DNA of 64,000 nt from Ornithinicoccus hortensis (lineage in GTDB: Bacteria; Actinomycetota; Actinomycetes; Actinomycetales; Dermatophilaceae), in the NCBI RefSeq assembly GCF_006716185.1, contig NZ_VFOP01000001.1:1798001-1862000 (forward strand), read 5' to 3'. A program made the position numbers and the translations under genes. The notes beneath the pieces were generated by a model, which was not told where the DNA came from, searched no databases, and was given only the letters and a program-made list of their open reading frames with translations. Shown here piece after piece: positions 1 through 64,000 of this stretch (positions are counted from its first letter, which is position 1; the number at the start of each line of letters is the position of its first letter).

Positions 1-819
1 GTGCCAGCAGTTCTCGGGGACGGCATCGACGATGTCCTGTACGCGCAGGTCGACGGGGAAGCCGAAGGAGAACCCGACCCCGGCCTTGCGGCACGCGGCG
101 GCGAACGCGTGCGTGGCACCGGCGGAGTCGGACCGGGCCAGCACCCGCGGGCCCTCGGCATCACCCGGACGGGGTCGGGCGTGCTCGGGCAGCGCGGCCA
201 GCGCCATGTCCAGCACCGCGATGTGGTCGGCGGCGGTGTTGGACCCGGCGTTGCCCTTGCGCAACAACCCGGCCAGCGCCTCCCCGCCGGCGATCTGTGG
301 GCGGTCCAGGAAGGCCAGCAGCGGATGGAAGCCGAAGGTGCGCTTCCAGGTCGCGGCCGCGTTCTCCTTCTCCGAGTGCGCGATGGTGATCGTGGCGTCG
401 AAGTCGATCGCCAGCTCCTGGGAAAGGTCCGGCCCCGCCCCGGCCGCCCACGCCCGCTCCCGCGCGAGCGACCGTGCCGCCCGCACCGCGCCCAGGTGGT
501 CGGCATCGACCCGGTCCAGGACCCGCCACGCGGTCGGCATGGAGGCCACCGGCCCGAAGATCCCTTCCCGGTCGCCCAGCACCTCGATCCCGGTGATCGC
601 ATCCGCCCCGTCGGCCACGGCGACCGCGACATCGGTCAGCACCCGGCCCGGGGCATGGATCCACGGCCCACGGTAGGTGTCGGCCAACGCCCCGTCCAGG
701 GCCTCGACCAGGCCGGTGTCCTCGGCCACCTCCCGCAACATCCCCAGCCCGGCGTGCGACACGACGCCCTCACCATCGGCGCTGACCTTCACCCGTCGGA
801 CCGACCCGTTACGCTTCAC
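1..819 (-). CDS. IS1380-family transposase, N-terminal 273 residues (runs off window)
   Basis: DDE transposase of the IS1380 type, which would catalyse cut-and-paste movement of the element. The minus-strand frame opens with GTG at 817-819, preceded by an AAGGAG ribosome site at 831-836, and stays open to base 1, so the C-terminus is missing. Recognisable stretches are LAIDFDATITIAHSEK, ATWKRTFGFHPLLAFLDR, VLARSDSAGATHAF and GFSFGFPVDL, all typical of the family; the Asp in DFDATI and the Asp in RSDSAG fit the first two catalytic positions. The overlapping plus-strand frame across the same bases is its shadow. Completeness of the copy cannot be judged here. Confidence 0.85.
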   Translation of the reverse strand, partial: MKRNGSVRRVKVSADGEGVVSHAGLGMLREVAEDTGLVEALDGALADTYRGPWIHAPGRVLTDVAVAVADGADAITGIEVLGDREGIFGPVASMPTAWRVLDRVDADHLGAVRAARSLARERAWAAGAGPDLSQELAIDFDATITIAHSEKENAAATWKRTFGFHPLLAFLDRPQIAGGEALAGLLRKGNAGSNTAADHIAVLDMALAALPEHARPRPGDAEGPRVLARSDSAGATHAFAAACRKAGVGFSFGFPVDLRVQDIVDAVPENCWH

Positions 820-824
820 CTGAG

Positions 825-892
825 AAGTGCTCCTTGAACTGTGACGACGTGAACTCTTGACAAGTCACATCATCCCAGTTCAGGAGCACTTT
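825..892 (-). repeat. Inverted repeat sequestering the transposase ribosome site
   Basis: Arms AAGTGCTCCTTGAACT (825-840) and AGTTCAGGAGCACTT (877-891) are complementary apart from one bulged base. On the minus strand the inner arm contains the AAGGAG ribosome site of the transposase. A transcript entering from flanking DNA would fold the site away. A transcript starting between the arms would not; a TTGTCA-like -35 lies there on the minus strand. This matches the known strategy of IS elements for avoiding activation by outside transcription, but the fold is inferred. Confidence 0.55.
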
Positions 893-942
893 TCACGTCA
901 ACTCAAGGACCGTGCCGCACCACCCACGTGAAACACCGAGGC

Positions 943-948
943 TAGGGT
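943..948 (+). promoter_or_regulatory. Predicted -10 element of the defence operon (leaderless start)
   Basis: TAGGGT lies exactly 7 nt before a GTG at 956, the same arrangement seen at many other genes in this window (for example 40931, 45510 and 52441). It implies transcription beginning at or next to the start codon and favours GTG 956 over the GTGs at 947 and 950. No convincing -35 hexamer is visible at the usual distance. Confidence 0.5.
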
Positions 949-955
949 GGTGCGC

Positions 956-3724
956 GTGGGAGAACTGAAGCGCAAGCTGATCGAGGTCGCCCTCCCGCTG
1001 GAGGCGATCAACAAGGAGTCGGCGAGGGAGAACTACATCTACAGGGGAAACCCATCGTCGGTGCACAAGTGGTGGGCGCAGCGCCCGCTCGCGGCAGCCC
1101 GTGCCGTGCTGTTCGCCCAGCTCGTCGATGACCCGTCCGCGCGGCCGGACGAGTTCCCCACCGAGGAGGACCAGCGCCGCGAGCGCGAGCGCCTCCACGG
1201 ACTGATCGAGCGCCTCGTCAGGTGGGAGAACGTCCGCGACGAGAAACTCCTCGCCGAAGCCCACGCCGAGATCCTCAAGTCCACCGACGGCAACCCGCCG
1301 CCGATCCTCGACCCGTTCGCCGGCGGCGGCACCATCCCGCTCGAAGCGCAGCGCCTCGGCCTCGAAGCCCACGCCTCCGACCTCAACCCGGTCGCGGTAC
1401 TCATCAACAAGGCACTCATCGAGATCCCGCCGAAGTTCCGCGACCAAGCCCCTTCCTATCCTGACCTCGCCGACTCCGAGATCCGCGACTGGAAGGGCGC
1501 TGAAGGGCTCGCAGCCGATGTCCGCGCTTACGGCGGCTGGATGCGTGACGAAGCCGAGAAGTGGACCGGTCATCTCTACCCGAAGGCAACTCTCGACGAT
1601 GGCACCCAAGCGAACGTCATCGCTTGGATCTGGGCTCGTACCGTGACCTGCCCCAACCCTGCCTGCGGCATCGAAATGCCACTGGTCCGCTCCTGGTGGC
1701 TGGGCAAGAAGAGGGGCAAGGAGGCGTACGTCGTCCCCACCGTCGTGGGTGATCCGGACCACCCCTCGGGCCAGCGAGTGCAGTTCGACATCGGGCACGA
1801 CAAGGCTGGTTCACCGACCAAGGAGACCGACGGCACCGTCGGCCGAAATGGTGCCTTCTGCATCGCCTGCGAGACCGCGGTCGACTTGAAGTACGTCCGA
1901 GCTGAGGGTCGCGACGGGCGTACGGGGCAAACACTGATGGCCGTGGTCGCCGAAGGCAACCGCTCCCGCGCATATGTGGCGCCAGATCAGGTCCACTCTT
2001 TGGCAGCAGATGTACCCCGTCCGGATGACCTTCCTGACCCTTCGATCCCGGATCAGGCGCTTGGCTTCCGGGTGCAGGCGTACGGCATGACGAAGTGGGT
2101 AAATCTCTTCACCAACCGCCAACTGGTGGCGCTGACCACCTTCAGCGACCTGGTCTCCGAGGCCAGGGAGAAGGTTCGCGCCGACGGCGGCACGCCGGAG
2201 TACGCCGACGCCGTCGCGACTTACCTCGCATTTTCTGTCAGCAAGCTGGCTGACTATGGGAACTCGCTTGCGGTTTGGTATCCGAAGGAGGATCGCCCGA
2301 AGAATCTGTTTGCCCGACAGTCCATCCCGATGGTGTGGGACTTCCCCGAAGTCAACCCGCTGTGTGACATAGGGGGAAGCTGGTCACGTTGCGTGCAGGT
2401 GGTCAGCCAGGGCTTCGCGGAGCTCGTACCGGCGACGAGTGGCGTTGCGCAACAGGCAGATGCCTCGGCGCGGTCGTACTTGGGGGCAGTCGTGAATACA
2501 GACCCTCCGTACTACGACAACATTGGCTACTCGGACCTGTCCGACTTCTTTTATGTCTGGTTGCGCCGTGCCCTCCGGAAACAGTATCCAGACCTACTCT
2601 CGACGATGCTCGTGCCCAAGGCAGAAGAGCTCGTGGCAAACCAGTATCGACATGGTGGAAAATCTGCGGCCAATGGCTTCTTCGAGTCGGGATTCAGACG
2701 CGTGTTTGCGAAGGTGCGTGAGAGTGCCGCAACTCACGCACCTATGGTCGTGTGGTACGCCTTCAAACAGAGTGAGAAGTCAGACGCTGGAGAGACCTCA
2801 TCCGGGTGGGAGACCCTGCTCGAAGGTATGATCCGCTCAAATTGGGAGATCACTTCAACGTGGCCAGTTCGAAGCGAGCGTTCCAGTCGAGCGGTCGGGT
2901 TGGGCACGAACGCGCTGGCGTCATCGATCGTCCTCTCGCTCCGTCCGCGCGCAGAAGATGCGCGGACCACTGACAGGCGTGGCTTCATCGCAACGCTTGA
3001 GGCGGAGTTGCCTGACGCTCTCCGCAAGCTTCAGCAGGGCCTGATCGCGCCTGTTGACCTGCCCCAGGCCGCCATCGGTCCCGGCATGGCGGTGTTCAGT
3101 CGCTACAGCGCGGTCCTTGAACCGGACGGCACGAAGATGACTGTGCGGGCTGCCTTGTCCAGGATCAACGAGATCCTCGATCAGGTTCTAAATGAACAGG
3201 AAGGCGACTTCCACGCGACGACCAGGTTCGCTCTGGCGTGGTACCGGCAGCACGGGTACGCGGTGGGCGATTTCGGCGACGCCAACACTCTCGCGAACGC
3301 TCGCAACACGAGCGTGGATGCGATGGCCCGCGCGGGCGTGCTGACCTCCGCTGCGGGCAAGGTGCAGTTGATTCGTCCCGAGGACATGCCGGCCGACTAT
3401 GACGTGCTGGCCGACGAGTCGACCAGCGGCTGGGAGGTCCTGCACCACCTGATCCGCCTTCTGAACACCGGTGGCGTCCAGGCAGCGGGATCATTCCTTG
3501 CGACCGCACTCAGCCGTCCGGAGGGGGACATCGAGGCCGACCTCATCAAGGAACTTGCCCACCTCGTCTTCCGCGTCAGTGAAAAGAACGGCTGGACCAA
3601 GGAAGCCCTCGACTGCAATACCGTCGTCACCAGCTGGCCCGAGATCCTCGACGCCTCCCGCGAGGTCGGCAAGGCCACCAGTGAGCAGGGCGAGATCGAC
3701 TTCGACGAGGTCACCGAGTCATGA
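956..3724 (+). CDS. DUF1156 adenine-specific DNA methyltransferase with Zn-binding Cys pairs (defence operon gene 1)
   Basis: About 922 residues from GTG 956; a start at 947 would add three. Predicted N6-adenine DNA methyltransferase (COG1743/DUF1156 type) that would mark self DNA. The N-terminus has the family's LIEVALPLEAIN and KWWAQRPLAAAR blocks. The AdoMet-binding motif DPFAGGG is near residues 119-125, and the catalytic DPPY near 516-519 is followed by YDNIGYSDLSDFFYVWLR. Cys pairs near 232/237 and 302/305 form a split zinc ribbon. The stop overlaps the next gene (ATGA). The middle of the gene, about 2200-2950, is much lower in GC than its ends. The family is known from defence islands next to DUF499 ATPases. 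Confidence 0.9.
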   Translation: MGELKRKLIEVALPLEAINKESARENYIYRGNPSSVHKWWAQRPLAAARAVLFAQLVDDPSARPDEFPTEEDQRRERERLHGLIERLVRWENVRDEKLLAEAHAEILKSTDGNPPPILDPFAGGGTIPLEAQRLGLEAHASDLNPVAVLINKALIEIPPKFRDQAPSYPDLADSEIRDWKGAEGLAADVRAYGGWMRDEAEKWTGHLYPKATLDDGTQANVIAWIWARTVTCPNPACGIEMPLVRSWWLGKKRGKEAYVVPTVVGDPDHPSGQRVQFDIGHDKAGSPTKETDGTVGRNGAFCIACETAVDLKYVRAEGRDGRTGQTLMAVVAEGNRSRAYVAPDQVHSLAADVPRPDDLPDPSIPDQALGFRVQAYGMTKWVNLFTNRQLVALTTFSDLVSEAREKVRADGGTPEYADAVATYLAFSVSKLADYGNSLAVWYPKEDRPKNLFARQSIPMVWDFPEVNPLCDIGGSWSRCVQVVSQGFAELVPATSGVAQQADASARSYLGAVVNTDPPYYDNIGYSDLSDFFYVWLRRALRKQYPDLLSTMLVPKAEELVANQYRHGGKSAANGFFESGFRRVFAKVRESAATHAPMVVWYAFKQSEKSDAGETSSGWETLLEGMIRSNWEITSTWPVRSERSSRAVGLGTNALASSIVLSLRPRAEDARTTDRRGFIATLEAELPDALRKLQQGLIAPVDLPQAAIGPGMAVFSRYSAVLEPDGTKMTVRAALSRINEILDQVLNEQEGDFHATTRFALAWYRQHGYAVGDFGDANTLANARNTSVDAMARAGVLTSAAGKVQLIRPEDMPADYDVLADESTSGWEVLHHLIRLLNTGGVQAAGSFLATALSRPEGDIEADLIKELAHLVFRVSEKNGWTKEALDCNTVVTSWPEILDASREVGKATSEQGEIDFDEVTES

Positions 3725-5559
3725 TCGCGGCAGCCGTCGAGAGCGAGTGGACGCGCGACTATGCGGCGTTCATGCGTTGTGACGCCGGTGACGAATGGCT
3801 GCCTCGGGCTGCGGAGCAGGTGGGGAAGTGGCTCCGGGAGAAGGGGTTCGGCGATGTTGACCTGAACACCGATCAAGACCTCGTCGCGAAGGGTGCTCGC
3901 CTCGCTATTCGCGCAATCCGCGACGACGCCGCGCAGGACTTCCGGATCCGGATGGTCGAGGAGAACGACGGCGGGACGTGGGCCACTGACCTCGTCGCCC
4001 ACGACGCGCCCGGCGAGTCTGACTGGGTCCACGTCACGGTCGCGAACAAGGAGGGCAACTACGCGAGCGTTCCGCGCGTGGCGAAGTACCTGATGGGTGC
4101 GCTACCGCTCGGCGACGGCAAGCTCGAACTGCGCGAAGAACCGGTCGTTCACCACACTGCGGACCTCGATCTCCTTGTCGAGCTGCTAGCCGACCGAGAG
4201 CGCCACGGGCTCGTCCTGGTGGCCGGCACGACAGCCGCTGACGGGATCCCGTTCGACAAGTTCCGGGAAGCTGTTGGCGACTGGACCCGTGACGTAGCGG
4301 GGTTGGCTCAGGTCGTCGTGCTCGATCCCATCGCAACCCAGGAGTTCGCAAACCGGGTGGGGGAGCGGTTCAAGGCCCCTGCTTGGACCATTCGCACCTA
4401 TCAGCCCGGTGTCGACTTCGACGACCCGGCGAGTTCGAGGCACCACCGGATGATGGGCACGGCGCGGTTGGCCAATCAGAAGCCGGGCCGCACCCGACAC
4501 CTCCTTGGCGAGATCGCGCGTAATCATGCCGCCAAGCGTGGACTGCCGGTGGAGGTCCAGCGGGTCCGGCGCCGGTTCGAGCGACACGAGAATCGCCGGC
4601 TCGTCCAGACGCTGGGCCAACCCGAACTCGAGCTGGGGCTTGAGACCAAGGAAGCACCTCAGCTCCCGCTGAAGGTCGAGAAGCGGTCGGCGGCGAAGGC
4701 CGGTAGGGAACGGCTTGGCCGAGCAAAGGAGCAGCTTGCGGAAATCGCGCTGGTCAAGCGCATGCTCAAGCTCGAGGAGATCACAGAGGCGAGCCTTCGG
4801 GGCATCGCCGACCGAATTGCGCGCGTCGGTTCTCACCAGCAGGCTATGCAGCAGTTCCAAGACCGGGTGGACCAGCTGCAGGTGCGCGTCGAGAGGCTGG
4901 AAGACGAGGGTGTAGACCTTCGCGAGGCGCTCGACACCGCGCAGCTCGAGGCCGAGGACGCCAAGCTGGACCTCGACAAACGGGATGGACGTATCAGGTG
5001 GCTCGAGTCGCGACTGCGAGATGCGGGTGACTACGAGGCTGGCTATGCAGAGGTGCCAGACGAGTACAGGGTCGAGCGTCCCGACAGCTTCGAGGACCTC
5101 ATCAAGCAGATCGAAGACCTTGACGGCGTCGAATTCACGGGCGCGATGGACGACGTGGACAAGCTCAATGCCATCGACACCAACGAGGCTGCACTGCGTA
5201 CGGCCTGGGAGGCGGTGCTGACGCTTGCGGACTACGTCAAAGCGCGTGCAGCCGGGGACTGCGACAACGGGCTCGATCACTACATCAAACACACGCCGAC
5301 CGGATACCGCACGATTTCGCCGGGAAAATGGGCCCACACCGAGACTGCCCAAACCATGAAGGGCTGGGGCGGCGAGCGCATCTTCCCCGTGCCTGCCTCC
5401 GTAGACGTAGCGGAGCGTGCTGAGATGAAGGCTCACTTCAGGCTCGCCCAGATCGGGATGGAGTCGCCCCGCATGTACATCCTCGACTGCCACCCGAAGC
5501 AGCCGATGGTCTACGTCGGCTACATCGGCACGCACCTGACCAACACGAAGACCAACTGA
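3721..5559 (+). CDS. Unrecognised coiled-coil protein of the defence operon (gene 2)
   Basis: 612 residues, starting at ATG 3721, which overlaps the methylase stop by 4 nt, so the two are probably translationally coupled. I do not recognise the family. Residues 1 to about 250 look globular and mixed alpha/beta (blocks DWVHVTVANKEGNYASVP and QVVVLDPIATQEF). A basic, Arg-rich segment lies near 255-300 and a long heptad-rich coiled coil at roughly 330-440. A compact C-terminal domain near 500-612 ends with MYILDCHPKQPMVYVGYIG. No Walker, helicase, PLD or clear nuclease motif is visible. It occupies the slot where related loci carry other partners, so it may be a scaffold or sensor (inference). 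Confidence 0.75.
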   Translation: MIAAAVESEWTRDYAAFMRCDAGDEWLPRAAEQVGKWLREKGFGDVDLNTDQDLVAKGARLAIRAIRDDAAQDFRIRMVEENDGGTWATDLVAHDAPGESDWVHVTVANKEGNYASVPRVAKYLMGALPLGDGKLELREEPVVHHTADLDLLVELLADRERHGLVLVAGTTAADGIPFDKFREAVGDWTRDVAGLAQVVVLDPIATQEFANRVGERFKAPAWTIRTYQPGVDFDDPASSRHHRMMGTARLANQKPGRTRHLLGEIARNHAAKRGLPVEVQRVRRRFERHENRRLVQTLGQPELELGLETKEAPQLPLKVEKRSAAKAGRERLGRAKEQLAEIALVKRMLKLEEITEASLRGIADRIARVGSHQQAMQQFQDRVDQLQVRVERLEDEGVDLREALDTAQLEAEDAKLDLDKRDGRIRWLESRLRDAGDYEAGYAEVPDEYRVERPDSFEDLIKQIEDLDGVEFTGAMDDVDKLNAIDTNEAALRTAWEAVLTLADYVKARAAGDCDNGLDHYIKHTPTGYRTISPGKWAHTETAQTMKGWGGERIFPVPASVDVAERAEMKAHFRLAQIGMESPRMYILDCHPKQPMVYVGYIGTHLTNTKTN

Positions 5560-5569
5560 GGGGGAGCGG

Positions 5570-7417
5570 ATGGGCTTCCAGACACCGCAGCACGGCTTGG
5601 GCAGCTATCTGGAGTGGACCACGTCTGGGAAGATCCAACTGCCGGACTTCCAGCGCGGCTACAAGTGGGAGGACGAGCGGATTCGGCAGCTCCTCGTCAC
5701 CATCCTCCGCGGCCACCCGATGGGCGTGGTCATGCTGCTGGACACCGGTAGCAACGAGGTGCGCTTCAAGCCGCGCCCCATCGAGGGCGTCGATGCAACC
5801 GCCTGCGATCCGCCCGAGCACCTGCTGCTGGATGGCCAACAGCGGCTGACATCACTGACTCAGTCACTGACGGGTGACGGAGTTGTCGACACGAAGGACA
5901 GCCGCGGAAAGCTGATGCGGCGGCGCTACTTCGTCCACATGGCCATGGCCCTGGACGGCGAGGATCGGCTCGACGAGGCCGTGATCTCTGTTCCCGCTGA
6001 CGGCAGGATCAAGGAGAACTTCGACCGCGACATCGTGCTCGACCTCTCTACGCCCGAGCTGCAGCGGAAGAACGGTTACTTCCCCTTGTCATTGCTCTAC
6101 AACAGCTCCTCGGCGACCGAGTGGCTCTTCGACGTGGAGGACCGCGACCTCGGCCGGGACTTCCACTCCAAGATCGTGGCCGAGGCCGGAAAGTACTCGA
6201 TCCCCGCCATCCAGCTCGACAAGCGGACCAGCAAGGCGGCCGTTGCGACCGTCTTCGAGAAGGTCAACACCGGCGGCCTCCCGCTGAACGTGTTCGAACT
6301 CCTCACCGCCACTTTTGCCGGAGACAAGGCCTACTACGACGAGCACGGCACAGACTTTCGGCTCAACGACGACTGGCTGGAGACGCAGCAGAAGTTCTCG
6401 TCGCACCCCGTCCTGGCCGGCCTGGAAAACACCGACTTCCTGCAGGCCGTCACCCTCCTCGCTACGCGCAAGCGCAATCTGGCCGACACCAGCGCCAGGC
6501 CGACCGCGGTGTCGGCGAAGCGCGAGGATGTCCTCAAGCTGGACCTCAGCGACTACCTGGAGTGGGTCAGCCCGCTGCGGGAGGCCTTCATCTGGGCAGC
6601 GAGTTTCATGGCCGACCGGCACATCTTCGACACCAAGTTCTTGCCGTATCCGAAGCAGTTGGTGCCGCTCGCGGCGATCAAGGTCGTGATGGGAGCCGAT
6701 GCCGACCTGATTGGCGTTCGCGACCGCATCGTCCAGTGGTTCTGGTGTGGGATCCTCGGCGAGCTCTATGGCGGCGCCATCGAAACCCGGTTCGTGCGTG
6801 ACCTGCAGCAGGTGCCCGCCTGGGCACGGGGCGAGGAAGGCGCTGCCACGCCGAACACCGTCCAGGACGCGACGTTCGTTGAGTCGCGGCTCCACTCGCT
6901 GCGGACTCGGAACGCAGCCGCGTACAAGGGAATCTATGCACTGCTCCTCGCCAACGAGGCGCGTGACTGGATGGAGGACAAGCAGCTCGACAAGGTGCAG
7001 TACGTCGATCTGGATCTCGACATCCACCACATCTTCCCGAAGAAGTGGTGCAACGACGGACAGATCGACGACGAGCACCGCGAGTCCATCATCAACAAGA
7101 CCGCCATCAGCGCCCGCACCAACCGGGTGATCGGCGGTGCAGCCCCATCGGGATACCTGAGGGTCATCGAGGACAAGGCGCAGATCTCAGCAGACAAGCT
7201 GGACGCGCTTCTCGAGTCGCACCTAGTACCCAGCGATCTGCTCCGTGCAGACGACTTCGACGGCTACTTCGCAGAGCGAAGAGAGCGGTTGTGCAGGCTG
7301 GTGGAGAAGGCAATGGGCAAGGCGGTTCCCCGCGACCTCGACAGAGGTGAAGCGTCGGAGGCGTCCGACAGCTTCGATACGGCCGAGGTCTCGGAGATGA
7401 TCGAGGAGCAGGATTGA
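5570..7417 (+). CDS. DUF262/DUF1524 (GmrSD-like) HNH nuclease of the defence operon (gene 3)
   Basis: 615 residues, starting 10 nt after gene 2 with a strong GGGGGAG ribosome site. The N-terminal DUF262 (ParB/Srx-like) domain shows LPDFQRGYKWEDERI near residue 23 and the nucleotide-binding DGQQRLTSL at about 88-96. The C-terminal DUF1524 HNH domain shows DIHHIFPKKW, with the His pair at 486-487, followed by NKTAISARTNR. This is the domain order of GmrSD type IV restriction enzymes, where DUF262 uses NTP and the HNH domain cuts DNA. Here it is the obvious nuclease candidate of the operon. Whether it targets modified or unmodified DNA cannot be seen. Confidence 0.88.
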   Translation: MGFQTPQHGLGSYLEWTTSGKIQLPDFQRGYKWEDERIRQLLVTILRGHPMGVVMLLDTGSNEVRFKPRPIEGVDATACDPPEHLLLDGQQRLTSLTQSLTGDGVVDTKDSRGKLMRRRYFVHMAMALDGEDRLDEAVISVPADGRIKENFDRDIVLDLSTPELQRKNGYFPLSLLYNSSSATEWLFDVEDRDLGRDFHSKIVAEAGKYSIPAIQLDKRTSKAAVATVFEKVNTGGLPLNVFELLTATFAGDKAYYDEHGTDFRLNDDWLETQQKFSSHPVLAGLENTDFLQAVTLLATRKRNLADTSARPTAVSAKREDVLKLDLSDYLEWVSPLREAFIWAASFMADRHIFDTKFLPYPKQLVPLAAIKVVMGADADLIGVRDRIVQWFWCGILGELYGGAIETRFVRDLQQVPAWARGEEGAATPNTVQDATFVESRLHSLRTRNAAAYKGIYALLLANEARDWMEDKQLDKVQYVDLDLDIHHIFPKKWCNDGQIDDEHRESIINKTAISARTNRVIGGAAPSGYLRVIEDKAQISADKLDALLESHLVPSDLLRADDFDGYFAERRERLCRLVEKAMGKAVPRDLDRGEASEASDSFDTAEVSEMIEEQD

Positions 7418-7418
7418 C

Positions 7419-10400
7419 ATGGCACTGAGCAACCGCGACCGCATCAACAAGATGTTCGAGATCATGGCGCCGGCCCTGGATGACTTCATCTCGGCGCAGA
7501 TCGGGGCGGTACATGCCGCTGCTGGGCCGAAGTGGGCGGAGCTGGTCCGGGCCAAGGACGGCGCTGGGTCAGAGAAAGACTATGACCCTCGCGATCCGCA
7601 GGTCCAGTTCCGGATGCTGACCGAGAAGAACATCTGCACCAAGGTCAAGCAGGGCTGGTACCCGTTCAGCGATGCGCTCGGCCGGACTGGCGAATCGTTC
7701 GCCAGCGAGCTCCGGGATGTGCGGAACACGTGGGCGCACAATGGGTCGTTCACCGACGACGACGCCTACCGGGCGCTCGACACGGGGGAGCGACTTCTCT
7801 CGCTGATCGGCGCTGCCGACGAGGCCGCGCAGGTGAAGGACGTTCGCCTCAACCTGCGCCGTGTCACCGCGGACAAGGACGACAAGCGCTCGCTCAAGAC
7901 CGCGGCCGGGGACAACCCCGAGGCCGAAGGTCTCAAGCCGTGGCGTGAGGTGCTCCAGCCGCACGATGATGTCGCGACCGGCAACTTCCATGCGTCTGAA
8001 TTCGCGGCTGATCTCTACAAGGTCGCGACCGGCGGCGAGGTCGACTCGGACTACGCCGACCCCGTCGAGTTCTTCAAACGCACCTACCTCACTGAAGGTC
8101 TCAGCGACCTCATCGGTCGCGCGGTGCGCCGCCTCTCCGGGGACGAGAACGCGTCGCCGGTCATCAACCTGCAGACCAACTTCGGTGGCGGCAAGACGCA
8201 CTCGATGCTGTCGCTGTGGCACGTCGCCGCTGGCCTGCCCGTGGGCGACTACCCGCAAGAGACACAAGAGTTGCTCCTTGCCAACGACTACAAGGGCGAC
8301 AAAGTCAACCGCGTCGCCATCGTCGGCAACCACACCAGCCCGTCCGGTGTCATCAAGGACGACGGCACCCAGGTCAACACGATCTGGGGCGAACTCGCCT
8401 GGCAACTCGGCGGCGCCGAAGCGTATGCGGTTGTCGCCAATGCCGATCGGGACCGGACGCTTCCTGGCGACGCACTGCACGAGCTCTTGAAGAAGTACGC
8501 ACCTGCTGTCATCTTGATCGATGAGTGGGTTGCCTATGCACGCTCTCTCGTTGGACGCGACGATCTTGCTGGTGGCACGTTCGACGATCAGTTCACGTTC
8601 GCTCAGTCGTTGACCGAGGCGTCGAAGGGCACGCCAGGGGTGTTGCTGGCGATCTCGATCCCTGCCTCGGAGAGTGGGGACGACTCGGAGATCGCGACTG
8701 GGAATGCCGAGGAGGTCGGCGGGGCCAATGGCTTGGAGGCTCTCAAGCGGCTCCAGAACGTGGTCCGTCGCGTGGCCGACCAGTGGCGTCCGGCGTCCTC
8801 GGACGAGGCGTACCACATCGTCAAGCAGCGGCTCTTCAAACAGCCCGACGCCGCCGCACTCGCCACGATCGGCGCCACCGCACGGGCATACGTCGAGATG
8901 TACCGCAAGTACACCGACGACTTCCCCCGCGGGGCTCGCGACGCGTCGTACGAGGACCGCATCAAGCGCACATATCCGATCCACCCCGAGCTGTTCGACA
9001 CGCTCTATGAGGAATGGTCGTCACTGGAGCGGTTCCAGCGCACCCGTGGCGTGCTGCGCCTGATGAGCACCGTTATCCACGCACTCTGGACGGGCGAGGA
9101 CGCCTCGCCGCTGATCATGCCCGGGTCGATCCCGCTCGCCACGGCGGACGTGAACGCTGAGCTGACCCAGTACCTCCAGGACTCGTGGAAGGCGATCATC
9201 GACGCCGATGTCGATGGCCCGAACTCCGAGCCGGGACGCATCGACAAGGAGAAGCCGCTCTTCGGGCAGCGTGCGTTGACGAAGCGTCTGGCGCGGACCG
9301 TGTTCTTCGGGGCCGCGCCGACGATCGCGCCGGGCTCGACCCACAAGGGCATCGGCACTCAGCGAGTGTTCCTCGGCACCGCCGTACCCGGTGACGTGCC
9401 CGGCAACTTCCACGCCGCGCTGACGCAGCTCGGTGACCGGGCGACGTACTTCTACTCCGGCTCGGGCAAGCACTGGTACGACCTGCAGCCCAACATCACC
9501 CGAACGGCGAAGGACCAGGCCGAGCGCCTCCACAAGGAGGACGTCTGGGCCGAGATCGTGCGCCGGCTCCAGGGCCAGGGACGCACCCGGGGTGACTTCG
9601 CCGGCGTACACGTGTGCCCAGAGACGAATGCCGACATCCCGGACACCGACGAGGCACGGCTGGTGATCCTCCACCCGAAGGTCGCGCACAAGGGCAAGAA
9701 GGACTCCGAGGCCAAGGAGTTCGCACACAAGGCGACCGAACAGCGGGGGAGTGCCAACCGGACCAACCGGAACACGGTGGTCTACCTTGCCGCCGACGAG
9801 GCCCGCCGCGAAGAGCTGGATGCCGCGACGCGGGACTACCTCGGCTGGAAGCACGTCCTCGACAACGAGGCCGACCTCGACCTGACCCAGAACCAGAAGA
9901 ACCAGGCAGCCCAACGCCGCGACCAGGCCGACCAGACCGTGACCTCGCGGCTGCTGCAGACCTTCACCTGGGCGCTCGTACCCATGCAGCCCGACCCGGG
10001 CTCGCCGTTCCTCATCCGCGAGACCAAGGTCGAGGGCCAGTCCGAATCTCTCGCGGAACGCGTGTCACGGCGTCTCGGGAACGACGGGGACCTGTCCACA
10101 CGCCAAGCAGCCGCCACGATCCGGCTGGCGATCAGCAACGTGCCGCAGATCTGGAAGGACGGCCACGTTTCACTCGGCGCACTCTGGGGCCTGTACGCGC
10201 AGTACCCCTATATGCCTCGGTTGCGTGACCGGAAGGTGCTCGACGAAGGCATCGTCGACCTCCCGATGATCTGGCAGACCGACGCATTCGCCCTTGCGAC
10301 CGGGTACGACGAGGACGCGGGACGCTACATCGGACTGTGGACCCCGGAGGACAAGGGGCCGGCGCCGGTTGCCACGGACACGCTGCTGCTGGTCCGCCCG

Positions 10401-10778
10401 GATGTTGCCACCAAGCAGCGTGAGGCGGAGTCTGCAGCGAAGGCGTCGCCCGAAGAGCAGGTCGCAGATCTCATCGATCAGCACGGGGGGACTGCAGAGC
10501 GCGACCCGTCGGCACCGAGGGTCGACGTTGTCTACCCGAAGGCCAAGACTCGCTTCTTCGGCGTCAAGACCCTCAACTCCAGCAAGATCGCGATCGACTT
10601 CAAGAACATCGCCGACGAGGTCATCGCCAACCTCCGCGCCGACGACGGCACCGAGCTGACCGTCCGCATTGAGATCGAAGCCACCAACACCAGCGGGTTC
10701 GAGGACGGCAAGATCCGTACCGTCTCGGAGAACGCCAAGACGTTGAAGTTCGATCAGTCCGGGTTCGAGGAAAGCTGA
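7419..10778 (+). CDS. Swt1-type HEPN-DUF499 AAA+ ATPase of the defence operon (gene 4)
   Basis: 1119 residues, starting one base after the stop of gene 3. The N-terminal ~130 residues form a HEPN domain of the Swt1 type, with the RNase signature R-N-T-W-A-H at 102-107. The DUF499 ATPase (COG1483) follows: Walker A NFGGGKTHS near 254-262 and Walker B ILIDEW near 365-370. The C-terminal third is probably a substrate or partner platform. DUF499 ATPases occur with DUF1156 methylases in defence islands. The intact HEPN motif suggests RNA cleavage when the ATPase senses infection, which is inference. No frameshift or truncation is visible. Confidence 0.9.
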   Translation: MALSNRDRINKMFEIMAPALDDFISAQIGAVHAAAGPKWAELVRAKDGAGSEKDYDPRDPQVQFRMLTEKNICTKVKQGWYPFSDALGRTGESFASELRDVRNTWAHNGSFTDDDAYRALDTGERLLSLIGAADEAAQVKDVRLNLRRVTADKDDKRSLKTAAGDNPEAEGLKPWREVLQPHDDVATGNFHASEFAADLYKVATGGEVDSDYADPVEFFKRTYLTEGLSDLIGRAVRRLSGDENASPVINLQTNFGGGKTHSMLSLWHVAAGLPVGDYPQETQELLLANDYKGDKVNRVAIVGNHTSPSGVIKDDGTQVNTIWGELAWQLGGAEAYAVVANADRDRTLPGDALHELLKKYAPAVILIDEWVAYARSLVGRDDLAGGTFDDQFTFAQSLTEASKGTPGVLLAISIPASESGDDSEIATGNAEEVGGANGLEALKRLQNVVRRVADQWRPASSDEAYHIVKQRLFKQPDAAALATIGATARAYVEMYRKYTDDFPRGARDASYEDRIKRTYPIHPELFDTLYEEWSSLERFQRTRGVLRLMSTVIHALWTGEDASPLIMPGSIPLATADVNAELTQYLQDSWKAIIDADVDGPNSEPGRIDKEKPLFGQRALTKRLARTVFFGAAPTIAPGSTHKGIGTQRVFLGTAVPGDVPGNFHAALTQLGDRATYFYSGSGKHWYDLQPNITRTAKDQAERLHKEDVWAEIVRRLQGQGRTRGDFAGVHVCPETNADIPDTDEARLVILHPKVAHKGKKDSEAKEFAHKATEQRGSANRTNRNTVVYLAADEARREELDAATRDYLGWKHVLDNEADLDLTQNQKNQAAQRRDQADQTVTSRLLQTFTWALVPMQPDPGSPFLIRETKVEGQSESLAERVSRRLGNDGDLSTRQAAATIRLAISNVPQIWKDGHVSLGALWGLYAQYPYMPRLRDRKVLDEGIVDLPMIWQTDAFALATGYDEDAGRYIGLWTPEDKGPAPVATDTLLLVRPDVATKQREAESAAKASPEEQVADLIDQHGGTAERDPSAPRVDVVYPKAKTRFFGVKTLNSSKIAIDFKNIADEVIANLRADDGTELTVRIEIEATNTSGFEDGKIRTVSENAKTLKFDQSGFEES

Positions 10779-10802
10779 ACGAGAAGGCGAGCAAAGGGAA
10801 CG

Positions 10803-11423
10803 ATGTCTGATCCAGACGATCCGATCAGCCAGTCGACTCAGCGATTCCTCGCAGGCGACATGTCTGACGAACTTGAACGACACTGCCGCAACGTTGGACG
10901 AATCGCCGTCGAATTCGCCTGCCTCGAGGAGCGCATCGGGAAAGTGCGCGCGGCTCTCGATCCGGGTGCCCGAGCGTCCCAGGACTATATGAAGCATGTC
11001 GCCTCCGTGGGCGCGCTCAAGCAGGCGTTCAAAGAGTTGAAGCGTTCGAGCATCGTGGACATCGATACCGCGGACATCGAGGAGTCGTACTGGCGCTTCA
11101 AGCAGGAGCGGGACCGCTTTGCGCACGCCGCCGTCGGTTCCACGATGGAACAGCGGGCCGACGGGGTCCACGAGTTGATGAACAATCGCCTGAAGCATGC
11201 AAAGAGCGCTGCTATCACGGATCTCCCGAGCGATGACGAGGCCGACGAGCTGGTCAGGGAGATCCGCGCGGTGCAACTCAAACTGTTCTTTGAGCCGTCG
11301 CGGCTCATGATTCTCCACGCGAATCGGCATTCCGCTGACGTAGCGAAGCAGACGCTTGCACAGGTTGTCGAGGCTCCGGGCCGCGTCGCTCGGGAGGCGA
11401 TCGCGCGCATTTGGCGCGACTGA
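10803..11423 (+). CDS. Small HEPN-like protein closing the defence operon (gene 5)
   Basis: 206 residues from ATG 10803, 24 nt after gene 4, with an AAGGGA ribosome site. No named family is recognised. It is predicted all-helical. Residues 103-108 read R-D-R-F-A-H in the context RFKQERDRFAHAAVG, which fits the R-x4-H motif of HEPN RNases at the expected place late in a helical bundle. The upstream block VEFACLEERIGKVRAALD resembles the first helix of such proteins. Co-directional, closely spaced genes suggest it belongs to the operon as an accessory toxin or partner. GC is slightly lower than in core genes. Confidence 0.65.
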   Translation: MSDPDDPISQSTQRFLAGDMSDELERHCRNVGRIAVEFACLEERIGKVRAALDPGARASQDYMKHVASVGALKQAFKELKRSSIVDIDTADIEESYWRFKQERDRFAHAAVGSTMEQRADGVHELMNNRLKHAKSAAITDLPSDDEADELVREIRAVQLKLFFEPSRLMILHANRHSADVAKQTLAQVVEAPGRVAREAIARIWRD

Positions 11424-11488
11424 CTGACAGGTGTCCGCGTACGTCACACTGTCACGCGGGCTGGTCGGGATGTCCATGCGGGCAAGGG

Positions 11489-11512
11489 GAGCTTCGGATC
11501 GATCCGAAGCTC
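11489..11512. terminator. Perfect 24-bp palindrome between converging genes
   Basis: Half-site GAGCTTCGGATC followed immediately by its exact complement. It lies between the defence operon (plus) and the integrase stop (minus), overlapping the last bases of the integrase frame. It could be a bidirectional hairpin terminator, although no T-tract follows, or a protein-binding site linked to recombination. Confidence 0.5.
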
Positions 11513-12686
11513 AAGGAGCGTTGCACGCGGCAGGTGCTCGAGCACCTGCCTCCTTGTGATCTGTCAACGCCGAGTCGACCGCAGTACGGGTCCGTTCGTC
11601 GCTACTCGGCATCAGATGCGTGTAGGTGCGCAGCGTGAAGCCGGGGTCGCTGTGCCCGAGGTACTCGGATACTGCGCGGATCGACTCGCCGGCGTCCAGC
11701 AAGACTGAGGCGTACCAGTGGCGAAGGGCGTGCATGCCGTTCTCGCGGGTGGGCACGACTCCCGCGGTCGCCTGAGCGCGACGCCAGAGGTTGCCGTTGA
11801 AGTAGTTGCGGTTGAGGGGGCGGCGTTCGCGGGTGGTGAGCACGAGCGGTACGCGCACGCTCTCGCCGCTGTTGAGCGTCCGCCACGGCAGTTCCACAGG
11901 CATGGCCCGGAATCGCGCGAGGTATGAGCTCAGCTCGTCGGCGACGGTCTTCGGGAGCGGGACGGTTCGGGTCTTGCGGCCCTTCGGCAGCGAGAACACC
12001 AGCTTGTTGCCGGCGAGGATCTTGACCTGGCGGCGTACTTCGACGGTGCCGCGGAGGAAGTCAACGTCGTCGGGGGAGAGGCCGAAGACCTCGCCCTGCC
12101 GCAGGCCGAGGCCCGACCCGAGAGTGACGGCGATCTGGTAGCGCTCCGGAAGGGCGTCGTGCATCGCGCTGACCCATTCGGCGGGCCAGGGCACGACCTT
12201 GCGGCGTACGACCTTGGGGCGTGCAACTGAGCCGGCCTTGCACGGGTTCTTGGCGATCAGGTCGTCGTCGACCGCGGCGCCGAAGATCGCCGACACGTTG
12301 GAGAGGATCATCCGCTTGTAGGTGTCGGACAGGTCCATCGACGCGATCAGGCGTTGGATCGTCGACGGCTTGATCTGCCGGAGCTGCATCTGCCCGAGGA
12401 TGGGAAGCACATGGAGGCGCAGTCGCAGTTCGGTCGCCTCGTACGTCGTCTCCTCGAAGGTGCGGCCGGCCAGCCACTCGGCGGCGTACTCGCTGAACGT
12501 CACGCGCCCGGCGTCGACGTCGATGTAGGTGCCGCGGAGCTTGTCAGCCTCGACGGTGTTGCGGAACCTCTCCGCCTCGCCCTTTCGGCGGAAGCTCTTG
12601 CGGCGTTGTCGGTTGTCGAGATCGCGGTAGTTGACGACGTAGCGCGGGCTGCCGTCATTCGCCTTCGTGGTGGTCAGGCTGGCCAT
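11511..12686 (-). CDS. int: Tyrosine recombinase (phage-type integrase)
   Basis: 391 residues from ATG 12684-12686, with a GAGGAG ribosome site. Site-specific recombinase of the lambda-integrase family that would insert and excise the mobile region. An N-terminal Arm-binding segment (RYVVNYRDLDNRQRRKSFRR) is followed by a SAM-like core-binding domain (about 65-150) and a catalytic domain with the full set: R196 in LGLRQGEV, H319 and R322 in HALRHWYAS, H345 in YLGHSD, and the nucleophile Y355 in RTYTHLM. Apparently intact. It points away from the genes at 12.8-21 kb, which probably form its cargo. No duplicated attachment core was found by eye. Confidence 0.92.
   Translation of the reverse strand: MASLTTTKANDGSPRYVVNYRDLDNRQRRKSFRRKGEAERFRNTVEADKLRGTYIDVDAGRVTFSEYAAEWLAGRTFEETTYEATELRLRLHVLPILGQMQLRQIKPSTIQRLIASMDLSDTYKRMILSNVSAIFGAAVDDDLIAKNPCKAGSVARPKVVRRKVVPWPAEWVSAMHDALPERYQIAVTLGSGLGLRQGEVFGLSPDDVDFLRGTVEVRRQVKILAGNKLVFSLPKGRKTRTVPLPKTVADELSSYLARFRAMPVELPWRTLNSGESVRVPLVLTTRERRPLNRNYFNGNLWRRAQATAGVVPTRENGMHALRHWYASVLLDAGESIRAVSEYLGHSDPGFTLRTYTHLMPSSDERTRTAVDSALTDHKEAGARAPAACNAP
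11529..11550. repeat. Perfect 22-bp palindrome inside the integrase 3' end
   Basis: Half-site GGCAGGTGCTC plus its exact complement, inside the codons for the integrase C-terminal tail (EAGARAPAA). Two perfect palindromes within 62 bp suggest a terminator pair or a recombination-associated site. Function is not determined. Confidence 0.5.
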
Positions 12687-12789
12687 GGCTGCTCCTCTCG
12701 GGGTCTGGCCACGGTAGATCTGAGCAGTGATCGCGTCGAGACTTCGTGGTGGTTGCTCGGGAACACTCCGTGTTGTTCGCCGTTGCCGA

Positions 12790-13206
12790 TCACGGTGGCG
12801 TCTCCGAGTCCAACGCGAGCAACACGGTGTGGGCTTCGTCCATGCTCAGATTGGCTGGAACGCCGGTGTCCACCGAGATTGTCAACCAGTTGCGGAGCTC
12901 GTCGACATCCTGCGTCGTAGACCTCATCGCCCCGATCGCGTTCAGTGCGTCAGCAAGGACACCCGCCTCGGTCTTGTTGAGCCCGATCGGTTGGTGGAGC
13001 GCCAAGCGGTGGCGGAGCTTGCGGCGGACCGACTCGAGGCTCGTCGTCGCGGTCGGCCATCGGCAGGTCCAGCACACCCAGGAGCCGCCACGCTTCGCGG
13101 GCAGCTTGAATATGCGGTCGCCGACGGCGATCGGTCCGCCACAGAGGGTGCACGGGCTCTCCCACTTGGCGGCGATGCCGTGGGTCTCCACCCAAGACTG
13201 TGCCAT
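12790..13206 (-). CDS. Small protein with a double CxxC zinc finger, function unknown
   Basis: 138 residues. The N-terminus carries CTLCGG and WVCWTCRW, two CxxC pairs spaced as a single zinc-binding module. The C-terminal half is helical and acidic. A TACTCT -10 at 13213-13218 (minus strand) lies 6 nt before the ATG, so it is probably leaderless and divergent from the XRE regulator. It lies upstream of the integrase in the same direction, so it may be a recombination or regulatory accessory of the element. No function is assigned. Confidence 0.7.
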   Translation of the reverse strand: MAQSWVETHGIAAKWESPCTLCGGPIAVGDRIFKLPAKRGGSWVCWTCRWPTATTSLESVRRKLRHRLALHQPIGLNKTEAGVLADALNAIGAMRSTTQDVDELRNWLTISVDTGVPANLSMDEAHTVLLALDSETPP

Positions 13207-13212
13207 GACCGG

Positions 13213-13228
13213 AGAGTACTACTAGTAG
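13213..13228. promoter_or_regulatory. Divergent promoter with the CTACTAGTAG palindrome
   Basis: The perfect 10-bp palindrome CTACTAGTAG (13219-13228) abuts the minus-strand -10 TACTCT (13213-13218) of the Zn-finger gene and lies 22 bp before the XRE gene. This is a natural operator position for the adjacent XRE protein to control both genes. Binding is inferred. Confidence 0.45.
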
Positions 13229-13250
13229 GGCAGACATCGACGCCCTTTCA

Positions 13251-13523
13251 GTGTGGCATCGGCTCGTGCCGATTCGCCCTTCACAAACGCCTGAGGATGC
13301 TGCTGCACGCTGGGCCGAGGTCCGAGCACAGGTGGGGAGTCGGGTTCGTACGTTGAGGACCGCCGCCGGCCTCACGCAGGAAGCCTTGGCGCTCGAGTCG
13401 GGGTTGAGTCGGAACCAGCTCATCGAGCTGGAGCACGGGCGCCGAGGGCTGCTGTTCGAGAGGCTCCCCGACCTCGCCGCCGTCCTCGATTGCGAGGTCG
13501 CAGACTTCTTCCGCGACGGCTGA
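13251..13523 (+). CDS. XRE-family HTH transcriptional regulator
   Basis: 90 residues from GTG 13251; an in-frame GTG at 13266 is an alternative start. The Cro/C1-type helix-turn-helix spans about 27-85: VGSRVRTLRTAAGLTQEALA, SGLSRNQLIELEHG and LPDLAAVLDCEVADFF. Single-domain regulators of this size commonly control their own divergent promoter, and the CTACTAGTAG palindrome just upstream is a plausible operator. It is adjacent to the integrase module, so control of element maintenance is likely but not shown. Confidence 0.85.
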   Translation: MWHRLVPIRPSQTPEDAAARWAEVRAQVGSRVRTLRTAAGLTQEALALESGLSRNQLIELEHGRRGLLFERLPDLAAVLDCEVADFFRDG

Positions 13524-13581
13524 CCGGGGTGGGTGTCGAATTGTCGCGTCGGTGCCGCGACAATCTGGTTCTGCGCCCCCG

Positions 13582-14220
13582 TCATCCCGTGATCGGCGTG
13601 ACGCGGTCGCGGCGCAGGTCGTCAAGGTGCTGCGCGAGCACTTCTGCTGAAACCGGTGCGTAGTCCCACCAGTCGACGCCCACATTGATGTGCCACGTCC
13701 CTTTCTTCGTACGCCGCTCCCGGAACGACTCGTGGACGTGTCCGTGCAGGAGCGGGATGCCTTCGTCGCGGAGTCGGAACTGGGCGTAGCGGTCCTCGTC
13801 GTGGCTGTCGCCGGCGTAGGGGAAGTGGGAGAGCAGGACGCGGGTCGCCGGCGCCTGCGGGCGCAGCGGCGGGAGCGTGGTGACCGCGAAGTCCATGACC
13901 GCGTTGAACCCGGCAGCGAGGTAGAGGTCGCGGTTCTTCCAGCCGTCCCGCATTCCAGCCCAGCAGGAGTCGTGGTTTCCGGCGATGAGGATCTTCGTGC
14001 CGACGAGCTGGTCGATGAGCGCGAGCGTGGCGTCCTTGCCGTGCATGTCGACGTCCCCGAGCACCCACACGGTGTCGTCGGGCTGGACGACGGAGTTCCA
14101 GTTGTGGACGAGCCGCGCGTTCATCTCGCTGACGGTCGGGAACGCGGCGCCGCGGGCGGGGGAGAGCTCCAGGAGGCGGCCGTGGCCGAAGTGCTGGTCG
14201 CTTGTGAACCAGGTGGTCAT
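13582..14220 (-). CDS. Calcineurin-like metallophosphoesterase
   Basis: 212 residues from ATG 14218-14220, preceded by a GGGAGA ribosome site; a longer frame to 14307 has no such signal and was not used. The di-metal phosphoesterase motifs are present in order: TSDQHFGH (D-x-H), VLGDVD, IAGNHDS (GNHD), LSHFPY and LLHGHVH (GHxH). This small family is common on phages and mobile elements as a phosphodiesterase or phosphatase with unknown natural substrate. All predicted metal ligands are present, so it is probably active. Confidence 0.88.
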   Translation of the reverse strand: MTTWFTSDQHFGHGRLLELSPARGAAFPTVSEMNARLVHNWNSVVQPDDTVWVLGDVDMHGKDATLALIDQLVGTKILIAGNHDSCWAGMRDGWKNRDLYLAAGFNAVMDFAVTTLPPLRPQAPATRVLLSHFPYAGDSHDEDRYAQFRLRDEGIPLLHGHVHESFRERRTKKGTWHINVGVDWWDYAPVSAEVLAQHLDDLRRDRVTPITG

Positions 14221-14390
14221 GGCGGTCTCCCTTCGTCGTGTGCGGCGAACCAGCCTGACAGGGCGTGCCTTGCTGCGCCACTCGGTTTCGGAAGTACCCG
14301 GCCGCAAGTGGGAACTGTTGCGTCGCTGACGCAGGAATCGGCGGGAAGAGTCGCCACCTCGCGGCTTACACAGGGTGCTCGTCGCGTGCG

Positions 14391-15185
14391 TCAGTGCTCG
14401 AAGCGGCTCGACCAGTCGTCGCTCGAGGGCGGGTCCAGAAGGCCTGCAGTTGTTGCCCTTATGAGCGCCGCTGTCAGTCGCTCGTCGAGTCGGTCGACGG
14501 TGGCGCGCCAGACATCCGAGCCGAGCGCCTCGCCCATCGAGCGGAAGGCGTCCACGGCGACTGAGGCGCAGCGCAACTCCAGAGTGTCGCCGAGGCTTCG
14601 AGGAGATCGGAGCAGATGGTATCGGTCGCTCCCCACGACGACGTAGGGAGCAGCGCTCGCCTGGGTGGCGTGACTGGTCGCGGTCTCACTCAGCCACGCC
14701 ACGTATAGGTCGAAAGCCTTGGCAACCTTGAACCGATTCTCAATCTTCCATTCCCCGTCCACCGAACCTTCAGGGATTTCCTGTGCAGCGAGCTCGTCGA
14801 ACACCGCATCGAGCTCCGGCGACCACTCGGTGCGTCCGAGCTGTTTCTCCTGCTCGTTGGAGGCAGCTACCGCACTTTGGACATTTGCTGCCCAACGCTG
14901 GTGACTGCGACCCAAGGCGAAAAGGGCATCGTGACCGAGTTGTCGGAGCCACCTCATGCCCACGGCATGCTCCATGGCCGACCGAACCAGCGGATCGGCC
15001 ACACGGCCCAGCCCCTGGTCGTGCAGCACCAGAGCCGCGTTGATGCTGTCGACGCAGCGAACAAACCATGCGTGGGTGAGAGCGAGCTCAGAATCTGTAG
15101 TGACGGTGCGGAGGTCGCGGTCCGCCATGCGCGGCAACTCATTCAGTACGTCGCGCAGGGACTGACCACTCACGGGTTCAGACAT
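14391..15185 (-). CDS. Hypothetical all-helical protein, DUF5677-like
   Basis: 264 residues from ATG 15183-15185. The N-terminal segment ALVLHDQGLGRVADPLVRSA followed by MEHAVGMRWL resembles the helical core of DUF5677-type proteins (an Arg-x4-Glu-rich helix following an H-containing helix). The rest is helical with no catalytic motif I can name. A CACACT hexamer 6 nt upstream may be a weak leaderless -10. It lies in the integrase cargo region and its role is unknown. Confidence 0.65.
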   Translation of the reverse strand: MSEPVSGQSLRDVLNELPRMADRDLRTVTTDSELALTHAWFVRCVDSINAALVLHDQGLGRVADPLVRSAMEHAVGMRWLRQLGHDALFALGRSHQRWAANVQSAVAASNEQEKQLGRTEWSPELDAVFDELAAQEIPEGSVDGEWKIENRFKVAKAFDLYVAWLSETATSHATQASAAPYVVVGSDRYHLLRSPRSLGDTLELRCASVAVDAFRSMGEALGSDVWRATVDRLDERLTAALIRATTAGLLDPPSSDDWSSRFEH

Positions 15186-15280
15186 GGTTCAAGTGTGACT
15201 GGTTCCGGATGACGAGGCTGATGACGCTCAACGAAATTCCCCAGGGGTGCTCATCCGAAGGTCCCCACCCTGGGCGGTGG

Positions 15281-15475
15281 TCACCGTAGCGGTCGACGGG
15301 TGCCGGTCGCGGTCTGTCGCATGGCGTCGTTCCTAGCGCAGTGGTCGCGCAGGCGGTAGGACTCGCCGTCGAGGCCGAGCACCATCCTTCGGCGGAGGAG
15401 GCGGTCGCGCATGGCAGCGACGATGGTGTCGCCGAGGACCTCGCCCCAGGACGCGACGCCGCGCCGCTCACCCTC
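15281..15475 (-). pseudogene. Remnant of an IS21-family istB helper ATPase (C-terminal end only)
   Basis: The minus-strand frame encodes SWGEVLGDTIVAAMRDRLL followed by LGLDGESYRLRD, which matches the C-terminal signature of IstB ATPases (SEWGE...FGD...DRLLHR...GESYRL). Only about 60 residues remain. The Walker motifs and the istA transposase are absent, so this is a dead fragment. It abuts the 3' end of the HNH gene and records an earlier IS21-type insertion and deletion. Confidence 0.7.
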
Positions 15476-15996
15476 ACCCCAAGTAGGAAGATCCCGGATA
15501 AGGGAAACGCACTTCACCGATCACCCACTTGCGGCGGTGCACATTCAGTGGGTGGTCGTCAGGCCCTCCAAGAAAATTCTCGGTTCGCACGAGTTCTCCG
15601 GGGCGTGGACCGACCTCCATTGCTACCTCCCAGATCCCGCCACGGCCGTCGGTGAACGTGCCCACCACGTACCCGTCGTCATCTCCTTCGGCTGTGGGGT
15701 AGTCGCCGTCGTAGCCAACGCTTGCCAGGAGGTCTCGAAGTGAAGGAGCTCCTTCCCAACTGACGCCGCGACCGAGTGCCTCGGCTTGGTTGCACTCCTT
15801 GTGGGCGGGCCCGAGGTAGTCGTGCGTACCACCCTTTGTGTGATCATGAGCGAGATCCCAAGCACGCCCCGGCGACCCAGCTTCGATACGGCGACTTGGC
15901 ATGACGCAGATGGTCTCCATGCAGTCGGCCCCGTGGTCCCGGATGATGCCCGCCCAGGCACGACGCAGCGCAGCATGAGCCTCTCCATAGCGATCA
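15474..15996 (-). pseudogene. HNH-endonuclease-like gene, 5' end removed at the IS3 junction
   Basis: The open frame continues upstream of ATG 15920 right up to the IS3 end at 15997, reading DRYGEAHAALRRAWAGIIRD before the HNH core. The core is RAWDLAHDHTKGG then GPAHKECNQAEA, with His-Asp-His and a conserved Asn as in HNH nucleases. The remainder (about 100 residues) has no recognised domain. The native start and first residues are missing, because the IS lies where they should be and the other side of the IS does not continue this frame. It is probably inactive unless translated from an internal start. Confidence 0.65.
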
Positions 15997-16025
15997 GTGA
16001 ATCGCCCCGGGTCTGATGGAGGCTC
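15997..16025 (+). repeat. Left terminal inverted repeat of the IS3 element
   Basis: Matches the reverse complement of 17349-17377 at 26 of 29 positions. The three differences fall in a 4-nt block at 16013-16016. Confidence 0.9.
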
Positions 16026-16048
16026 TCAATCCATGGAGGATGAGAGTC

Positions 16049-16369
16049 ATGGCAGCACCCAGGAAGTACCCCGACGAGCTGCGTGAGCGGGCCACTCGAA
16101 TGGCCGTCGAGCTGCGGCAGGATCCGGCGACGAGGCAGGGCGCGATCCAGCGCGTGGCCGAGCAGCTCGGCATGCACCCCGAGACCCTGCGGGGCTGGGT
16201 CCGGCAGGCCGAGATCGATGGCGGTGTCCGTCCCGGCACCACCACCGAGGATGCCGAGCGGCTCACACAGCTCGAGCGTGAGGTCCGCGAGCTGCGTCGG
16301 GCGAATGAGATCCTGAAGACGTCCGCAGCTTTTTTCGCGGCCGCGGAGCTCGACCGCAAGATCAAGTAG
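16049..16369 (+). CDS. IS3 transposase OrfA (HTH subunit)
   Basis: 106 residues from ATG 16049, with GGAGGA 8 nt upstream; an in-frame ATG at 16040 sits too close to that site. Helix-turn-helix DNA-binding protein for the IS ends: YPDELRERATRMAVEL, then VAEQLGMHPETLRGWVRQAE, then a leucine-zipper-like segment LEREVRELRRANEILK. It ends SAAFFAAAELDRKIK, typical of IS3 OrfA. It can also be read into OrfB by -1 frameshifting. Confidence 0.9.
   Translation: MAAPRKYPDELRERATRMAVELRQDPATRQGAIQRVAEQLGMHPETLRGWVRQAEIDGGVRPGTTTEDAERLTQLEREVRELRRANEILKTSAAFFAAAELDRKIK
16330..16335 (+). promoter_or_regulatory. Slippery T6 run, candidate -1 programmed frameshift site
   Basis: Six consecutive T within GCTTTTTTCGC near the end of orfA. 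Slipping back one base joins OrfA to the orfB frame, which is open without interruption through ARPQDQVEVPTAVLVDY into the catalytic domain. This is the usual way IS3 elements make the OrfAB transposase. The event is predicted from the frames. Confidence 0.6.
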
Positions 16370-16383
16370 AAGTTCCTACCGCG

Positions 16384-17346
16384 GTGCTGGTCGACTACAT
16401 CGACCAGCACCGCGACCGTTTCGGGGTCGAGCCGATCTGTGCCGTGCTGACCGAGGCCGGCACCAAGATCGCCCCGAGCACCTACTACGCCGCGAAGAAG
16501 CGCCCGCCCTCGGCGCGCGCCATCCGCGACGCCGAGCTCATCGAGGACATCAAGATCGCCCACAAGGCCAACCTGGGTGTCTACGGTGCGAGGAAGATCC
16601 ACGCCGAACTCAACCGCGAGGGCGTCGATGTCGCCGGCTGCACCGTGGAACGGCTGATGCGCGCCGAGGGCCTGCGCGGCATCCCGCGGGAGAAGACCCG
16701 TCGCACCACCGTCGGCGACGGGGCCGAGACCGAGCGGCCCGAGGACCTGGTCAACCGGAAGTTCGCAGCGACCGGGGCGAACCAGCTCTGGGTGGCCGAT
16801 CTGACCTACGTCCGCACCCACGCCGGCTGGACCTATGTCGCGTTCGTCCTCGACGTGTTCAGCCGGATGATCGTCGGCTGGCAGGTGTCCACCAGCCTGC
16901 GCACCGACCTCGCGTTGGACGCCCTCGACATGGGCCTGTGGACCCGGCAGCGGGCCGGCCAGGACGTCACCGGCCTGATCCACCACTCCGACCGCGGAGT
17001 CCAGTACCGAGCGATCCGTTACACCGAACGGCTCGCCGAGGCCGAGGCCGTCGCGTCCGTCGGATCGCGCGGGGACTCCTACGACAACGCCATGGCCGAA
17101 GCGCTGAACTCGCTGTTCAAGGCCGAATGCATCCGCAACCCGACCATGCGCCCCAAGGGCGGCTGGAAGCGCGTCACCGACGTCGAGATCGCCGTCGCCG
17201 AATACGTCGACTGGTTCAACCACCGACGCCTTCACGGCGAGATCGGGCTCGTCCCGCCCGCCGAGTTCGAGGCCAACCACCAGGCCACCAACACCCCCGT
17301 CCACTACCCTGAGATCACCGTCCCGGCAGGGGCTGGTTCCAAGTAA
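16384..17346 (+). CDS. IS3 transposase OrfB (DDE integrase-core subunit)
   Basis: About 320 residues if begun at GTG 16384; it is probably made mainly as an OrfAB fusion by -1 frameshift. HTH_21-like segment (YGARKIHAELNREG) and rve integrase core with the DDE residues: Asp in WVADLTYV, Asp in HHSDRGVQY, and Glu in NAMAEALNSLFKAE. The C-terminus WFNHRRLHGEIGLVPPAEFE is the family hallmark. Full length, so the element may be mobile. Confidence 0.93.
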   Translation: MLVDYIDQHRDRFGVEPICAVLTEAGTKIAPSTYYAAKKRPPSARAIRDAELIEDIKIAHKANLGVYGARKIHAELNREGVDVAGCTVERLMRAEGLRGIPREKTRRTTVGDGAETERPEDLVNRKFAATGANQLWVADLTYVRTHAGWTYVAFVLDVFSRMIVGWQVSTSLRTDLALDALDMGLWTRQRAGQDVTGLIHHSDRGVQYRAIRYTERLAEAEAVASVGSRGDSYDNAMAEALNSLFKAECIRNPTMRPKGGWKRVTDVEIAVAEYVDWFNHRRLHGEIGLVPPAEFEANHQATNTPVHYPEITVPAGAGSK

Positions 17347-17348
17347 CC

Positions 17349-17377
17349 GAGCCTCCACGAAACCCGGGGCGATTCAC
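17349..17377 (-). repeat. Right terminal inverted repeat of the IS3 element
   Basis: Partner of the left repeat. It begins 3 nt after the orfB stop codon and ends directly against the truncated coiled-coil gene. Confidence 0.9.
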
Positions 17378-17764
17378 AGACGCCTCACGCCATGTCGACG
17401 TCGCCGATCCGCCCCAGGATCGGGTCGGTCGCACCACGCCGCCGACCGACGATCTGTCCGCCGCGTGCACTTCCGGTTTTCGGGCAATTCGCATCTGAGC
17501 ATCCCGGAACGCCGCCCTCTGGCGTTCCATCTCCTGCGCCATCGCCGCGTTTCGGCGATCAGATTCCTTCTGCGCCTCGGCCTGCGCTTCCCGCACCCGT
17601 TCCGCTTGCTCGTCCCGACGCCGCTGCCGGTACGTGGGAGAGATCGCAGTATGAAGCGCTTCCGACAGCTCCTTCGCCACTTGCCACGCCGCGTAGGAAA
17701 ACGCGAGAAGAAGCGCGGCGGCCAAGAGGAGGAGGACGGCCAGTTCGCCGATGTTCACAATCAC
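17378..17764 (-). pseudogene. Membrane-anchored coiled-coil protein, 3' end cut at the IS3 junction
   Basis: The frame starts at GTG 17762-17764 behind a GGGGG ribosome site. It encodes a short N-terminus, one membrane segment (ELAVLLLLAAALLLAFSYAA) and a charged coiled coil rich in Glu, Arg and Gln (EQAERVREAQAEAQ, then AMAQEMERQRAAFRDAQ). Reading continues to the IS edge and then stops inside the right repeat region after about 16 foreign residues, so the native C-terminus is lost. The family is unknown. Confidence 0.55.
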
Positions 17765-18243
17765 CAGTTTGCATCGAACCCCCGACACAGGCCAGAAGCT
17801 ACGTCGCCGAGCGAGCGCAAAACTGGGCTCATGCAGATGAGGGGCTCCGCGGGGATCGACGCAACGGCCAACAGCGACGCCTCGGGCCACGCTTCGGGCG
17901 GGTGTCGCTTCTCGGTCGCGCGGAGCTTGCGGTTCTAGGCGCCACTCTCCAGTTCCGCCCCCACCCGGTCCAGCATTGGTCGACCATGTGACGAGGTGTG
18001 AGGACCTCGCCGTAGGTCTTGACGCGGTGTCATGACTTCGCGACCTCGACGACCGTCGGTGTCTCCTTCACTGCCGTCCCGTGCGATCGGAAGATCTTGA
18101 CATTGGCAGCGGTCGTCAATGTTCGCTGCATCTCGACATCCATCACGCGAACCTCGACACGCCGACACCCACCTGCCACGGACCCCATGCACTGTCGGAC
18201 TGGTTGTAACGTTTCGTAACGCATCAGGCGTAGGATCGGCTTC
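17765..18243. other. Stretch of about 480 bases without a convincing gene
   Basis: Frames on both strands are short and carry atypical codon use. The only candidate is a 52-codon minus-strand frame (18030-18188), listed separately. The right end holds the TAGGAT -10 of the next gene at 18231-18236. It is probably debris from rearrangement next to the IS3 element. Confidence 0.5.
18030..18188 (-). CDS. Possible 52-residue small protein or gene fragment
   Basis: The minus-strand frame from ATG 18186-18188 ends TAANVKIFRSHGTAVKET... and closes at TGA 18030-18032. The composition looks protein-like, but there is no recognisable ribosome site, -10 or homologous domain. It could be the tail of a decayed gene. 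Listed at low confidence. Confidence 0.2.
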   Translation of the reverse strand: MGSVAGGCRRVEVRVMDVEMQRTLTTAANVKIFRSHGTAVKETPTVVEVAKS

Positions 18244-18702
18244 GTGAGGAACACCAGCCGACGCATCGAAAGGGCAATGCGCGCCCGTGACGAGCGGCTC
18301 GAGAAGGCCTGGCTGGAGGCCAACCCTCCGCCCATGTGTCCCGGACCGGGCTGCGGCCGCCCGCTGCCGACCGTCTTGCCGGGGACCGCCAAGGGAAGGA
18401 CCCGAACCTGGTGCTCAGACGCATGCCGGCAGAGGGCGTACCGGGCACGGAAGAAGGCGGGTTCATCGCCCCCGGCTGCGGAGTCCAAGCCCACCGCCGC
18501 GAGTGCCTCCGAGCCGTCACGGGCAGCGGTGCCGGCGCCGCATGACCTGAGTGACAGCATCATCGCCGTACTCGAGTCGCCCCACGCGATCTCTGAAGTC
18601 CTCGACGCAGTCCGACGCGCTCACCGAGACGGCGTCCTCGAGCGCCCCGAATTCGCCGAAGTTCAGATCGCGCTGACCGAGATCCGTCAGGCGCCGGAGT
18701 AG
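18244..18702 (+). CDS. Hypothetical protein with FCS-like zinc-finger signature
   Basis: 152 residues from GTG 18244, which follows a TAGGAT -10 (18231-18236) by 7 nt, so probably leaderless. Cys pairs CPGPGCGRPLP and WCSDACRQRAYRARKK form a small zinc-binding motif of the kind seen in short actinobacterial mobile-element proteins, followed by an Ala/Pro/Ser-rich linker and a helical C-terminus (ISEVLDAVRRAHRDGV). DNA binding is plausible because of the basic patch after the second Cys pair. It lies just upstream of the excisionase-like gene. Confidence 0.7.
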   Translation: MRNTSRRIERAMRARDERLEKAWLEANPPPMCPGPGCGRPLPTVLPGTAKGRTRTWCSDACRQRAYRARKKAGSSPPAAESKPTAASASEPSRAAVPAPHDLSDSIIAVLESPHAISEVLDAVRRAHRDGVLERPEFAEVQIALTEIRQAPE

Positions 18703-18791
18703 GTCCATGGGCGACCGGCCGAATGAATGGGCCAGAAAACCTGCCGGCCGCTGTCCGATCTCGGTTCCTTCTCGTTGCTTCTCGTTTGTGA

Positions 18792-18837
18792 GAGGACGAT
18801 CGCGACCGGAGCGTCGTCCTCGTGACCGGAAGGACGA
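18792..18837 (+). promoter_or_regulatory. Mutually exclusive hairpins around the excisionase ribosome site
   Basis: TCGTCCTC (18814-18821) can pair with GAGGACGA (18792-18799) upstream, or, over 7 nt, with AGGACGA (18831-18837) downstream. The downstream partner overlaps the GGAAGGA ribosome site (18828-18834) of the gene starting at 18843. The two folds exclude each other: one exposes and one hides the site. Regulatory use is inferred from pairing only. Confidence 0.4.
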
Positions 18838-18842
18838 GTGAC

Positions 18843-19184
18843 ATGACGACACGAGACCGTGACGACGGCCAGCCGGGACTCTGGCCGATGACGGAGCCCG
18901 GCAGCAAGGGTCGGGCCACCCCGAGGAAGCGAGCCGGCGCCGCACCGGTCCCACCGCAGCGTCGTGCACCGGTTCAACCGAAACGTCCCGGCGAGCCGGT
19001 GGACGAGCGCAAGCTCTGGTGGATCGACGACGTCGCGCTCTACCTCGGCGTCCCCAGGCAGACGATCTACTCGTGGCGGCAGAAGAACTATGGGCCGCCG
19101 GCGATCAAGGTCGGCAAGCACCTGCGCTGGCATCCTTCGACCGTGATCGCGTGGGCGAAGCAGCAGGAGCGGCCGGCAGGATGA
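18843..19184 (+). CDS. Excisionase-like HTH protein (AlpA/MerR-type DNA-binding domain)
   Basis: 113 residues from ATG 18843 with GGAAGGA 8 nt upstream; an in-frame GTG at 18822 is an alternative start. The N-terminal 60 residues are disordered, Pro/Arg-rich. The C-terminus is a winged-helix DNA-binding module of the HTH_17 type: LWWIDDVALYLGVPRQTIYS followed by GPPAIKVGKHLRWHPSTVIAWA. Such proteins act as recombination directionality factors or small regulators on integrated elements. It lies 6 kb from the integrase, so a direct partnership is inference. Confidence 0.8.
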   Translation: MTTRDRDDGQPGLWPMTEPGSKGRATPRKRAGAAPVPPQRRAPVQPKRPGEPVDERKLWWIDDVALYLGVPRQTIYSWRQKNYGPPAIKVGKHLRWHPSTVIAWAKQQERPAG

Positions 19185-19263
19185 GGCCGCCAGTCCGGCT
19201 ACGAATGCATACTTCGACCAGGCATGCGGGTGCATGCCGACGGCGCCTCGCGCAGGGGGAGCG

Positions 19264-19620
19264 TCAGCGCCGGTAGCGCCGCTCGCAGGCAGGGTCACTG
19301 CGGCCGAGTAGTCTCAGCGCAGCTTCGATTCTGAGCCTGTGCTGCGGGACGCCCGTCTTGGCCAGAAGGGTCTTCAGCCGATCTTCCAGTTCGCGGAGTC
19401 CGCCATGCAGGTCGCTGACCGCCATGGGGACGTAACGCTCCACCCGCATTTGTCCGAAGTCGGTGAGTTCGGCGCGTGCCATGCCTAGGTAGGGGAGTGC
19501 TGCGGCGTGTCCTTCGAGGTCGGTCGCCTCCTCCAGCGCGGCAAGCAGCGAGAGAGCGTGGATGAGCTCGAGCGACTCGTCGTACCCGTCGTCGCGCCGT
19601 GGATGATCGATGGTCGGCAC
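19264..19620 (-). CDS. Hypothetical helical protein
   Basis: 118 residues from GTG 19618-19620, with a GGGACGAG ribosome site. The sequence is amphipathic and largely helical (ELIHALSLLAALEEATDLEG, then GLRELEDRLKTLLAK) with an Arg-rich tail. No domain is recognised. It is divergent from fic, and its start lies about 100 bp from the fic operator. Confidence 0.6.
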   Translation of the reverse strand: MPTIDHPRRDDGYDESLELIHALSLLAALEEATDLEGHAAALPYLGMARAELTDFGQMRVERYVPMAVSDLHGGLRELEDRLKTLLAKTGVPQHRLRIEAALRLLGRSDPACERRYRR

Positions 19621-19717
19621 CAGGTCTCGTCCCTGGTGGTCACTCGTCGAGTGTGTCAGTCCGGGGTTCGGGTGGTCAGCAACCGGCTTTGGGGCAAGTG
19701 GGAACAGCGGGCCAGAT

Positions 19718-19750
19718 ACACCACTTTATGCATATAAAGTGGTGTAAAAT
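19718..19750 (+). promoter_or_regulatory. Palindromic operator overlapping the leaderless fic promoter
   Basis: Perfect 12-nt arms ACACCACTTTAT (19718-19729) and ATAAAGTGGTGT (19734-19745) with a 4-nt spacer. A TAAAAT -10 follows at 19745-19750, then 6 nt to the fic ATG. The palindrome therefore covers the -35 to -10 interval of a leaderless promoter. It is AT-rich against a GC-rich background, as expected of a repressor site. The Fic protein's own C-terminal winged helix is the likely binder (inference). Confidence 0.65.
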
Positions 19751-19756
19751 CGTTTC

Positions 19757-20989
19757 ATGGACCACGTGGCCGAAGGGTTCGCCATCGGGCTGGAGACCCA
19801 CGAGTGGCAGCGCGAGCCAGATCGTGCCGCCTCCCGTCGCCAGCGCCTGTCCGCGCGCGGTCCGTACCGAGCCGCGGTTCCTGCTCGGATTGCCGACCTG
19901 TCTGTCCCGGTCAGTGCGCAGACTCAGGCCGAGGTTGAGGACGCCATCCGGGAGATCACCCGTTTCGACGCCGACGTCACCGCCCTCGCGGAGCGGCGTG
20001 CCCAAGCCGAGGGCGAGGATCCCGCGACGGAACTTGCTCCGCTTGCCTCGGCGCTGCTGCGGACCGAGTCAGCGTCATCGTCCGAGATCGAGGGGGTCAC
20101 CGCGGGGGCGCGGGCCCTGGCGCTCGCCGCTATCGAAGCGAAGACCGGACCCAACGCGCAACTCGTCACCGCCAACGTGGTCGCGATGCAGCGCGCAGTC
20201 GAGCTGGCCGACGACATCAGCGTCGGTTCGATCCTGGCCGCCCACGAGGCGCTCCTGGGAGGACACGAGTACGCCGCGCCCGGCCGGTTCCGGACGGCCC
20301 AGGTGTGGATCGGCAGCAACGCCGTGAGTCCGCACACGGCTACGTTCGTGCCGCCGCACCACACGCGCGTTGCGGCCGGGATGGAGGACCTGATCTCCTT
20401 CGTCCAACGAGCCGACCTCCCGGTGCTGGTGCAGTGCGCGATCGCCCACGCCCAGTTCGAAACCATCCACCCGTTCAACGACGGCAACGGTCGCGTCGGT
20501 CGGATGTTGGTGCACGCGATGCTGCGCCACGCGGACGTGACGCGACGTCTAACGGTGCCGATCTCCGCTGGCCTGCTGACCGACACCTCGGCGTACTTCC
20601 GCGCTCTGACCGCCTATCGCGAGGGCGATCTCGAGCCGATCGTCCAGCAGTTCGCGAATGCGTCCTTTCGTGCGGTCGCCAACGGTCGCGAGCTGGTCGA
20701 CGACCTGGAACGCATCTACGACGGGTGGTCGACCCGGCTGGCGTCACGACGCGGATCGGCTGCACGACGACTGCTCCCGCACCTGCTCAACCAACCCGCC
20801 GTCAACGTCGCGCACATCCAGCACGTGACCGGCGCGGCACTGTCCGCGGCCCAGCGCGCGGTCGAGCAGTTGGAGAACGTCGAGATCCTCACCCGGGCGA
20901 GCTCTGGCCGCCGCAACCGGGTCTGGCTGGCCCCAGAAGTCATCGACGCGCTCGACGCCTTCGCCGAGCGCGTCGGCCGCCGCGGCTGA
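19757..20989 (+). CDS. fic: Class II Fic-family adenylyltransferase with C-terminal winged helix
   Basis: 410 residues. Fic enzymes transfer AMP from ATP to protein Ser/Thr/Tyr. An N-terminal helical Fic_N region includes the inhibitory motif S-S-E-I-E-G (108-113, Glu112), so the enzyme is self-inhibited (class II). The core motif HPFNDGNGRVGR begins at His238 and is complete. The C-terminal ~90 residues form a winged helix (NVAHIQHVTGAALSAAQRAV). Its own palindromic promoter suggests autoregulation. It is on the mobile stretch beside the glnA core boundary; targets are unknown. Confidence 0.92.
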   Translation: MDHVAEGFAIGLETHEWQREPDRAASRRQRLSARGPYRAAVPARIADLSVPVSAQTQAEVEDAIREITRFDADVTALAERRAQAEGEDPATELAPLASALLRTESASSSEIEGVTAGARALALAAIEAKTGPNAQLVTANVVAMQRAVELADDISVGSILAAHEALLGGHEYAAPGRFRTAQVWIGSNAVSPHTATFVPPHHTRVAAGMEDLISFVQRADLPVLVQCAIAHAQFETIHPFNDGNGRVGRMLVHAMLRHADVTRRLTVPISAGLLTDTSAYFRALTAYREGDLEPIVQQFANASFRAVANGRELVDDLERIYDGWSTRLASRRGSAARRLLPHLLNQPAVNVAHIQHVTGAALSAAQRAVEQLENVEILTRASSGRRNRVWLAPEVIDALDAFAERVGRRG

Positions 20990-20991
20990 GG

Positions 20992-21016
20992 CTGCACAAC
21001 TCGGCGAGTTGTGCAG
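20992..21016 (+). terminator. Hairpin directly after fic
   Basis: Arms CTGCACAACTCG and CGAGTTGTGCAG around a single central base, beginning 3 nt after the fic stop. A strong stem without a clear T-tract; probably a terminator or an mRNA 3' end. Confidence 0.5.
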
Positions 21017-21125
21017 TCATGTCCGCAGGGAACCGTCCGCCCGGGCGTAAGCGACGCGGGTGGCGTGCGGGCGTCAGCCGCCCCTCCATGTACCACTCAT
21101 GTAACAAGCCAGTGGAAAACCACGA

Positions 21126-21167
21126 GAAACGCCGCCGAGCGACCACGAAGGTCGTCGGCGGCGTTTC
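21126..21167. terminator. GC-rich hairpin between converging fic and glnA
   Basis: GAAACGCCGCCGA pairs with TCGGCGGCGTTTC, and an inner GAC/GTC pairs with a short loop. The position between two converging genes and the stem strength suggest a bidirectional terminator. No long T-run follows. Confidence 0.55.
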
Positions 21168-21232
21168 CGCAGGTCAGAGGCGGGTTTTCGTCAATAGTTG
21201 GCGTTGACCGCCTGACCTTCAGACACCCAAAA

Positions 21233-22657
21233 TCAGATGTCGAAATACATCTCGAACTCGTGCGGATGCGGGCGCAGCCGGATCGGGTCGATCTCGTTCT
21301 TGCGCTTGTAGTCGATCCAGGCCGAGATCAGGTCCTCGGTGAACACGTCGCCCTCGGTGAGGTAGTCGTGGTCCTGCTCCAGAGCCTCCAGCACCTCTGG
21401 CAGGGAGGTCGGCAGCTGGTCGATGTCGGCGATCTCCTCCGGCGGCAGCTCGTAGAGGTCCTTATCCACCGGCTCCGGGGGCTCGATCCGGTTCTTGATC
21501 CCGTCCAGGCCGGCCATCAGCTGCGCGGCGAAGCACAGGTAGGGGTTGGCCGACGGGTCCGGCACGCGGTACTCGATCCGCTTGGCCTTCGGGGAGGACC
21601 CGGTGATCGGGATCCGGACGCAGGCCGAGCGGTTGCGGGCGGAGTAGACCAGGTTGATCGGGGCCTCGAAGCCGGGCACCAGGCGGTGGTAGGAGTTCAT
21701 CGAGGGGTTGGTGAAAGCCAGCAGGGAGGGGCCGTGGGAGAGCAGGCCGCCGATGTACCACCGGGCGATGTCGGACAGCCCGCCGTAGCCGCTCTCGTCG
21801 TAGAACAGGGGCTCCCCGTCCTTCCACAGCGACTGGTGGGTGTGCATCCCCGAGCCGTTGTCCCCGAACAGCGGCTTGGGCATGAAGGTCGCGGTCTTGC
21901 CCACGGCCCAGGCGGTGTTCTTGATGACGTACTTGAACTTCATCAGGTCGTCGCCCGCGTGCAGCAGGGTGTTGAACCGGTAGTTGATCTCCTGCTGACC
22001 GGCGTTGCCGACCTCGTGGTGCGCGCGCTCGACCTCCAGGCCGACGGAGTCCAGGTCCAGGCACATCCGGTCGCGGATGTCGGCGAAGTGGTCGACGGGC
22101 GGGACGGGGAAGTAGCCGCCCTTGACCCGGGTCTTGTAGCCCCGGTTGCCGCCCTCCTCCGCGCGACCGCTGTTCCACGCGGCCTCGATGGAGTCGATGT
22201 GGTAGTACCCACCGCTCGGGCCGGTCGCGAACCGCACGTCGTCGAAGACGTAGAACTCCGCCTCGGCCCCGAAGAAGGCGGTGTCGGCGATCCCCGTCGA
22301 GGCGAGGTGCTCCTCAGCCTTCGCCGCGATCTGTCGCGGGTCCCGCTCGTACGGCTCGTCGGTGAACGGGTCGACGATCGCGAAGTTCATGATCAGCGTC
22401 TTCTCGGCCCGGTAGGGGTCGAGGTAGGCCGTCTTGGGGTCCGGCACCAGCTTCATGTCCGACTCGTGGATGGCCTTGAAGCCACGGATCGACGAGCCGT
22501 CGAACATCTGGCCCGCCACGAACGCCTCCTCGTCGAAGGTCGCGGCCGGCACGTTGAAGTGCTGCATCACCCCCGGGAGGTCGCAGAACCGGATGTCGAT
22601 GAAGCGGACGTCCTCCTCCTTGATGAAGGCGAGGACCTCCTGTGCGCTGTTGAACAT
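21233..22657 (-). CDS. glnA: Type I glutamine synthetase
   Basis: 474 residues, full length, start ATG 22655-22657 with AGGAG upstream. Catalyses ATP-dependent amidation of glutamate to glutamine, the central step of ammonium assimilation; forms a dodecamer in the cytosol. Hallmarks: [20 protein letters not shown], metal-ligand block [35 protein letters not shown], and NRSACVRIP. Tyr402 in [10 protein letters not shown] is the expected adenylylation site, so control by GlnE is likely. It marks the start of the core chromosome after the mobile stretch. Confidence 0.97.
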
Positions 22658-22768
22658 GTGAACTCCTGTACTTTCGTGGCTGACCGGCCGGGGGACCGAG
22701 TTGCGACGACCCTAGGACCGGGGCATTTCCCGGTCGTGACCCAAGTGTTTCACCAATGTTTCGCCGGA

Positions 22769-22774
22769 TACCCT
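22769..22774 (+). promoter_or_regulatory. -10 TACCCT of the RDD gene (leaderless)
   Basis: TACCCT ends 6 nt before GTG 22781, and no ribosome site is present between them. It supports this start for a frame that otherwise runs open far upstream. Confidence 0.45.
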
Positions 22775-22780
22775 GCCTGG

Positions 22781-23239
22781 GTGACCGTCGTCCAACCCTA
22801 CCCAGGTGACCGCCTCGGACTCCCGGAGGCGGGCCGCGGCTCGATCGGGACGTTCCCGCGCCGCCTGGCCGGCGTGGTGATCGACTGGGTGCTCTGCCTG
22901 CTGATCGCGAACGCGGCGCTGGGGCTGGGGTTCGGGGAGGCCTCCGGCGCCGCGTCGTTCGCGCCGCTGGCGGTCTTCGCGGTCGAGAACCTGCTGCTCG
23001 TCTCCACCCTGGGCACGACCATCGGGCACCGCATCGTCGGGTTGCAGGTGCTGCGGGTGTATGCCGAACCCGTCCGGGCTCCCGATGGGCCCACGCTCGT
23101 GGCGGGCGTCCCCGGTTTCGCGCGCGGCGGCATACGGACGGTCCTGCTGTGCCTGGCCATCCCCGCCCTGATCTGGGACGCCGACGGTCGCGGGATGCAC
23201 GACCGGTGGGCCAGGACGGTCATCGTGCGGAGCCGCTGA
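22781..23239 (+). CDS. RDD-family membrane protein
   Basis: 152 residues from GTG 22781. Small integral membrane protein of the RDD family. The hallmark first helix has the Arg-Asp positions (FPRRLAGVVIDWVLCLLIAN), followed by a second hydrophobic helix (PLAVFAVENLLLVSTLG), the conserved TIGHRIVGLQVLR loop and a third helix ending in HDRWARTVIV. The family has been proposed to act in ion transport but has no single agreed function. It is divergent from glnA and converges on the DUF4191 gene. Confidence 0.85.
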   Translation: MTVVQPYPGDRLGLPEAGRGSIGTFPRRLAGVVIDWVLCLLIANAALGLGFGEASGAASFAPLAVFAVENLLLVSTLGTTIGHRIVGLQVLRVYAEPVRAPDGPTLVAGVPGFARGGIRTVLLCLAIPALIWDADGRGMHDRWARTVIVRSR

Positions 23240-23256
23240 CGGACCCAATCGGACGG

Positions 23257-24039
23257 TCAGCGGCCGCGCAGCGCGCGGCGGTCCATCCGGGCACGGCGGG
23301 GGTCCACCCCGGCCGGGACCGCGGCCTTGGCCACGCCGAGCGCCTTGAGGCGCTGGTGCACCGCGATCGCCTCGTCCTTGGTGATCTTCTTGTCCAGCTT
23401 CTTCATCGACTTGGTCATCTTGGACAGCCGGGTCTCGTCCTCGCCGGTCCCGACCCGGATCAGGTGCACCGGCACCTCCGCGCCGACGACGCGGCTGACC
23501 CGCCGCTTCTCGGACTGGCTCAGCTTCAGCGCGGCACCCTTGGGGCCCTCGCTGATCAGCACGACACCGGGCCGGCCGACGGCCCGGTAGATCATCGCGG
23601 CGTTGTGCAGGTCACGCATACCCCGCATCTTGCCGCCGGCCTCGGCGGCCACCGGCTCCTGGTCGTAGAACCAGCCGCGGCGCAGCGACCCGAGCACCGC
23701 GCCGACCGCGCCCGGCTGCCCCTCGATCTGGGCGAAGGCGGCACGCTCGGCCTTGCGCGCCAGCACGGCCAGCGCGGCCAGGACCGCCAGCGGCACGCCG
23801 AGGATCATCACGTAGATGACGAGGTCCAGCCAGATGCCGACGAGCAGGGCGGCCAGCATCACGACGAGGAAGGCCAGCGCCATCCACCAGACCGCGCTGG
23901 GGTCCTGCTTGCGGGTCATCGCAAAGACCTGGCGGAACTGGGCGATGCGACCCGGGTTGTTCGGGTCCTTCACCTTCTTCTTGCGCCGGAAGAGGCCGCG
24001 CTTGGTTTCGGGCGCGCTGGCGTCGGTGTTGCTGGACAT
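23257..24039 (-). CDS. DUF4191 membrane protein
   Basis: 260 residues from ATG 24037-24039; a longer frame upstream was rejected because it overlaps lipA. N-terminal Lys/Arg-rich tail (RGLFRRKKKVKD), two adjacent membrane segments at about 50-95, then a cytosolic domain (GRPGVVLISEGP, VPVHLIRVGTGEDE). This actinobacteria-specific family is habitually encoded directly downstream of lipA, as here with a 5-nt gap, but its role is not established. Confidence 0.88.
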   Translation of the reverse strand: MSSNTDASAPETKRGLFRRKKKVKDPNNPGRIAQFRQVFAMTRKQDPSAVWWMALAFLVVMLAALLVGIWLDLVIYVMILGVPLAVLAALAVLARKAERAAFAQIEGQPGAVGAVLGSLRRGWFYDQEPVAAEAGGKMRGMRDLHNAAMIYRAVGRPGVVLISEGPKGAALKLSQSEKRRVSRVVGAEVPVHLIRVGTGEDETRLSKMTKSMKKLDKKITKDEAIAVHQRLKALGVAKAAVPAGVDPRRARMDRRALRGR

Positions 24040-24044
24040 AGGGG

Positions 24045-25070
24045 TCAGGATACGTCGGCGACGGGGCGGTCCACGAGCGAGGCAGCCTCCTGGCGGGCCG
24101 GTAGGTCGGCCTTCTTCGCCAGGTGTGCCAGGTGCTCCGGGATCTCGCGGCCCCACTGCTGCATCGCCTGGGCGTACAGCCGGCCCGCGCGGTAGGAGGA
24201 ACGCACCAGCGGACCGGCCATCACACCCTTGAACCCGATCTCCTTGGCGACCTCGCTCCAGTGCACGAACTCGGTCGGCTTGACCCACCGCTCGACCGGG
24301 TGGTGCCGGGGCGAGGGCCGCAGGTACTGGGTGATCGTGATCAGGTCGGTGCCGGCGTCGTGCAGGTCCCGGAGCGCCTGCTCGATCTCGTGGTCCTCCT
24401 CGCCCATCCCCAGGATCAGGTTGGACTTGGTCACCAGGCCGGCCTCGCGACCCATCGTGATGACGTCGAGCGAGCGCTGGTAGCGGAAGGCGGGGCGGAT
24501 CCGCTTGAAGATGCGGGGGACGGTCTCCACGTTGTGCGCGAACACCTCGGGGGCGGCGTCGATCACCTGGCCGACGAGTTCGGGTATGCCGTTGAAGTCC
24601 GGGATGAGGATCTCCACACCGGTGCTCTCGCTGAGCTCGTGCACCTTGCGGATCGTCTCGGCATACAACCAGGCGCCGCCGTCGACGAGGTCGTCGCGCG
24701 CGACACCGGTGATGGTGGCGTAGCGCAGCCCCATCTGCTCCACGGACTCGGCGACCCGGCGCGGCTCGTCACGGTCCAGGTCGGCGGGGCGACCGGTGTC
24801 GATCTGGCAGAAGTCGCAGCGGCGGGTGCACTGCTCACCACCGATCAGGAAGGTCGCCTCGCGGTCCTCCCAGCACTCGAAGATGTTGGGGCAGCCGGCC
24901 TCCTGACAGACCGTGTGCAGCCCCTCGCTCTTCACCATCGAGTGCAGCGCGGTGTACTCCGGCCCCATCTTGGCGGTGGTGCGGATCCAGGACGGCTTGC
25001 GCTCGATCGGTGTCTCCGCGTTGCGGGCCTCGACCCGCAGCATGCGGCGACCCTCGGGTGCTACGGCCAC
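24045..25070 (-). CDS. lipA: Lipoyl synthase
   Basis: 341 residues from GTG 25068-25070 with a GAGGGAG ribosome site. Radical-SAM enzyme that inserts two sulfurs into protein-bound octanoyl chains to form lipoate. CTRRCDFC supplies the SAM-cluster cysteines (81, 85, 88), and Cys55, Cys60 and Cys66 ([12 protein letters not shown]) form the auxiliary sacrificial cluster. The C-terminal block [10 protein letters not shown] is conserved. It pairs functionally with lipB, 2.3 kb downstream on the same strand, and supplies lipoyl groups to SucB and the glycine-cleavage H protein. Confidence 0.96.
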
Positions 25071-25227
25071 TGGCTTACTCCCTCGTGTCGAAGACGGTGG
25101 TTGCACGTGACAGCGCAATCACGGCCCAGCGTATGCCACGGCCGCGTGCGGGAACCCGTGGGTTCGGGGGAGACCTGAGCAGAGCGACGTCGCAGTCCTG
25201 ACAGGACTCCGTGACCGACCGACACCA

Positions 25228-26214
25228 TCAGTTCACGTCGGCACGACGGAACACCAACCAACAGACCACCAGGGTGGCCGCGACGACCAGTCCGAGGAGG
25301 GTGCCCGCTTCCGTGGTGCTGACCACGTGCGAGATGGCCTCGCACTCTCCTCCGTCGCTCGGGCAGCGCCAGGTCTCCCACTCGTGGCCCCCCTTCACCC
25401 ACGCCAGGATGTTGTTGCTCAGCGAATAGCGCGCGATCCCCGGGAAGAACTGGGCGAGCAGAATCTCGACCGTCACCAGGTAGCCCACCACGATGCCCAG
25501 CACCGCCGCGGTGTGCCGGACCGCGAGACCGACCGCCGCGCCCGCGGCCGCTACGAGCGCCAGCACGGCGACGCTGCGCAGGCCGACCCAGGCCAGGTCG
25601 GCCCACTCGTCGTTGCTGATGTGGTCGTCCACGCCGTGCAGCCGGAAGACAGCCGACACCCCGGCCACGACGAGCACGAGGTAGCCGACCGACACCGGCA
25701 CCGCCCACAGGCCGGGCGCGAGCACCTTGCTGGTGAACACCCGGTCGCGGCGCGGCTCGAAGGTCAGCCAGGTGCCGATGGTCCGCGCGCCGAACTCGGC
25801 CGCGGTCGCGGTGGCCCCCACCAGGAGGACCAGGAAGAGCATCGGGAACACCAGTTGGGCAAGGAGTTCGTTGACCTGCACGAAGAGCGATTCCGGCCCC
25901 CACTGGAAGTCCGCCAGCTCCGGGGCGACCATCTGGTCGCACCCGAAGTCGAGGGTGTCGTCACCGGTGGCCTCGCGCTCGCGTTCCTGGTCCTGCAGGC
26001 ACTCCTCGTGGTACCGCTCGCCGTTGACCTCCCAGTCCTGCACCGCCTCCTGGTAGTACCGGTCCGCGTTGGCCAGCTCGGCGCTCGACATACGGACCAT
26101 GTCGTTGACGCCGTAGAGGGTCAACGCGACGACGCCGACGGCCATCAGCAGGACGGCCCAGACCAGGCGGCGCCAGCCCAGCCGCCGCAGCTCCACCAGG
26201 GTCAACCGGTTCAT
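25228..26214 (-). CDS. ABC-2 type transporter permease subunit
   Basis: 328 residues with six predicted membrane segments: one near 15-37, a cluster at about 120-145, 165-190, 212-235 and 240-262, and the last at 305-323. A large, Glu-rich extracytoplasmic loop (about 40-115) contains two Cys residues. It forms the channel of a two-gene exporter with the ATPase just upstream, whose stop overlaps this start by 4 nt. Substrate unknown; such pairs often export peptides or antibiotics. Confidence 0.85.
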   Translation of the reverse strand: MNRLTLVELRRLGWRRLVWAVLLMAVGVVALTLYGVNDMVRMSSAELANADRYYQEAVQDWEVNGERYHEECLQDQEREREATGDDTLDFGCDQMVAPELADFQWGPESLFVQVNELLAQLVFPMLFLVLLVGATATAAEFGARTIGTWLTFEPRRDRVFTSKVLAPGLWAVPVSVGYLVLVVAGVSAVFRLHGVDDHISNDEWADLAWVGLRSVAVLALVAAAGAAVGLAVRHTAAVLGIVVGYLVTVEILLAQFFPGIARYSLSNNILAWVKGGHEWETWRCPSDGGECEAISHVVSTTEAGTLLGLVVAATLVVCWLVFRRADVN

Positions 26215-27206
26215 CGGCGCTCCTCCGTCGAGGTCCCGGGCGTGCTCCCCGCCGGGGGGTTCGGCGCGCCGAGGGCGTCCTCGCGGGTGAGTTCCAGGAA
26301 GACCGACTCCAGGTCCCGGCGCACCGGCACCAACCGGGACAGGTAGATCCGTTGCTCGGCCAGCAGCCGGGTCACCTGCGTGGGGTCCGGGGCGCCGACC
26401 ACGGCCAACGGACCCGTGTCCCCGGCCACCTCGAGCCCGGCGCCCCGGAGGACGCCGACCGCACGGTCGCGGTCGGCCTGCGGGACGGTGACCTCCAGGG
26501 CCTCCGCCCCCTGGGCGCCGATGATCCCGGCCACGCTGCCCTGCGCGACGACCCGGCCGCGGCCGATGATCGAGACGGTGTCGGCGATCTGCTCCACCTC
26601 GGCCAGGATGTGGCTGCTGACCAGCACGGTCCGGCCCTCGTCACCCAGCCGCCGCATGGTCTGGCGGATCTCGTGGATGCCGGCGGGGTCCAACCCGTTG
26701 GTCGGCTCGTCGAAGATCAGCAGGTCCGGTTCCTTCAGGAGGGTGGCGGCGATCGCCAGCCGCTGCTTCATCCCCAGCGAGAAGCCGGCGAACCTGTCCT
26801 TGCCCCGCTCGTGCAACCCGGTCGCCTCCAGCACCTGGCCGACCCGCTCCCGCGGCGTGCCGATCGCGTCGGCCAGCAGGCGCAGGTTCTGCTCCGCGGT
26901 GAAGGCGGGGAAGAACTTGGGGGACTCCACGATCGCGCCGACCCGGTCGATCACCTGGGGGAGCCGTGCCGGGACCGGTGCGCCGAAGATGTGCATCGTG
27001 CCGGCGTCGGCGTGCAGCAGCCCGAGCAACATCCGGATGGTGGTGGTCTTGCCGGAGCCGTTGGGGCCCAGGAAGGCGTGCACACCACCGGCCGGCACGT
27101 CCAGGTCCAGCCCGTGGACCGCCGGTCGGCGGCCCCGCACGGACCGGAACGACTTGCGCAACCCCCGGGTGGTGACCGCGTTGCCGCCGTCGGGACTGTT
27201 CCCCAT
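26211..27206 (-). CDS. ABC transporter ATP-binding protein
   Basis: 331 residues. Walker A GPNGSGKT at 47-54, signature FSLGMKQR at 142-149 and Walker B LLIFDEP at 162-168, with an H-loop His in VLVSSHI. The C-terminal ~90 residues form the extra domain typical of DrrA/CcmA-type exporters. It drives export through the overlapping permease. The substrate cannot be inferred from the sequence. Confidence 0.92.
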   Translation of the reverse strand: MGNSPDGGNAVTTRGLRKSFRSVRGRRPAVHGLDLDVPAGGVHAFLGPNGSGKTTTIRMLLGLLHADAGTMHIFGAPVPARLPQVIDRVGAIVESPKFFPAFTAEQNLRLLADAIGTPRERVGQVLEATGLHERGKDRFAGFSLGMKQRLAIAATLLKEPDLLIFDEPTNGLDPAGIHEIRQTMRRLGDEGRTVLVSSHILAEVEQIADTVSIIGRGRVVAQGSVAGIIGAQGAEALEVTVPQADRDRAVGVLRGAGLEVAGDTGPLAVVGAPDPTQVTRLLAEQRIYLSRLVPVRRDLESVFLELTREDALGAPNPPAGSTPGTSTEERR

Positions 27207-27347
27207 GCTCGTGCTCCCTGCCCGCCCGACCCGACGTCGACGCGACAGGACAGGTCTACCGCAGGAGGGTGGCCCAACGGTGGGAGGCGCGAGCGCGACC
27301 CGCGGTGCGATCCGGCGGGGAGCCCGTCCCCGCCGGGCCGCGGGAAG

Positions 27348-27989
27348 CTAGGCGACCTGGGAGGCGGTGATCGCTGCTGCCCGGGACCGCACCAGGGGCA
27401 GGATCTCGGCGACGGTCACCTCGCGGCCCAGTTCGGCCGACAGCGACGTGACCCCGGCGTCCGGGATGCCGCAGGGGATGATCGGCGCCGCCCAGGAGAG
27501 GTCACAGTTCGCGTTGAGCGCGAAGCCGTGCATCGTCACCTCCTGGCTGACTCGCACACCGATGGCCCCGACCTTGCGGTCCGGTCCCCGGGAGTCCGCG
27601 CGGAACCACACCCCGCTGCGACCCTCGACCCGCTCGGTCGTGAGCCCCAGGTCGGAGCAGACCCCCATCATCAGGTCCTCGAGGCGACGCACGTGGGCGA
27701 CGACGTCGACGGGGGAGGGCAACCGGACGATCGGGTAGCCGACCAGCTGACCGGGTCCGTGCCAGGTGATCTTGCCGCCCCGGTCGACATCGATGACCGG
27801 CGTGCCGTCGGTCGGGCGCTCGTGGGGCTCGGTGCGCTTGCCCGCGGTGTAGACGGCGGCGTGCTCCAGCAGCAGGAGGGTGTCCGGCAGGTCGCCACTG
27901 ACCACCCGGGCGTGGACGGAGCGCTGGTGGTCCCAGGCCTGCTGGTAGTCCACGAACGAGGGGGCGAAGCCGAGGTCTTCCACGCGCAT
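27348..27989 (-). CDS. lipB: Octanoyl-[ACP]:protein N-octanoyltransferase
   Basis: 213 residues. Transfers octanoate from acyl-carrier protein to lipoyl domains, the step before LipA. Signature [18 protein letters not shown] at 70-87, catalytic Cys173 in [10 protein letters not shown] and Lys139 in [10 protein letters not shown]. The start ATG 27987-27989 sits 6 nt after a TAGGCT -10 (minus strand, 27996-28001), so it is probably leaderless. About 140 bp of non-coding sequence separates it from the ABC genes. Confidence 0.96.
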
Positions 27990-27995
27990 ACCGGC

Positions 27996-28001
27996 AGCCT
28001 A
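27996..28001 (-). promoter_or_regulatory. -10 TAGGCT of lipB (leaderless)
   Basis: On the minus strand TAGGCT is followed by 6 nt and the lipB ATG. Confidence 0.5.
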
Positions 28002-28058
28002 CCCAGCCGCCTGTGGACAACGCGCCCGCGCCCGCCCGGTCCGGGGCACAGTGGCGGG

Positions 28059-29672
28059 ATGGAGCAGGCCTACCCGAGCATCCCCGGATATGACGTCCTC
28101 ACCCTGCTGGGTGCGGGGGCCAGCGCCCGGGTGTGGCGCGCCCGCCGGCTGGCCGACGACCGGATGCTGGCGGTCAAGGTGCTGCCGGTCCGGGCGGGCG
28201 GCCTGTCGGAGGCACTGCGGGAGGCCGCGGTCCTCTCGCGGGTGCGCCACGACCACGTCGTCCACCTGTATGACGTGGTGCCGCTGCCCGGACCGGACGG
28301 CCAGCCCGCGGCGGTGGCGCTGGCGATGCAGCTGGCCGAGGGGGGCTCGCTGGCCGGGGTGCTCGCGGGCCGGGGTCACCTCAGCGCGGGGGAGCTGGTG
28401 ACGCTGCTCGTCCCGCTCGCCGGAGCGCTGGCCGACCTGCACCGCTCGGGTGTGGTCCACGGTGACGTGTCCCCGGGCAACGTGCTGTTCCTCGGGGACG
28501 GTATGCCGATGCTCGCCGACCTCGGCGTGTGCCGGGTGGCGGGCGAGACCCCGACCGCGGTCCACGGGACCGACGGTATGGTCGCCCCCGAGCTCCTGGA
28601 GGGGTTTCCCCCGGGACCGGAGGCCGACGTCTATGCCCTCGGCGCGGTCGCCTGGACCTGCCTGGTCGGCGACCCGCCGGGGTGGGTCGGGACGCGGGGG
28701 TCGCTGGCCGAACTGGCCCCGGAGGTGCCCGAGGCGCTGCGCGACCTGGTGCTGGCCTGCCTGGAGCCCGAGCCCGCCGACCGCCCGGACGCCGAAGAGG
28801 TGGCGGCACTGGCCTTCGACGCGGCGCCGGCTGAGCCGATCGAGCTCGGACCGGGCGCCGACCCGGCGGCCGGCCTGACGCAACGGATCCGTCGGGCCGC
28901 GGCGGTCGACCCGTTCGGTGCCGACGACGCGGCCGACGTGGGGGAGCCGGTCTCCCGCCGCGACCGGCGCGCGAGGGGGCGGGACCGGGAGCGCCACCGC
29001 CGCCGCTCCCGGATCCTGCTCGGGTCGGCGGTGGCGGCCGTCCTGCTGCCGCTGTCACTGTTGGGGGTCCGGTGGGCCGCGGCCTGGGTGCTGGACGCCC
29101 CGGAGGGCGTGGTCACCAGCGAGGGGACCTTCCCCGACGGGGCCGTCCGGACCACCCCACCCGCGGACGACGGGGCGCGGGCGACCGGCTCCCCTCCGGC
29201 CGAGACAACTGGACCCGCCGCACCCCCAGAACCCGACGAACCCGCTGAACCGGAGGCGCCGACGGAGGAGCCGGAGTCACCGGCGGAGGAGAACGGGGGC
29301 GAGGTGGCGCAGGACCTCCAGGACCTGCTGGACGCCCGGGCCGCCGCGTGGCGGGCGGGGGACCCCTCCCTCCTGGCGCGGGTCCACGCGCCGGACTCCG
29401 TCGCGTGGCAGACGGACCGGGCCGACCTGACCGAGGCGGCCGACCGTGGCCTGACCTACCGCGACCTGGCCTTCACCGCGAGCGGAGTCACGGTGCTCGA
29501 GCCCGGCACCGACGGACTCGTGGTGCGCGCACGGGTCGAGCGGTCGGCATACGAGGTCGTCGGCGACGGCCGGTCGGGTGAGCCGCACCCCGGCAGCCGG
29601 GAGGAGGTGACCTTCGAGCTGCGCAGGGTCGACGGGCAGGGCTGGCGCATCTGGTCGTGGGCGGTCGACTGA
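28059..29672 (+). CDS. Membrane-anchored serine/threonine protein kinase
   Basis: 537 residues from ATG 28059. Kinase domain about 10-270: Gly-loop LGAGASARVWRAR, ATP-binding Lys40 (AVKVL), catalytic loop H134-G-D136-VSPGN (Gly replaces the usual Arg of HRD), and metal motif D154-L-G in place of DFG. A basic stretch precedes one membrane helix at about 318-345. The outside portion is an acidic Pro/Glu linker followed by a ~110-residue domain resembling the SnoaL/NTF2 fold (LLDARAAAWRAGDPSLLARV). It probably senses an extracellular cue and phosphorylates cytosolic targets. Confidence 0.88.
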   Translation: MEQAYPSIPGYDVLTLLGAGASARVWRARRLADDRMLAVKVLPVRAGGLSEALREAAVLSRVRHDHVVHLYDVVPLPGPDGQPAAVALAMQLAEGGSLAGVLAGRGHLSAGELVTLLVPLAGALADLHRSGVVHGDVSPGNVLFLGDGMPMLADLGVCRVAGETPTAVHGTDGMVAPELLEGFPPGPEADVYALGAVAWTCLVGDPPGWVGTRGSLAELAPEVPEALRDLVLACLEPEPADRPDAEEVAALAFDAAPAEPIELGPGADPAAGLTQRIRRAAAVDPFGADDAADVGEPVSRRDRRARGRDRERHRRRSRILLGSAVAAVLLPLSLLGVRWAAAWVLDAPEGVVTSEGTFPDGAVRTTPPADDGARATGSPPAETTGPAAPPEPDEPAEPEAPTEEPESPAEENGGEVAQDLQDLLDARAAAWRAGDPSLLARVHAPDSVAWQTDRADLTEAADRGLTYRDLAFTASGVTVLEPGTDGLVVRARVERSAYEVVGDGRSGEPHPGSREEVTFELRRVDGQGWRIWSWAVD

Positions 29673-29753
29673 GAACGCTTGCCTGCCACACGGAAGCAGC
29701 AACCGACCGATCGGACCCGGGCTGCTGGCTGTCGTCGTGGTTCGGGGGGTCGT

Positions 29754-29759
29754 TATAGT
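29754..29759 (+). promoter_or_regulatory. Possible -10 TATAGT for the hydroxyacid operon
   Basis: TATAGT lies 66 nt before the start at 29825 in an otherwise GC-rich spacer; the -35 region is weak. It would give a leadered transcript, consistent with the AAGGAGTG ribosome site. Confidence 0.3.
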
Positions 29760-29824
29760 CCCGCCCTGAGCCGGCTATCGGGACCACACGGGGTCAGGAT
29801 GCGGCCACGACAAAGGAGTGACAG

Positions 29825-30736
29825 ATGACCACCATCGCGTGGGTCGGGCTTGGGAACATGGGCGCGCCGATGACTGCGAACCTGGTCCGTGCCGGCCACA
29901 CCGTGCAGGGCTTCGACCTCTCACAGGCGGCGCTCGACGCCGCTGCCGAGGGGGGTGTGACCCGGGCCTCGAGCATCGCCGAAGCGCTCGCCGGGGCCGA
30001 GGCCGTCTTCACGATGGTTCCCAAGGGTGAGCACGCCCGTGCCGTCTACGAGGGCCCGGACGGGATCTTTGCCAACGCCGCGCCCGGGACACTGTTGGTG
30101 GACAGTTCCACCATCGACATCGAGTCGGCGCAGGCGCTGCACGACGGGGCCAAGGCGGCCGGCTTCCGGTTCGTGGACGCACCGGTCTCCGGCGGCATCA
30201 GCGGCGCCGCCGCGGGCACGCTGACCTTCATGGTCGGCGGAGCCGAGGCAGACGTCGCGGCCGCCAGCGAGATCATCGAGCCGATGGCCGGCAACATCAT
30301 CCCCACCGGTGGCCCCACCACCGGCCAGGCGGCCAAGATCTGCAACAACCTGATCCTGTCGATGAACCTGGTCTCCACCGCCGAGGGCGCGGTCCTCGCG
30401 GACCGGCTCGGCCTGGACCCGCAGGTCTTCTGGGACATCGCCTCGGTCTCCTCCGGTGACTCCTGGGCGCTGCGCACCTGGTACCCGATCCCGGGCATCG
30501 TGGAGACCGCTGCCTCCAACCGCGACTTCGCGGCCACCTTCTCCACCGAACTGCTGTTCAAGGACGTCGGGCTCGCCGTGGCGGCCGCCGACCAGACCGG
30601 CACCACGCTCGAGCTGGGGCGGCACGCGGCGACGATGTACCAGCGGCTGCGCGAGGCCGGGTATGCCGACAAGGACTGCAGCGCGATCGTCAAGATCGTC
30701 GACGGCACGATCAGCGAGGGAGGCGAGACCGCATGA
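29825..30736 (+). CDS. mmsB: 3-hydroxyisobutyrate dehydrogenase-family oxidoreductase
   Basis: 303 residues, strong AAGGAGTG ribosome site. NAD(P)-dependent beta-hydroxyacid dehydrogenase: GLGNMG at 8-13 binds the cofactor, DAPVSGG (about 118-124) is the substrate loop, and K171 in GQAAKICNN is the catalytic Lys. The native substrate may be 3-hydroxyisobutyrate in valine breakdown or a related acid such as tartronate semialdehyde; sequence alone cannot separate these. The stop overlaps the next start (ATGA), tying it to two transporters. Confidence 0.88.
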   Translation: MTTIAWVGLGNMGAPMTANLVRAGHTVQGFDLSQAALDAAAEGGVTRASSIAEALAGAEAVFTMVPKGEHARAVYEGPDGIFANAAPGTLLVDSSTIDIESAQALHDGAKAAGFRFVDAPVSGGISGAAAGTLTFMVGGAEADVAAASEIIEPMAGNIIPTGGPTTGQAAKICNNLILSMNLVSTAEGAVLADRLGLDPQVFWDIASVSSGDSWALRTWYPIPGIVETAASNRDFAATFSTELLFKDVGLAVAAADQTGTTLELGRHAATMYQRLREAGYADKDCSAIVKIVDGTISEGGETA

Positions 30737-32145
30737 GCGAGAACACCCAGGGTCCGGAGGACGGGGCCGAGGAGCTCGCCGTCGAACAGTCGCGGATGGA
30801 GCACGAGCACACCGCGGACATGTCCTACCTGCGCAAGGTCGTCGGCGCCTCCATGGCCGGCACCATCGTGGAGTGGTACGAGTTCTTCCTCTACGGCACG
30901 GCGGCCACGCTGGTCTTCGGCCAACTGTTCTTCCCGGACAGCGACAACCCGCTGGACAACATCATCCTGGCGTTCGGGACCTACGCGGTCGGCTTCATCT
31001 CCCGGCCGCTCGGCGGTGTGGTCTTCGGGCACATCGGGGACAGGATCGGGCGCAAGTCGTTGCTCCAGTTCAGCCTCGTGCTGATCGGTGGGTCGACCTT
31101 CCTGATGGGCTGTCTGCCCTCGTTCAACCAGATCGGCTACTGGGCACCGGCCCTGCTGGTCACGTTGCGCTTCATCCAGGGCTTCGCCCTCGGTGGCGAG
31201 TGGGGCGGGGCCGTCCTGCTGGTGACCGAGCACAGCCCCAACAAGAGCCGCGGGTTCTGGGGATCCTTCCCGCAGGCCGGCGTCCCGCTCGGCAACCTCC
31301 TGGCGACCATCGTGCTGCTGGTGCTGAACAGTGCGCTCAGCGAGGAGGCCTTCCTGTCCTGGGGCTGGCGCGTCGGGTTCTGGTTGTCCGTGGTCATCGT
31401 GGCCATCGGCTACTACATCCGCACCCAGGTGAGCGACTCCCCGATCTTCAAGGCCGCCAAGGAGCAGGTCGAGAAGGAGGCCGCCGCCGGCTACGGCCTG
31501 ATGGAGGTGTTCCGGCACTACCCGCGGGGCGTCTTCACCGCGATGGGTCTGCGCTTCGGGGAGAACATCCTCTACTACATGGTGGTCACCTTCTCGATCA
31601 CCTACCTGGACCACATCGGCGTGGAGACGGGTCGGATCCTGACCCTGCTGCTCTTCGCGCACATCCTGCACGCTTTCGTGGTCCCGGCGTTCGGTGGTCT
31701 CTCGGACCGGATCGGCCGCCGGACCATCTACCTGATCGGCTCCGGGTCGGCCATCGTGTGGCCGTTCATCGCCTTCCCGATGTTCGACACCGAGTCCACC
31801 CCGATGATCCTGGGCGCCATCATGCTCGGGCTGGTCGTGCACGGCCTGATGTACTCCCCGCAGCCGGCCATCATGGCCGAGATGTTCCCGACCCGGATGC
31901 GCTACTCCGGGGTGTCCCTCGGCTACCAGGTCACCGCCATCGTGGCCGGGTCGTGGGCCCCGCTGATCGGTACCGCGCTGCTGCGCCAGTTCGAGAACTG
32001 GACCGCGATCGCCGGGTACATCGCGGTGGCCGCCGCGGTCAGCCTGATCGCGGCGCTGGTGATGCGCGAGTCCAAGGGAGCCTCGCTGCTGGAGATCGAC
32101 CAAGACGACCGGCGCCGGGTCATCGCCGGGAGGTCCGGCTCCTGA
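30733..32145 (+). CDS. MHS-family (metabolite:H+ symporter) MFS transporter
   Basis: 470 residues, 12 predicted membrane helices. The family hallmarks are clear: GTIVEWYEFFLYG in helix 1, FISRPLGGVVFGHIGDRIGR in the first cytosolic loop, and RFIQGFALGGEWGG in helix 4. Members import carboxylates, osmolytes and other small acids with protons. Translational coupling to the hydroxyacid dehydrogenase suggests its substrate is the acid that enzyme oxidises. Confidence 0.92.
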   Translation: MSENTQGPEDGAEELAVEQSRMEHEHTADMSYLRKVVGASMAGTIVEWYEFFLYGTAATLVFGQLFFPDSDNPLDNIILAFGTYAVGFISRPLGGVVFGHIGDRIGRKSLLQFSLVLIGGSTFLMGCLPSFNQIGYWAPALLVTLRFIQGFALGGEWGGAVLLVTEHSPNKSRGFWGSFPQAGVPLGNLLATIVLLVLNSALSEEAFLSWGWRVGFWLSVVIVAIGYYIRTQVSDSPIFKAAKEQVEKEAAAGYGLMEVFRHYPRGVFTAMGLRFGENILYYMVVTFSITYLDHIGVETGRILTLLLFAHILHAFVVPAFGGLSDRIGRRTIYLIGSGSAIVWPFIAFPMFDTESTPMILGAIMLGLVVHGLMYSPQPAIMAEMFPTRMRYSGVSLGYQVTAIVAGSWAPLIGTALLRQFENWTAIAGYIAVAAAVSLIAALVMRESKGASLLEIDQDDRRRVIAGRSGS

Positions 32146-32155
32146 TCGACGCCCG

Positions 32156-33586
32156 TTGAGTCAGGCACTGCTGGCAGGCCTGCCGCTGCTCGTGGCATGC
32201 GGGGCGCTCGCGCTCCGCATGCCCGCGCTGCGTGCTGCCCTGCTCGGCATCCTGGTCGCCCTGGGGGTCGTGGCGGTCGCCTTCCGGGACCACCTGAGCG
32301 AGCTCGGGTCGGGCCTGGTGGGCTGGGCCCCGACCCTCATCGAGGTGCTGGTGATCCTCGGTGGGGGGATCGCGCTGAGCCGGATCATGGACCGGTCCGG
32401 CGCGCAGGGCGTCCTGGCGGACTGGGTCGGGCGTCTCACCGGCGGGCCCGTGCCGACGGCGCTGCTGGTGGTGCACGGCGTGACGCCGTTCGCCGAGTCG
32501 GTCACCGGCTTCGGCGTGGGTGTCATGGTCGGCGTCCCGTTGCTGGTCGCGGCCGGCTTCGGCCCGCACCGCGCGGCGGTGCTGGGACTGTTGGGGCTGT
32601 GCGCCGTGCCCTGGGGTGCGCTCGGCCCCGGCACCATCATCGCCGGCCGGCTGATCGGTGCGTCCGCGCAGGAGGTCGGGGTAGCCACCGCCTGGCCCAA
32701 CCTGCTGGTCTTCGTCGGTGTCGGGGTCGCCGCCGTGCTGATCGCCTCTCCCGGGCGCCCGGCGCCGGTGCACCTGGGGGCCGCGCTGCTCTCCGGGCTG
32801 TTGGTCGGCCTCGGGGTGCTGGCCTCCAACATCCTCATCGGGATGGCCCCCTCCGGTGCGCTCGGGGCGCTGCTGGCGATCGTGGGCCACGTGCTGGTCC
32901 GCCGTGCCCAGGGTGCGCCGGTGCGGATGGCCCGGGAGGTCCGCCGGGCCCTCGTCCCGTATGTCGTACTGCTGGCCGGCATCCTGGTGTCCGCTTGGAC
33001 CGTGCCCCTGCTGCCGGTGGGCGGCGCCGGGGCCCTGCTGACCTCCCCGGGGACCTGGCTGGTGGTCACCTGTCTGGTCGCCGTGTCGTGGACCCGGCTG
33101 GCCGGTCCCGAGCGGGCGGCGGTGGCCCGGGAGGTGGTCTCGATGTGGCAGGGGGTCGCCCTGCCGACCGCGGCCTTCCTCGCGCTGGGGGTGGTGATGG
33201 TGCTCGGAGGACTCACCGAGCCACTGGCCCGGGCGCTGGGGTCCACCGGACCGTTCGCCCTGGTGCTCACCCCGGTGATCGGTGCGCTCGGTGGCTACGT
33301 CACCGGTTCGGGGGCGGGCGCCAACTCCATGTTCGCCGCCGGCACCGGTGCGGTGGCCCCGGGACTGGGAGTCAGTCCGGTGGGGTTGGTCGGCGTGCAG
33401 AATGCCGCGGCGTGCCTGTTCACGATGGCCTCGCCCGCCCGGGTGCTGCTCGCGGTGGTGTCCACCCCGCGGGACGGTGTGGCCGAGACGGACCGGGCCA
33501 GCCTGCCGCGGGTCACCCGGTCGGTGCTGGTGGTGGACCTCGTGCTGGTCGCCTGCCTCGCTGCGTGGAACCTGGTCGTGCTCTGA
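32156..33586 (+). CDS. L-lactate permease (LctP)-family transporter
   Basis: 476 residues from TTG 32156, 10 nt after the MHS gene; no strong ribosome site is visible, so coupling to upstream translation is likely. About 12-14 membrane helices. LctP signatures FAESVTGFGVGVMVGVPLL and YVTGSGAGANSMFAAG are present. It transports lactate, glycolate or related hydroxyacids by proton symport. Together with the dehydrogenase and MHS gene it points to uptake and oxidation of a hydroxycarboxylate. The start codon is the weakest point. Confidence 0.82.
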   Translation: MSQALLAGLPLLVACGALALRMPALRAALLGILVALGVVAVAFRDHLSELGSGLVGWAPTLIEVLVILGGGIALSRIMDRSGAQGVLADWVGRLTGGPVPTALLVVHGVTPFAESVTGFGVGVMVGVPLLVAAGFGPHRAAVLGLLGLCAVPWGALGPGTIIAGRLIGASAQEVGVATAWPNLLVFVGVGVAAVLIASPGRPAPVHLGAALLSGLLVGLGVLASNILIGMAPSGALGALLAIVGHVLVRRAQGAPVRMAREVRRALVPYVVLLAGILVSAWTVPLLPVGGAGALLTSPGTWLVVTCLVAVSWTRLAGPERAAVAREVVSMWQGVALPTAAFLALGVVMVLGGLTEPLARALGSTGPFALVLTPVIGALGGYVTGSGAGANSMFAAGTGAVAPGLGVSPVGLVGVQNAAACLFTMASPARVLLAVVSTPRDGVAETDRASLPRVTRSVLVVDLVLVACLAAWNLVVL

Positions 33587-33593
33587 GGCGGCG

Positions 33594-34130
33594 TCACCCG
33601 CTGACGGAGCCGAACTCGCGCAGCCGCTCCTCGGCCGCGGCGACCACCGTGCCGCTGGTCCTGGACATCAGGTAGGCGCCGAGCAGCACCGGTAGGGCCA
33701 GCAGCGCCACGATCTGGACGAGGTCCGCGACCGGCGGCACCGCGCGGTAGACCACGGCCGCCACCAGGGGAGTGGACAGCGCCCCGACGACCAGCGTGGT
33801 CCAGAACGCCCTCCACCGGGCGCGTCGGGGGTCCAACGTCCCCCCGACCGTCCCCGTCGTGACCAGGCCGGCGACCAGACCGACCGGCGTGCCGATCAGG
33901 GCTCCCACGAGCGCCCCGTAGAGCGGGACGACGACCAGGAGGGTCAGCTGACCGACCACGCCGGTGCCCGCTGAGAAGGTGCTGGCGAGGACGACGACGA
34001 GGCCGACGAGGACGCCGGTGAGGATGCCGACGGCCAGGCCCCAGCCGAGGCCCGCCACCGCATAGCGCCAGTCCCACCGCCTCCCGTCCCCGGGACGCCG
34101 ATGGGCGCTGCCCCCTGACAGCTCCGTCAT
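33594..34130 (-). CDS. Hypothetical membrane protein
   Basis: 178 residues with four or five hydrophobic helices (AVGILTGVLVGLVVVLAST, LTLLVVVPLYGALVGALIG, VGALSTPLVAAVVYRAV, IVALLALPVLLGAYLM). The start overlaps the stop of the epimerase gene by 4 nt (ATGA), so the two are co-translated. No family recognised. Confidence 0.75.
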   Translation of the reverse strand: MTELSGGSAHRRPGDGRRWDWRYAVAGLGWGLAVGILTGVLVGLVVVLASTFSAGTGVVGQLTLLVVVPLYGALVGALIGTPVGLVAGLVTTGTVGGTLDPRRARWRAFWTTLVVGALSTPLVAAVVYRAVPPVADLVQIVALLALPVLLGAYLMSRTSGTVVAAAEERLREFGSVSG

Positions 34131-35071
34131 CGCGTGTCGCCGGTCCGCGTCCCCAACCAGGCCATGGCGCTCTCCAGGTCGGGGTGGTCGAACTCGAAGC
34201 CCGCCTCCTGGAGGACGGCCGGGAGCATCCGGATGCTGCCCAGGATGTCCGAGGCCATCTCGCCCAGCGCGAGCCGCAGGGCGATGGTGGGGGCGGGCAG
34301 GACGGTCGGACGGTGCAACTGCCTGCCCAGGGCCGCGACGACGTCCCGCTGGGTGTCCGGGTGCGGCCCACCCGCGTTGACCGGTCCGGTGATCTCGGGG
34401 TGGTCGAGCAGGAACTGCACCGCACGCACGTGGTCGCGCAGCGTGATCCAGGACCAGTACTGGTCGCCCGTGCCCAGCGGACCGGCCAGTCCGAGCCGGG
34501 CCAACGGGAGCAGTCTGCCCATCGCCCCGCCCTCGCGGGAAAGCACCAGCCCGGTGCGGAGGTGGCTGACGGCGGAGCCGGCCTCCTCCGCCGGCCGGGT
34601 GGCTGCCTCCCAGTCCTGGCAGACGCCGGCCAGGAAGTCCTCGCCCAGCGTGGACTCCTCGGTCAGGACGTCGTCACCGCGGTGCCCGTAGATGCCCATC
34701 GCGGAGCCGGACACGAGTCGGGGCACAGGGTCCAGCGCCGCCACGGCGTTGCTGATCGTGCTGGTGCCGTCGACCCGGGAGGACCGGATGGTGCGCTTGT
34801 AGTCCTCGGTCCACCGTTTGTCCCCGAGCCCAGCGCCGGCCAGGTGCACGACCGCGTCGACCCCGACCAGGGACTCCGTGTCCACCTGCTGCCGCGCCGG
34901 GTCCCACCGGACCTCGGTGACGCCCTCGGCAGGAGCGGCAGCGGGGTCGCGGCGGACCAGGTGGATTACCTGGTCGCCGCGACCCCGCAACGATGCCGAC
35001 AGTGCCGAACCGATCAGTCCGCTGGCCCCGGTGATGGCCACCCGACGGGTGCTCTCCGGGGACTGCGTCAC
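34127..35071 (-). CDS. TIGR01777-type NAD-dependent epimerase/dehydratase (SDR39U1-like)
   Basis: 314 residues. Extended short-chain dehydrogenase fold: ITGASGLIGSALSASL at the N-terminus binds NAD(P), VVHLAGAGLGDKRWTEDYK is the family signature, SGSAMGIYG is the active-site region, and the C-terminal DUF1731-like domain ends FEFDHPDLESAMAWL. The biochemical substrate is not established for the family. It is downstream of sucB on the same strand with a 29-nt gap. Confidence 0.9.
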   Translation of the reverse strand: MTQSPESTRRVAITGASGLIGSALSASLRGRGDQVIHLVRRDPAAAPAEGVTEVRWDPARQQVDTESLVGVDAVVHLAGAGLGDKRWTEDYKRTIRSSRVDGTSTISNAVAALDPVPRLVSGSAMGIYGHRGDDVLTEESTLGEDFLAGVCQDWEAATRPAEEAGSAVSHLRTGLVLSREGGAMGRLLPLARLGLAGPLGTGDQYWSWITLRDHVRAVQFLLDHPEITGPVNAGGPHPDTQRDVVAALGRQLHRPTVLPAPTIALRLALGEMASDILGSIRMLPAVLQEAGFEFDHPDLESAMAWLGTRTGDTR

Positions 35072-35100
35072 CGCTCTCTCCGTCCTGCCGTGTGGCGTCC

Positions 35101-36972
35101 TCAGACCTCGAAGGAACCCTCTTCGAGCCGTGCCTTCATGGTGCCCAGGAACCGGGCCGCGTCGGCGCCGTCCACGATCCGGTGGTCATAGCTCAGCGCC
35201 AGGTAGACCATCGACCGGATGGCGATCGTCTCGCCGCCGTCCTCGTCGATCACCACGACCGGTCGCTTCACGACCGCGCCGGTGCCCAGGATCGCGACCT
35301 GCGGCTGGTTGATGATCGGCGTGTCGAACAGGGCACCGCGGCTGCCGGTGTTGGTCAGCGTGAAGGTGCCGCCCGACGCGTCGTCCGGGAGCAGCTTGTT
35401 GGTCCGGGTCCGCTCGGCCAGGTCGGCGATCTTGCGGGCCAGCCCGGCGATGTTGAGGTCGCCGGCGTCCTTGATGACCGGGACGAACAGGCCCTTGTCC
35501 GTGTCGACCGCCATCGCCAGGTTCTCCTGGGCGTGGTAGACGATCTCGTCACCCTCCACGCTGGCGTTGACGTTCGGGTGCGCCTTGAGCGCCTCGACGG
35601 CCGCCAGCGCGAAGAACGGCATGAAGGACAACTTGGTGCCCTCGCGCTCGGCGAAGTCCGCCTTGGCCCGGTTGCGCAGCCGGGCGATCTTGGTGACGTC
35701 CACCTCGACCACCGTGGTCAGCTGGGCGCTGGTCTGCAGCGACTCGACCATCCGGGTGGCGATCAGCTTGCGCAGGCGGGACATCTTCTCCCGGGACCCG
35801 CGCTTGGCCTGTAGGGCCTGGGTGGCCTCGGTGCTCCGGCCCGTCGCGGCGGGGGCGGCACCGACACCTGCGGACGCGGGTGCGGAGGAGGCCGGGGCCG
35901 ACGGGGCGGGGGCCGACTGAGCGGACTTGGCGGCCTCCTCGATGGCGCGGGCGGCGTCCAGCACGTCCTGCTTGCGGATGCGGCCACCGACGCCCGTGCC
36001 CTTGACCTCGTTCAGGTCCACGCCGTGCTGGGCCGCGAGCTTGCGGACCAGCGGGGTGACGTAGGCGCTGACATCTCCTGCGGCGGATTCGGAGCCCACG
36101 CCGCTGGCGGTGCCGGAGGGCTTGGCGGCCGGCTTCTCGGGCTCCGCAGGGGCCTGCGCCGGCGCGGGCTCGGCGGAGTCGGTCTTCTCCTTCGACTCGG
36201 CGGCCGCAGCCTCCTGGAGTTCCTTCTCGTCGGCCAGGTCGCCCTCGCCCTGCTCCTTGGCGGGCTCGGGCTCCGGCTCCGGCGCGGACTCCTCCGGCTC
36301 GGCCTCCTGCTGGGCGGACTCGGACGAGCCGCCCCCCTCGCCACCGATCACCGCGAGCGCACCGCCGACCTCGACGGTCTCGTCCTCCCCGGCGATGATC
36401 TTGGACAGCACGCCGGCGACCGGGGAGGGGATCTCGGTGTCGACCTTGTCGGTCGAGACCTCCAGCAGCGGTTCGTCGACCTCGACGGTGTCACCCTCGG
36501 ACTTCAGCCAGCGGGTCACCGTGCCCTCGGTCACGGACTCACCCAGCGCCGGCATCGTGACGGTCTCACCCTCGCCGCCGCCCGCGTTCCCGCCTCCGGA
36601 GGAGGCCTCCTGGGCGGGTTCCTCCGCAGCGGGCTCCTCGGCCGGCTCCTCCGCGGGCTGCTCCTCGGCGGGTTCGTCCGCGGGCTCCTCGGCGGACGCC
36701 CCGTCGGCGGCGTCGCCGCCGGAGTCGGAGGCCTCGCCGTCGCCGATCACGGCGAGGTCGGCACCGACCTCGACCGTCTCGTCCTCCTCCGCCAGGATCT
36801 CCTGGAGGACCCCGGCGACCGGGGAGGGGATCTCGGTGTCGACCTTGTCGGTGGACACCTCCAGCAGCGGCTCGTCGACCTCAATCGTGTCGCCGACGCT
36901 CTTGAGCCAGCGGGTCACGGTGCCCTCGGTGACAGACTCACCCAGGGCTGGCATGGTCACACGTTCAGACAT
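35101..36972 (-). CDS. sucB: Dihydrolipoamide succinyltransferase (E2 of 2-oxoglutarate dehydrogenase)
   Basis: 623 residues. Two N-terminal lipoyl domains, lipoylated at K43 and K176 (both [14 protein letters not shown]), are joined by acidic Glu/Ala/Pro linkers with EEPA repeats. A peripheral-subunit-binding domain (about 307-343, [20 protein letters not shown]) and a catalytic acyltransferase domain follow. The active site is H597 and D601 in SYDHRIVDG. It transfers succinyl groups to CoA in the TCA cycle. The lpdA gene for the shared E3 lies directly upstream on the same strand, and its lipoate comes from lipA/lipB. Confidence 0.94.
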
Positions 36973-37049
36973 TCTCGGCGTCTCCTCGTCCGGGGGTTTC
37001 GCAGTCTACGGGGGCGGCTGCCGGATTGGCAGCCGGTGGGGTCGTCGGG

Positions 37050-38435
37050 TCAGGCATGGGCGTGCAGGGGTTTCCCGGCCAGGGCCAGGTGCGCTTCTCC
37101 GAGCGCCTCGTTCTGGGTGGGGTGCGCATGGATCAGTGAAGCAACATCGTCGGGCAGCGCCTCCCAGTTATAGATCAACTGGGCCTCACCGACCTGCTCG
37201 CCCATCCGCGCGCCGACCATGTGGACGCCGACGACGGGTCCGTCGGGCGCCCGGACCAGCTTGACGAAGCCGGCGGTGCCCAGGATCTGCGACTTGCCGT
37301 TGCCGCCGAGGTTGTACTCGTAGGTGGTCACCTCGCCGTACCGCTCGCGGGCGGCGGTCTCGGTCAGGCCGACCGAGGCGATCTCGGGGTCGCAGTAGGT
37401 GACCCGCGGGATCCCGGCCTCGTCGATCGGGCGGGGCTCCAGCCCGGCGATCTCCTCGGCGACGAAGATGCCCTGCGCGAAGCCCCGGTGCGCCAGCTGG
37501 AGGCCGGGGACGATGTCCCCGACGGCATACACCGTCGGCACCGAGGTGCGCAGCCGCTCGTCGGTGGTCACGAACCCGCGGTCCAGGGCCACTCCGGCCT
37601 CCTCGAAGCCGAGGCCGTCCGTCGCCGGACCACGCCCCACCGCCACGAGCAACAGGTCCGCCTCGATGGGGTCACCCGACTCCAGCTCGACCGTGACGCC
37701 GCCGTCGGTCTGGGTGACCCCGGTGAACTTCACCCCGGTGCGAGCGGTGATCTTGCGCTTGCGGAAGGCGCGCTCGAGCGTCTTGGAGACCGCCTCGTCC
37801 TCGGCCGCCACGAGCCGGGGCAGTGCCTCGACCACGGTGACCTCTGCGCCGAAGGAGCGGAAGACCGAGGCGAACTCGACGCCGATCACGCCGCCCCCGA
37901 GCACCACGACCCGCTCCGGCACCGTCTCCAGGGTCATCGCCTGGTCGCTGGTGATGACCCTGCCACCGATCTCCAGGCCGGGCAGCGAGCGGGCGTACGA
38001 CCCGGTCGCCAGCACGATGTGGCGACCGGTGAGGACCCGCTCGCCCACGGTGACGGTGTCCGGGCCGGTGAGCCTGCCCTCGCCCTCGACGTAGTCGATC
38101 GACGAGGCCTTCACCAGCCCCTGGAGGCCCTTGTGGAGCCGGCCGATCACCCCGTCCTTGTAGCTGTGGACCTTGCCCAGGTCGATCGACTCCACGGTCG
38201 CGTTCACCCCGAACGCGGCGCCCTCCCGGGCCGAGTCGGCCACCTCGGCGGCGTGCAGCATGGCCTTGGTCGGGATGCAGCCACGGTGCAGGCAGGTCCC
38301 CCCGAGTTTGTCCTTCTCCACCAGCGCCACCGTGAGCCCGAGCTGGGCGGCGCGCAACGCGCACGAGTAGCCGCCGCTGCCGCCGCCGAGGATCACGAGG
38401 TCATAGGTCTGGTCAGGCGTCGACGATTCCTCCAT
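37050..38435 (-). CDS. lpdA: Dihydrolipoyl dehydrogenase (E3)
   Basis: 461 residues from ATG 38433-38435; an in-frame ATG at 38444 would add three residues and a longer frame is unsupported. Flavoprotein disulfide reductase that reoxidises dihydrolipoyl groups with NAD+. FAD motif LVILGGGSGGYSCALRAAQL, redox disulfide C48-x4-C53 in GGTCLHRGC, second dinucleotide motif VVVLGGGVIGVEFASVF, and the C-terminal His-Glu base HAHPTQNEALGEAH. It is upstream of sucB with a 77-nt gap, so likely one transcript. Confidence 0.95.
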   Translation of the reverse strand: MEESSTPDQTYDLVILGGGSGGYSCALRAAQLGLTVALVEKDKLGGTCLHRGCIPTKAMLHAAEVADSAREGAAFGVNATVESIDLGKVHSYKDGVIGRLHKGLQGLVKASSIDYVEGEGRLTGPDTVTVGERVLTGRHIVLATGSYARSLPGLEIGGRVITSDQAMTLETVPERVVVLGGGVIGVEFASVFRSFGAEVTVVEALPRLVAAEDEAVSKTLERAFRKRKITARTGVKFTGVTQTDGGVTVELESGDPIEADLLLVAVGRGPATDGLGFEEAGVALDRGFVTTDERLRTSVPTVYAVGDIVPGLQLAHRGFAQGIFVAEEIAGLEPRPIDEAGIPRVTYCDPEIASVGLTETAARERYGEVTTYEYNLGGNGKSQILGTAGFVKLVRAPDGPVVGVHMVGARMGEQVGEAQLIYNWEALPDDVASLIHAHPTQNEALGEAHLALAGKPLHAHA

Positions 38436-38480
38436 ACGGAGCATCTTGTCATTGCGCGCGATTCCCGACCACCGAGGGTT

Positions 38481-38486
38481 TACGCT
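38481..38486 (+). promoter_or_regulatory. -10 TACGCT (leaderless start at 38494)
   Basis: TACGCT followed by 7 nt and ATG 38494, in the short divergent gap upstream of lpdA. Confidence 0.45.
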
Positions 38487-38493
38487 CACCCGT

Positions 38494-38868
38494 ATGGCTT
38501 GGTGGAATCGCAAGCGCAAGGAGCGGCAGGCAGGCGGGGGGAGTTTCTCCGGGGGCCCCGCCCCGCGCACCGACGGACCTCAGATGAGCATCGACCTGGG
38601 GGCCGTGCGCGGCCGTGCCCAGGAGTTCGTGGAGTCCCGGCGCGGCGTCGAGGGGTATGTCGAGCCGGCCACGAACGTGAGCACGACGACGCTGATCCTG
38701 ATCGCCCACGACGGGGAGTGGACCCGCCGGGCGGTGGGCAGCCCCAAGGCCGGATTCCAGCTGTGCCGGGACCTCGGGATCCCGGTCTATGACGTGAACC
38801 AGACTGGCTACCCGTCGCGGATGAGGGAGTGGAACCGTCGGCACAAGGGCAACGGCGCACGTCCGTGA
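38494..38868 (+). CDS. Conserved hypothetical protein, actinobacterial
   Basis: 124 residues from ATG 38494, divergent from lpdA. Basic N-terminus (WWNRKRKERQ), then a small alpha/beta domain: TTLILIAHDGEWTRRAVGSP, LCRDLGIPVYDVNQTGYPSR, and a basic tail. Similar short proteins are often auto-labelled oxidoreductase without evidence, and no cofactor site is visible. Function unknown. Confidence 0.75.
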   Translation: MAWWNRKRKERQAGGGSFSGGPAPRTDGPQMSIDLGAVRGRAQEFVESRRGVEGYVEPATNVSTTTLILIAHDGEWTRRAVGSPKAGFQLCRDLGIPVYDVNQTGYPSRMREWNRRHKGNGARP

Positions 38869-38972
38869 CCGGCGCTCCCCGTCGCGCCCCCCGGGGGTCG
38901 TGACAAACCACTAGCCGGGTGCGGGCGGCCATGACAGGGTGGTGCCACCGACCAACGACAGGAGGTTGCCCC

Positions 38973-39182
38973 ATGGCTGACCAGCAGGGATCCCAGGACG
39001 CAGCACACGAGGGAGCCGAGGTGACCGACGACGTCAAGGCCAAGTTCCGCGCCGCCCTGGACAAGAAGCACTCCCACGGGGGCAAGGACGTCTCGGACCA
39101 GTCCGAGCACGGCAAGGTGGACCACTCGAGCAGGGCCAAGACCTCCGGGGCCCAGCAGATGTTCCGCCGCAAGAGCGGCTGA
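38973..39182 (+). CDS. DUF5302 small hydrophilic protein
   Basis: 69 residues from ATG 38973 with an AGGAGG ribosome site 8 nt upstream. Typical DUF5302 composition: acidic N-terminus, DDVKAKFRAALDKKHSH, then a basic tail ending QQMFRRKSG. Highly hydrophilic and probably disordered. Found widely in actinobacteria; function unknown. Confidence 0.85.
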   Translation: MADQQGSQDAAHEGAEVTDDVKAKFRAALDKKHSHGGKDVSDQSEHGKVDHSSRAKTSGAQQMFRRKSG

Positions 39183-39205
39183 GCCGCCCACCTCCCGACA
39201 CGCTC

Positions 39206-39235
39206 AGGGGCCGACCGCAGGTGCGGTCGGCCCCT
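39206..39235. terminator. Strong bidirectional terminator
   Basis: GGGGCCGACCGCA (39207-39219) pairs with TGCGGTCGGCCCC (39222-39234), flanked by A and T-rich bases (CCCCTTTG). It sits between the converging DUF5302 and pepA genes. Confidence 0.85.
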
Positions 39236-39275
39236 TTGCGTGTCTGCACCGCCGGGTCGGCGGCGGGGGAGTCGG

Positions 39276-40796
39276 TCAGGCGTAGGACTCGGCCAGCGCG
39301 ATCAGCGCGCGGACCCCGGAGCCGGTGGCGCCCTTGGGGGTGTAGCCCCACGGGGCCTTGTCGTTGAACGCGGTGCCGGCGATGTCCAGGTGCGCCCACG
39401 GGATCTGCTGGCCGTCGGCGTCCTTGCCCACGAACTCGCGCAGGAAGGTGCCGGCCACCATGGCGCCGGCGGAGCGCTCGCCGGTGTGCTTGATGTCGGC
39501 GACCGGGGAGTCCATCGTGGCGCGGATCTCCTCCGGCATCGGCAGCGGCCAGGAGCTGTCACCGGCGTTGGAGGAGGCCTGGTGCACCCGGTCGGTCAGC
39601 GACTCGTCGTTGCCCATGATGCCCAGCGTGCGGTCGCCCAGCGCGATCACGCAGGCGCCGGTGAGGGTGGCGATGTCGACGATCGCGTCCGGGGACTGCT
39701 CGGTGGCCAGCGCCAGGCCGTCGGCCATGACCAGGCGGCCCTCGGCGTCGGTGTTGATGATCTCCACGGTCTTGCCGCCGCGCATGGTGACCACGTCGCC
39801 GGGCCGCTGGGCCAGGTCGCCGGTCATGTTCTCGGCCAGGCACAGGTAGCCGGTGACGGCCACCGGGACCTCGAGCTCGGCCAGGGCCAGGATGGCGGCG
39901 GCCACCGCGGCGGCGCCGGCCATGTCGCACTTCATGGTGACCATGGAGGCACCCGGCTTGATGCACAGACCACCGGAGTCGAAGGTGATGCCCTTGCCGA
40001 CCAGACCCAGGTGCGCCGTGGCCTTGCGCGGGCGGTAGCTCATCACCACCAGGCGGGGCGGACGGCCGGACCCCTGCCCGACTCCCAGGATCCCGCCGCA
40101 CCCCTCGGCCTCCAACCGCTCGGTGTCCCAGACCTCGAGGGAGACCTTGCTCCCGGAGGCGCGGCGGGTCACCGACTCGGCGAAGGACTCCGGGTAGAGC
40201 ACGTTGGGCGGGGTGTTCACCAGGTCGCGGGCGTAGCTGACGGCACCGGTGACGGCCTTCAGCCGGGCCGTGAGCGCCTTCGCCTCCTTGCTGCGCGGCT
40301 TCAGTGAGCCGAGGACGACCGCGGTGCCCAGCGGGGCCTTGGCGGAGTCCTGCTTGCCGGCGCCGTGGAAGGTCTGGAAGGCGTAGCCCCCGAGCAGCGC
40401 CCCCTCGGCGACCGCCGCGGTCTGCTCGGCCGAGCCGTCACCCAGGGCGAACGCGGCCTTGGCCCGGCCGGACAGGGCACGGGCGGCCGCACCCGCCGCG
40501 CGGCGCAGCCGCTCCTCGGTCCGGGCCAGACCGTCCTCGGTCGACTGCGGGCCGGTGCCCACGACCAGGACCAGCGGGGCGCTGATGCCGGGGACACCGG
40601 ACAGCTTGGTGACCTCCTCGGCGCCGGCCTCCGCACCCACGGCCGCGAGCGCCTCGTCGATGTGCCGTGTCGTCGCCTTGGGCAGCGTGGTCCCCGGGGC
40701 CAGCGCGGCCCCCGAGTCCTGCTTCACCGCGGCCAGGACCAAGGCGTCGGCCTTGGTGGAGGCGGGGGCGGAGTCGGCGAGGGTGAGTTCAGTCAT
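39276..40796 (-). CDS. pepA: Leucyl aminopeptidase (M17)
   Basis: 506 residues from ATG 40794-40796; the frame extends further up but the family start and spacing fit here. Two-metal aminopeptidase releasing N-terminal residues from peptides. Metal and catalytic blocks: GKGITFDSGGLCIKPG, MKCDMAGAAAV and the M17 signature NTDAEGRLVMADGL. N-terminal macro-like domain about 1-165. Full length, likely hexameric and cytosolic. Confidence 0.95.
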   Translation of the reverse strand: MTELTLADSAPASTKADALVLAAVKQDSGAALAPGTTLPKATTRHIDEALAAVGAEAGAEEVTKLSGVPGISAPLVLVVGTGPQSTEDGLARTEERLRRAAGAAARALSGRAKAAFALGDGSAEQTAAVAEGALLGGYAFQTFHGAGKQDSAKAPLGTAVVLGSLKPRSKEAKALTARLKAVTGAVSYARDLVNTPPNVLYPESFAESVTRRASGSKVSLEVWDTERLEAEGCGGILGVGQGSGRPPRLVVMSYRPRKATAHLGLVGKGITFDSGGLCIKPGASMVTMKCDMAGAAAVAAAILALAELEVPVAVTGYLCLAENMTGDLAQRPGDVVTMRGGKTVEIINTDAEGRLVMADGLALATEQSPDAIVDIATLTGACVIALGDRTLGIMGNDESLTDRVHQASSNAGDSSWPLPMPEEIRATMDSPVADIKHTGERSAGAMVAGTFLREFVGKDADGQQIPWAHLDIAGTAFNDKAPWGYTPKGATGSGVRALIALAESYA

Positions 40797-40930
40797 CGGC
40801 GTCCTATTCATCGACATGGCGTGCAGCGGCCCGAGGATGTCGCACCCCCATGACTGCTTCTCTACGTGCACGAGGGTAACGCCAGACACCGACACGGTGA
40901 ACAGACCTGTCCCCGGCGTGGGGCCGGCGC

Positions 40931-40936
40931 TAGGGT
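40931..40936 (+). promoter_or_regulatory. -10 TAGGGT of gcvT (leaderless)
   Basis: TAGGGT then 7 nt then ATG 40944; no ribosome site intervenes. Confidence 0.5.
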
Positions 40937-40943
40937 TTCGGCC

Positions 40944-42050
40944 ATGACTGACGCTGGCCTGAAGACCTCACCGCTGCACGACGTCCATGTCTCCCTCTCG
41001 GCCAAGATGGCCGACTTCAGCGGGTGGTCGATGCCGATCGAGTACCCCGGGGCAGGGGTGGTCAAGGAGCACACCGCGGTCCGCGAGGCCGTGGGCGTCT
41101 TCGACGTCTCCCACCTGGGCAAGGCCCGGGTCAGCGGACCGGGCGCCGCCGCCTTCGTCAACGCCTGCCTCACCAACGACCTGGGCCGGATCGAGCCGGG
41201 CAAGGCGCAGTACACCATGTGCTGCGCGGAGGACGGCGGGGTCGTCGACGACCTCATCGCCTACCTGCGCAACGACGAGGACGTCTTCCTCATCCCCAAC
41301 GCCGCCAACACCGGCAGGGTGGTCGAACTGCTCACGGCCGCCGCCCCCGACGGGGTCGTCGTCGAGAACCAGCACGAGCAGTTCGGCGTGATCGCCGTGC
41401 AGGGGCCCCGCAGCCCCGAGGTGCTGGCCGCCATCGGTCTGGACGTGGACCTGTCCTACATGTCCTTCACCGAGGTGGACTGGAACGGTCGGCCCGTGAT
41501 CGTCTGCCGGACCGGCTACACCGGCGAGACCGGCTTCGAGGTGGTGCCGCACTGGGAGGACACCGTGGAGGTGTGGGAGGCGCTGCTGGCCGCGGCCGAG
41601 CCCCTGGGCGGGATCCCGGCCGGGCTGGGCGCCCGCGACACGCTGCGGACCGAGATGGGCTACCCGTTGCACGGCAACGACCTCGGACCGGAGATCACGC
41701 CGGTCATGGCCCGGTCGGTGTGGGCCGTGGGCTGGGACAAGGAGACCTTCTGGGGCAAGGAGGTTCTGACCGCCCAGCGGGCCGCCAAGGAGAGCCGGCT
41801 GTCCTGGGGTCTGCGCGTCACCGGCCGGGGCATCCCGCGCGCCGGGTGCGAGGTGCGGGACGGGTCCGGCGCCACCATCGGGGTGGTCACCTCCGGCACC
41901 TTCTCACCGACCCTGAAGCAGGGGATCGCCCTGGCGCTGCTCGACCGCGGTCAGTCCGTGGGGACCGCCGTGGTCATCGACGTGCGGGGACGGGACGTGG
42001 CGGCCGAGATCGTCAAGCCCCCGTTCGTGGAGGCGGGCGTCGCGGGCTGA
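40944..42050 (+). CDS. gcvT: Glycine cleavage system T protein (aminomethyltransferase)
   Basis: 368 residues. Transfers the methylene from the lipoyl-bound aminomethyl intermediate on GcvH to tetrahydrofolate, releasing ammonia. Blocks: [37 protein letters not shown], the Asp-containing folate site [28 protein letters not shown] and [20 protein letters not shown]. Divergent from pepA. The other gcv genes are not in the window. Confidence 0.94.
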
Positions 42051-42060
42051 CCGGCTCGGG

Positions 42061-42633
42061 TCAGCGCAGCGCGGCGCCCTGCACGCGCAGCGAGGACCCC
42101 AGGTCCAGCAGCCGTCCCGCGACGACCAGCTCCACCCTGCTGCAGGTGGCGCCCACCCGGCGCACGACGGCTCCGAGCAGGTCGTGCAGCAACTGTTCGC
42201 CGGGAGCGGTGGCGGCGGCCAGCAGCCCCGGGTCCCGGCCGAGTACCACGACGTCCACCGGGACCGCCATCAGGGCCACCTGGAACTGGTCCACCAGGTC
42301 GTGCACCAGGGCGGTGGCCGTCTCCGGGTCCTCCCACCCCTGGGTCGAGTCGAGGACGGCGCCGACCCACGTCTCGAGGTCGTCGATCAGCACCGGGTGG
42401 CGCGACTGGATGAGCGCCCGGGCCAGGTCCGTGGTCTCCACCCGGATCCACGTCGATGGCGCGGGGACGTTGGTGGTCAGCGGCTGGGCCACCTCCGGGG
42501 CGGGCTCGACACCGGCTTGACCGGCCGGCTCCGGGGGGCACACCCAGGTCACCTGGGGCGTGCCGGAGAGCAGGGACAGCGCGTGGTGCGACCGCCCGCC
42601 CGCTGCAGGGCCGAGGACGAGCGTCGAGGACAT
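42061..42633 (-). CDS. CobU-like (adenosylcobinamide kinase/guanylyltransferase-type) protein
   Basis: 190 residues from ATG 42631-42633 with GGAGGG upstream. It resembles CobU: an N-terminal P-loop-like segment LVLGPAAGGRSHHAL, then VLIDDLETWVGAVLD (Walker-B-like, matching the CobU DCLTLW region), and a C-terminal VVLGRDPGLL. In real CobU the P-loop reads GKS. Here Arg14 replaces the Lys, so nucleotide binding may be altered or lost. It is next to an SCO2322-family gene. It may be a degenerate or repurposed CobU. Confidence 0.7.
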   Translation of the reverse strand: MSSTLVLGPAAGGRSHHALSLLSGTPQVTWVCPPEPAGQAGVEPAPEVAQPLTTNVPAPSTWIRVETTDLARALIQSRHPVLIDDLETWVGAVLDSTQGWEDPETATALVHDLVDQFQVALMAVPVDVVVLGRDPGLLAAATAPGEQLLHDLLGAVVRRVGATCSRVELVVAGRLLDLGSSLRVQGAALR

Positions 42634-42683
42634 GGGGGATCCCTCCTGACCTGGGGCTGGGCGATGGGCTGCCGAGGACCGGC

Positions 42684-43679
42684 CTAGATGTCCGGGTCCA
42701 CCCCGGCCTCGCGCTCCTGGTCCCGTCGGCGGGTGGCGCCGACCACGGCGCCGAGCAGCGCACCGATCACCACGAGACCGACCAGCAGCCACGCCCAGAT
42801 GGGCATGCCGCCGTTGCCGTCCTCCGCCACGTCCTGGGTGGGGCCGTCACCCTCGTCCCCGGGGTCGCCGGCGACGTCGCCGGACTCGGTGTCGGCGTCC
42901 TCGCTCCCGGCCTCGTCCCCGGCCGTGTCGGACGGCTCGGTGGCACCCTCCTCGGCCTCGTCCGTGTCGTCGGTGGTGGCGTCGGTCGTCTCGGCGGGGG
43001 TGTCCTCGTCGGCGTCGTCGCCACCCTCGGTGGCGTCCTCATCCCCGGTGGTCTCCGGAGCGTCGGTCGCACCCGTCCCGCCGCCGACCGGGGCGCCCAC
43101 GGCGATCTCGATCGGCTCGTCGGGCGCCAGCTGGTCCTCCGTCGGCTCCTCGACCGGGTCCCCGCACCCGGCGGAGGGGAACCCGCCGAGCCCGCAGATC
43201 AGGCCCGACGAGGGGTCGGTGCGCACGTCCTCCACCAGGAGGGTCACCAGCTGCTGACCGGTGGAGGCCTCGGGTGCGGTGACGCAGGCAGCGGTCGGCT
43301 CCCGGGGAGTCTCGCCCTCGGGGGCGTCGACGTCGCGCCCGAAGTCGACCACGACGGCCACCCGCTTCTCGCCCTCGCCGGCCTCCGGCGCGGCACCGCA
43401 GACGTCGTCGAAGGAGGGTGTCGCCCGGGGGAACCGGGTGTCGTCGTCCGCGGCGACCGCGAACCGCCACCCCTCGACAGCGCCGTCCTCCGGCACGGTC
43501 GTCCCCGCCCCCTCGGTGGCGAACCCCCACTCCCCCTCGGTCAGCTGGTAGTAGCCCCAGAACTGGTATCCGGCGGCATGGGCCGCCACCGGCGCGAGGA
43601 CCATCGTGAGGAGACCGACGAGGGCGGCGACGACCAGGCCTACAGTGCGGCGACGGGGGCGGGGGGACGGCTTGGGCAC
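42684..43679 (-). CDS. SCO2322-family secreted, membrane-anchored protein
   Basis: 331 residues from GTG 43677-43679 with an AAGGAG ribosome site. N-terminal signal peptide (TVGLVVAALVGLLTMVLAPV, likely cleaved after AHA). Extracellular domain starts GYQFWGYYQLTEGEWGFATE and includes DGAVEGWRFAV, the family hallmark, plus paired Cys residues. A ~100-residue Asp/Glu/Thr low-complexity stalk follows, then a C-terminal membrane helix (PIWAWLLVGLVVIGALLGAV) with a basic stop-transfer. In other actinobacteria the family sits near cobalt/ECF transport genes, which fits the CobU-like neighbour. Confidence 0.82.
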   Translation of the reverse strand: MPKPSPRPRRRTVGLVVAALVGLLTMVLAPVAAHAAGYQFWGYYQLTEGEWGFATEGAGTTVPEDGAVEGWRFAVAADDDTRFPRATPSFDDVCGAAPEAGEGEKRVAVVVDFGRDVDAPEGETPREPTAACVTAPEASTGQQLVTLLVEDVRTDPSSGLICGLGGFPSAGCGDPVEEPTEDQLAPDEPIEIAVGAPVGGGTGATDAPETTGDEDATEGGDDADEDTPAETTDATTDDTDEAEEGATEPSDTAGDEAGSEDADTESGDVAGDPGDEGDGPTQDVAEDGNGGMPIWAWLLVGLVVIGALLGAVVGATRRRDQEREAGVDPDI

Positions 43680-43738
43680 GACGGCTCCTTGGGGGCGGCG
43701 GGGGAGGGTGTCGAGGGGGAGGGAGTCGGGGGCGCGGA

Positions 43739-44290
43739 CTACCGGCCGCCGCCCAGGATCGACCCCAGCAGGTCGTCCAGGCCGAGGCCGCCGGATGATC
43801 CGGCAGACTTCTGCCGGGCCCCTCCGAGGATGCCCCCGAGCAGGTCTTCCAACGCCCCGCCCAGCCCGCCGCCCGCGGAACCCCCGGCGGCGGCACCGCC
43901 ACCCAGCTTCTTGGACAGCCACGCGAGCACGATCGGCGCCAGGATCGGCAGCAGCTTCTGCACCAGGCCGGACCCGCCCTGCCCGCCCAACCGGTGGGCG
44001 ACGGCGTCGGTCTGGTCGCCGAACACGTGACCGACGATCTTCTGCCCGTCGGCGGTGTCGACCTGGTTCAGCTGCAGCCGTCCCTCACCCAGGCCGCTGC
44101 CCGAGTGGTCGGCCAGGGCGGAGGCCAACGACTCCTCGCCGGCCGGCTCCTGGGCGTTCAGCCGCAGGCCACCGACCAGGGCCGGCAGTGCCTGCCGCAC
44201 CGCCTGCTCGGTCTCGGCCTCGCCCGCCCCGAGTTGCTGGGCGAGGTCCTGGATCGGGATGCTCGCGAACAGTTCGTCCAACTGGCTCAT
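43739..44290 (-). CDS. DUF937 protein
   Basis: 183 residues. Helical N-terminal repeat (IQDLAQQLGAGEAETEQAVR, ALPALVGGLRLNA), the GQKIVGHVFGDQTDAV motif typical of DUF937, a hydrophobic KLLPILAPIVLAWLSKKLGG segment, and a long Gly-rich C-terminus with repeated LLGGILGG/LLGSILGG units. Function unknown. Confidence 0.85.
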   Translation of the reverse strand: MSQLDELFASIPIQDLAQQLGAGEAETEQAVRQALPALVGGLRLNAQEPAGEESLASALADHSGSGLGEGRLQLNQVDTADGQKIVGHVFGDQTDAVAHRLGGQGGSGLVQKLLPILAPIVLAWLSKKLGGGAAAGGSAGGGLGGALEDLLGGILGGARQKSAGSSGGLGLDDLLGSILGGGR

Positions 44291-44391
44291 CGATGACCTC
44301 CTGGATCGTGGCCCCGGGCGGGCCGCGTGCTGATCCGACCCTAGGGCACACCCGGCGGGCAGGTCACCCGGACGGCGTGAGGATCCGGCGC

Positions 44392-44397
44392 TACGGT
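44392..44397 (+). promoter_or_regulatory. -10 TACGGT (leaderless start at 44405)
   Basis: TACGGT, 7 nt, ATG 44405. Confidence 0.45.
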
Positions 44398-44404
44398 GGC
44401 GCCC

Positions 44405-44617
44405 ATGAGTGGTGTATTCAGCTGGACCTACTGTGACGCCGACGGCGCACCGATCCCGGACCTCGGGCTCAGCGGCGCCGCCTTCCCCACCCGGTCCGAG
44501 GCGGAGGCGTGGCTGGCCGAGGAGTGGAGCACGCTGGCCGACGCCGGGGTCGGGTCGGTCTCGTTGATGGACCGGGACGAGGTGGTCTACGGCCCGATGA
44601 GCCTGAGCCCGGGATGA
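44405..44617 (+). CDS. Small conserved hypothetical protein
   Basis: 70 residues, acidic and soluble. The pattern SWTYCDADGAPIPD then FPTRSEAEAWLAEEW then DAGVGSVSLMDRDEVVYGPM suggests a compact alpha/beta fold seen in short actinobacterial proteins. It converges on the DUF3043 gene and function is unknown. Confidence 0.75.
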   Translation: MSGVFSWTYCDADGAPIPDLGLSGAAFPTRSEAEAWLAEEWSTLADAGVGSVSLMDRDEVVYGPMSLSPG

Positions 44618-44627
44618 TCCGGCTCGC

Positions 44628-45209
44628 TCAACGGCGCACGACGGGGTCGCCGCGCTTGATCTGCGGTCGGGGCACCCGCGACATCCGCATCTGGAACGCG
44701 CGGAGCACCACGTATGAGGCGGACCCCTTCGGGGGTTCCTCGCCGAACGTCTCCCGGACCCGCTTCTTGGTCCGGCGCCACAGCAGGACCGAGTCGAGGA
44801 TGCCGATCAGGATCATCCCGTAGGCGGCGCCGAACACCCCGAGACGGGCCCACGGCTGGTTGATCAGCGACATGGCCAGGATGATCACCATCAACGGCAG
44901 CAGGAACTCCCCGATGTTCCAGCGGCTGTCGACCGAGTCGCGCAGGAACCGCTTGATCGGGCCGCGGTCCCGCGGACCGAGGTACTTCTCGTCGCCCCGC
45001 AGCATCCCCTCCCGGGCCTTCGCCCGGGCCTGGCGCATCTTGGCCTTCTGCTCGGCCGTGTTGGCCTTGCTGCCGCCCACCAGGGGGCGCCGGTTGGCCG
45101 CCTCCTGGGCCTTCCGCTTCGGGGTGGGACGGCCCTTGACCCCGGGGCGGGCCGGAGCCTCCGGCTCGGGGTTGGCGGGGACGGTCACCGACTTCTTGCG
45201 CGAGAACAC
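44628..45209 (-). CDS. DUF3043 membrane protein
   Basis: 193 residues from GTG 45207-45209. A TACAGT -10 (minus strand, 45216-45221) lies 6 nt upstream, supporting a leaderless start. Basic, disordered N-terminal half (KGRPTPKRKAQEAANRR, RGDEKYLGPRDRGPIKRFLR) followed by two membrane helices (FLLPLMVIILAMSLIN, VFGAAYGMILIGILDSVLLW) and a basic tail. Typical of DUF3043; function unknown. Confidence 0.85.
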   Translation of the reverse strand: MFSRKKSVTVPANPEPEAPARPGVKGRPTPKRKAQEAANRRPLVGGSKANTAEQKAKMRQARAKAREGMLRGDEKYLGPRDRGPIKRFLRDSVDSRWNIGEFLLPLMVIILAMSLINQPWARLGVFGAAYGMILIGILDSVLLWRRTKKRVRETFGEEPPKGSASYVVLRAFQMRMSRVPRPQIKRGDPVVRR

Positions 45210-45215
45210 GGGTCC

Positions 45216-45221
45216 ACTGTA
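45216..45221 (-). promoter_or_regulatory. -10 TACAGT of the DUF3043 gene (leaderless)
   Basis: On the minus strand TACAGT is followed by 6 nt and the GTG start codon. Confidence 0.5.
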
Positions 45222-45231
45222 TGACGTGGCG

Positions 45232-45492
45232 ATGGACTTCCAAGACCTCGCCGTCGACCGGGAGCGCCGGTTCAGCCTCGGGCGCGAGACCACGACGGAG
45301 CAGTTCTACCTCTCGATCCCGGTCGCGCTCAGGCTGGTCGACGCGGAGGAGTACTACCGCCTGACCCCCGAGGAGTTCTCCCGCTTCCGCGAGGACCCGG
45401 AGGCGGCGGGGCGTCTCGCCGACCGGTGCCGGCAGCGGTTGGAGGATCCCCGCCTGCTCGTGGCGCCAGGTCCCGAACGGGGCGTCGGGTGA
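45232..45492 (+). CDS. Small hypothetical protein
   Basis: 86 residues from ATG 45232. Charged and helical: DFQDLAVDRERRFSLGRET, FYLSIPVALRLVDAEEYYRL, then FREDPEAAGRLADRCRQRLED. Divergent from DUF3043 with only 22 bp between the starts. The longer frame further upstream is antisense to DUF3043 and is not credible. Function unknown. Confidence 0.65.
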   Translation: MDFQDLAVDRERRFSLGRETTTEQFYLSIPVALRLVDAEEYYRLTPEEFSRFREDPEAAGRLADRCRQRLEDPRLLVAPGPERGVG

Positions 45493-45509
45493 TCCGGCGG
45501 CGACCTGGA

Positions 45510-45515
45510 TAGGCT
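45510..45515 (+). promoter_or_regulatory. -10 TAGGCT of the M20 peptidase gene (leaderless)
   Basis: TAGGCT, 7 nt, GTG 45523. Confidence 0.5.
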
Positions 45516-45522
45516 CGGTGGG

Positions 45523-46887
45523 GTGAACCCGACTTCCACCTCCCACGCCGACCGCCGCGCCGAACTCTCTGGGCGGGTGCAGGACCTCATGCCCGCGATC
45601 CGGGACGACCTGGAGACCCTCACCAGGATCCCCTCGGTGTCCCTGGACTCCTTCGACCAGCGGCACGTGGACGACAGCGCCGCGGCCGTGGCGGACCTGC
45701 TCGAGGCCGAGGGGATGCAGGTGCGGATCGTGCGCGAGGGGGGACGACCGGCCGTGATCGGGCACCTCCCGGGACCCGAGGGTGCGCCCACGGTCCTGCT
45801 GTACGCCCACCACGACGTCCAGCCGCCGGGCGATGACGCGGACTGGGACTCGGCACCGTTCGAGCCGACCGAGCGGGACGGCAGGGTGTATGCCCGGGGC
45901 ATCGCCGACGACAAGGCCGGCGTGATGGCCCATGTCGCGGCCCTGCGGGCCCACGGCGGCCGCCCCCCGGTCGGGGTGACCGTCTTCGTGGAGGGGGAGG
46001 AGGAGATCGCCTCGGAGTCGCTGCCGGCGATCCTGGACAAGCACGGCGACAGCCTCACGGCGGACGCGATCGTCCTGGCCGACAGCCAGAACTGGAAGAT
46101 CGGGGTGCCCGCGCTGACCACCACGCTGCGCGGCCTGGTCCGGGTGGTGGTGGAGGTCAAGGCCCTGGACCACGGTGTGCACTCCGGCATGTTCGGCGGG
46201 GCGGTGCCCGACGGGTTGACCGCCCTGGCCCGGCTGCTGGCCACGTTGCACGACGACGAGGGGAACGTCGCGGTGCAGGGGTTGCTGACCTCCGAGGCGG
46301 CCGAACTGGACTACCCGGAGGAGGTGTTGCGGGCCGAGGCCGGGCTGGCCGAGGGGGTGTCCCCGATCGGCTCCGGCTCGTTCCTGTCCCGCCTCTGGAC
46401 CAAGCCGTCGATGACGGTCATCGGCATCGACGCACCCTCGGTCGCCAAGGCGGCCAACCTGCTGACCCCGGTCGGCCGGGCCAAGCTCTCGATGCGGATC
46501 CATCCCGCGGAGGACCCGGACACGGCATACCGGCTGTTGGAGGCGCACCTGACCGAGCACGCCCCGTGGGGCTGCCAGGTGACCGTCACCCTGGACGACC
46601 AGGGCGCCGGGTTCTCCGCCGACGCGCAGGGACCGATCTACGAACAGGCCCGGGCCGCCTTCGAGGACGCCTGGGGTGTGCCGCCGGTCGACATCGGCGT
46701 GGGCGGGTCGATCCCGTTCGTCGCCGCGTTCGCCGAGAAGTTCCCGGAGGCGGCGATCCTGGTGACCGGCGTGGAGGACCCGGACACCCGGGCCCACGCG
46801 GCCAACGAGAGCCTGCACCTGGGGGAGTTCGAACGGGTCTGCCTCGCCGAGGCGCTGCTGTTGGACCGACTGGGAAGGATGGGCTGA
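45523..46887 (+). CDS. M20-family metallodipeptidase
   Basis: 454 residues from GTG 45523. Zinc-dependent dipeptidase of the ArgE/DapE/CNDP type: first metal His in LLYAHHDVQPPG, bridging Asp in GIADDKAGVMAH, catalytic Glu pair in VEGEEEIAS, and a dimerisation domain inserted at about 205-320 (LDHGVHSGMFGG). The C-terminal His is in ANESLHLGEFERV. It overlaps the next gene by one base, so the two are co-translated. Confidence 0.93.
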   Translation: MNPTSTSHADRRAELSGRVQDLMPAIRDDLETLTRIPSVSLDSFDQRHVDDSAAAVADLLEAEGMQVRIVREGGRPAVIGHLPGPEGAPTVLLYAHHDVQPPGDDADWDSAPFEPTERDGRVYARGIADDKAGVMAHVAALRAHGGRPPVGVTVFVEGEEEIASESLPAILDKHGDSLTADAIVLADSQNWKIGVPALTTTLRGLVRVVVEVKALDHGVHSGMFGGAVPDGLTALARLLATLHDDEGNVAVQGLLTSEAAELDYPEEVLRAEAGLAEGVSPIGSGSFLSRLWTKPSMTVIGIDAPSVAKAANLLTPVGRAKLSMRIHPAEDPDTAYRLLEAHLTEHAPWGCQVTVTLDDQGAGFSADAQGPIYEQARAAFEDAWGVPPVDIGVGGSIPFVAAFAEKFPEAAILVTGVEDPDTRAHAANESLHLGEFERVCLAEALLLDRLGRMG

Positions 46888-47894
46888 TGGCCGAGGAGAA
46901 GCAGGGCGCCTACGTGGAGGACGAGTTCCGACGGGACACCCGCTACATCCCCACCCGGATCACGGCCGACGGGCAGCCGGACGGGTTCGCGGCGGAGGCC
47001 GGCCGCTACCGCCTCGTGGTGAGCCGGGCCTGCCCGTGGGCGAACCGCACGGTCATCTCCCGGCGCCTGCTCGGGCTGGAGGGGGCGATCTCGATGGGGA
47101 TCTGCGGGCCGATCCACGACGCCGACAGCTGGACCTTCGACCTCGACCCCGGCGGGGTGGACCCGGTCCTGGGCATCCCCCGGTTGAAGGACGCCTACGA
47201 GGCGCGCCCGGACGGGTACAAGCCCGGCGTCACTGTGCCGGCGATCGTGGACACCACCACCGGGCAGGTGGTGACCAACGACTTCCGCCAGATCACCGAG
47301 GACTTCGCGACGCAGTGGACCGCCTTCCACCGCGAGGGCGCGCCGGACCTCTACCCGGAGGCCCTGCGGGCCGAGATCGACGAGGTGCAGCAGCTGGTCT
47401 ACGACGACGTGAACAACGGGGTCTACCGCTGTGGCTTCGCGGGCAAGCAGGACTCCTACGACCGGGCCTACGACCGGTTGTTCGGCAGGCTGGACTGGCT
47501 CTCGGAGCGGTTGTCCACCCGGCGCTACCTGGTCGGGGACACCATCACCGAGGCCGACATCCGGCTGTTCACCACGTTGGCCCGCTTCGACGCGGTCTAC
47601 CACGGCCACTTCAAGTGCAACCGGTCCAAGCTCACCGAGATGCCGGTGCTGTGGGCCTACGCCCGGGACCTGTTCCAGACGCCCGGCTTCGGCGACACCA
47701 CGGACTTCGACCAGATCAAGGCGCACTACTACGGCACGCACCTGGACATCAACCCGACCGGGGTGATCCCCAAGGGGCCCGACAACTCGTCGTGGCTGAC
47801 CCCCCACGGCCGGGAGGAGTTGGGCGGCCGCCCGTTCGGTGACGGCACGCCGCCCGGGCCGCCGCCGGAGGCCGAGCGGGTCCCCGAGCTGTAA
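46887..47894 (+). CDS. Glutathionyl/mycothionyl-hydroquinone reductase (ECM4/YqjG type)
   Basis: 335 residues; ATG overlaps the upstream stop (TGATG). GST-omega-like fold: an N-terminal thioredoxin domain with the nucleophile in RACPWANRTVISRRLLGLEG and a C-terminal helical domain with ITEADIRLFTTLARFDAVYH and HFKCN. This family reduces S-conjugated hydroquinones. In actinobacteria the thiol is expected to be mycothiol rather than glutathione (inference). The C-terminus is Pro/Gly-rich. Confidence 0.88.
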   Translation: MAEEKQGAYVEDEFRRDTRYIPTRITADGQPDGFAAEAGRYRLVVSRACPWANRTVISRRLLGLEGAISMGICGPIHDADSWTFDLDPGGVDPVLGIPRLKDAYEARPDGYKPGVTVPAIVDTTTGQVVTNDFRQITEDFATQWTAFHREGAPDLYPEALRAEIDEVQQLVYDDVNNGVYRCGFAGKQDSYDRAYDRLFGRLDWLSERLSTRRYLVGDTITEADIRLFTTLARFDAVYHGHFKCNRSKLTEMPVLWAYARDLFQTPGFGDTTDFDQIKAHYYGTHLDINPTGVIPKGPDNSSWLTPHGREELGGRPFGDGTPPGPPPEAERVPEL

Positions 47895-47917
47895 CCGCGG
47901 GGGAGCCGGCAGCCGGG

Positions 47918-49387
47918 TCAGTGCACCCCGCGCATCAGCACCGTGATCCGCCGGGACAGCAGGAGCAGCACCACCCCGATGGTGATCGTCACCGCTCCCA
48001 GGGTGCCGAAGTAGGCCACCTCGTTCTCGGCGCTGTAGAAGCCCGCGAGACTGCCGGACAGGGCGGTGCCGAGGGCGACCGAGAGGTAGAACAGGGCCAC
48101 CATCAGCACCGGGTAGGCCTTGGGTGCCAGCTTGGTCGACAGGGACAGCCCGACCGGGGAGAGCAGCAACTCACCACAGGTGGCCACCAGCATGATCAGC
48201 GCCACCCAGAGGGCCGGCACGCTGGTCACGCTGGCCATCGGCAGGAACAGCAGGAAGGCAGCGCCCATCAGCGCGATCCCGAGGCCGAACTTGGTCGGAG
48301 TCACCGGTTGGCGGTCACCCATCCGGGTCCAGGCCGCGGCGAACACCGGGGCCAGCAGGATGATGAAGAACGGGTTGAACGACTGGACCCAGGAGATCGG
48401 CATCGTCCAGTCGCCGAGGAAGGGCAGCGAGAGGTCGCGGTCCAGCCGGGTGTCGGAGTAGATCGTCACGACGGTGAACTGCTGCTGGAACAGCGCCCAG
48501 AAGGCTGCCGACCCGATGAACATCGGGATGAAGGAGACCACCCGGGAGTGCTCGTCGGGGGAGACCCGGTTGCTGGTCAGCAGGATCGCGAACAGGGCGA
48601 TTGCCGAGATCACCGTCGCCCCGACCACCACGTCGGCCAGGTTCTCGGCGGTGAGCAGGCCGAACAGCACGGCCAGCACGACGACCAGCACCGCTGCGAC
48701 GGCGATGCCCAGCCACTTCGGGTACTCCTGCCGGGGCAGCGGGTTGGGGACCGCGTGCACGGTGTCCGGCAGCCGCCGGCGGGCGAGGCCGTACTGGGCC
48801 AGGCCGATGGCCATCCCGATCGCCGCCAACCCGAAGCCCAGGTGGAAGCCCCAGCGCTGCTGCGCCAGACCGGTCAGCAAGGGTCCGATCAGCCCGCCGA
48901 TGTTGACGCCCATGTAGAAGATCGAGAAGCCGGCGTCCCGCCGGGGGTCGTCGGTGCCGTAGAGCGCCCCCACCAGGTTGGTGATGGTGGCCTTGAGCCC
49001 ACCGGACCCGATGGCGACCAGGATCAGTCCGGTGGCCAGCCCGGGCACGGCCGGGATCACCGCGAGGGCGATGTGGCCCAGCATGATCAGCACGGCCGAG
49101 ACGAACATCGTCCGCTCCGACCCGATCAGCCGGTCCGCGACCCAGCCGCCCACGATCGAGAACAGGTAGACCGACCCGCCGTAGGCGCCCACGATGCCGG
49201 CGGCCACCCCCTGGTCGATGCCCAGGCCACCGTCGGTGGTCTGGAAGTACATGTAGATCAGGACGATGCCCTGCATGCCGTAGAAGGAGAAGCGCTCCCA
49301 CAGTTCGACGCTGAACAGGTTCGCCAACATCCGGGGTTGTCCGAAGAAGCCCCGGTCGATCGTGTCGTCAGCTCGGTTCACAGCCAT
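47918..49387 (-). CDS. Proton-dependent oligopeptide transporter (POT/PTR family)
   Basis: 489 residues with 14 predicted membrane helices. The POT signature ELWERFSFYGMQGIVLIYMY opens helix 1, GGWVADRLIGSERT marks the first cytosolic loop, and FSIFYMGVNIGGLIGPLL is the second PTR2 motif. It imports di- and tripeptides with protons. Its neighbour the M20 dipeptidase would hydrolyse them, a sensible but inferred functional pair. Confidence 0.93.
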   Translation of the reverse strand: MAVNRADDTIDRGFFGQPRMLANLFSVELWERFSFYGMQGIVLIYMYFQTTDGGLGIDQGVAAGIVGAYGGSVYLFSIVGGWVADRLIGSERTMFVSAVLIMLGHIALAVIPAVPGLATGLILVAIGSGGLKATITNLVGALYGTDDPRRDAGFSIFYMGVNIGGLIGPLLTGLAQQRWGFHLGFGLAAIGMAIGLAQYGLARRRLPDTVHAVPNPLPRQEYPKWLGIAVAAVLVVVLAVLFGLLTAENLADVVVGATVISAIALFAILLTSNRVSPDEHSRVVSFIPMFIGSAAFWALFQQQFTVVTIYSDTRLDRDLSLPFLGDWTMPISWVQSFNPFFIILLAPVFAAAWTRMGDRQPVTPTKFGLGIALMGAAFLLFLPMASVTSVPALWVALIMLVATCGELLLSPVGLSLSTKLAPKAYPVLMVALFYLSVALGTALSGSLAGFYSAENEVAYFGTLGAVTITIGVVLLLLSRRITVLMRGVH

Positions 49388-49448
49388 CCCCTCATGCTGG
49401 ACCCGGCACGGCGGATTGTCTTGGCGAGGGTCCCGGTCGGGCAGGCAC

Positions 49449-49454
49449 TACCAT
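49449..49454 (+). promoter_or_regulatory. -10 TACCAT of the trp leader (leaderless leader peptide)
   Basis: TACCAT ends 6 nt before the ATG of the 14-residue leader peptide, so transcription should begin at the leader's start codon. Confidence 0.5.
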
Positions 49455-49460
49455 CGGGGC

Positions 49461-49505
49461 ATGACCGTTGTGTGCTCCTGGTGGCCGTCGACCCGACGGC
49501 ACTGA
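49461..49505 (+). CDS. 14-residue Trp leader peptide of trpS
   Basis: ATG 49461 to TGA 49503-49505 encodes MTVVCSWWPSTRRH, with two adjacent Trp codons at positions 7-8. Trp is rare, so tandem Trp codons in a short frame just ahead of a Trp-tRNA synthetase gene are the classic attenuation sensor: when charged tRNA-Trp is scarce the ribosome stalls here. The frame is too short for ordinary gene finding. Confidence 0.82.
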   Translation: MTVVCSWWPSTRRH

Positions 49506-49542
49506 CGCGCACCCCGCACAAGGCCGTCCCGTGGGCGGCCTT
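49484..49542 (+). promoter_or_regulatory. Transcription attenuator of trpS
   Basis: Four segments can form alternative stems. Segment 1 GCCGTCG (49484-49490) pairs with segment 2 CGACGGC (49494-49500). Segment 2 GACGGC (49495-49500) can instead pair with segment 3 GCCGTC (49523-49528). Segment 3 AAGGCCG (49520-49526) pairs with segment 4 CGGCCTT (49536-49542). Stalling at the Trp codons covers segment 1, frees the 2:3 antiterminator and blocks the 3:4 terminator. The 3:4 stem lacks a long T-run, as is common in actinobacteria. Confidence 0.75.
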
Positions 49543-49587
49543 GACCTGTGTCCGGGCACCGCATCGACCTCGGGCGGCAGAAAGGCA

Positions 49588-50724
49588 ATGATGACGACCG
49601 AGACCACCACCGAGACCGTGGGCGCCGAGTCCGCCGGGGACGCCCTGGCCGGGTCCACCTCCGGGGCCTCGCTGGCCCGCACCACGGCCCGCTCCGCCGA
49701 GATCGAGCGGCAGATCGACGTCGACCCCTCGGGCTTCCGGGTGCTCACCGGCGACCGGCCCACCGGCAACTTGCACCTGGGTCACTACTTCGGCACGCTG
49801 CGCAACCGGGTCCTGCTGCAACGCAAGGGCGTGGAGACCTTCATCCTGGTGGCCGACTACCAGGTGATCACCGACCGGGACGGCGTCGGCGCGATCCGGG
49901 AGCGGGTGCTCTCGCTGCTGGCCGACTACCTGGCCGTCGGGCTGGACCCGGAGGCCACCACGATCTTCACCCACTCCTCGATCCCGGCGCTCAACCAGCT
50001 GATGCTGCCCTTCCTGTCCCTGGTGACCGATGCCGAACTGCGTCGCAACCCGACGGTGAAGGCCGAGTTCGAGGCGACCGGGGGCCGCCCGATGTCCGGC
50101 CTGCTGCTGACCTACCCGGTCCACCAGGCGGCCGACATCCTGTTCTGCAAGGCCAACCTGGTCCCGGTCGGCAAGGACCAGCTGCCGCACCTGGAGCAGG
50201 CCCGGGTGGTCGCGCGCCGGTTCGACGAGCGCTACGGCCGGGCCGTCCCGGACGCACCGGTCTTCCCCGCGCCGGAGGCGCTGCTGTCCCAGGCGGCGAA
50301 CCTGCTCGGCACCGACGGGCAGAAGATGAGCAAGTCCAAGGGCAACACGATCGAGCTCGGGATGGACGCCGACGCCACCGCCAAGGCGCTCAAGAAGGCG
50401 GTCACCGACGCGGACCGGCACATCACCTACGACCCGGAGAACCGGCCCGAGGTCGCCAACCTGCTCCTACTGGCCGGGCTGGCCTCCGACCGCGACCCGG
50501 CGCAGATCGCGGAGGAGATCGGGGACGGCGGCGGCGGCACCCTGAAGAAGGTGGTCACCGAGGCGGTCAACGAGCACTTCGCCCCGATCCGGGCCCGCCG
50601 AGCCGAGCTGGCCGCGGACGAGGCCTACCTCCGCGAGGTGCTGGCCCGGGGCAACGCGCGCGCCACCGAGATCGCCGAGGCGACGCTCGACGAGGTGCGC
50701 ACCGCCATGCAGATGCAGTACTGA
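49588..50724 (+). CDS. trpS: Tryptophanyl-tRNA synthetase
   Basis: 378 residues from ATG 49588. Class I synthetase: HIGH-type motif NLHLGH near 61-66 in GDRPTGNLHLGHYFG, GRPMSGLLLTYPVHQAADIL, and KMSKSKGN near 246-253. It has a ~45-residue Thr/Ala-rich N-terminal extension. It is controlled by the attenuator and Trp-Trp leader upstream. In Streptomyces coelicolor an auxiliary, indolmycin-resistant TrpRS is known to be regulated by ribosome-mediated attenuation. Whether this is the housekeeping or an auxiliary enzyme cannot be told from one window. Confidence 0.95.
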   Translation: MMTTETTTETVGAESAGDALAGSTSGASLARTTARSAEIERQIDVDPSGFRVLTGDRPTGNLHLGHYFGTLRNRVLLQRKGVETFILVADYQVITDRDGVGAIRERVLSLLADYLAVGLDPEATTIFTHSSIPALNQLMLPFLSLVTDAELRRNPTVKAEFEATGGRPMSGLLLTYPVHQAADILFCKANLVPVGKDQLPHLEQARVVARRFDERYGRAVPDAPVFPAPEALLSQAANLLGTDGQKMSKSKGNTIELGMDADATAKALKKAVTDADRHITYDPENRPEVANLLLLAGLASDRDPAQIAEEIGDGGGGTLKKVVTEAVNEHFAPIRARRAELAADEAYLREVLARGNARATEIAEATLDEVRTAMQMQY

Positions 50725-50737
50725 GGGGAGCGGACCC

Positions 50738-51868
50738 ATGCGGGTGGTCCTCGCCACCGGTCCGTATGCCGGGGTGCCGGGGGTGGTGGAAGCCGCCCAC
50801 CAGCTCGCTCGGGGCTGGTCCGGCCAGGCGCCGCACGACCAGGTGCTGGCGTGCCCGTTGTCCGACGGGGGCACCGGGTTCGTCGAGGCGCTGGCGCACG
50901 GGCTGGGCGTGCAGCCCGCGCCGCTGGTCGTCACCGGTCCCGACGGGCGACAGGTCCCGGCCGAGGTGCTGGTGGCCGAGCTGGACGGGCGACGCACCGC
51001 CTACCTGGAGGCAGGACAGGCGGCCGGCCGGCACCTGGTGGGCGAGGCCGCGCTGGCCGACCCGACCGCGCTGACCAGCCGCGGGGTCGGCGAGCTGCTC
51101 CGCGCGGCGGTGGACACCGGGGCGGACCGGATCGTGCTCGGCGTCGGCGACCTGGCCAGCCACGACGGCGGCCGGGGGATGCTGGAGGCGCTCGGGGCCG
51201 GGGAGGACCTCGGCAACCTGCCGGCCGTGCGGGCCGGTCTCACCGGGACGACCCTCGTGCTCGCCGCGGCCGTCGACCTGCCGCTGCTCGGCTTCCACGG
51301 TGCTAGCGCTGCGCTGGGGACCGACCACGGCGTCCCCGACCCCGTCACCCAGTCCCTGGAGCAGCGGATGGGCCGGCTGACCGAGGTGGTCGGCCAGCTG
51401 CTGCCGCCGCGCCGCGACCTGTTGTCCGGCAGCCGGATCCGTCCCGAGCGGGAGGCAGGTGCCGGCGCGGGCGGGGGAGTCGGGTGGGCGACCCTGCTCC
51501 TCGGCGGCACCCACGTGCCCGGTGCCGCCTTCGTCATGCAGGAGCTGGGGCTGCCCGACCTCCTGCCCGGCGCCCTCGTGGTGACCGGCGCGACGGCATA
51601 CGACTGGCAGAGCATCCGCGACGGCGTCATCGCCGAGGTGGCCCGGGCCGCCCTCGGGTATGCCGCACCGACCGTCGTCCTCGCGGAGCGGGTGGGCGTG
51701 GGGCGTCGGGAGGGGATGTCCCTCGGGATCTCGGGCAGTTATGCGCTCGCCGACGGCGAGGACCTCCCGGCGCTCGCCGCCCGGGTGGCCCGCACGTGGT
51801 CCCCGCCGCCCCCGCCGCCCACGCCGCCGGCGACACCGGGCTCCCCGGGAGCGGGGCCGCAGGCGTAG
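50738..51868 (+). CDS. Glycerate kinase-family protein
   Basis: 376 residues, GGGGAG ribosome site, 13 nt after trpS. Glycerate kinase type I fold: ACPLSDGGTGFVEAL, the central ALTSRGVGELLRAA and LGVGDLASHDGGRGMLEALG, and a C-terminal VVTGATAYDWQS. It would phosphorylate glycerate. The canonical GSATNDGG loop is altered to LASHDGG, so the substrate may differ. The C-terminus is a Pro-rich tail (PPPPPPTPP). Probably co-transcribed with trpS. Confidence 0.82.
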   Translation: MRVVLATGPYAGVPGVVEAAHQLARGWSGQAPHDQVLACPLSDGGTGFVEALAHGLGVQPAPLVVTGPDGRQVPAEVLVAELDGRRTAYLEAGQAAGRHLVGEAALADPTALTSRGVGELLRAAVDTGADRIVLGVGDLASHDGGRGMLEALGAGEDLGNLPAVRAGLTGTTLVLAAAVDLPLLGFHGASAALGTDHGVPDPVTQSLEQRMGRLTEVVGQLLPPRRDLLSGSRIRPEREAGAGAGGGVGWATLLLGGTHVPGAAFVMQELGLPDLLPGALVVTGATAYDWQSIRDGVIAEVARAALGYAAPTVVLAERVGVGRREGMSLGISGSYALADGEDLPALAARVARTWSPPPPPPTPPATPGSPGAGPQA

Positions 51869-51950
51869 CCTGGGGACCAGGGACGGAACAAAGCGACGTC
51901 CACGCGGCGTTGGATCCCGTGAGCAGCACCACCGAGAGGAAGAGACAGCG

Positions 51951-52328
51951 ATGAGCCTTCAGGACACGCAGGGCAGCCCGGCCACCACCGAGACCACGCC
52001 GGCGCACGGGGTGGTCCTCACCGACGTCGCCGCCGGCAAGGTCAAGAGCCTGCTGGAGCAGGAGGGACGGGACGACCTGCGCCTGCGCATCGGGGTGCAG
52101 CCCGGCGGCTGCTCCGGCCTGATCTACCAGCTCTACTTCGACGAGCGCACCCTCGACGGCGACCTGGTCGAGGACTTCGCCGGCGTCGAGGTCGTCGTCG
52201 ACCGGATGAGCGCCCCCTACCTGGACGGTGCGACGATCGACTTCGCCGACACCATCGAGAAGCAGGGCTTCACCATCGACAACCCCAACGCGGGCGGTTC
52301 GTGCGCCTGCGGTGACAGTTTCAGCTGA
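51951..52328 (+). CDS. erpA: A-type iron-sulfur cluster carrier (ErpA/IscA family)
   Basis: 125 residues from ATG 51951, with a ribosome site in GAGAGGAAGAG. The HesB/IscA fold carries the three conserved Cys: C54 in PGGCSGLIYQLYF and C118/C120 in GGSCACGDSF. It delivers Fe-S clusters to apo-proteins such as LipA and the Rieske protein encoded in this window. Confidence 0.93.
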   Translation: MSLQDTQGSPATTETTPAHGVVLTDVAAGKVKSLLEQEGRDDLRLRIGVQPGGCSGLIYQLYFDERTLDGDLVEDFAGVEVVVDRMSAPYLDGATIDFADTIEKQGFTIDNPNAGGSCACGDSFS

Positions 52329-52357
52329 ACCACCCCCGCCACGCGCGACACCCCGTC

Positions 52358-52418
52358 GAACACCCCGGCAGGGCCCGGCCCCGGACACGTCCGGACCGGC
52401 ACCCGAGCCGGGGTGTTC
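52358..52418 (+). terminator. Long cruciform-like terminator after erpA
   Basis: GAACACCCCGGC (52358-52369) pairs with GCCGGGGTGTTC (52407-52418) around a loop holding a second hairpin (CCGGACACGTCCGG). Strong structure without a T-tract. Confidence 0.6.
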
Positions 52419-52440
52419 GGCCGTCCGGGGGCCGTGGCGG

Positions 52441-52446
52441 TAGGTT
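52441..52446 (+). promoter_or_regulatory. -10 TAGGTT of the PfkB kinase gene (leaderless)
   Basis: TAGGTT, 6 nt, GTG 52453. Confidence 0.5.
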
Positions 52447-52452
52447 GCCGGG

Positions 52453-53436
52453 GTGAAGATCGCCGTCTGCGGGTCCATCGCGACCGACCACCTGATGACC
52501 TACCAGGGTCGGTTCACCGACTCCCTGATCCCCGATGCGCTGGACAAGATCTCGTTGTCCTTCCTGGTGGAGGACCTGCAGGTGCGTCGCGGGGGGATCG
52601 GGGCCAACATCAGCTTCGGGATGGCCAAGCTCGGCCACCGGCCGATCCTGGTCGGCTCGGTGGGGGAGGACTTCGGGTCCTACCGGTCATGGCTGGAGCG
52701 GCACGGGGTCGACTGCAGCCACGTGCACGTCTCGGAGACCCGGCACACCGCCCGCTTCGTGTGCACGACGGATACCGAGATGGCCCAGATCGCCACCTTC
52801 TACGCCGGTGCGATGAGCGAGGCCCGGGAGATCGAGCTCGGCCCGATCGTCGACGCCGTCGGCGGCCTCGACCTGGTCGTGGTCAGCCCCGACGATCCCG
52901 AGGCGATGCTGCGCCACTGCGCCGAGTGCCGGAGCCGGGGCCTGCGCTTCGTGTCCGACCCCTCCCAACAGCTGGCGTTCATGGACGGCGACTCGATCCG
53001 GCGGCTGGTCGACGGGGCGTACTACCTGGTCACCAACGAGTACGAGGCCGCGCTCACCGAGCAGAAGACCGGCTGGTCCGCCGAGGAGATCCTGGACCGG
53101 GTCAGCTACCGGGTGATCACGCACGGCAGGGACGGCGCGTCGATCCACGCCAAGGGGCAGGACAGCATCCACGTGCCGATCGCCAAGCCGGTGGAGCGGG
53201 TCGACCCGACCGGGGTCGGTGACGCCTTCCGCGCCGGCTTCCTGACCGGGTTGGCCTGGGAGCTCGACCACGAACGGTCCGCCCAGATCGGTTCGATGCT
53301 GGCCGGCTGTGTGCTGGAGACGGTCGGCACCCAGGAGTACGACTTCAGCCGGGCCCAGTTCCTCGACCGCTTCGGCACCGCCTACGGCCAGGCCGCCGCC
53401 GACGAGGTCGCCCCGCACCTGGGCCTGGCGGGCTGA
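52453..53436 (+). CDS. PfkB-family carbohydrate/nucleoside kinase
   Basis: 327 residues from GTG 52453. Ribokinase fold: RRGGIGANISFGMAKLGH is PfkB motif 1, and DPTGVGDAFRAGFLTGL is motif 2 with the anion hole and catalytic Asp. The N-terminal block CGSIATDHLMTYQGRFTD resembles the actinobacterial adenosine-kinase-like subgroup, which is why adenosine is the likeliest substrate; a sugar cannot be excluded. Confidence 0.88.
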   Translation: MKIAVCGSIATDHLMTYQGRFTDSLIPDALDKISLSFLVEDLQVRRGGIGANISFGMAKLGHRPILVGSVGEDFGSYRSWLERHGVDCSHVHVSETRHTARFVCTTDTEMAQIATFYAGAMSEAREIELGPIVDAVGGLDLVVVSPDDPEAMLRHCAECRSRGLRFVSDPSQQLAFMDGDSIRRLVDGAYYLVTNEYEAALTEQKTGWSAEEILDRVSYRVITHGRDGASIHAKGQDSIHVPIAKPVERVDPTGVGDAFRAGFLTGLAWELDHERSAQIGSMLAGCVLETVGTQEYDFSRAQFLDRFGTAYGQAAADEVAPHLGLAG

Positions 53437-53486
53437 GGCCGGCGCCCGGCCCGCAGCCACCAGTTCCCTACCGCGCACGACGCCGT

Positions 53487-54191
53487 ATGCCGACCGAGCC
53501 ACCACCCACCGAGTGGGCGCTGAGCCTGGCCCAGGTGGTCCCCGGCGAGGACCTGGCCGGGGTGGGTGCCGACCTGGAGCCGGGCACCGTGCTGGCGGCG
53601 TACCGGATCGGCCTGTTCCCGATGGGACTGGGGGAGGGCGGCACCGACCCGATCGGCTGGTGGTCCCCGGACCCCCGGGGCGTCCTGCTGCCGGGCGACC
53701 TGCACGTGAGCCGGTCCCTGCGGCGGTCGCTGCCCCGTTTCGAGGTCCGGGTCGACACCGCCTTCGAGGAGGTGGTCCGGCGCTGTGCCGACCCGTCGCG
53801 GGACGGCCGGTGGATCACCCCGGCCATCGCGACGGCATACGGACGACTGCACCGGCTCGGCTGGGCGCACTCGGTCGAGACCTGGCAGGCCGGCTGCCTG
53901 GTCGGCGGGCTCTACGGGTTGGCGATCAACGGGCTGTTCGCCGGAGAATCGATGTTCCACACCGTCACCGACGCCTCGAAGGCCGCCCTCGTCGGGCTCG
54001 TGGAGCTACTCGGTGACGGCGGGCAACCGGGTCTGCCCCGGTGGATGGTCGACGTCCAGTGGCGCACCGAGCACCTGGCGACGCTCGGGATCCGGGAGCT
54101 GCCGCGGGAGCGCTACCTGGAGTTGCTCGGGCACGTCCTGCGGCAACCCGCCCCCGACGCGTGGAGCCACCGCGACGCGGGGTCACCCTGA
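53487..54191 (+). CDS. aat: Leucyl/phenylalanyl-tRNA--protein transferase
   Basis: 234 residues from ATG 53487. Adds Leu/Phe from aminoacyl-tRNA to proteins with N-terminal Lys/Arg, marking them for ClpS/ClpAP-type degradation. Family blocks: AYRIGLFPMGLGE, GWWSPDPRGVLLPGDLHVSRSL, WITPAIATAYGRLHRLGWAHSVE and NGLFAGESMFHTVTDASK. Full length. Confidence 0.93.
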   Translation: MPTEPPPTEWALSLAQVVPGEDLAGVGADLEPGTVLAAYRIGLFPMGLGEGGTDPIGWWSPDPRGVLLPGDLHVSRSLRRSLPRFEVRVDTAFEEVVRRCADPSRDGRWITPAIATAYGRLHRLGWAHSVETWQAGCLVGGLYGLAINGLFAGESMFHTVTDASKAALVGLVELLGDGGQPGLPRWMVDVQWRTEHLATLGIRELPRERYLELLGHVLRQPAPDAWSHRDAGSP

Positions 54192-54246
54192 CCACACGGG
54201 ACACAGGGGAAGGGGTAGAGTTCCGTTGTCATGATCAGGCCGGACT

Positions 54247-55146
54247 GTGAGGTGCGCATTGCGACGGCGAATTGAGCCCCGAGACCACAGGGGGGCGCGC
54301 AAGGCGACGCTGGTCGCCGGAGCCCTGGCGGCGACGCTGCTGTTGTCCGGGTGCGGGGCCGAGTTCCGCCGTGGCTACATGCCCGAGCCGGTCACCGAGC
54401 ACGCGACGCAGGTCATGCACTTCTGGAACTGGACCTGGATCGCCGCCCTCGCGATGGGCCTGCTGGTCTGGGGTCTGATCCTGTGGTGCATGGTGGCCTA
54501 CCGGCGCCGCAAGAACGACAACGGCGAGCTGCCGCCGCAGATCCGCTACAACGTCCCGTTGGAGATCCTCTACACGGTCGTCCCCGTGATCATGGTGGGC
54601 GTGCTCTTCGGCAAGACCGTGGAGCTGCAGAACGAGATGCTGGACACCGACCGCCCGGCCGACGTGACGGTCAACGTGATCGGCAAGAAGTGGTCCTGGG
54701 ACTTCAACTACGTGAACGAGAACGTCTACATCGCCGGCACCCAGGCGGTCGACCTCCGCAAGGGTGAGGAGGGGATCCCGGACACGCTGCCGCACCTGGT
54801 GCTGCCGATCGACTCCCGCGTCGAGTTCGTGCTGACCTCCCGCGATGTCATCCACTCCTTCTGGGTGCCCCAGTTCCTGACCAAGATGGACATGCTCCCC
54901 GGGCAGGTGAACACCTTCCAGGTGGTCACCACCGAGGAGGGCGAGTTCATGGGCAAGTGCGCCGAGCTCTGCGGTGCCTACCACTCGGAGATGTTGTTCA
55001 TGGTCGACGTGGTCTCCCAGGAGGAGTACGACCAGCACATCGCCGACCTCGAGGCCGCCGGCAACACCGGCCAGCTCGACAACACGCTCAACCAGTACGA
55101 CTTCCACGACGGACAGGAACTCGACTACGAGGAGGGCACGGACTGA
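54247..55146 (+). CDS. ctaC: Cytochrome c oxidase subunit II (lipoprotein)
   Basis: 299 residues if GTG 54247 is used; TTG 54259, which has GAGGTG just ahead, is an alternative. Signal peptide with lipobox LLLSGC, two membrane helices ([20 protein letters not shown] and [18 protein letters not shown]), then the periplasmic CuA domain with the first His in [10 protein letters not shown] and [12 protein letters not shown] supplying Cys/Cys/His/Met ligands. Part of the aa3 oxidase. One-base overlap with ctaD. Confidence 0.95.
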
Positions 55147-56945
55147 TGGCTATCGTCACCGGCGAGCGTCCGGACACACTGTCGGCCCCACAACCGGCGG
55201 CACCGCGCCGCGACCTGGGTCGGCTCTTCGTCAAGGTCATCACGACCACCGACCACAAGGTGATCGGCAACCTCTACTTCGCGACCTCCGTCATCTTCTT
55301 CATGCTCGGTGGCCTGATGGCACTGGTCATCCGCGCCGAGCTGTTCACCCCTGGCCTGCAGGTCGTGGACAACCCCGAGCAGTTCAACCAGATGTTCACC
55401 ATGCACGGCACGATCATGCTGTTGCTGTTCGCGACCCCGCTGTTCGCCGGTTTCGCCAACGCGCTGATGCCGTTGCAGATCGGTGCCCCCGACGTCGCCT
55501 TCCCGCGGCTGAACATGTTCGCCTACTGGCTGTACCTGCTCGGCGGCCTGATCGTGATGGGCGGCTTCCTGGTGCCCGGCGGCGCCGCGGCGTTCGGCTG
55601 GTTCGCCTACCAGCCCCTGGCCGGCGCGATGCACAGCCCCGGGATGGGTGGGGACCTGTGGGTGATGGGCCTGGCGCTGACCGGATTCGGCACCATCCTG
55701 GGTGCGGTCAACTTCATCACCACGATCATCTGCATGCGCGCCCCCGGCATGACCATGTTCCGGATGTCGATGTTCACTTGGACCGTCCTGGTGACCTCGA
55801 TCCTGGTGCTGATGGTCTTCCCGGTGCTCGCGGCGGCCTTCTTCGGGATGGCGGCCGACCGGATCGTCGGCGCGCACATCTTCGACCCCGAGCACGCCGG
55901 CGCCATGCTGTGGCAGCACATGTTCTGGTTCTTCGGCCACCCCGAGGTCTACATCATCGCGCTGCCGTTCTTCGGCCTGATCTCCGAGATCGTCCCGACG
56001 TTCAGCCGCAAGCCGCTGTTCGGCTACAAGACGATGGTCTTCGCGGTCGTGGCGATCGCGGCCCTGTCGGTGAGCGTGTGGGCCCACCACATGTACGCCA
56101 CCGGTGCGGTGCTGCTGGAGTTCTTCGCGATCATGACGATGCTGATCGCGGTCCCGACCGGGCTGAAGTTCTTCAACTGGGTCGGCACCATGTGGCGCGG
56201 CAAGATCACCTTCGAGACCCCCATGGTGTGGTCGTTGGGCTTCCTGGTGACCTTCCTGTTCGGTGGCCTCACCGGCGTCATCCTGGCCAGCCCGGTCCTC
56301 GACTTCCACGTGACCGACTCCTACTTCGTCGTGGCGCACTTCCACTACGTGGTGTTCGGCACGGTCGTGTTCGCGATGTTCGCCGGCTTCTACTTCTGGT
56401 GGCCCAAGTTCACCGGTCACATGCTCAACGAGAAACTGGGCAAGCTGCACTTCTGGATGCTCTTCTTCGGGTTCCACGGCACCTTCCTGATCCAGCACTG
56501 GCTGGGCGTCGTCGGTATGCCGCGCCGCTACGCGGACTATCTGCCCGAGGACGGGTTCACCTGGATGAACCAGGTCTCCACCGTCTCCTCGTTCCTGCTG
56601 GGCGCCTCGATGCTGCCGTTCCTGCTGGCGGTCTGGAAGAGCTTCAAGACCCCCAAGGTCGAGGTGGACGACCCGTGGGGTTATGGAGGGTCCCTGGAGT
56701 GGGCCACCTCGTGCCCGCCGCCGCGGCACAACTTCGACCACATCCCGCGGATCCGTTCCGAGCGTCCGGCGTTCGACCTGCACCACCCGGCGGTCGCCAC
56801 GATGGAGTCGCCGGAGCCGGACAAGGGCGTCATGGAAGAACTGCTCGGCGGTCCCACGACCGACCCGGAGGGTCGCGTGGGCACACACAGCGGTGACGAG
56901 TCGGACCCGCAGGCCGGGCGCGACCAGGAAGGTGGCCAGCGGTGA
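55146..56945 (+). CDS. ctaD: Cytochrome c oxidase subunit I
   Basis: 599 residues, start ATG 55146 overlapping the ctaC stop. Twelve-helix heme a/a3-CuB subunit. Heme a His in [12 protein letters not shown]; CuB ligand and Tyr crosslink in [24 protein letters not shown]; and HFHYVVFG with heme a3 and a ligands. C-terminal tail ~100 residues, acidic and disordered. Reduces O2 and pumps protons. Confidence 0.97.
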
Positions 56946-57361
56946 GGGTCAAGACACTGTCGACCGAGTTCAAGACGTTCGCCCTGCTGGTGCCCTTCTT
57001 CGTCGTGGTCGCGGCCGTCTACGCCTACTTCACCGACCCGATGGAGTGGGTCGGGATCGTCGGGCTGTCGTTGACCGCCTGCCTGTGCGCGTTCATCGCC
57101 GGCTTCATCTGGTTGACCTCGCGCAAGGTCGACGACCGGCCCGAGGACAACGAACTCGGCGAGATCTCCGACGCGGCGACGGACAACTACGGCTTCTTCA
57201 GCCCCCACTCCTGGTGGCCGCTTTGGCTCGGACTGTCTAGTGCCGTGGTCTTCCTCGGCGTGGCCATCGGCTGGTGGTTGGTCATGATCGCCGCCCCGTT
57301 CATGGCCCTGGCCACCGTCGGCTGGACCTTCGAGTACTTCCGGGGCGAGAAGGCCGTCTGA
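56942..57361 (+). CDS. ctaF: Cytochrome c oxidase subunit IV (actinobacterial)
   Basis: 139 residues from GTG 56942, overlapping ctaD by 4 nt. Four predicted membrane helices ([72 protein letters not shown]). It matches the actinobacteria-specific small subunit of the aa3 oxidase in supercomplexes. Ends the ctaCDF operon. Confidence 0.92.
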
Positions 57362-57385
57362 GCCCTCTGCAGCGCCCCTCCAGGT

Positions 57386-57418
57386 GAGACGCCCCTCCTG
57401 CAAAGGACGGGGCGTCTC
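57386..57418. terminator. Terminator between ctaF and the MFS gene
   Basis: GAGACGCCCC (57386-57395) pairs with GGGGCGTCTC (57409-57418) around a 13-nt loop. It lies between converging genes, so probably works in both directions. Confidence 0.85.
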
Positions 57419-57464
57419 CTGGTTGCTGTGCCCTCGTGCGTGCGCCGTATGCGTGCCCCCGGGC

Positions 57465-59018
57465 CTAGGGGTCCTGGGGAACGTGCCCGTCGCGCGGGGC
57501 GCCCGGTGGTGGCACCCCAGCAACGTCCGCTGCACTCCCTGCACCATCGGGTGGGGGTGGGGGCGAGAGCGTGAGGGCAGCAGCGGCCGAGGCAGTCGCC
57601 ACCACCTCGCCGGCAGTCGGCGTCACCGGTTGCCCTAGTTCTGCGGTGGGGGGCGGCACCGCAGCCGCGTAGGTGGTCGACAGCGCCCGGTAGGCGGGGG
57701 AGACGAGGGCGAGCAGCCCGACCACGACCATGATCAGGCCGGCGCCGAGGAAGACGAGGGCGATGCCCCGGGAGACCGGGGTGCCGGCGCCCACGAGCGG
57801 CTCGATGGCCAGCTGCCCGGACTCCGACCGCGCGAAGGGGATGATCCAGCGCGCGGCGATCGGGGCGATGAGGAAGGCGGTCAGCGGGGCCGCGGCGGTC
57901 TCCACGGCCATCGCGAACCCGAAGACCCGGCCCTGACGTTCCAGCGGGACCACCCGCTGGATGATGGTCTGCTCGGCCGCCTCGATGGCAGGGATCAGAC
58001 ACATGTAGAGGAAGATCCCCACCACGAAGAGCCAGGCCCACTCGCGGATGGTGAAGACGGCGCCCAGCGCGCCCATGGCGACGACGCACAGCAACATGGT
58101 GCGCACCGGTCGGGGCCCGAGACCGAACCTGGCGACCAGGCCGCCGCCGACGATGAACCCGAGCGAGGTGGCGCCGAGGACCAGCCCCCACACGGTGACG
58201 TCGAACATCTCCAGGCCGTAGGGATCCATCAGGGCCATGTAGACGCCACCGATGAAATTGTTGAAGGTCGAGAAGAAGATCAGCGCGAACAGTCCCGCGG
58301 ATGCCGCGATGAGCGCGATCGATCCCCGGATGGCGACCCTGCCCTGGTCGTCGGAGCCGGCCGCGGCGGGCTCGGGCTCCTGGGGCATCCGGATCGTCAG
58401 CAGGTGGACCAGCCCGATGCCCACGGCGGCGCAGGCGACCACCATGGTCCAGCCCATGCCGAGGTACCCGATGGCCAGTCCGGAGAGCACGCTGGTCGCG
58501 AGGAAGGTGATCCCCTGGGCCGTGCCGACCAGTCCGTTGGCGCGTGCCCGCTCGGCCTCCGGCACCAGGATGGTGACGCAGGTGGACAGGGCGATGTTGC
58601 GCATGTGCTCCACGACGGACCCGATCAGGATGAGCACCGCGAGCATCCAGAACCAGGGCTGCTGCAGGTCGGTCAGGGCGGCGCCGGGGACCCGGTGGTA
58701 GAAGACCGCGGCCACCACGAACAGGACCAGCGTGGTCACCGACGACAGTCTCATCACGGTGATCTTGCGGTGGTGGTCCACGACCGAGCCGAAGACGATG
58801 CTGCTCGCCGAGACGAACAGCATGTAGGCACCGCCGATCACGCCGGTGGCCAGCACCGATCTCGTCTCAAGATAGGCCCAGAAGGTCAGCGCGAACCACA
58901 GGAAGCTGGTCGTCAGCCCGGCGACGGCCGTGTTCACCAGCAGGTGGGTGAACGTGCGGCCGACCGGGGGGAGGTTCTTCACCATGCCAGTCTGACCGCT
59001 CACACCGACAAACCTCAT
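57465..59018 (-). CDS. MFS transporter with long Pro/Ala-rich cytosolic tail
   Basis: 517 residues from ATG 59016-59018 (ATG 58983-58985 is an alternative). Twelve predicted helices. LETRSVLATGVIGGAYMLFV and FGSVVDHHRKITVMRL form the loop 2-3 motif, and PEAERARANGLVGTAQGITF is typical of drug/macrolide-type efflux MFS proteins. The last ~75 residues are Pro/Ala/Val-rich and presumably cytosolic. Substrate unknown. It sits between the two respiratory gene clusters without an obvious functional tie. Confidence 0.85.
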   Translation of the reverse strand: MRFVGVSGQTGMVKNLPPVGRTFTHLLVNTAVAGLTTSFLWFALTFWAYLETRSVLATGVIGGAYMLFVSASSIVFGSVVDHHRKITVMRLSSVTTLVLFVVAAVFYHRVPGAALTDLQQPWFWMLAVLILIGSVVEHMRNIALSTCVTILVPEAERARANGLVGTAQGITFLATSVLSGLAIGYLGMGWTMVVACAAVGIGLVHLLTIRMPQEPEPAAAGSDDQGRVAIRGSIALIAASAGLFALIFFSTFNNFIGGVYMALMDPYGLEMFDVTVWGLVLGATSLGFIVGGGLVARFGLGPRPVRTMLLCVVAMGALGAVFTIREWAWLFVVGIFLYMCLIPAIEAAEQTIIQRVVPLERQGRVFGFAMAVETAAAPLTAFLIAPIAARWIIPFARSESGQLAIEPLVGAGTPVSRGIALVFLGAGLIMVVVGLLALVSPAYRALSTTYAAAVPPPTAELGQPVTPTAGEVVATASAAAALTLSPPPPPDGAGSAADVAGVPPPGAPRDGHVPQDP

Positions 59019-59063
59019 CGGAATTTGTTGCTGTGGGTCAGGGTCGGCGGGTGTCGGACCGGG

Positions 59064-59405
59064 TCAACCCCAGCCCAGTGCGTGCAGCCGGTCTTCCTCG
59101 ATGCCGAAGTGGTGGGCGATCTCGTGGACCACCGTGACGGCCACCTCCTCGATGACCTCCTGCCGGTCCCGGCACATCCGCAGGGTGGGTCCTCGGAAGA
59201 TGGTGATCCGGTCCGGCATGGTCCCGCCCCAGGACAGGTCGCGCTCGGTCAGCGGGGTGCCGTCGTAGACGCCCAAGAGCTCGGGGTCGTCGTCGGGCGG
59301 CTCGTCCTCGACGAAGAACACGACGTTGTCGAGCAGGTCCATCAACTCCGGTGGGACCTGGTCCAAGGCGTCACCGACGGCGTCCTCGAACTCCTCACGG
59401 GTCAT
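59064..59405 (-). CDS. Zincin-like metallopeptidase (MMP1 family)
   Basis: 113 residues from ATG 59403-59405; the frame stays open upstream to 59549 through an acidic Asp/Pro/Glu-rich stretch overlapping qcrB, so an upstream start is possible. The HExxH zinc motif is clear in VTVVHEIAHHFGIEEDRLHALG, with a downstream Asp/His as third ligand. Small secretionless metallopeptidases of this type are common downstream of qcrB in actinobacteria; substrate unknown. Confidence 0.85.
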   Translation of the reverse strand: MTREEFEDAVGDALDQVPPELMDLLDNVVFFVEDEPPDDDPELLGVYDGTPLTERDLSWGGTMPDRITIFRGPTLRMCRDRQEVIEEVAVTVVHEIAHHFGIEEDRLHALGWG

Positions 59406-59472
59406 CGACAGCGGGTCGTCCGGGTCCTCCGGGTCCTCGGGGCCGTGCCGGTGCGGTTCGTGCGGGGTTTGC

Positions 59473-61239
59473 TCAGTGATGCTGACCCGGCTCCAGGGCC
59501 TCGGCCCGCTCGTCCTCGGACTCGCCCGCGGGCAGGGCCTCGGTCTCACCGTGGTGGTGTGCGGCCGCCAGCTCGGTGGGGGTGACGGGCTCGACCCGGT
59601 CCTTGAAGTAGAACTCGGACAGCGCCCGGCGGGCCTTGTAGAGCATGCCCCGCGGCTCGCGCACGCCGTGCTCGTCGACCTCGGACCCCTCGGTCACCGA
59701 CAGCGGGCGCTGCGGCTCGTGCTGGACCAGGTGCCACCGGTCGCTGGGCGAGAGCGGCTCGTGGTGCTCGTAGAACTTGCCCTCGGGGGTGCGCACGATC
59801 CGGCCCGACTCCACGCCGTGCATGACCAGGTCGTGGTCGGCCCGCTGCAACGACAGACAGACCCGCTTGACCACCATGAACACCACGATCGGCAGGACGA
59901 AGAAGGCCACCCGGAACGAGTTGGTGATGTCGTTGATCGACAGGTGCAACTTGATCGCCAGGATGTCGTTGACCGTCGCCAGGGCGAGCACCACATACAT
60001 CGAGATGCCTGCGGCACCGATGGCGGTCCGGACCGGGGCGTTGCGCGGGCGGTCCAGCAGGTGGTGCTCGCGCTTGTCACCGGTGATCCAGGCCTCCAGG
60101 AACGGGTAGGCGCCCAGGATGATCCAGACGAGGGGGAGCAGCACCAACGAGCCCAGAAAGATGTTGAAGCTCCAGGTGAAGCCCCACAACTCGAACTCGA
60201 GCCAGCCGGGCAACAGGCGCAGCGCCCCGTCGGAGAACCACATGTAGAAGTCCGGCTGGGACCCTGCGGTGACCTGTGTCGGGTCGTAGGGTCCGTAGAC
60301 CCACACGGCGTTGATCGTGACCAGTGCCGAGATGAGGGCGACGACACCGAACACGATGAAGAAGAAGCCGCCGGCCTTGGCCAGGTACACCGGCATGAAC
60401 GGGAAGCCGACCACGTTGTCGTTGGTCCGGCCCGGGCCGGGGAACTGGGTGTGCTTGTGCACCATGACCAGCACGATGTGGGCGGTGAACAGCCCGACCA
60501 GGAGCGCCGGCAGCAGCAGCACGTGGGCGATGAAGAGGCGGGGGATGATCAACTCGCCCGGGAACTCCCCGCCGAAGACGAAGAAGGTCATGTAGGACCC
60601 GATGACCGGGGCGGACTGCATGAAGCCGTTCATCGCCCGGATGCCGGTGCCGGAGAGCAGGTCGTCCGGGAGGGAGTACCCGGCGAAGCCCTCGATGCAG
60701 GCCAGCAGCGACAGGACCGCACCGATCACCCAGTTGATCTCACGGGGCTTGCGGAACGCGCCGGTGAAGAAGACCCGGGCCACGTGGAGCGCGATGCCCA
60801 CGATGAACAGCAGCGCGGCCCAGTGGTGCATCTGCCGGATCAGGAGCCCGCCCTTGATCTCGAAGGAGATGTCCAGGGTGGAGGCGTAGGCCTCGCTCAT
60901 CCCGACGCCCTGCAGCGGCACGAAGGACCCGTCGTAGACGACGTGGCCCATGCTCGGGACGAACCAGAAGGTCAGGAAGGTCCCGGTGATCAGGCAGATG
61001 ATCATCGAGTACATCGCGATCTCGCCCAACAGGAACGACCAGTGGTCCGGGAAGATCTTCTTCATCATGAAGCGCATGCCCTTGGCAGCGCCCAGCCGTT
61101 CGTCGGCCCAGACCAGCGGGGGCGGCAACGTGGGGTTGCTCGCGACCTCCGCCGTGGGGCTGTCGGACCGCACGGTCCCGGCCGGCGAGTCGCCGCCGCG
61201 CAGCGCGTCCGCGCCCTGCGGCACGTGTGTGGTGCTCAT
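59473..61239 (-). CDS. qcrB: Menaquinol-cytochrome c reductase cytochrome b subunit
   Basis: 588 residues from ATG 61237-61239, overlapping the qcrA stop by one base. Eight-helix cytochrome b plus actinobacterial extensions. Heme ligands in RQMHHWAALLFIVGIALHVARV and PRLFIAHVLLLPALLVGLFTAH; Qo-site region PDFYMWFSDGALRLLPGW (PDFYxWxxG in place of PEWY). C-terminal ~130-residue charged tail. This subunit is the target of Q203-type inhibitors in mycobacteria. Confidence 0.95.
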   Translation of the reverse strand: MSTTHVPQGADALRGGDSPAGTVRSDSPTAEVASNPTLPPPLVWADERLGAAKGMRFMMKKIFPDHWSFLLGEIAMYSMIICLITGTFLTFWFVPSMGHVVYDGSFVPLQGVGMSEAYASTLDISFEIKGGLLIRQMHHWAALLFIVGIALHVARVFFTGAFRKPREINWVIGAVLSLLACIEGFAGYSLPDDLLSGTGIRAMNGFMQSAPVIGSYMTFFVFGGEFPGELIIPRLFIAHVLLLPALLVGLFTAHIVLVMVHKHTQFPGPGRTNDNVVGFPFMPVYLAKAGGFFFIVFGVVALISALVTINAVWVYGPYDPTQVTAGSQPDFYMWFSDGALRLLPGWLEFELWGFTWSFNIFLGSLVLLPLVWIILGAYPFLEAWITGDKREHHLLDRPRNAPVRTAIGAAGISMYVVLALATVNDILAIKLHLSINDITNSFRVAFFVLPIVVFMVVKRVCLSLQRADHDLVMHGVESGRIVRTPEGKFYEHHEPLSPSDRWHLVQHEPQRPLSVTEGSEVDEHGVREPRGMLYKARRALSEFYFKDRVEPVTPTELAAAHHHGETEALPAGESEDERAEALEPGQHH

Positions 61240-62294
61240 CAGCCACGCTCCCAGAAGCTCGGGCCCACCGGCTCGGCGAAACCGTCCGCCGCGACGAGGT
61301 AGCCCTCGCCGTCGACGGTGATCGGCAGCTGGGGCAGCGGGCGCTTGGCCGGACCGAAGATGACCTTGCAGTCATCGGTCATGTCGAAGGTCGACTGGTG
61401 GCACGGACACAGCAAGTGGTGGGTCTGCTGTTCGTACAGCGCCACGGGGCAGCCGACGTGGGTGCAGATCTTGGAGTAGGCCACGATGCCCTGGTAGCCC
61501 CACTCGCGTTGCTTGCTGCTCTTGATCTTCGCCGGGTCGAGGCGGACGAGGATGATCGAGTCCTTCGCCTTGGCGGTCATCATCACGCTCGGGTCCAGCT
61601 CGTGGGCCGCCTCCCCGACGAAGCCCTCGGGCATGACGTGGAAGACCGAGCCCTGGGTGACGTGCTCGGGCCGGATCGGGGTGCCTGACGGGTCGATCAT
61701 CAGGCGCATGTCCTTCTTCCAGTTGGTGATCGACAGCTTGTTGCCGGGCAGCGGGCCCAACCCGCCGGCGACCTGCAGGGCCAGCGGCAGCGCGAACAGG
61801 CTCAGCGCACCACCGGCGGTCATCAGCAGCAGTGGGCGCCGGTTCAACTGGGCGCTGCGGTAGCCGCGGGACAGGTGCTGGGCGGTCTCCAGCCTGGCCT
61901 GGTCGTCGGAGGCCTGGGGGTGGCGCTCCTCGGAGACCTCGACGTCGGACATCAGGGTCTTGGCCCAGTGCCCGGCACCGAGTCCGATGCCCAGCAGCGA
62001 AACCGCCAGGGTCAGCCCGAGACCCAGGTGGTAGACGTCCATCTCGCCGATCCAGAAGACCCAGCCGCGCTGGCCTTCCTCCATGAAGAAGTAGACGGCG
62101 ATGAAGCCCAGCGTGCCCAGCATCGAGAGGGTGAACAGGGCCGCGACCTGGCGCTCGGCGCGCTTGGCGGCCTTGGGGTCCACGTCGGCGCGACGCGGGA
62201 CGTGCGGCGGGATCCCCGGGTTCTCGAACCGGTCGGTCGTCGCGGCGGAGTTCTCTCCTCCGTGCGGTGCCAGCTCCTGGGTGGTGTCACTCAC
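61239..62294 (-). CDS. qcrA: Rieske iron-sulfur protein of the bcc complex
   Basis: 351 residues. Three predicted membrane helices (ALFTLSMLGTLGFIAVYFFM, LGLGLTLAVSLLGIGLGAG, LLLMTAGGALSLFALPLALQ), as usual in actinobacteria, then the 2Fe-2S domain with CTHVGCPVALY and CPCHQSTFD supplying two Cys and two His plus the disulfide Cys pair. Transfers electrons from menaquinol to the diheme cytochrome c. One nt separates it from qcrC. Confidence 0.95.
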   Translation of the reverse strand: MSDTTQELAPHGGENSAATTDRFENPGIPPHVPRRADVDPKAAKRAERQVAALFTLSMLGTLGFIAVYFFMEEGQRGWVFWIGEMDVYHLGLGLTLAVSLLGIGLGAGHWAKTLMSDVEVSEERHPQASDDQARLETAQHLSRGYRSAQLNRRPLLLMTAGGALSLFALPLALQVAGGLGPLPGNKLSITNWKKDMRLMIDPSGTPIRPEHVTQGSVFHVMPEGFVGEAAHELDPSVMMTAKAKDSIILVRLDPAKIKSSKQREWGYQGIVAYSKICTHVGCPVALYEQQTHHLLCPCHQSTFDMTDDCKVIFGPAKRPLPQLPITVDGEGYLVAADGFAEPVGPSFWERG

Positions 62295-62295
62295 G

Positions 62296-63111
62296 TCAGG
62301 CCGCCTTCCGTCCGAGCCACACGGCCAAGCCGATCATCAGGGCCGCTCCGATCGTCCAGATGAACAGGGCGTCACCGGCCGGCCCCAGGGATCCGAGGCT
62401 GTGGCCGCCGAAGGAGTTGCCGCCCTCCTCGACGTCCTTGAGGAAGGCGATCACGTTCTCCTTCTCCTGCGGGGTGATGTTGTAGTCGTTGAAGACCGGC
62501 ATGGACTGCGGGCCGGTCAGCATGGCCTCGTAGATGTGGGTGGCCTCCACGCCCATCAGGCTGGGGGCGAACTTGCCGCGCGTCAGGGCGCCGCCGGACC
62601 CGGAGGAGTTGTGGCACATCGCGCAGTTCGTCCGGAAGATGGCCCCGCCCTCGGCGATGTTGGCGCCCTCCAGGTCGAGGAACTCCGGGTCCGGCAACGC
62701 CGGTCCGGGACCGAGCGAGGCGACGAAGGCGACCAGCTGCGCGGTCTGCTCCTCGGTGAAGTGGTTACGGCCCTTGGCCGGGGCCTGGACCCCGGGGGCG
62801 GCCAGCGGCATCCGGCCGGTGCCGACCTGGAAGTTCACGGCGGCGGCCCCGACGCCGACCAGCGACGGCCCCGCCGGCGGGTTGCCCTCACCGTTGGTGC
62901 CGTGGCAGGAGGCGCAGTTGGCCAGGAACAGTTCCTTGCCGGCCTTGACGTCGTCGGCGTCGGCGGTGGCCGTCGGGACGGCGCTGGGCGCCTCCGGCTT
63001 CATCACGGCGTAGGCGGTGCCGGTCATCGTGAGACCGAGCAGGAGCAGCACGAGTATGGCGATCGGGCTGCGGCGTCGGGCGGCGAGCTTCTTCACAGTC
63101 CAGGTCCTCAC
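62296..63111 (-). CDS. qcrC: Diheme cytochrome c subunit of the bcc complex
   Basis: 271 residues from GTG 63109-63111, overlapping the ctaE stop by 4 nt (GTGA). N-terminal anchor helix ([20 protein letters not shown]), two c-type heme domains with CASCH (66-70) and CAMCH, and a C-terminal membrane helix ([20 protein letters not shown]). It hands electrons directly to CtaC in the supercomplex, replacing soluble cytochrome c. Confidence 0.95.
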
Positions 63112-63776
63112 TTCACCACATAGATCGTCAGGAACAGGGCGATCCACACGACGTCGACGAAGTGCCAGTAGTAGGACACCACGATCGCGCCGGTCTCTTG
63201 GGCGTGCGTGTACCGCTTGGCGGTGAAACTGCGCCCGATGATCAGCAAGAACGCCAGCAGGCCGCCGGTCACGTGCAAGCCGTGGAATCCGGTGGTCATG
63301 TAGAAGACCGAGCCGTAACCGTCGGAGGCGAGGGTCACGCCCTCACGGATCAGCTCGGCATACTCCCAGACCTGTCCGGCGACGAAGATCGCGCCGAAGA
63401 TGTAGGTCAGGACGAACCATTCACGCATCCCCCAACTGCCGATCTGCCACAGCTTGCCGCTGCGGGAGGGCTTGCGGGCCTCGGCCTTGAACACGCCCAA
63501 CTGGCACCAGATCGAGGAGATGACCAGGATCGAAGTGTTGGTGAGGGCGAACGGGAAGTTCAACATCGAGGTGCGCTCGGCCCACAGGTCGGGGGAGACC
63601 GCGCGGATGGTGAAGTACATCGCGAAGAGGCCAGCGAAGAACATGATCTCGCTGCCCAACCACACGATGGTGCCCACCGCCGTCATGTTCGGCCGAGAGA
63701 CCGGTCCGTGCCCTAGGGACATCCCCGCGGCCGCGGGGTCTGCTGTCGCTGCTGGAGTACTCGCCACGTCGGCCAT
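63108..63776 (-). CDS. ctaE: Cytochrome c oxidase subunit III
   Basis: 222 residues, first gene of the ctaE-qcrCAB operon, start ATG 63774-63776 with AGGA upstream. Five membrane helices. Blocks: [58 protein letters not shown] and [19 protein letters not shown]. Completes the aa3 oxidase encoded by ctaCDF 6 kb away. Confidence 0.95.
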
Positions 63777-63844
63777 TATGTCCTAAAGCAATCCGTCGTG
63801 GGCACCGACCCTCCGGGGTGAATGTGGACCCTGGCCGGGCTGGG

Positions 63845-63850
63845 TACGAT
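63845..63850 (+). promoter_or_regulatory. -10 TACGAT (leaderless start at 63857)
   Basis: TACGAT, 6 nt, ATG 63857, in the divergent region upstream of ctaE. Confidence 0.5.
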
Positions 63851-63856
63851 CAGGGC

Positions 63857-64000
63857 ATGACCGTTGCGACGACCGCCGACCAGGCCTCCGGAATTCGCCG
63901 GATCACCGTGCTGCTCTACAGCGACGACCGCGCCACCCGTGACGCCGTCCGGCTGGGGGTCGGAAGTACCCCGAGCAGGGACGTCCACGTCGAGCGGTGG
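63857..64000 (+). CDS. Possible response-regulator-like protein, first 48 codons (runs off window)
   Basis: The frame from ATG 63857 is open to the window edge. After a short leader it reads RRITVLLYSDDRATRDAVRL, resembling the first strand and acidic pocket of a receiver domain (paired Asp after a hydrophobic strand). Too little is present to name it firmly. Divergent from ctaE. Confidence 0.6.
   Translation, partial: MTVATTADQASGIRRITVLLYSDDRATRDAVRLGVGSTPSRDVHVERW

Follow-up and report, generated by a model that had tools for sequence, protein, structure and literature searches.

A probable Hma-type defence locus in Ornithinicoccus hortensis with a distant hmaA and cargo genes between hmaB and hmaC

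Identity of the Locus

The window analysed here, a stretch of 64,000 nucleotides from Ornithinicoccus hortensis, opens inside a transposable element and continues on the plus strand with five closely spaced reading frames, which an earlier note had described as a defence operon lacking a helicase. Do these genes constitute a new type of system, or a known one of which the window shows only a part? With a probability of roughly 0.8, the locus is an Hma system, corresponding to the Type-1 BREX-related systems, in which hmaA was split off by two IS1380 insertions and which contains embedded cargo genes. The features in the window are the following.

1..941, minus strand: right part of IS1380-family element copy b; the transposase ORF ends inside the window (DDE_Tnp_1_4, E 8.6e-47)
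942..945, no strand: CTAG, right copy of the 4-bp IS1380-b target repeat; element boundary
947..3724, plus strand: hmaB (gene 1, P0001); DUF1156 N-terminus, DNA methyltransferase; PADLOC HmaB, 1033 bits
3721..5559, plus strand: gene 2 (P0002); coiled-coil protein; partial HEC-07 and NsnC matches in PADLOC
5570..7417, plus strand: gene 3 (P0003), between hmaB and hmaC; DUF262 (GmrSD_N) with C-terminal HNH-like nuclease
7419..10778, plus strand: hmaC (gene 4, P0004); Swt1-like HEPN fused to DUF499 AAA+ ATPase; PADLOC HmaC, 878 bits
10803..11423, plus strand: gene 5; 206-aa orphan, predicted all-helical, Rx4H motif, coding-like
11511..12686, minus strand: tyrosine-recombinase integrase (Phage_integrase, E 4.4e-18)

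The five tightly packed genes are real and coding, as judged by their coordinates and by a coding-like GC3/GC2 contrast in 5/5 ORFs. Genes 1 and 2 overlap by 4 nt, and the later gaps are 10, 1 and 24 nt. The first ORF stands as proposed, with its start corrected from 943, which falls in the CTAG repeat, to 947. The domains read from the letters alone agree with Pfam, which finds DUF1156 in HmaB (E 1.3e-25), GmrSD_N/DUF262 in gene 3 (E 2.5e-28), and HEPN_Swt1 (E 7.8e-30) and DUF499 (E 6.6e-31) in HmaC. The PADLOC search that had been suggested as a check identifies gene 1 as HmaB and gene 4 as HmaC. HmaB contains the motifs DPFAGGGT and DPPY in columns that are invariant in 7 HmaBs, while among 10 HmaCs R102 is conserved in at least 90% and H107, GGGK and IDE are invariant. 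PDB sequence searches with P0001, P0003 and P0004 returned no matches.

The earlier note could not assign this composition to any described type. Its components are nevertheless those of the HmaA/HmaB/HmaC system, as far as the available text of PMC8565338 describes it, and of the counterpart that excerpts of PMC12839542 present as a Type-1 DUF499-centred BREX-related system. The helicase HmaA, the DUF1156 methylase HmaB and the DUF499 ATPase HmaC are each found in O. hortensis, full length and with intact examined motifs. The HEPN-fused HmaC variant and a helicase with a C-terminal nuclease domain are likewise common to both. Neither PglZ nor BrxL of canonical BREX was found in a scan of 15 proteins, 5 encoded in the window and 10 upstream. 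The base modified by HmaB is not settled between the two papers, since the available text gives an m5C methylase in PMC8565338 and an N6-adenine methylase in PMC12839542.

The Distant hmaA and the IS1380 Copies

hmaA lies outside the window on the same strand (G000:C1:1788221-1791766), 7,180 bp upstream of hmaB. HmaA scores 1320.7 bits, with residues 46-1155 aligned to positions 2-1149 of a 1176-position profile, shows a C-terminal NOV_C match (E 5e-17), and contains a Walker A motif (GAGKT), DEAH and EVK. The proposal that the locus has no helicase is therefore wrong, and its replacement by other proteins is not supported: a full-length helicase-nuclease is encoded beyond the IS1380 element, and the reading as a helicase-free new system was rejected.

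The loci compared were taken from 18 of 21 further HmaB-bearing genomes of the order (all but G141, G293 and G312), from 14 of 16 order genomes that encode P0003 relatives (all but G014 and G162), from all 18 order-level and 20 of the 46 class-level genomes with gene-2 relatives, and from an HmaB scan with at least 556 matches, of which the 79 best distinct loci were kept. The 97 fetched Hma loci represent 95 distinct ones (L098 = L146, L101 = L165), and in 89 of them, 87 distinct, both hmaB and hmaC could be placed. Of the 97, 77 have a detected HmaA, all of them among the 85 in which 8 kb or more of sequence precedes hmaB; in the remaining 8/85 no hmaA is detectable, and hmaB-hmaC pairs may therefore act with something else. 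One difference from Hma is that hmaA in O. hortensis is located behind two IS1380 copies and other ORFs; the largest of 76 hmaA-hmaB gaps measured elsewhere is 5,523 bp.

In the eight loci nearest by HmaA (79-89% identity), HmaC is 77-87% identical and HmaB only 58-66%; in the 6 of these loci that were plotted, HmaB identity, its last 25 residues set aside, is lowest around residues 250-500. Across 52 loci, identity in HmaA rises with identity in HmaC (rho 0.76). Such similarity of HmaA and HmaC alongside a divergent HmaB would follow from the distant hmaA being part of this system and hmaB carrying the specificity.

The whole IS1380-b element spans about L002:18280-19941 (window -720 to 941), with ends CCTCGG.../...CCGAGG and CTAG on either side. 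The left CTAG (L002:18276-18279) contains the stop codon of a PDC-S26-like ORF ending at L002:18279; the insertion preserved both this stop codon and the hmaB start. The second copy (L002:14221-15880) is 84.6% identical to copy b. Between hmaA and hmaB there is also a SIR2-like ORF that continues into the first IS and whose profile matches are only partial. The single promoter predicted for the run was not recovered, as a sigma-70 consensus scan of window 600-11600 gave 0 sites; a TTGACA is present at 857-862, but it is part of the IS1380 element, which extends to 941. Since hmaB has lost its original upstream region and hmaA is separated from it, the complete system is only putatively expressed.

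Cargo between hmaB and hmaC

A further difference from Hma is the occupation of the hmaB-hmaC slot by two cargo genes, genes 2 and 3. In gene 3, which encodes a GmrSD/BrxU-like protein, DGQQR (D88-R92) as well as H486-H487, N509 and N518 are invariant in 14 homologues, and no GmrSD_C (DUF1524) match was found in Pfam at E 0.1. DUF262 proteins occupy the slot in 7 of the 89 other loci with both genes (L090, L091, L092, L121, L124, L157 as a fragment, and L166) and occur anywhere in the locus in 15 of the 97, both sets including the best 79 of at least 556 HmaB matches. Conversely, 12 of the 14 P0003-type loci examined elsewhere are without hmaB and hmaC nearby, which identifies P0003 as separable cargo.

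GmrSD-like genes embedded in Hma clusters have already been reported, according to excerpts of PMC11411939. The Hma-embedded candidates HEC-05 and HEC-06 go back to a 2024 preprint, known here through parts of PMC11411939, PMC12111858 and PMC12988326, and share with gene 3 a DUF262 protein with an HNH-like C-terminus located between Hma genes. P0003 matches them only locally and weakly: no full-length match was found, the best hit to HEC-05 (E 1.9e-13) covers residues 17-133 of 615, and P0003 belongs to a separate clade with relatives of 47-75% identity in 12 other loci. BrxU and TgvAB act as type IV complements, as stated in the available parts of PMC11411939 and PMC12839542.

Gene 2 is the least understood part of the locus. 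Its description as a coiled-coil protein without a recognised domain was accurate, as it contains a long coiled coil (about residues 362-434) and has no Pfam match above the curated cut-off; the N-terminal part is alpha/beta, and a conserved C-terminal domain spans about residues 550-612. PADLOC aligns residues 110-275 with positions 136-302 of the 553-position HEC-07 profile (E 3.1e-18) and residues 452-607 with NsnC (E 1.5e-5). Thus one domain is common to gene 2 and HEC-07, but the profile is not matched over its full length and the C-terminal domain matches NsnC instead. Within the family, 13 of 15 members match HEC-07 and 12 of 15 match NsnC; literature searches found no papers on NsnA-C or HEC-07. 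Naming gene 2 from Pfam was rejected, as only coiled-coil matches below the cut-off were obtained, and so was naming it from PDB sequences, where the profile matches are coiled coils. With the AlphaFold model (pLDDT 71.5), Foldseek gave no match that reached E 0.001; the top match had E 4.2e-3, and one to a thioredoxin-like structure ranked 16th with E 0.039. No fold is therefore claimed.

Of 393 further genomes in the class, 46 encode a relative of gene 2, and the protein is widespread in actinobacteria beside several modification-based systems, once beside a BREX gene and once beside an N6-methylase gene. A contig scan with P0002 as sole query revealed no relative. Among the 97 Hma loci, a set including the best 79 of at least 556 HmaB matches, 10 have a relative nearby; within these best 79, tblastn finds 7/79 and the profile 8/79, counting a partial match in L197.

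Gene 5 is an orphan: a search of 296 further genomes from the order (E 0.001) gave no homologue, and neither did plasmids. Its designation as HEPN-like was not confirmed, its basis being an RDRFAH motif (residues 103-108) and an all-helical model of poor quality (mean pLDDT 48.8), too poor for a structure search. The downstream integrase is probably part of a mobile island and lies outside the defence machine; a search for attachment repeats gave nothing usable, and a comparison of upstream flanks yielded no definite island ends.

Alternative Readings

Tight packing and translational coupling could indicate that all five genes serve a single dedicated machine, with gene 2 and the DUF262-HNH protein standing in for the helicase, and 3 of the 8 loci (of 85) without hmaA (L133, L144, L035) do carry a gene-2 homologue near hmaB. 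This is very improbable, given the full-length hmaA in the same genome. The exact five-gene order, whose recurrence had been proposed as a check, was found in 0/89 other loci with hmaB and hmaC (87 distinct; the set includes the best 79 of at least 556 HmaB matches), which led to the rejection of a conserved five-gene unit, and gene 2 occupies the slot in none of the 89, although the arrangement hmaB-DUF262-hmaC does recur. Genes 2 and 3 are also found apart, and HmaB is encoded near gene-2 homologues in only 1/18 order and 1/20 class loci. It is somewhat less improbable, yet still a long way from likely, that the Hma arm is a relic, with hmaA/hmaB expression cut by the insertions and the cargo still working as stand-alone defence. 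The two IS1380 copies would fit this, copy b stopping 5 bp short of the hmaB start, as would the partial match of the SIR2-like ORF and locus L180, where hmaB is accompanied by short helicase-like ORFs only. Against it, the three Hma reading frames and their examined motifs are intact, and the insertion of copy b spared the neighbouring stop and start codons.

Genes 2 and 3 may instead form a two-protein type IV system like TgvA/TgvB, embedded in Hma, which we regard as unlikely. A gene-2 homologue directly adjoins a GmrSD protein in L044 and is near one in L045, and DUF262 occurs in 5/18 order-level gene-2 loci and in 4/10 gene-2-bearing Hma loci, compared with the overall frequency given above for a set that includes the best 79 of at least 556 matches. 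However, it occurs in 0/20 class-level gene-2 loci, for none of the 12 stand-alone P0003-type loci is a neighbouring gene 2 reported, and the available text of PMC11411939 describes HEC-05 and HEC-06 as acting on their own. TgvAB, described in the same excerpts as a GmrSD-like pair in a type I R-M locus, resembles the present case in placing a type IV-like DUF262 enzyme in a modification-based system; the partner TgvA is itself a DUF262 protein, whereas gene 2 is not. A bolder and doubtful proposal is that gene 2 founds a new accessory family distinct from HEC-07, which would move between Hma, BREX and N6-methylase-based loci and provide the trigger for a nuclease, for instance the neighbouring DUF262-HNH protein, making the locus an Hma system with a two-gene type IV insert.

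Proposed Mechanism and Implications

The association of DNA modification, a DUF262-HNH nuclease and a HEPN-DUF499 ATPase supports a defence locus, for which layered defence, as first suggested, is a fair reading. In the favoured Hma interpretation, HmaB would methylate the host's own DNA at a target sequence set by its variable central region, while HmaC, an AAA+ protein, and HmaA, an SNF2 helicase with a C-terminal NOV_C/DUF3883 nuclease, would scan for and destroy unmodified DNA, with the HEPN RNase on HmaC as a possible backup. The DUF262-HNH enzyme may be a type IV nuclease that depends on modification and acts on phages with modified DNA able to get past the Hma arm. Gene 2 may be another accessory that moves independently, perhaps as a sensor or partner protein. 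Phage restriction, self-methylation by Hma and cleavage at modified cytosine by gene 3 are predicted functions.

The locus illustrates how IS insertions, together with a window edge, can give a known system the appearance of a new one. The comparison also provides a clean case of embedding: among close relatives, hmaB and hmaC are adjacent and free of inserts in L119, L120, L122, L127, L134 and L143, separated by a DUF262 insert alone in L124 and by a DUF262 fragment in L157, and separated by two inserts in the window locus.

Hma assignment of the locus

The five genes do form a tightly packed cluster, as the earlier note had claimed: genes 1 and 2 share 4 nt, the later intervals measure 10, 1 and 24 nt, and the GC3/GC2 contrast is coding-like in all five ORFs. 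The ORF search placed them as follows (window positions).

947-3724, + strand: gene 1 (hmaB), Pfam DUF1156
3721-5559, + strand: gene 2, coiled-coil matches below the Pfam threshold only
5570-7417, + strand: gene 3 (P0003), Pfam GmrSD_N (DUF262)
7419-10778, + strand: gene 4 (hmaC), Pfam HEPN_Swt1 and DUF499
10803-11423, + strand: gene 5, no Pfam match above the cut-off

The cluster had been described as lacking both a helicase and a match to any described system; neither claim holds. Gene 1 scores 1033 bits against the PADLOC profile HmaB (residues 8-913), and gene 4 scores 878 bits against HmaC (residues 172-1118). On the same strand lies hmaA, its end 7,180 bp upstream of the hmaB start (L002:9221-12766 in the fetched upstream stretch; G000:C1:1788221-1791766 in the source genome, where the window spans G000:C1:1798001-1862000). 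The HmaA match (PADLOC, 1320.7 bits) aligns residues 46-1155 with profile positions 2-1149 of 1176, and the protein contains the Pfam domains SNF2, Helicase_C and NOV_C as well as GAGKT, DEAH and EVK motifs. The locus is an Hma system carrying embedded cargo and split by IS1380, of a kind already known.

The Hma system was named in PMC8565338, and PMC12839542 moves it to a Type-1 BREX-related class. That paper counts 1370 taxa with HEPN-fused DUF499 ATPases and treats HNH nucleases of the GmrSD type as auxiliary effectors. HEPN-DUF499 proteins alongside restriction-modification parts were already described in 2013 (PMC3710099). Hma-embedded GmrSD-like genes, namely HEC-05 (BrxU) and HEC-06, are reported in PMC11411939 as a finding of a Payne 2024 preprint; the concept of Hma-embedded candidates (HEC) is set out in PMC12111858 and PMC12988326, and BrxU with BREX is the subject of PMC8565348. 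The portions of the literature found offer no counterpart to gene 2, to this combination of two inserts or to gene 5, which is an orphan. Gene 5 stands as a real gene, but its proposed HEPN identity is a guess; searches of plasmids and of 296 further genomes from the order gave no relative of it.

The hmaA-hmaB interval and its setting

The interval contains, in hmaA-to-hmaB order:

overlapping the hmaA end: 281-aa ORF, no Pfam family
second: 181-aa ORF, - strand, no PADLOC match
L002:14221-15880: first IS1380-type copy, CTAG on both flanks
L002:15810-17024: SIR2-like ORF, - strand, ThsA-type match, profiles only partly matched
fifth: PDC-S26-like PD-(D/E)XK ORF (PADLOC E 2e-13; PDDEXK_4 E 9.4e-9)
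L002:18280 to window 941: second IS1380-type copy, last before hmaB, CTAG on both flanks

The two copies share orientation and 84.6% identity, have a CTAG repeat each, and enclose the SIR2-like ORF, whose 3' end extends into the first copy, and the PDC-S26-like ORF. The pair recalls a composite element, yet each copy looks like a separate insertion. Insertion of the second copy left both neighbouring frames open: its left CTAG contains the PDC-S26-like stop codon, and 1 nt separates its right CTAG from the hmaB start.

The shared promoter predicted earlier was not recovered: a sigma-70-like scan of window 600-11600 gave 0 sites versus a shuffle mean of 1.0, and the TTGACA at 857-862 is internal to the second IS1380 copy. 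IS1380-family members can provide outward promoters. GC content is 0.63-0.70 over window 1-24000 versus mostly 0.68-0.76 over 24-54 kb; this drop and an integrase downstream of gene 5 (11511-12686) suggest a mobile island. A DUF5677-type gene, barely over the Pfam cut-off, lies downstream of the integrase (14391-15185, - strand).

Cargo in Hma loci

An alignment-based HmaB search yielded at least 556 matches, of which the best 79 distinct named loci were kept and compared together with 18 loci from the order (97 loci, 95 distinct). The hmaB-hmaC distance is ≤300 bp in 61 and >900 bp in 26 of 89 measurable loci, and the hmaA-hmaB distance ≤300 bp in 40 and >900 bp in 27 of 76 loci with both genes on one strand. 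PADLOC matched seven of nine foreign ORFs scanned in slots or flanks (Orf5/HEC-06, PDC-S02 twice, CBASS-type cyclase, pAgo-like, MzaB and OLD-like ATPase) and left two unmatched. At L094:12612-13679 the hmaA-hmaB interval holds an ORF resembling a CBASS-type cyclase (PADLOC E 3.8e-154).

Of the 296 further genomes from the order, 16 carry a relative of gene 3; among 14 such loci examined, two are in the hmaB-hmaC slot (L090, L091) and 12 have no hmaB or hmaC nearby. A DUF262 protein occupies this slot in 7/89 Hma loci that have both hmaB and hmaC (L090, L091, L092, L121, L124, L166, L157), belonging to another DUF262 clade in L092 and L121. In L166 the top HmaC match spans just 439 of 1119 residues, and the L157 insert, a fragment at L157:12773-13006, looks as if decayed. 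DGQQR, HH, N509 and N518 of gene 3 are invariant in 14/14 relatives; Pfam detected no GmrSD_C in it.

Gene 2 relatives are present in 18/296 other genomes of the order (E 0.001) and 46/393 other genomes of the class sample, which includes some of the order (E 1e-10). They lie near Hma in eight of the best 79 named loci (L123, L130, L132, L133, L140, L144, L147 and, as a partial match, L197) and in 2/18 order loci (L035; L092, directly 3' of hmaC, as also in the class-level L233), and in none of the 97 loci, 89 with both genes placed, within the hmaB-hmaC slot. Gene 2 also adjoins a BREX gene: BrxL, a gene 2 homologue and a GmrSD-type protein are consecutive at L044:6357-12157. In L032 the relative adjoins an N6-methylase. 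DUF262 is near gene 2 in 5/18 order loci versus 0/20 class loci. The predicted gene 2 model (pLDDT 71.5) has no significant PDB structure match, and what HEC-07 (PADLOC) shares with gene 2 is limited to gene 2 residues 110-275.

HmaA across loci

HmaA was found in 77/97 loci. Twelve of the 20 without it have ≤4.2 kb of upstream sequence; the other eight (L125, L133, L136, L144, L172, L180, L096, L035) have 8.3-13.5 kb and no detectable hmaA, a minority that speaks against taking the helicase as universal. Upstream of hmaB in L180 there are short helicase-like ORFs only.

Long matches to HmaA, HmaB and HmaC occur in 52 of the best 79 named loci, where identities to our proteins correlate (rho 0.76 for A-C, 0.81 for A-B and 0.83 for B-C). 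In the eight loci nearest by HmaA among these 79 (79-89%), HmaC shares 77-87% and HmaB just 58-66%. HmaB residues about 250-500, with 38-52% identity in six plotted of these eight, are far less alike among close Hma relatives than the rest of HmaB, HmaA and most of HmaC, consistent with a swapped target-recognition region. The pattern fits HmaA, HmaB and HmaC acting as one machine, in which the specificity region of HmaB would diverge.
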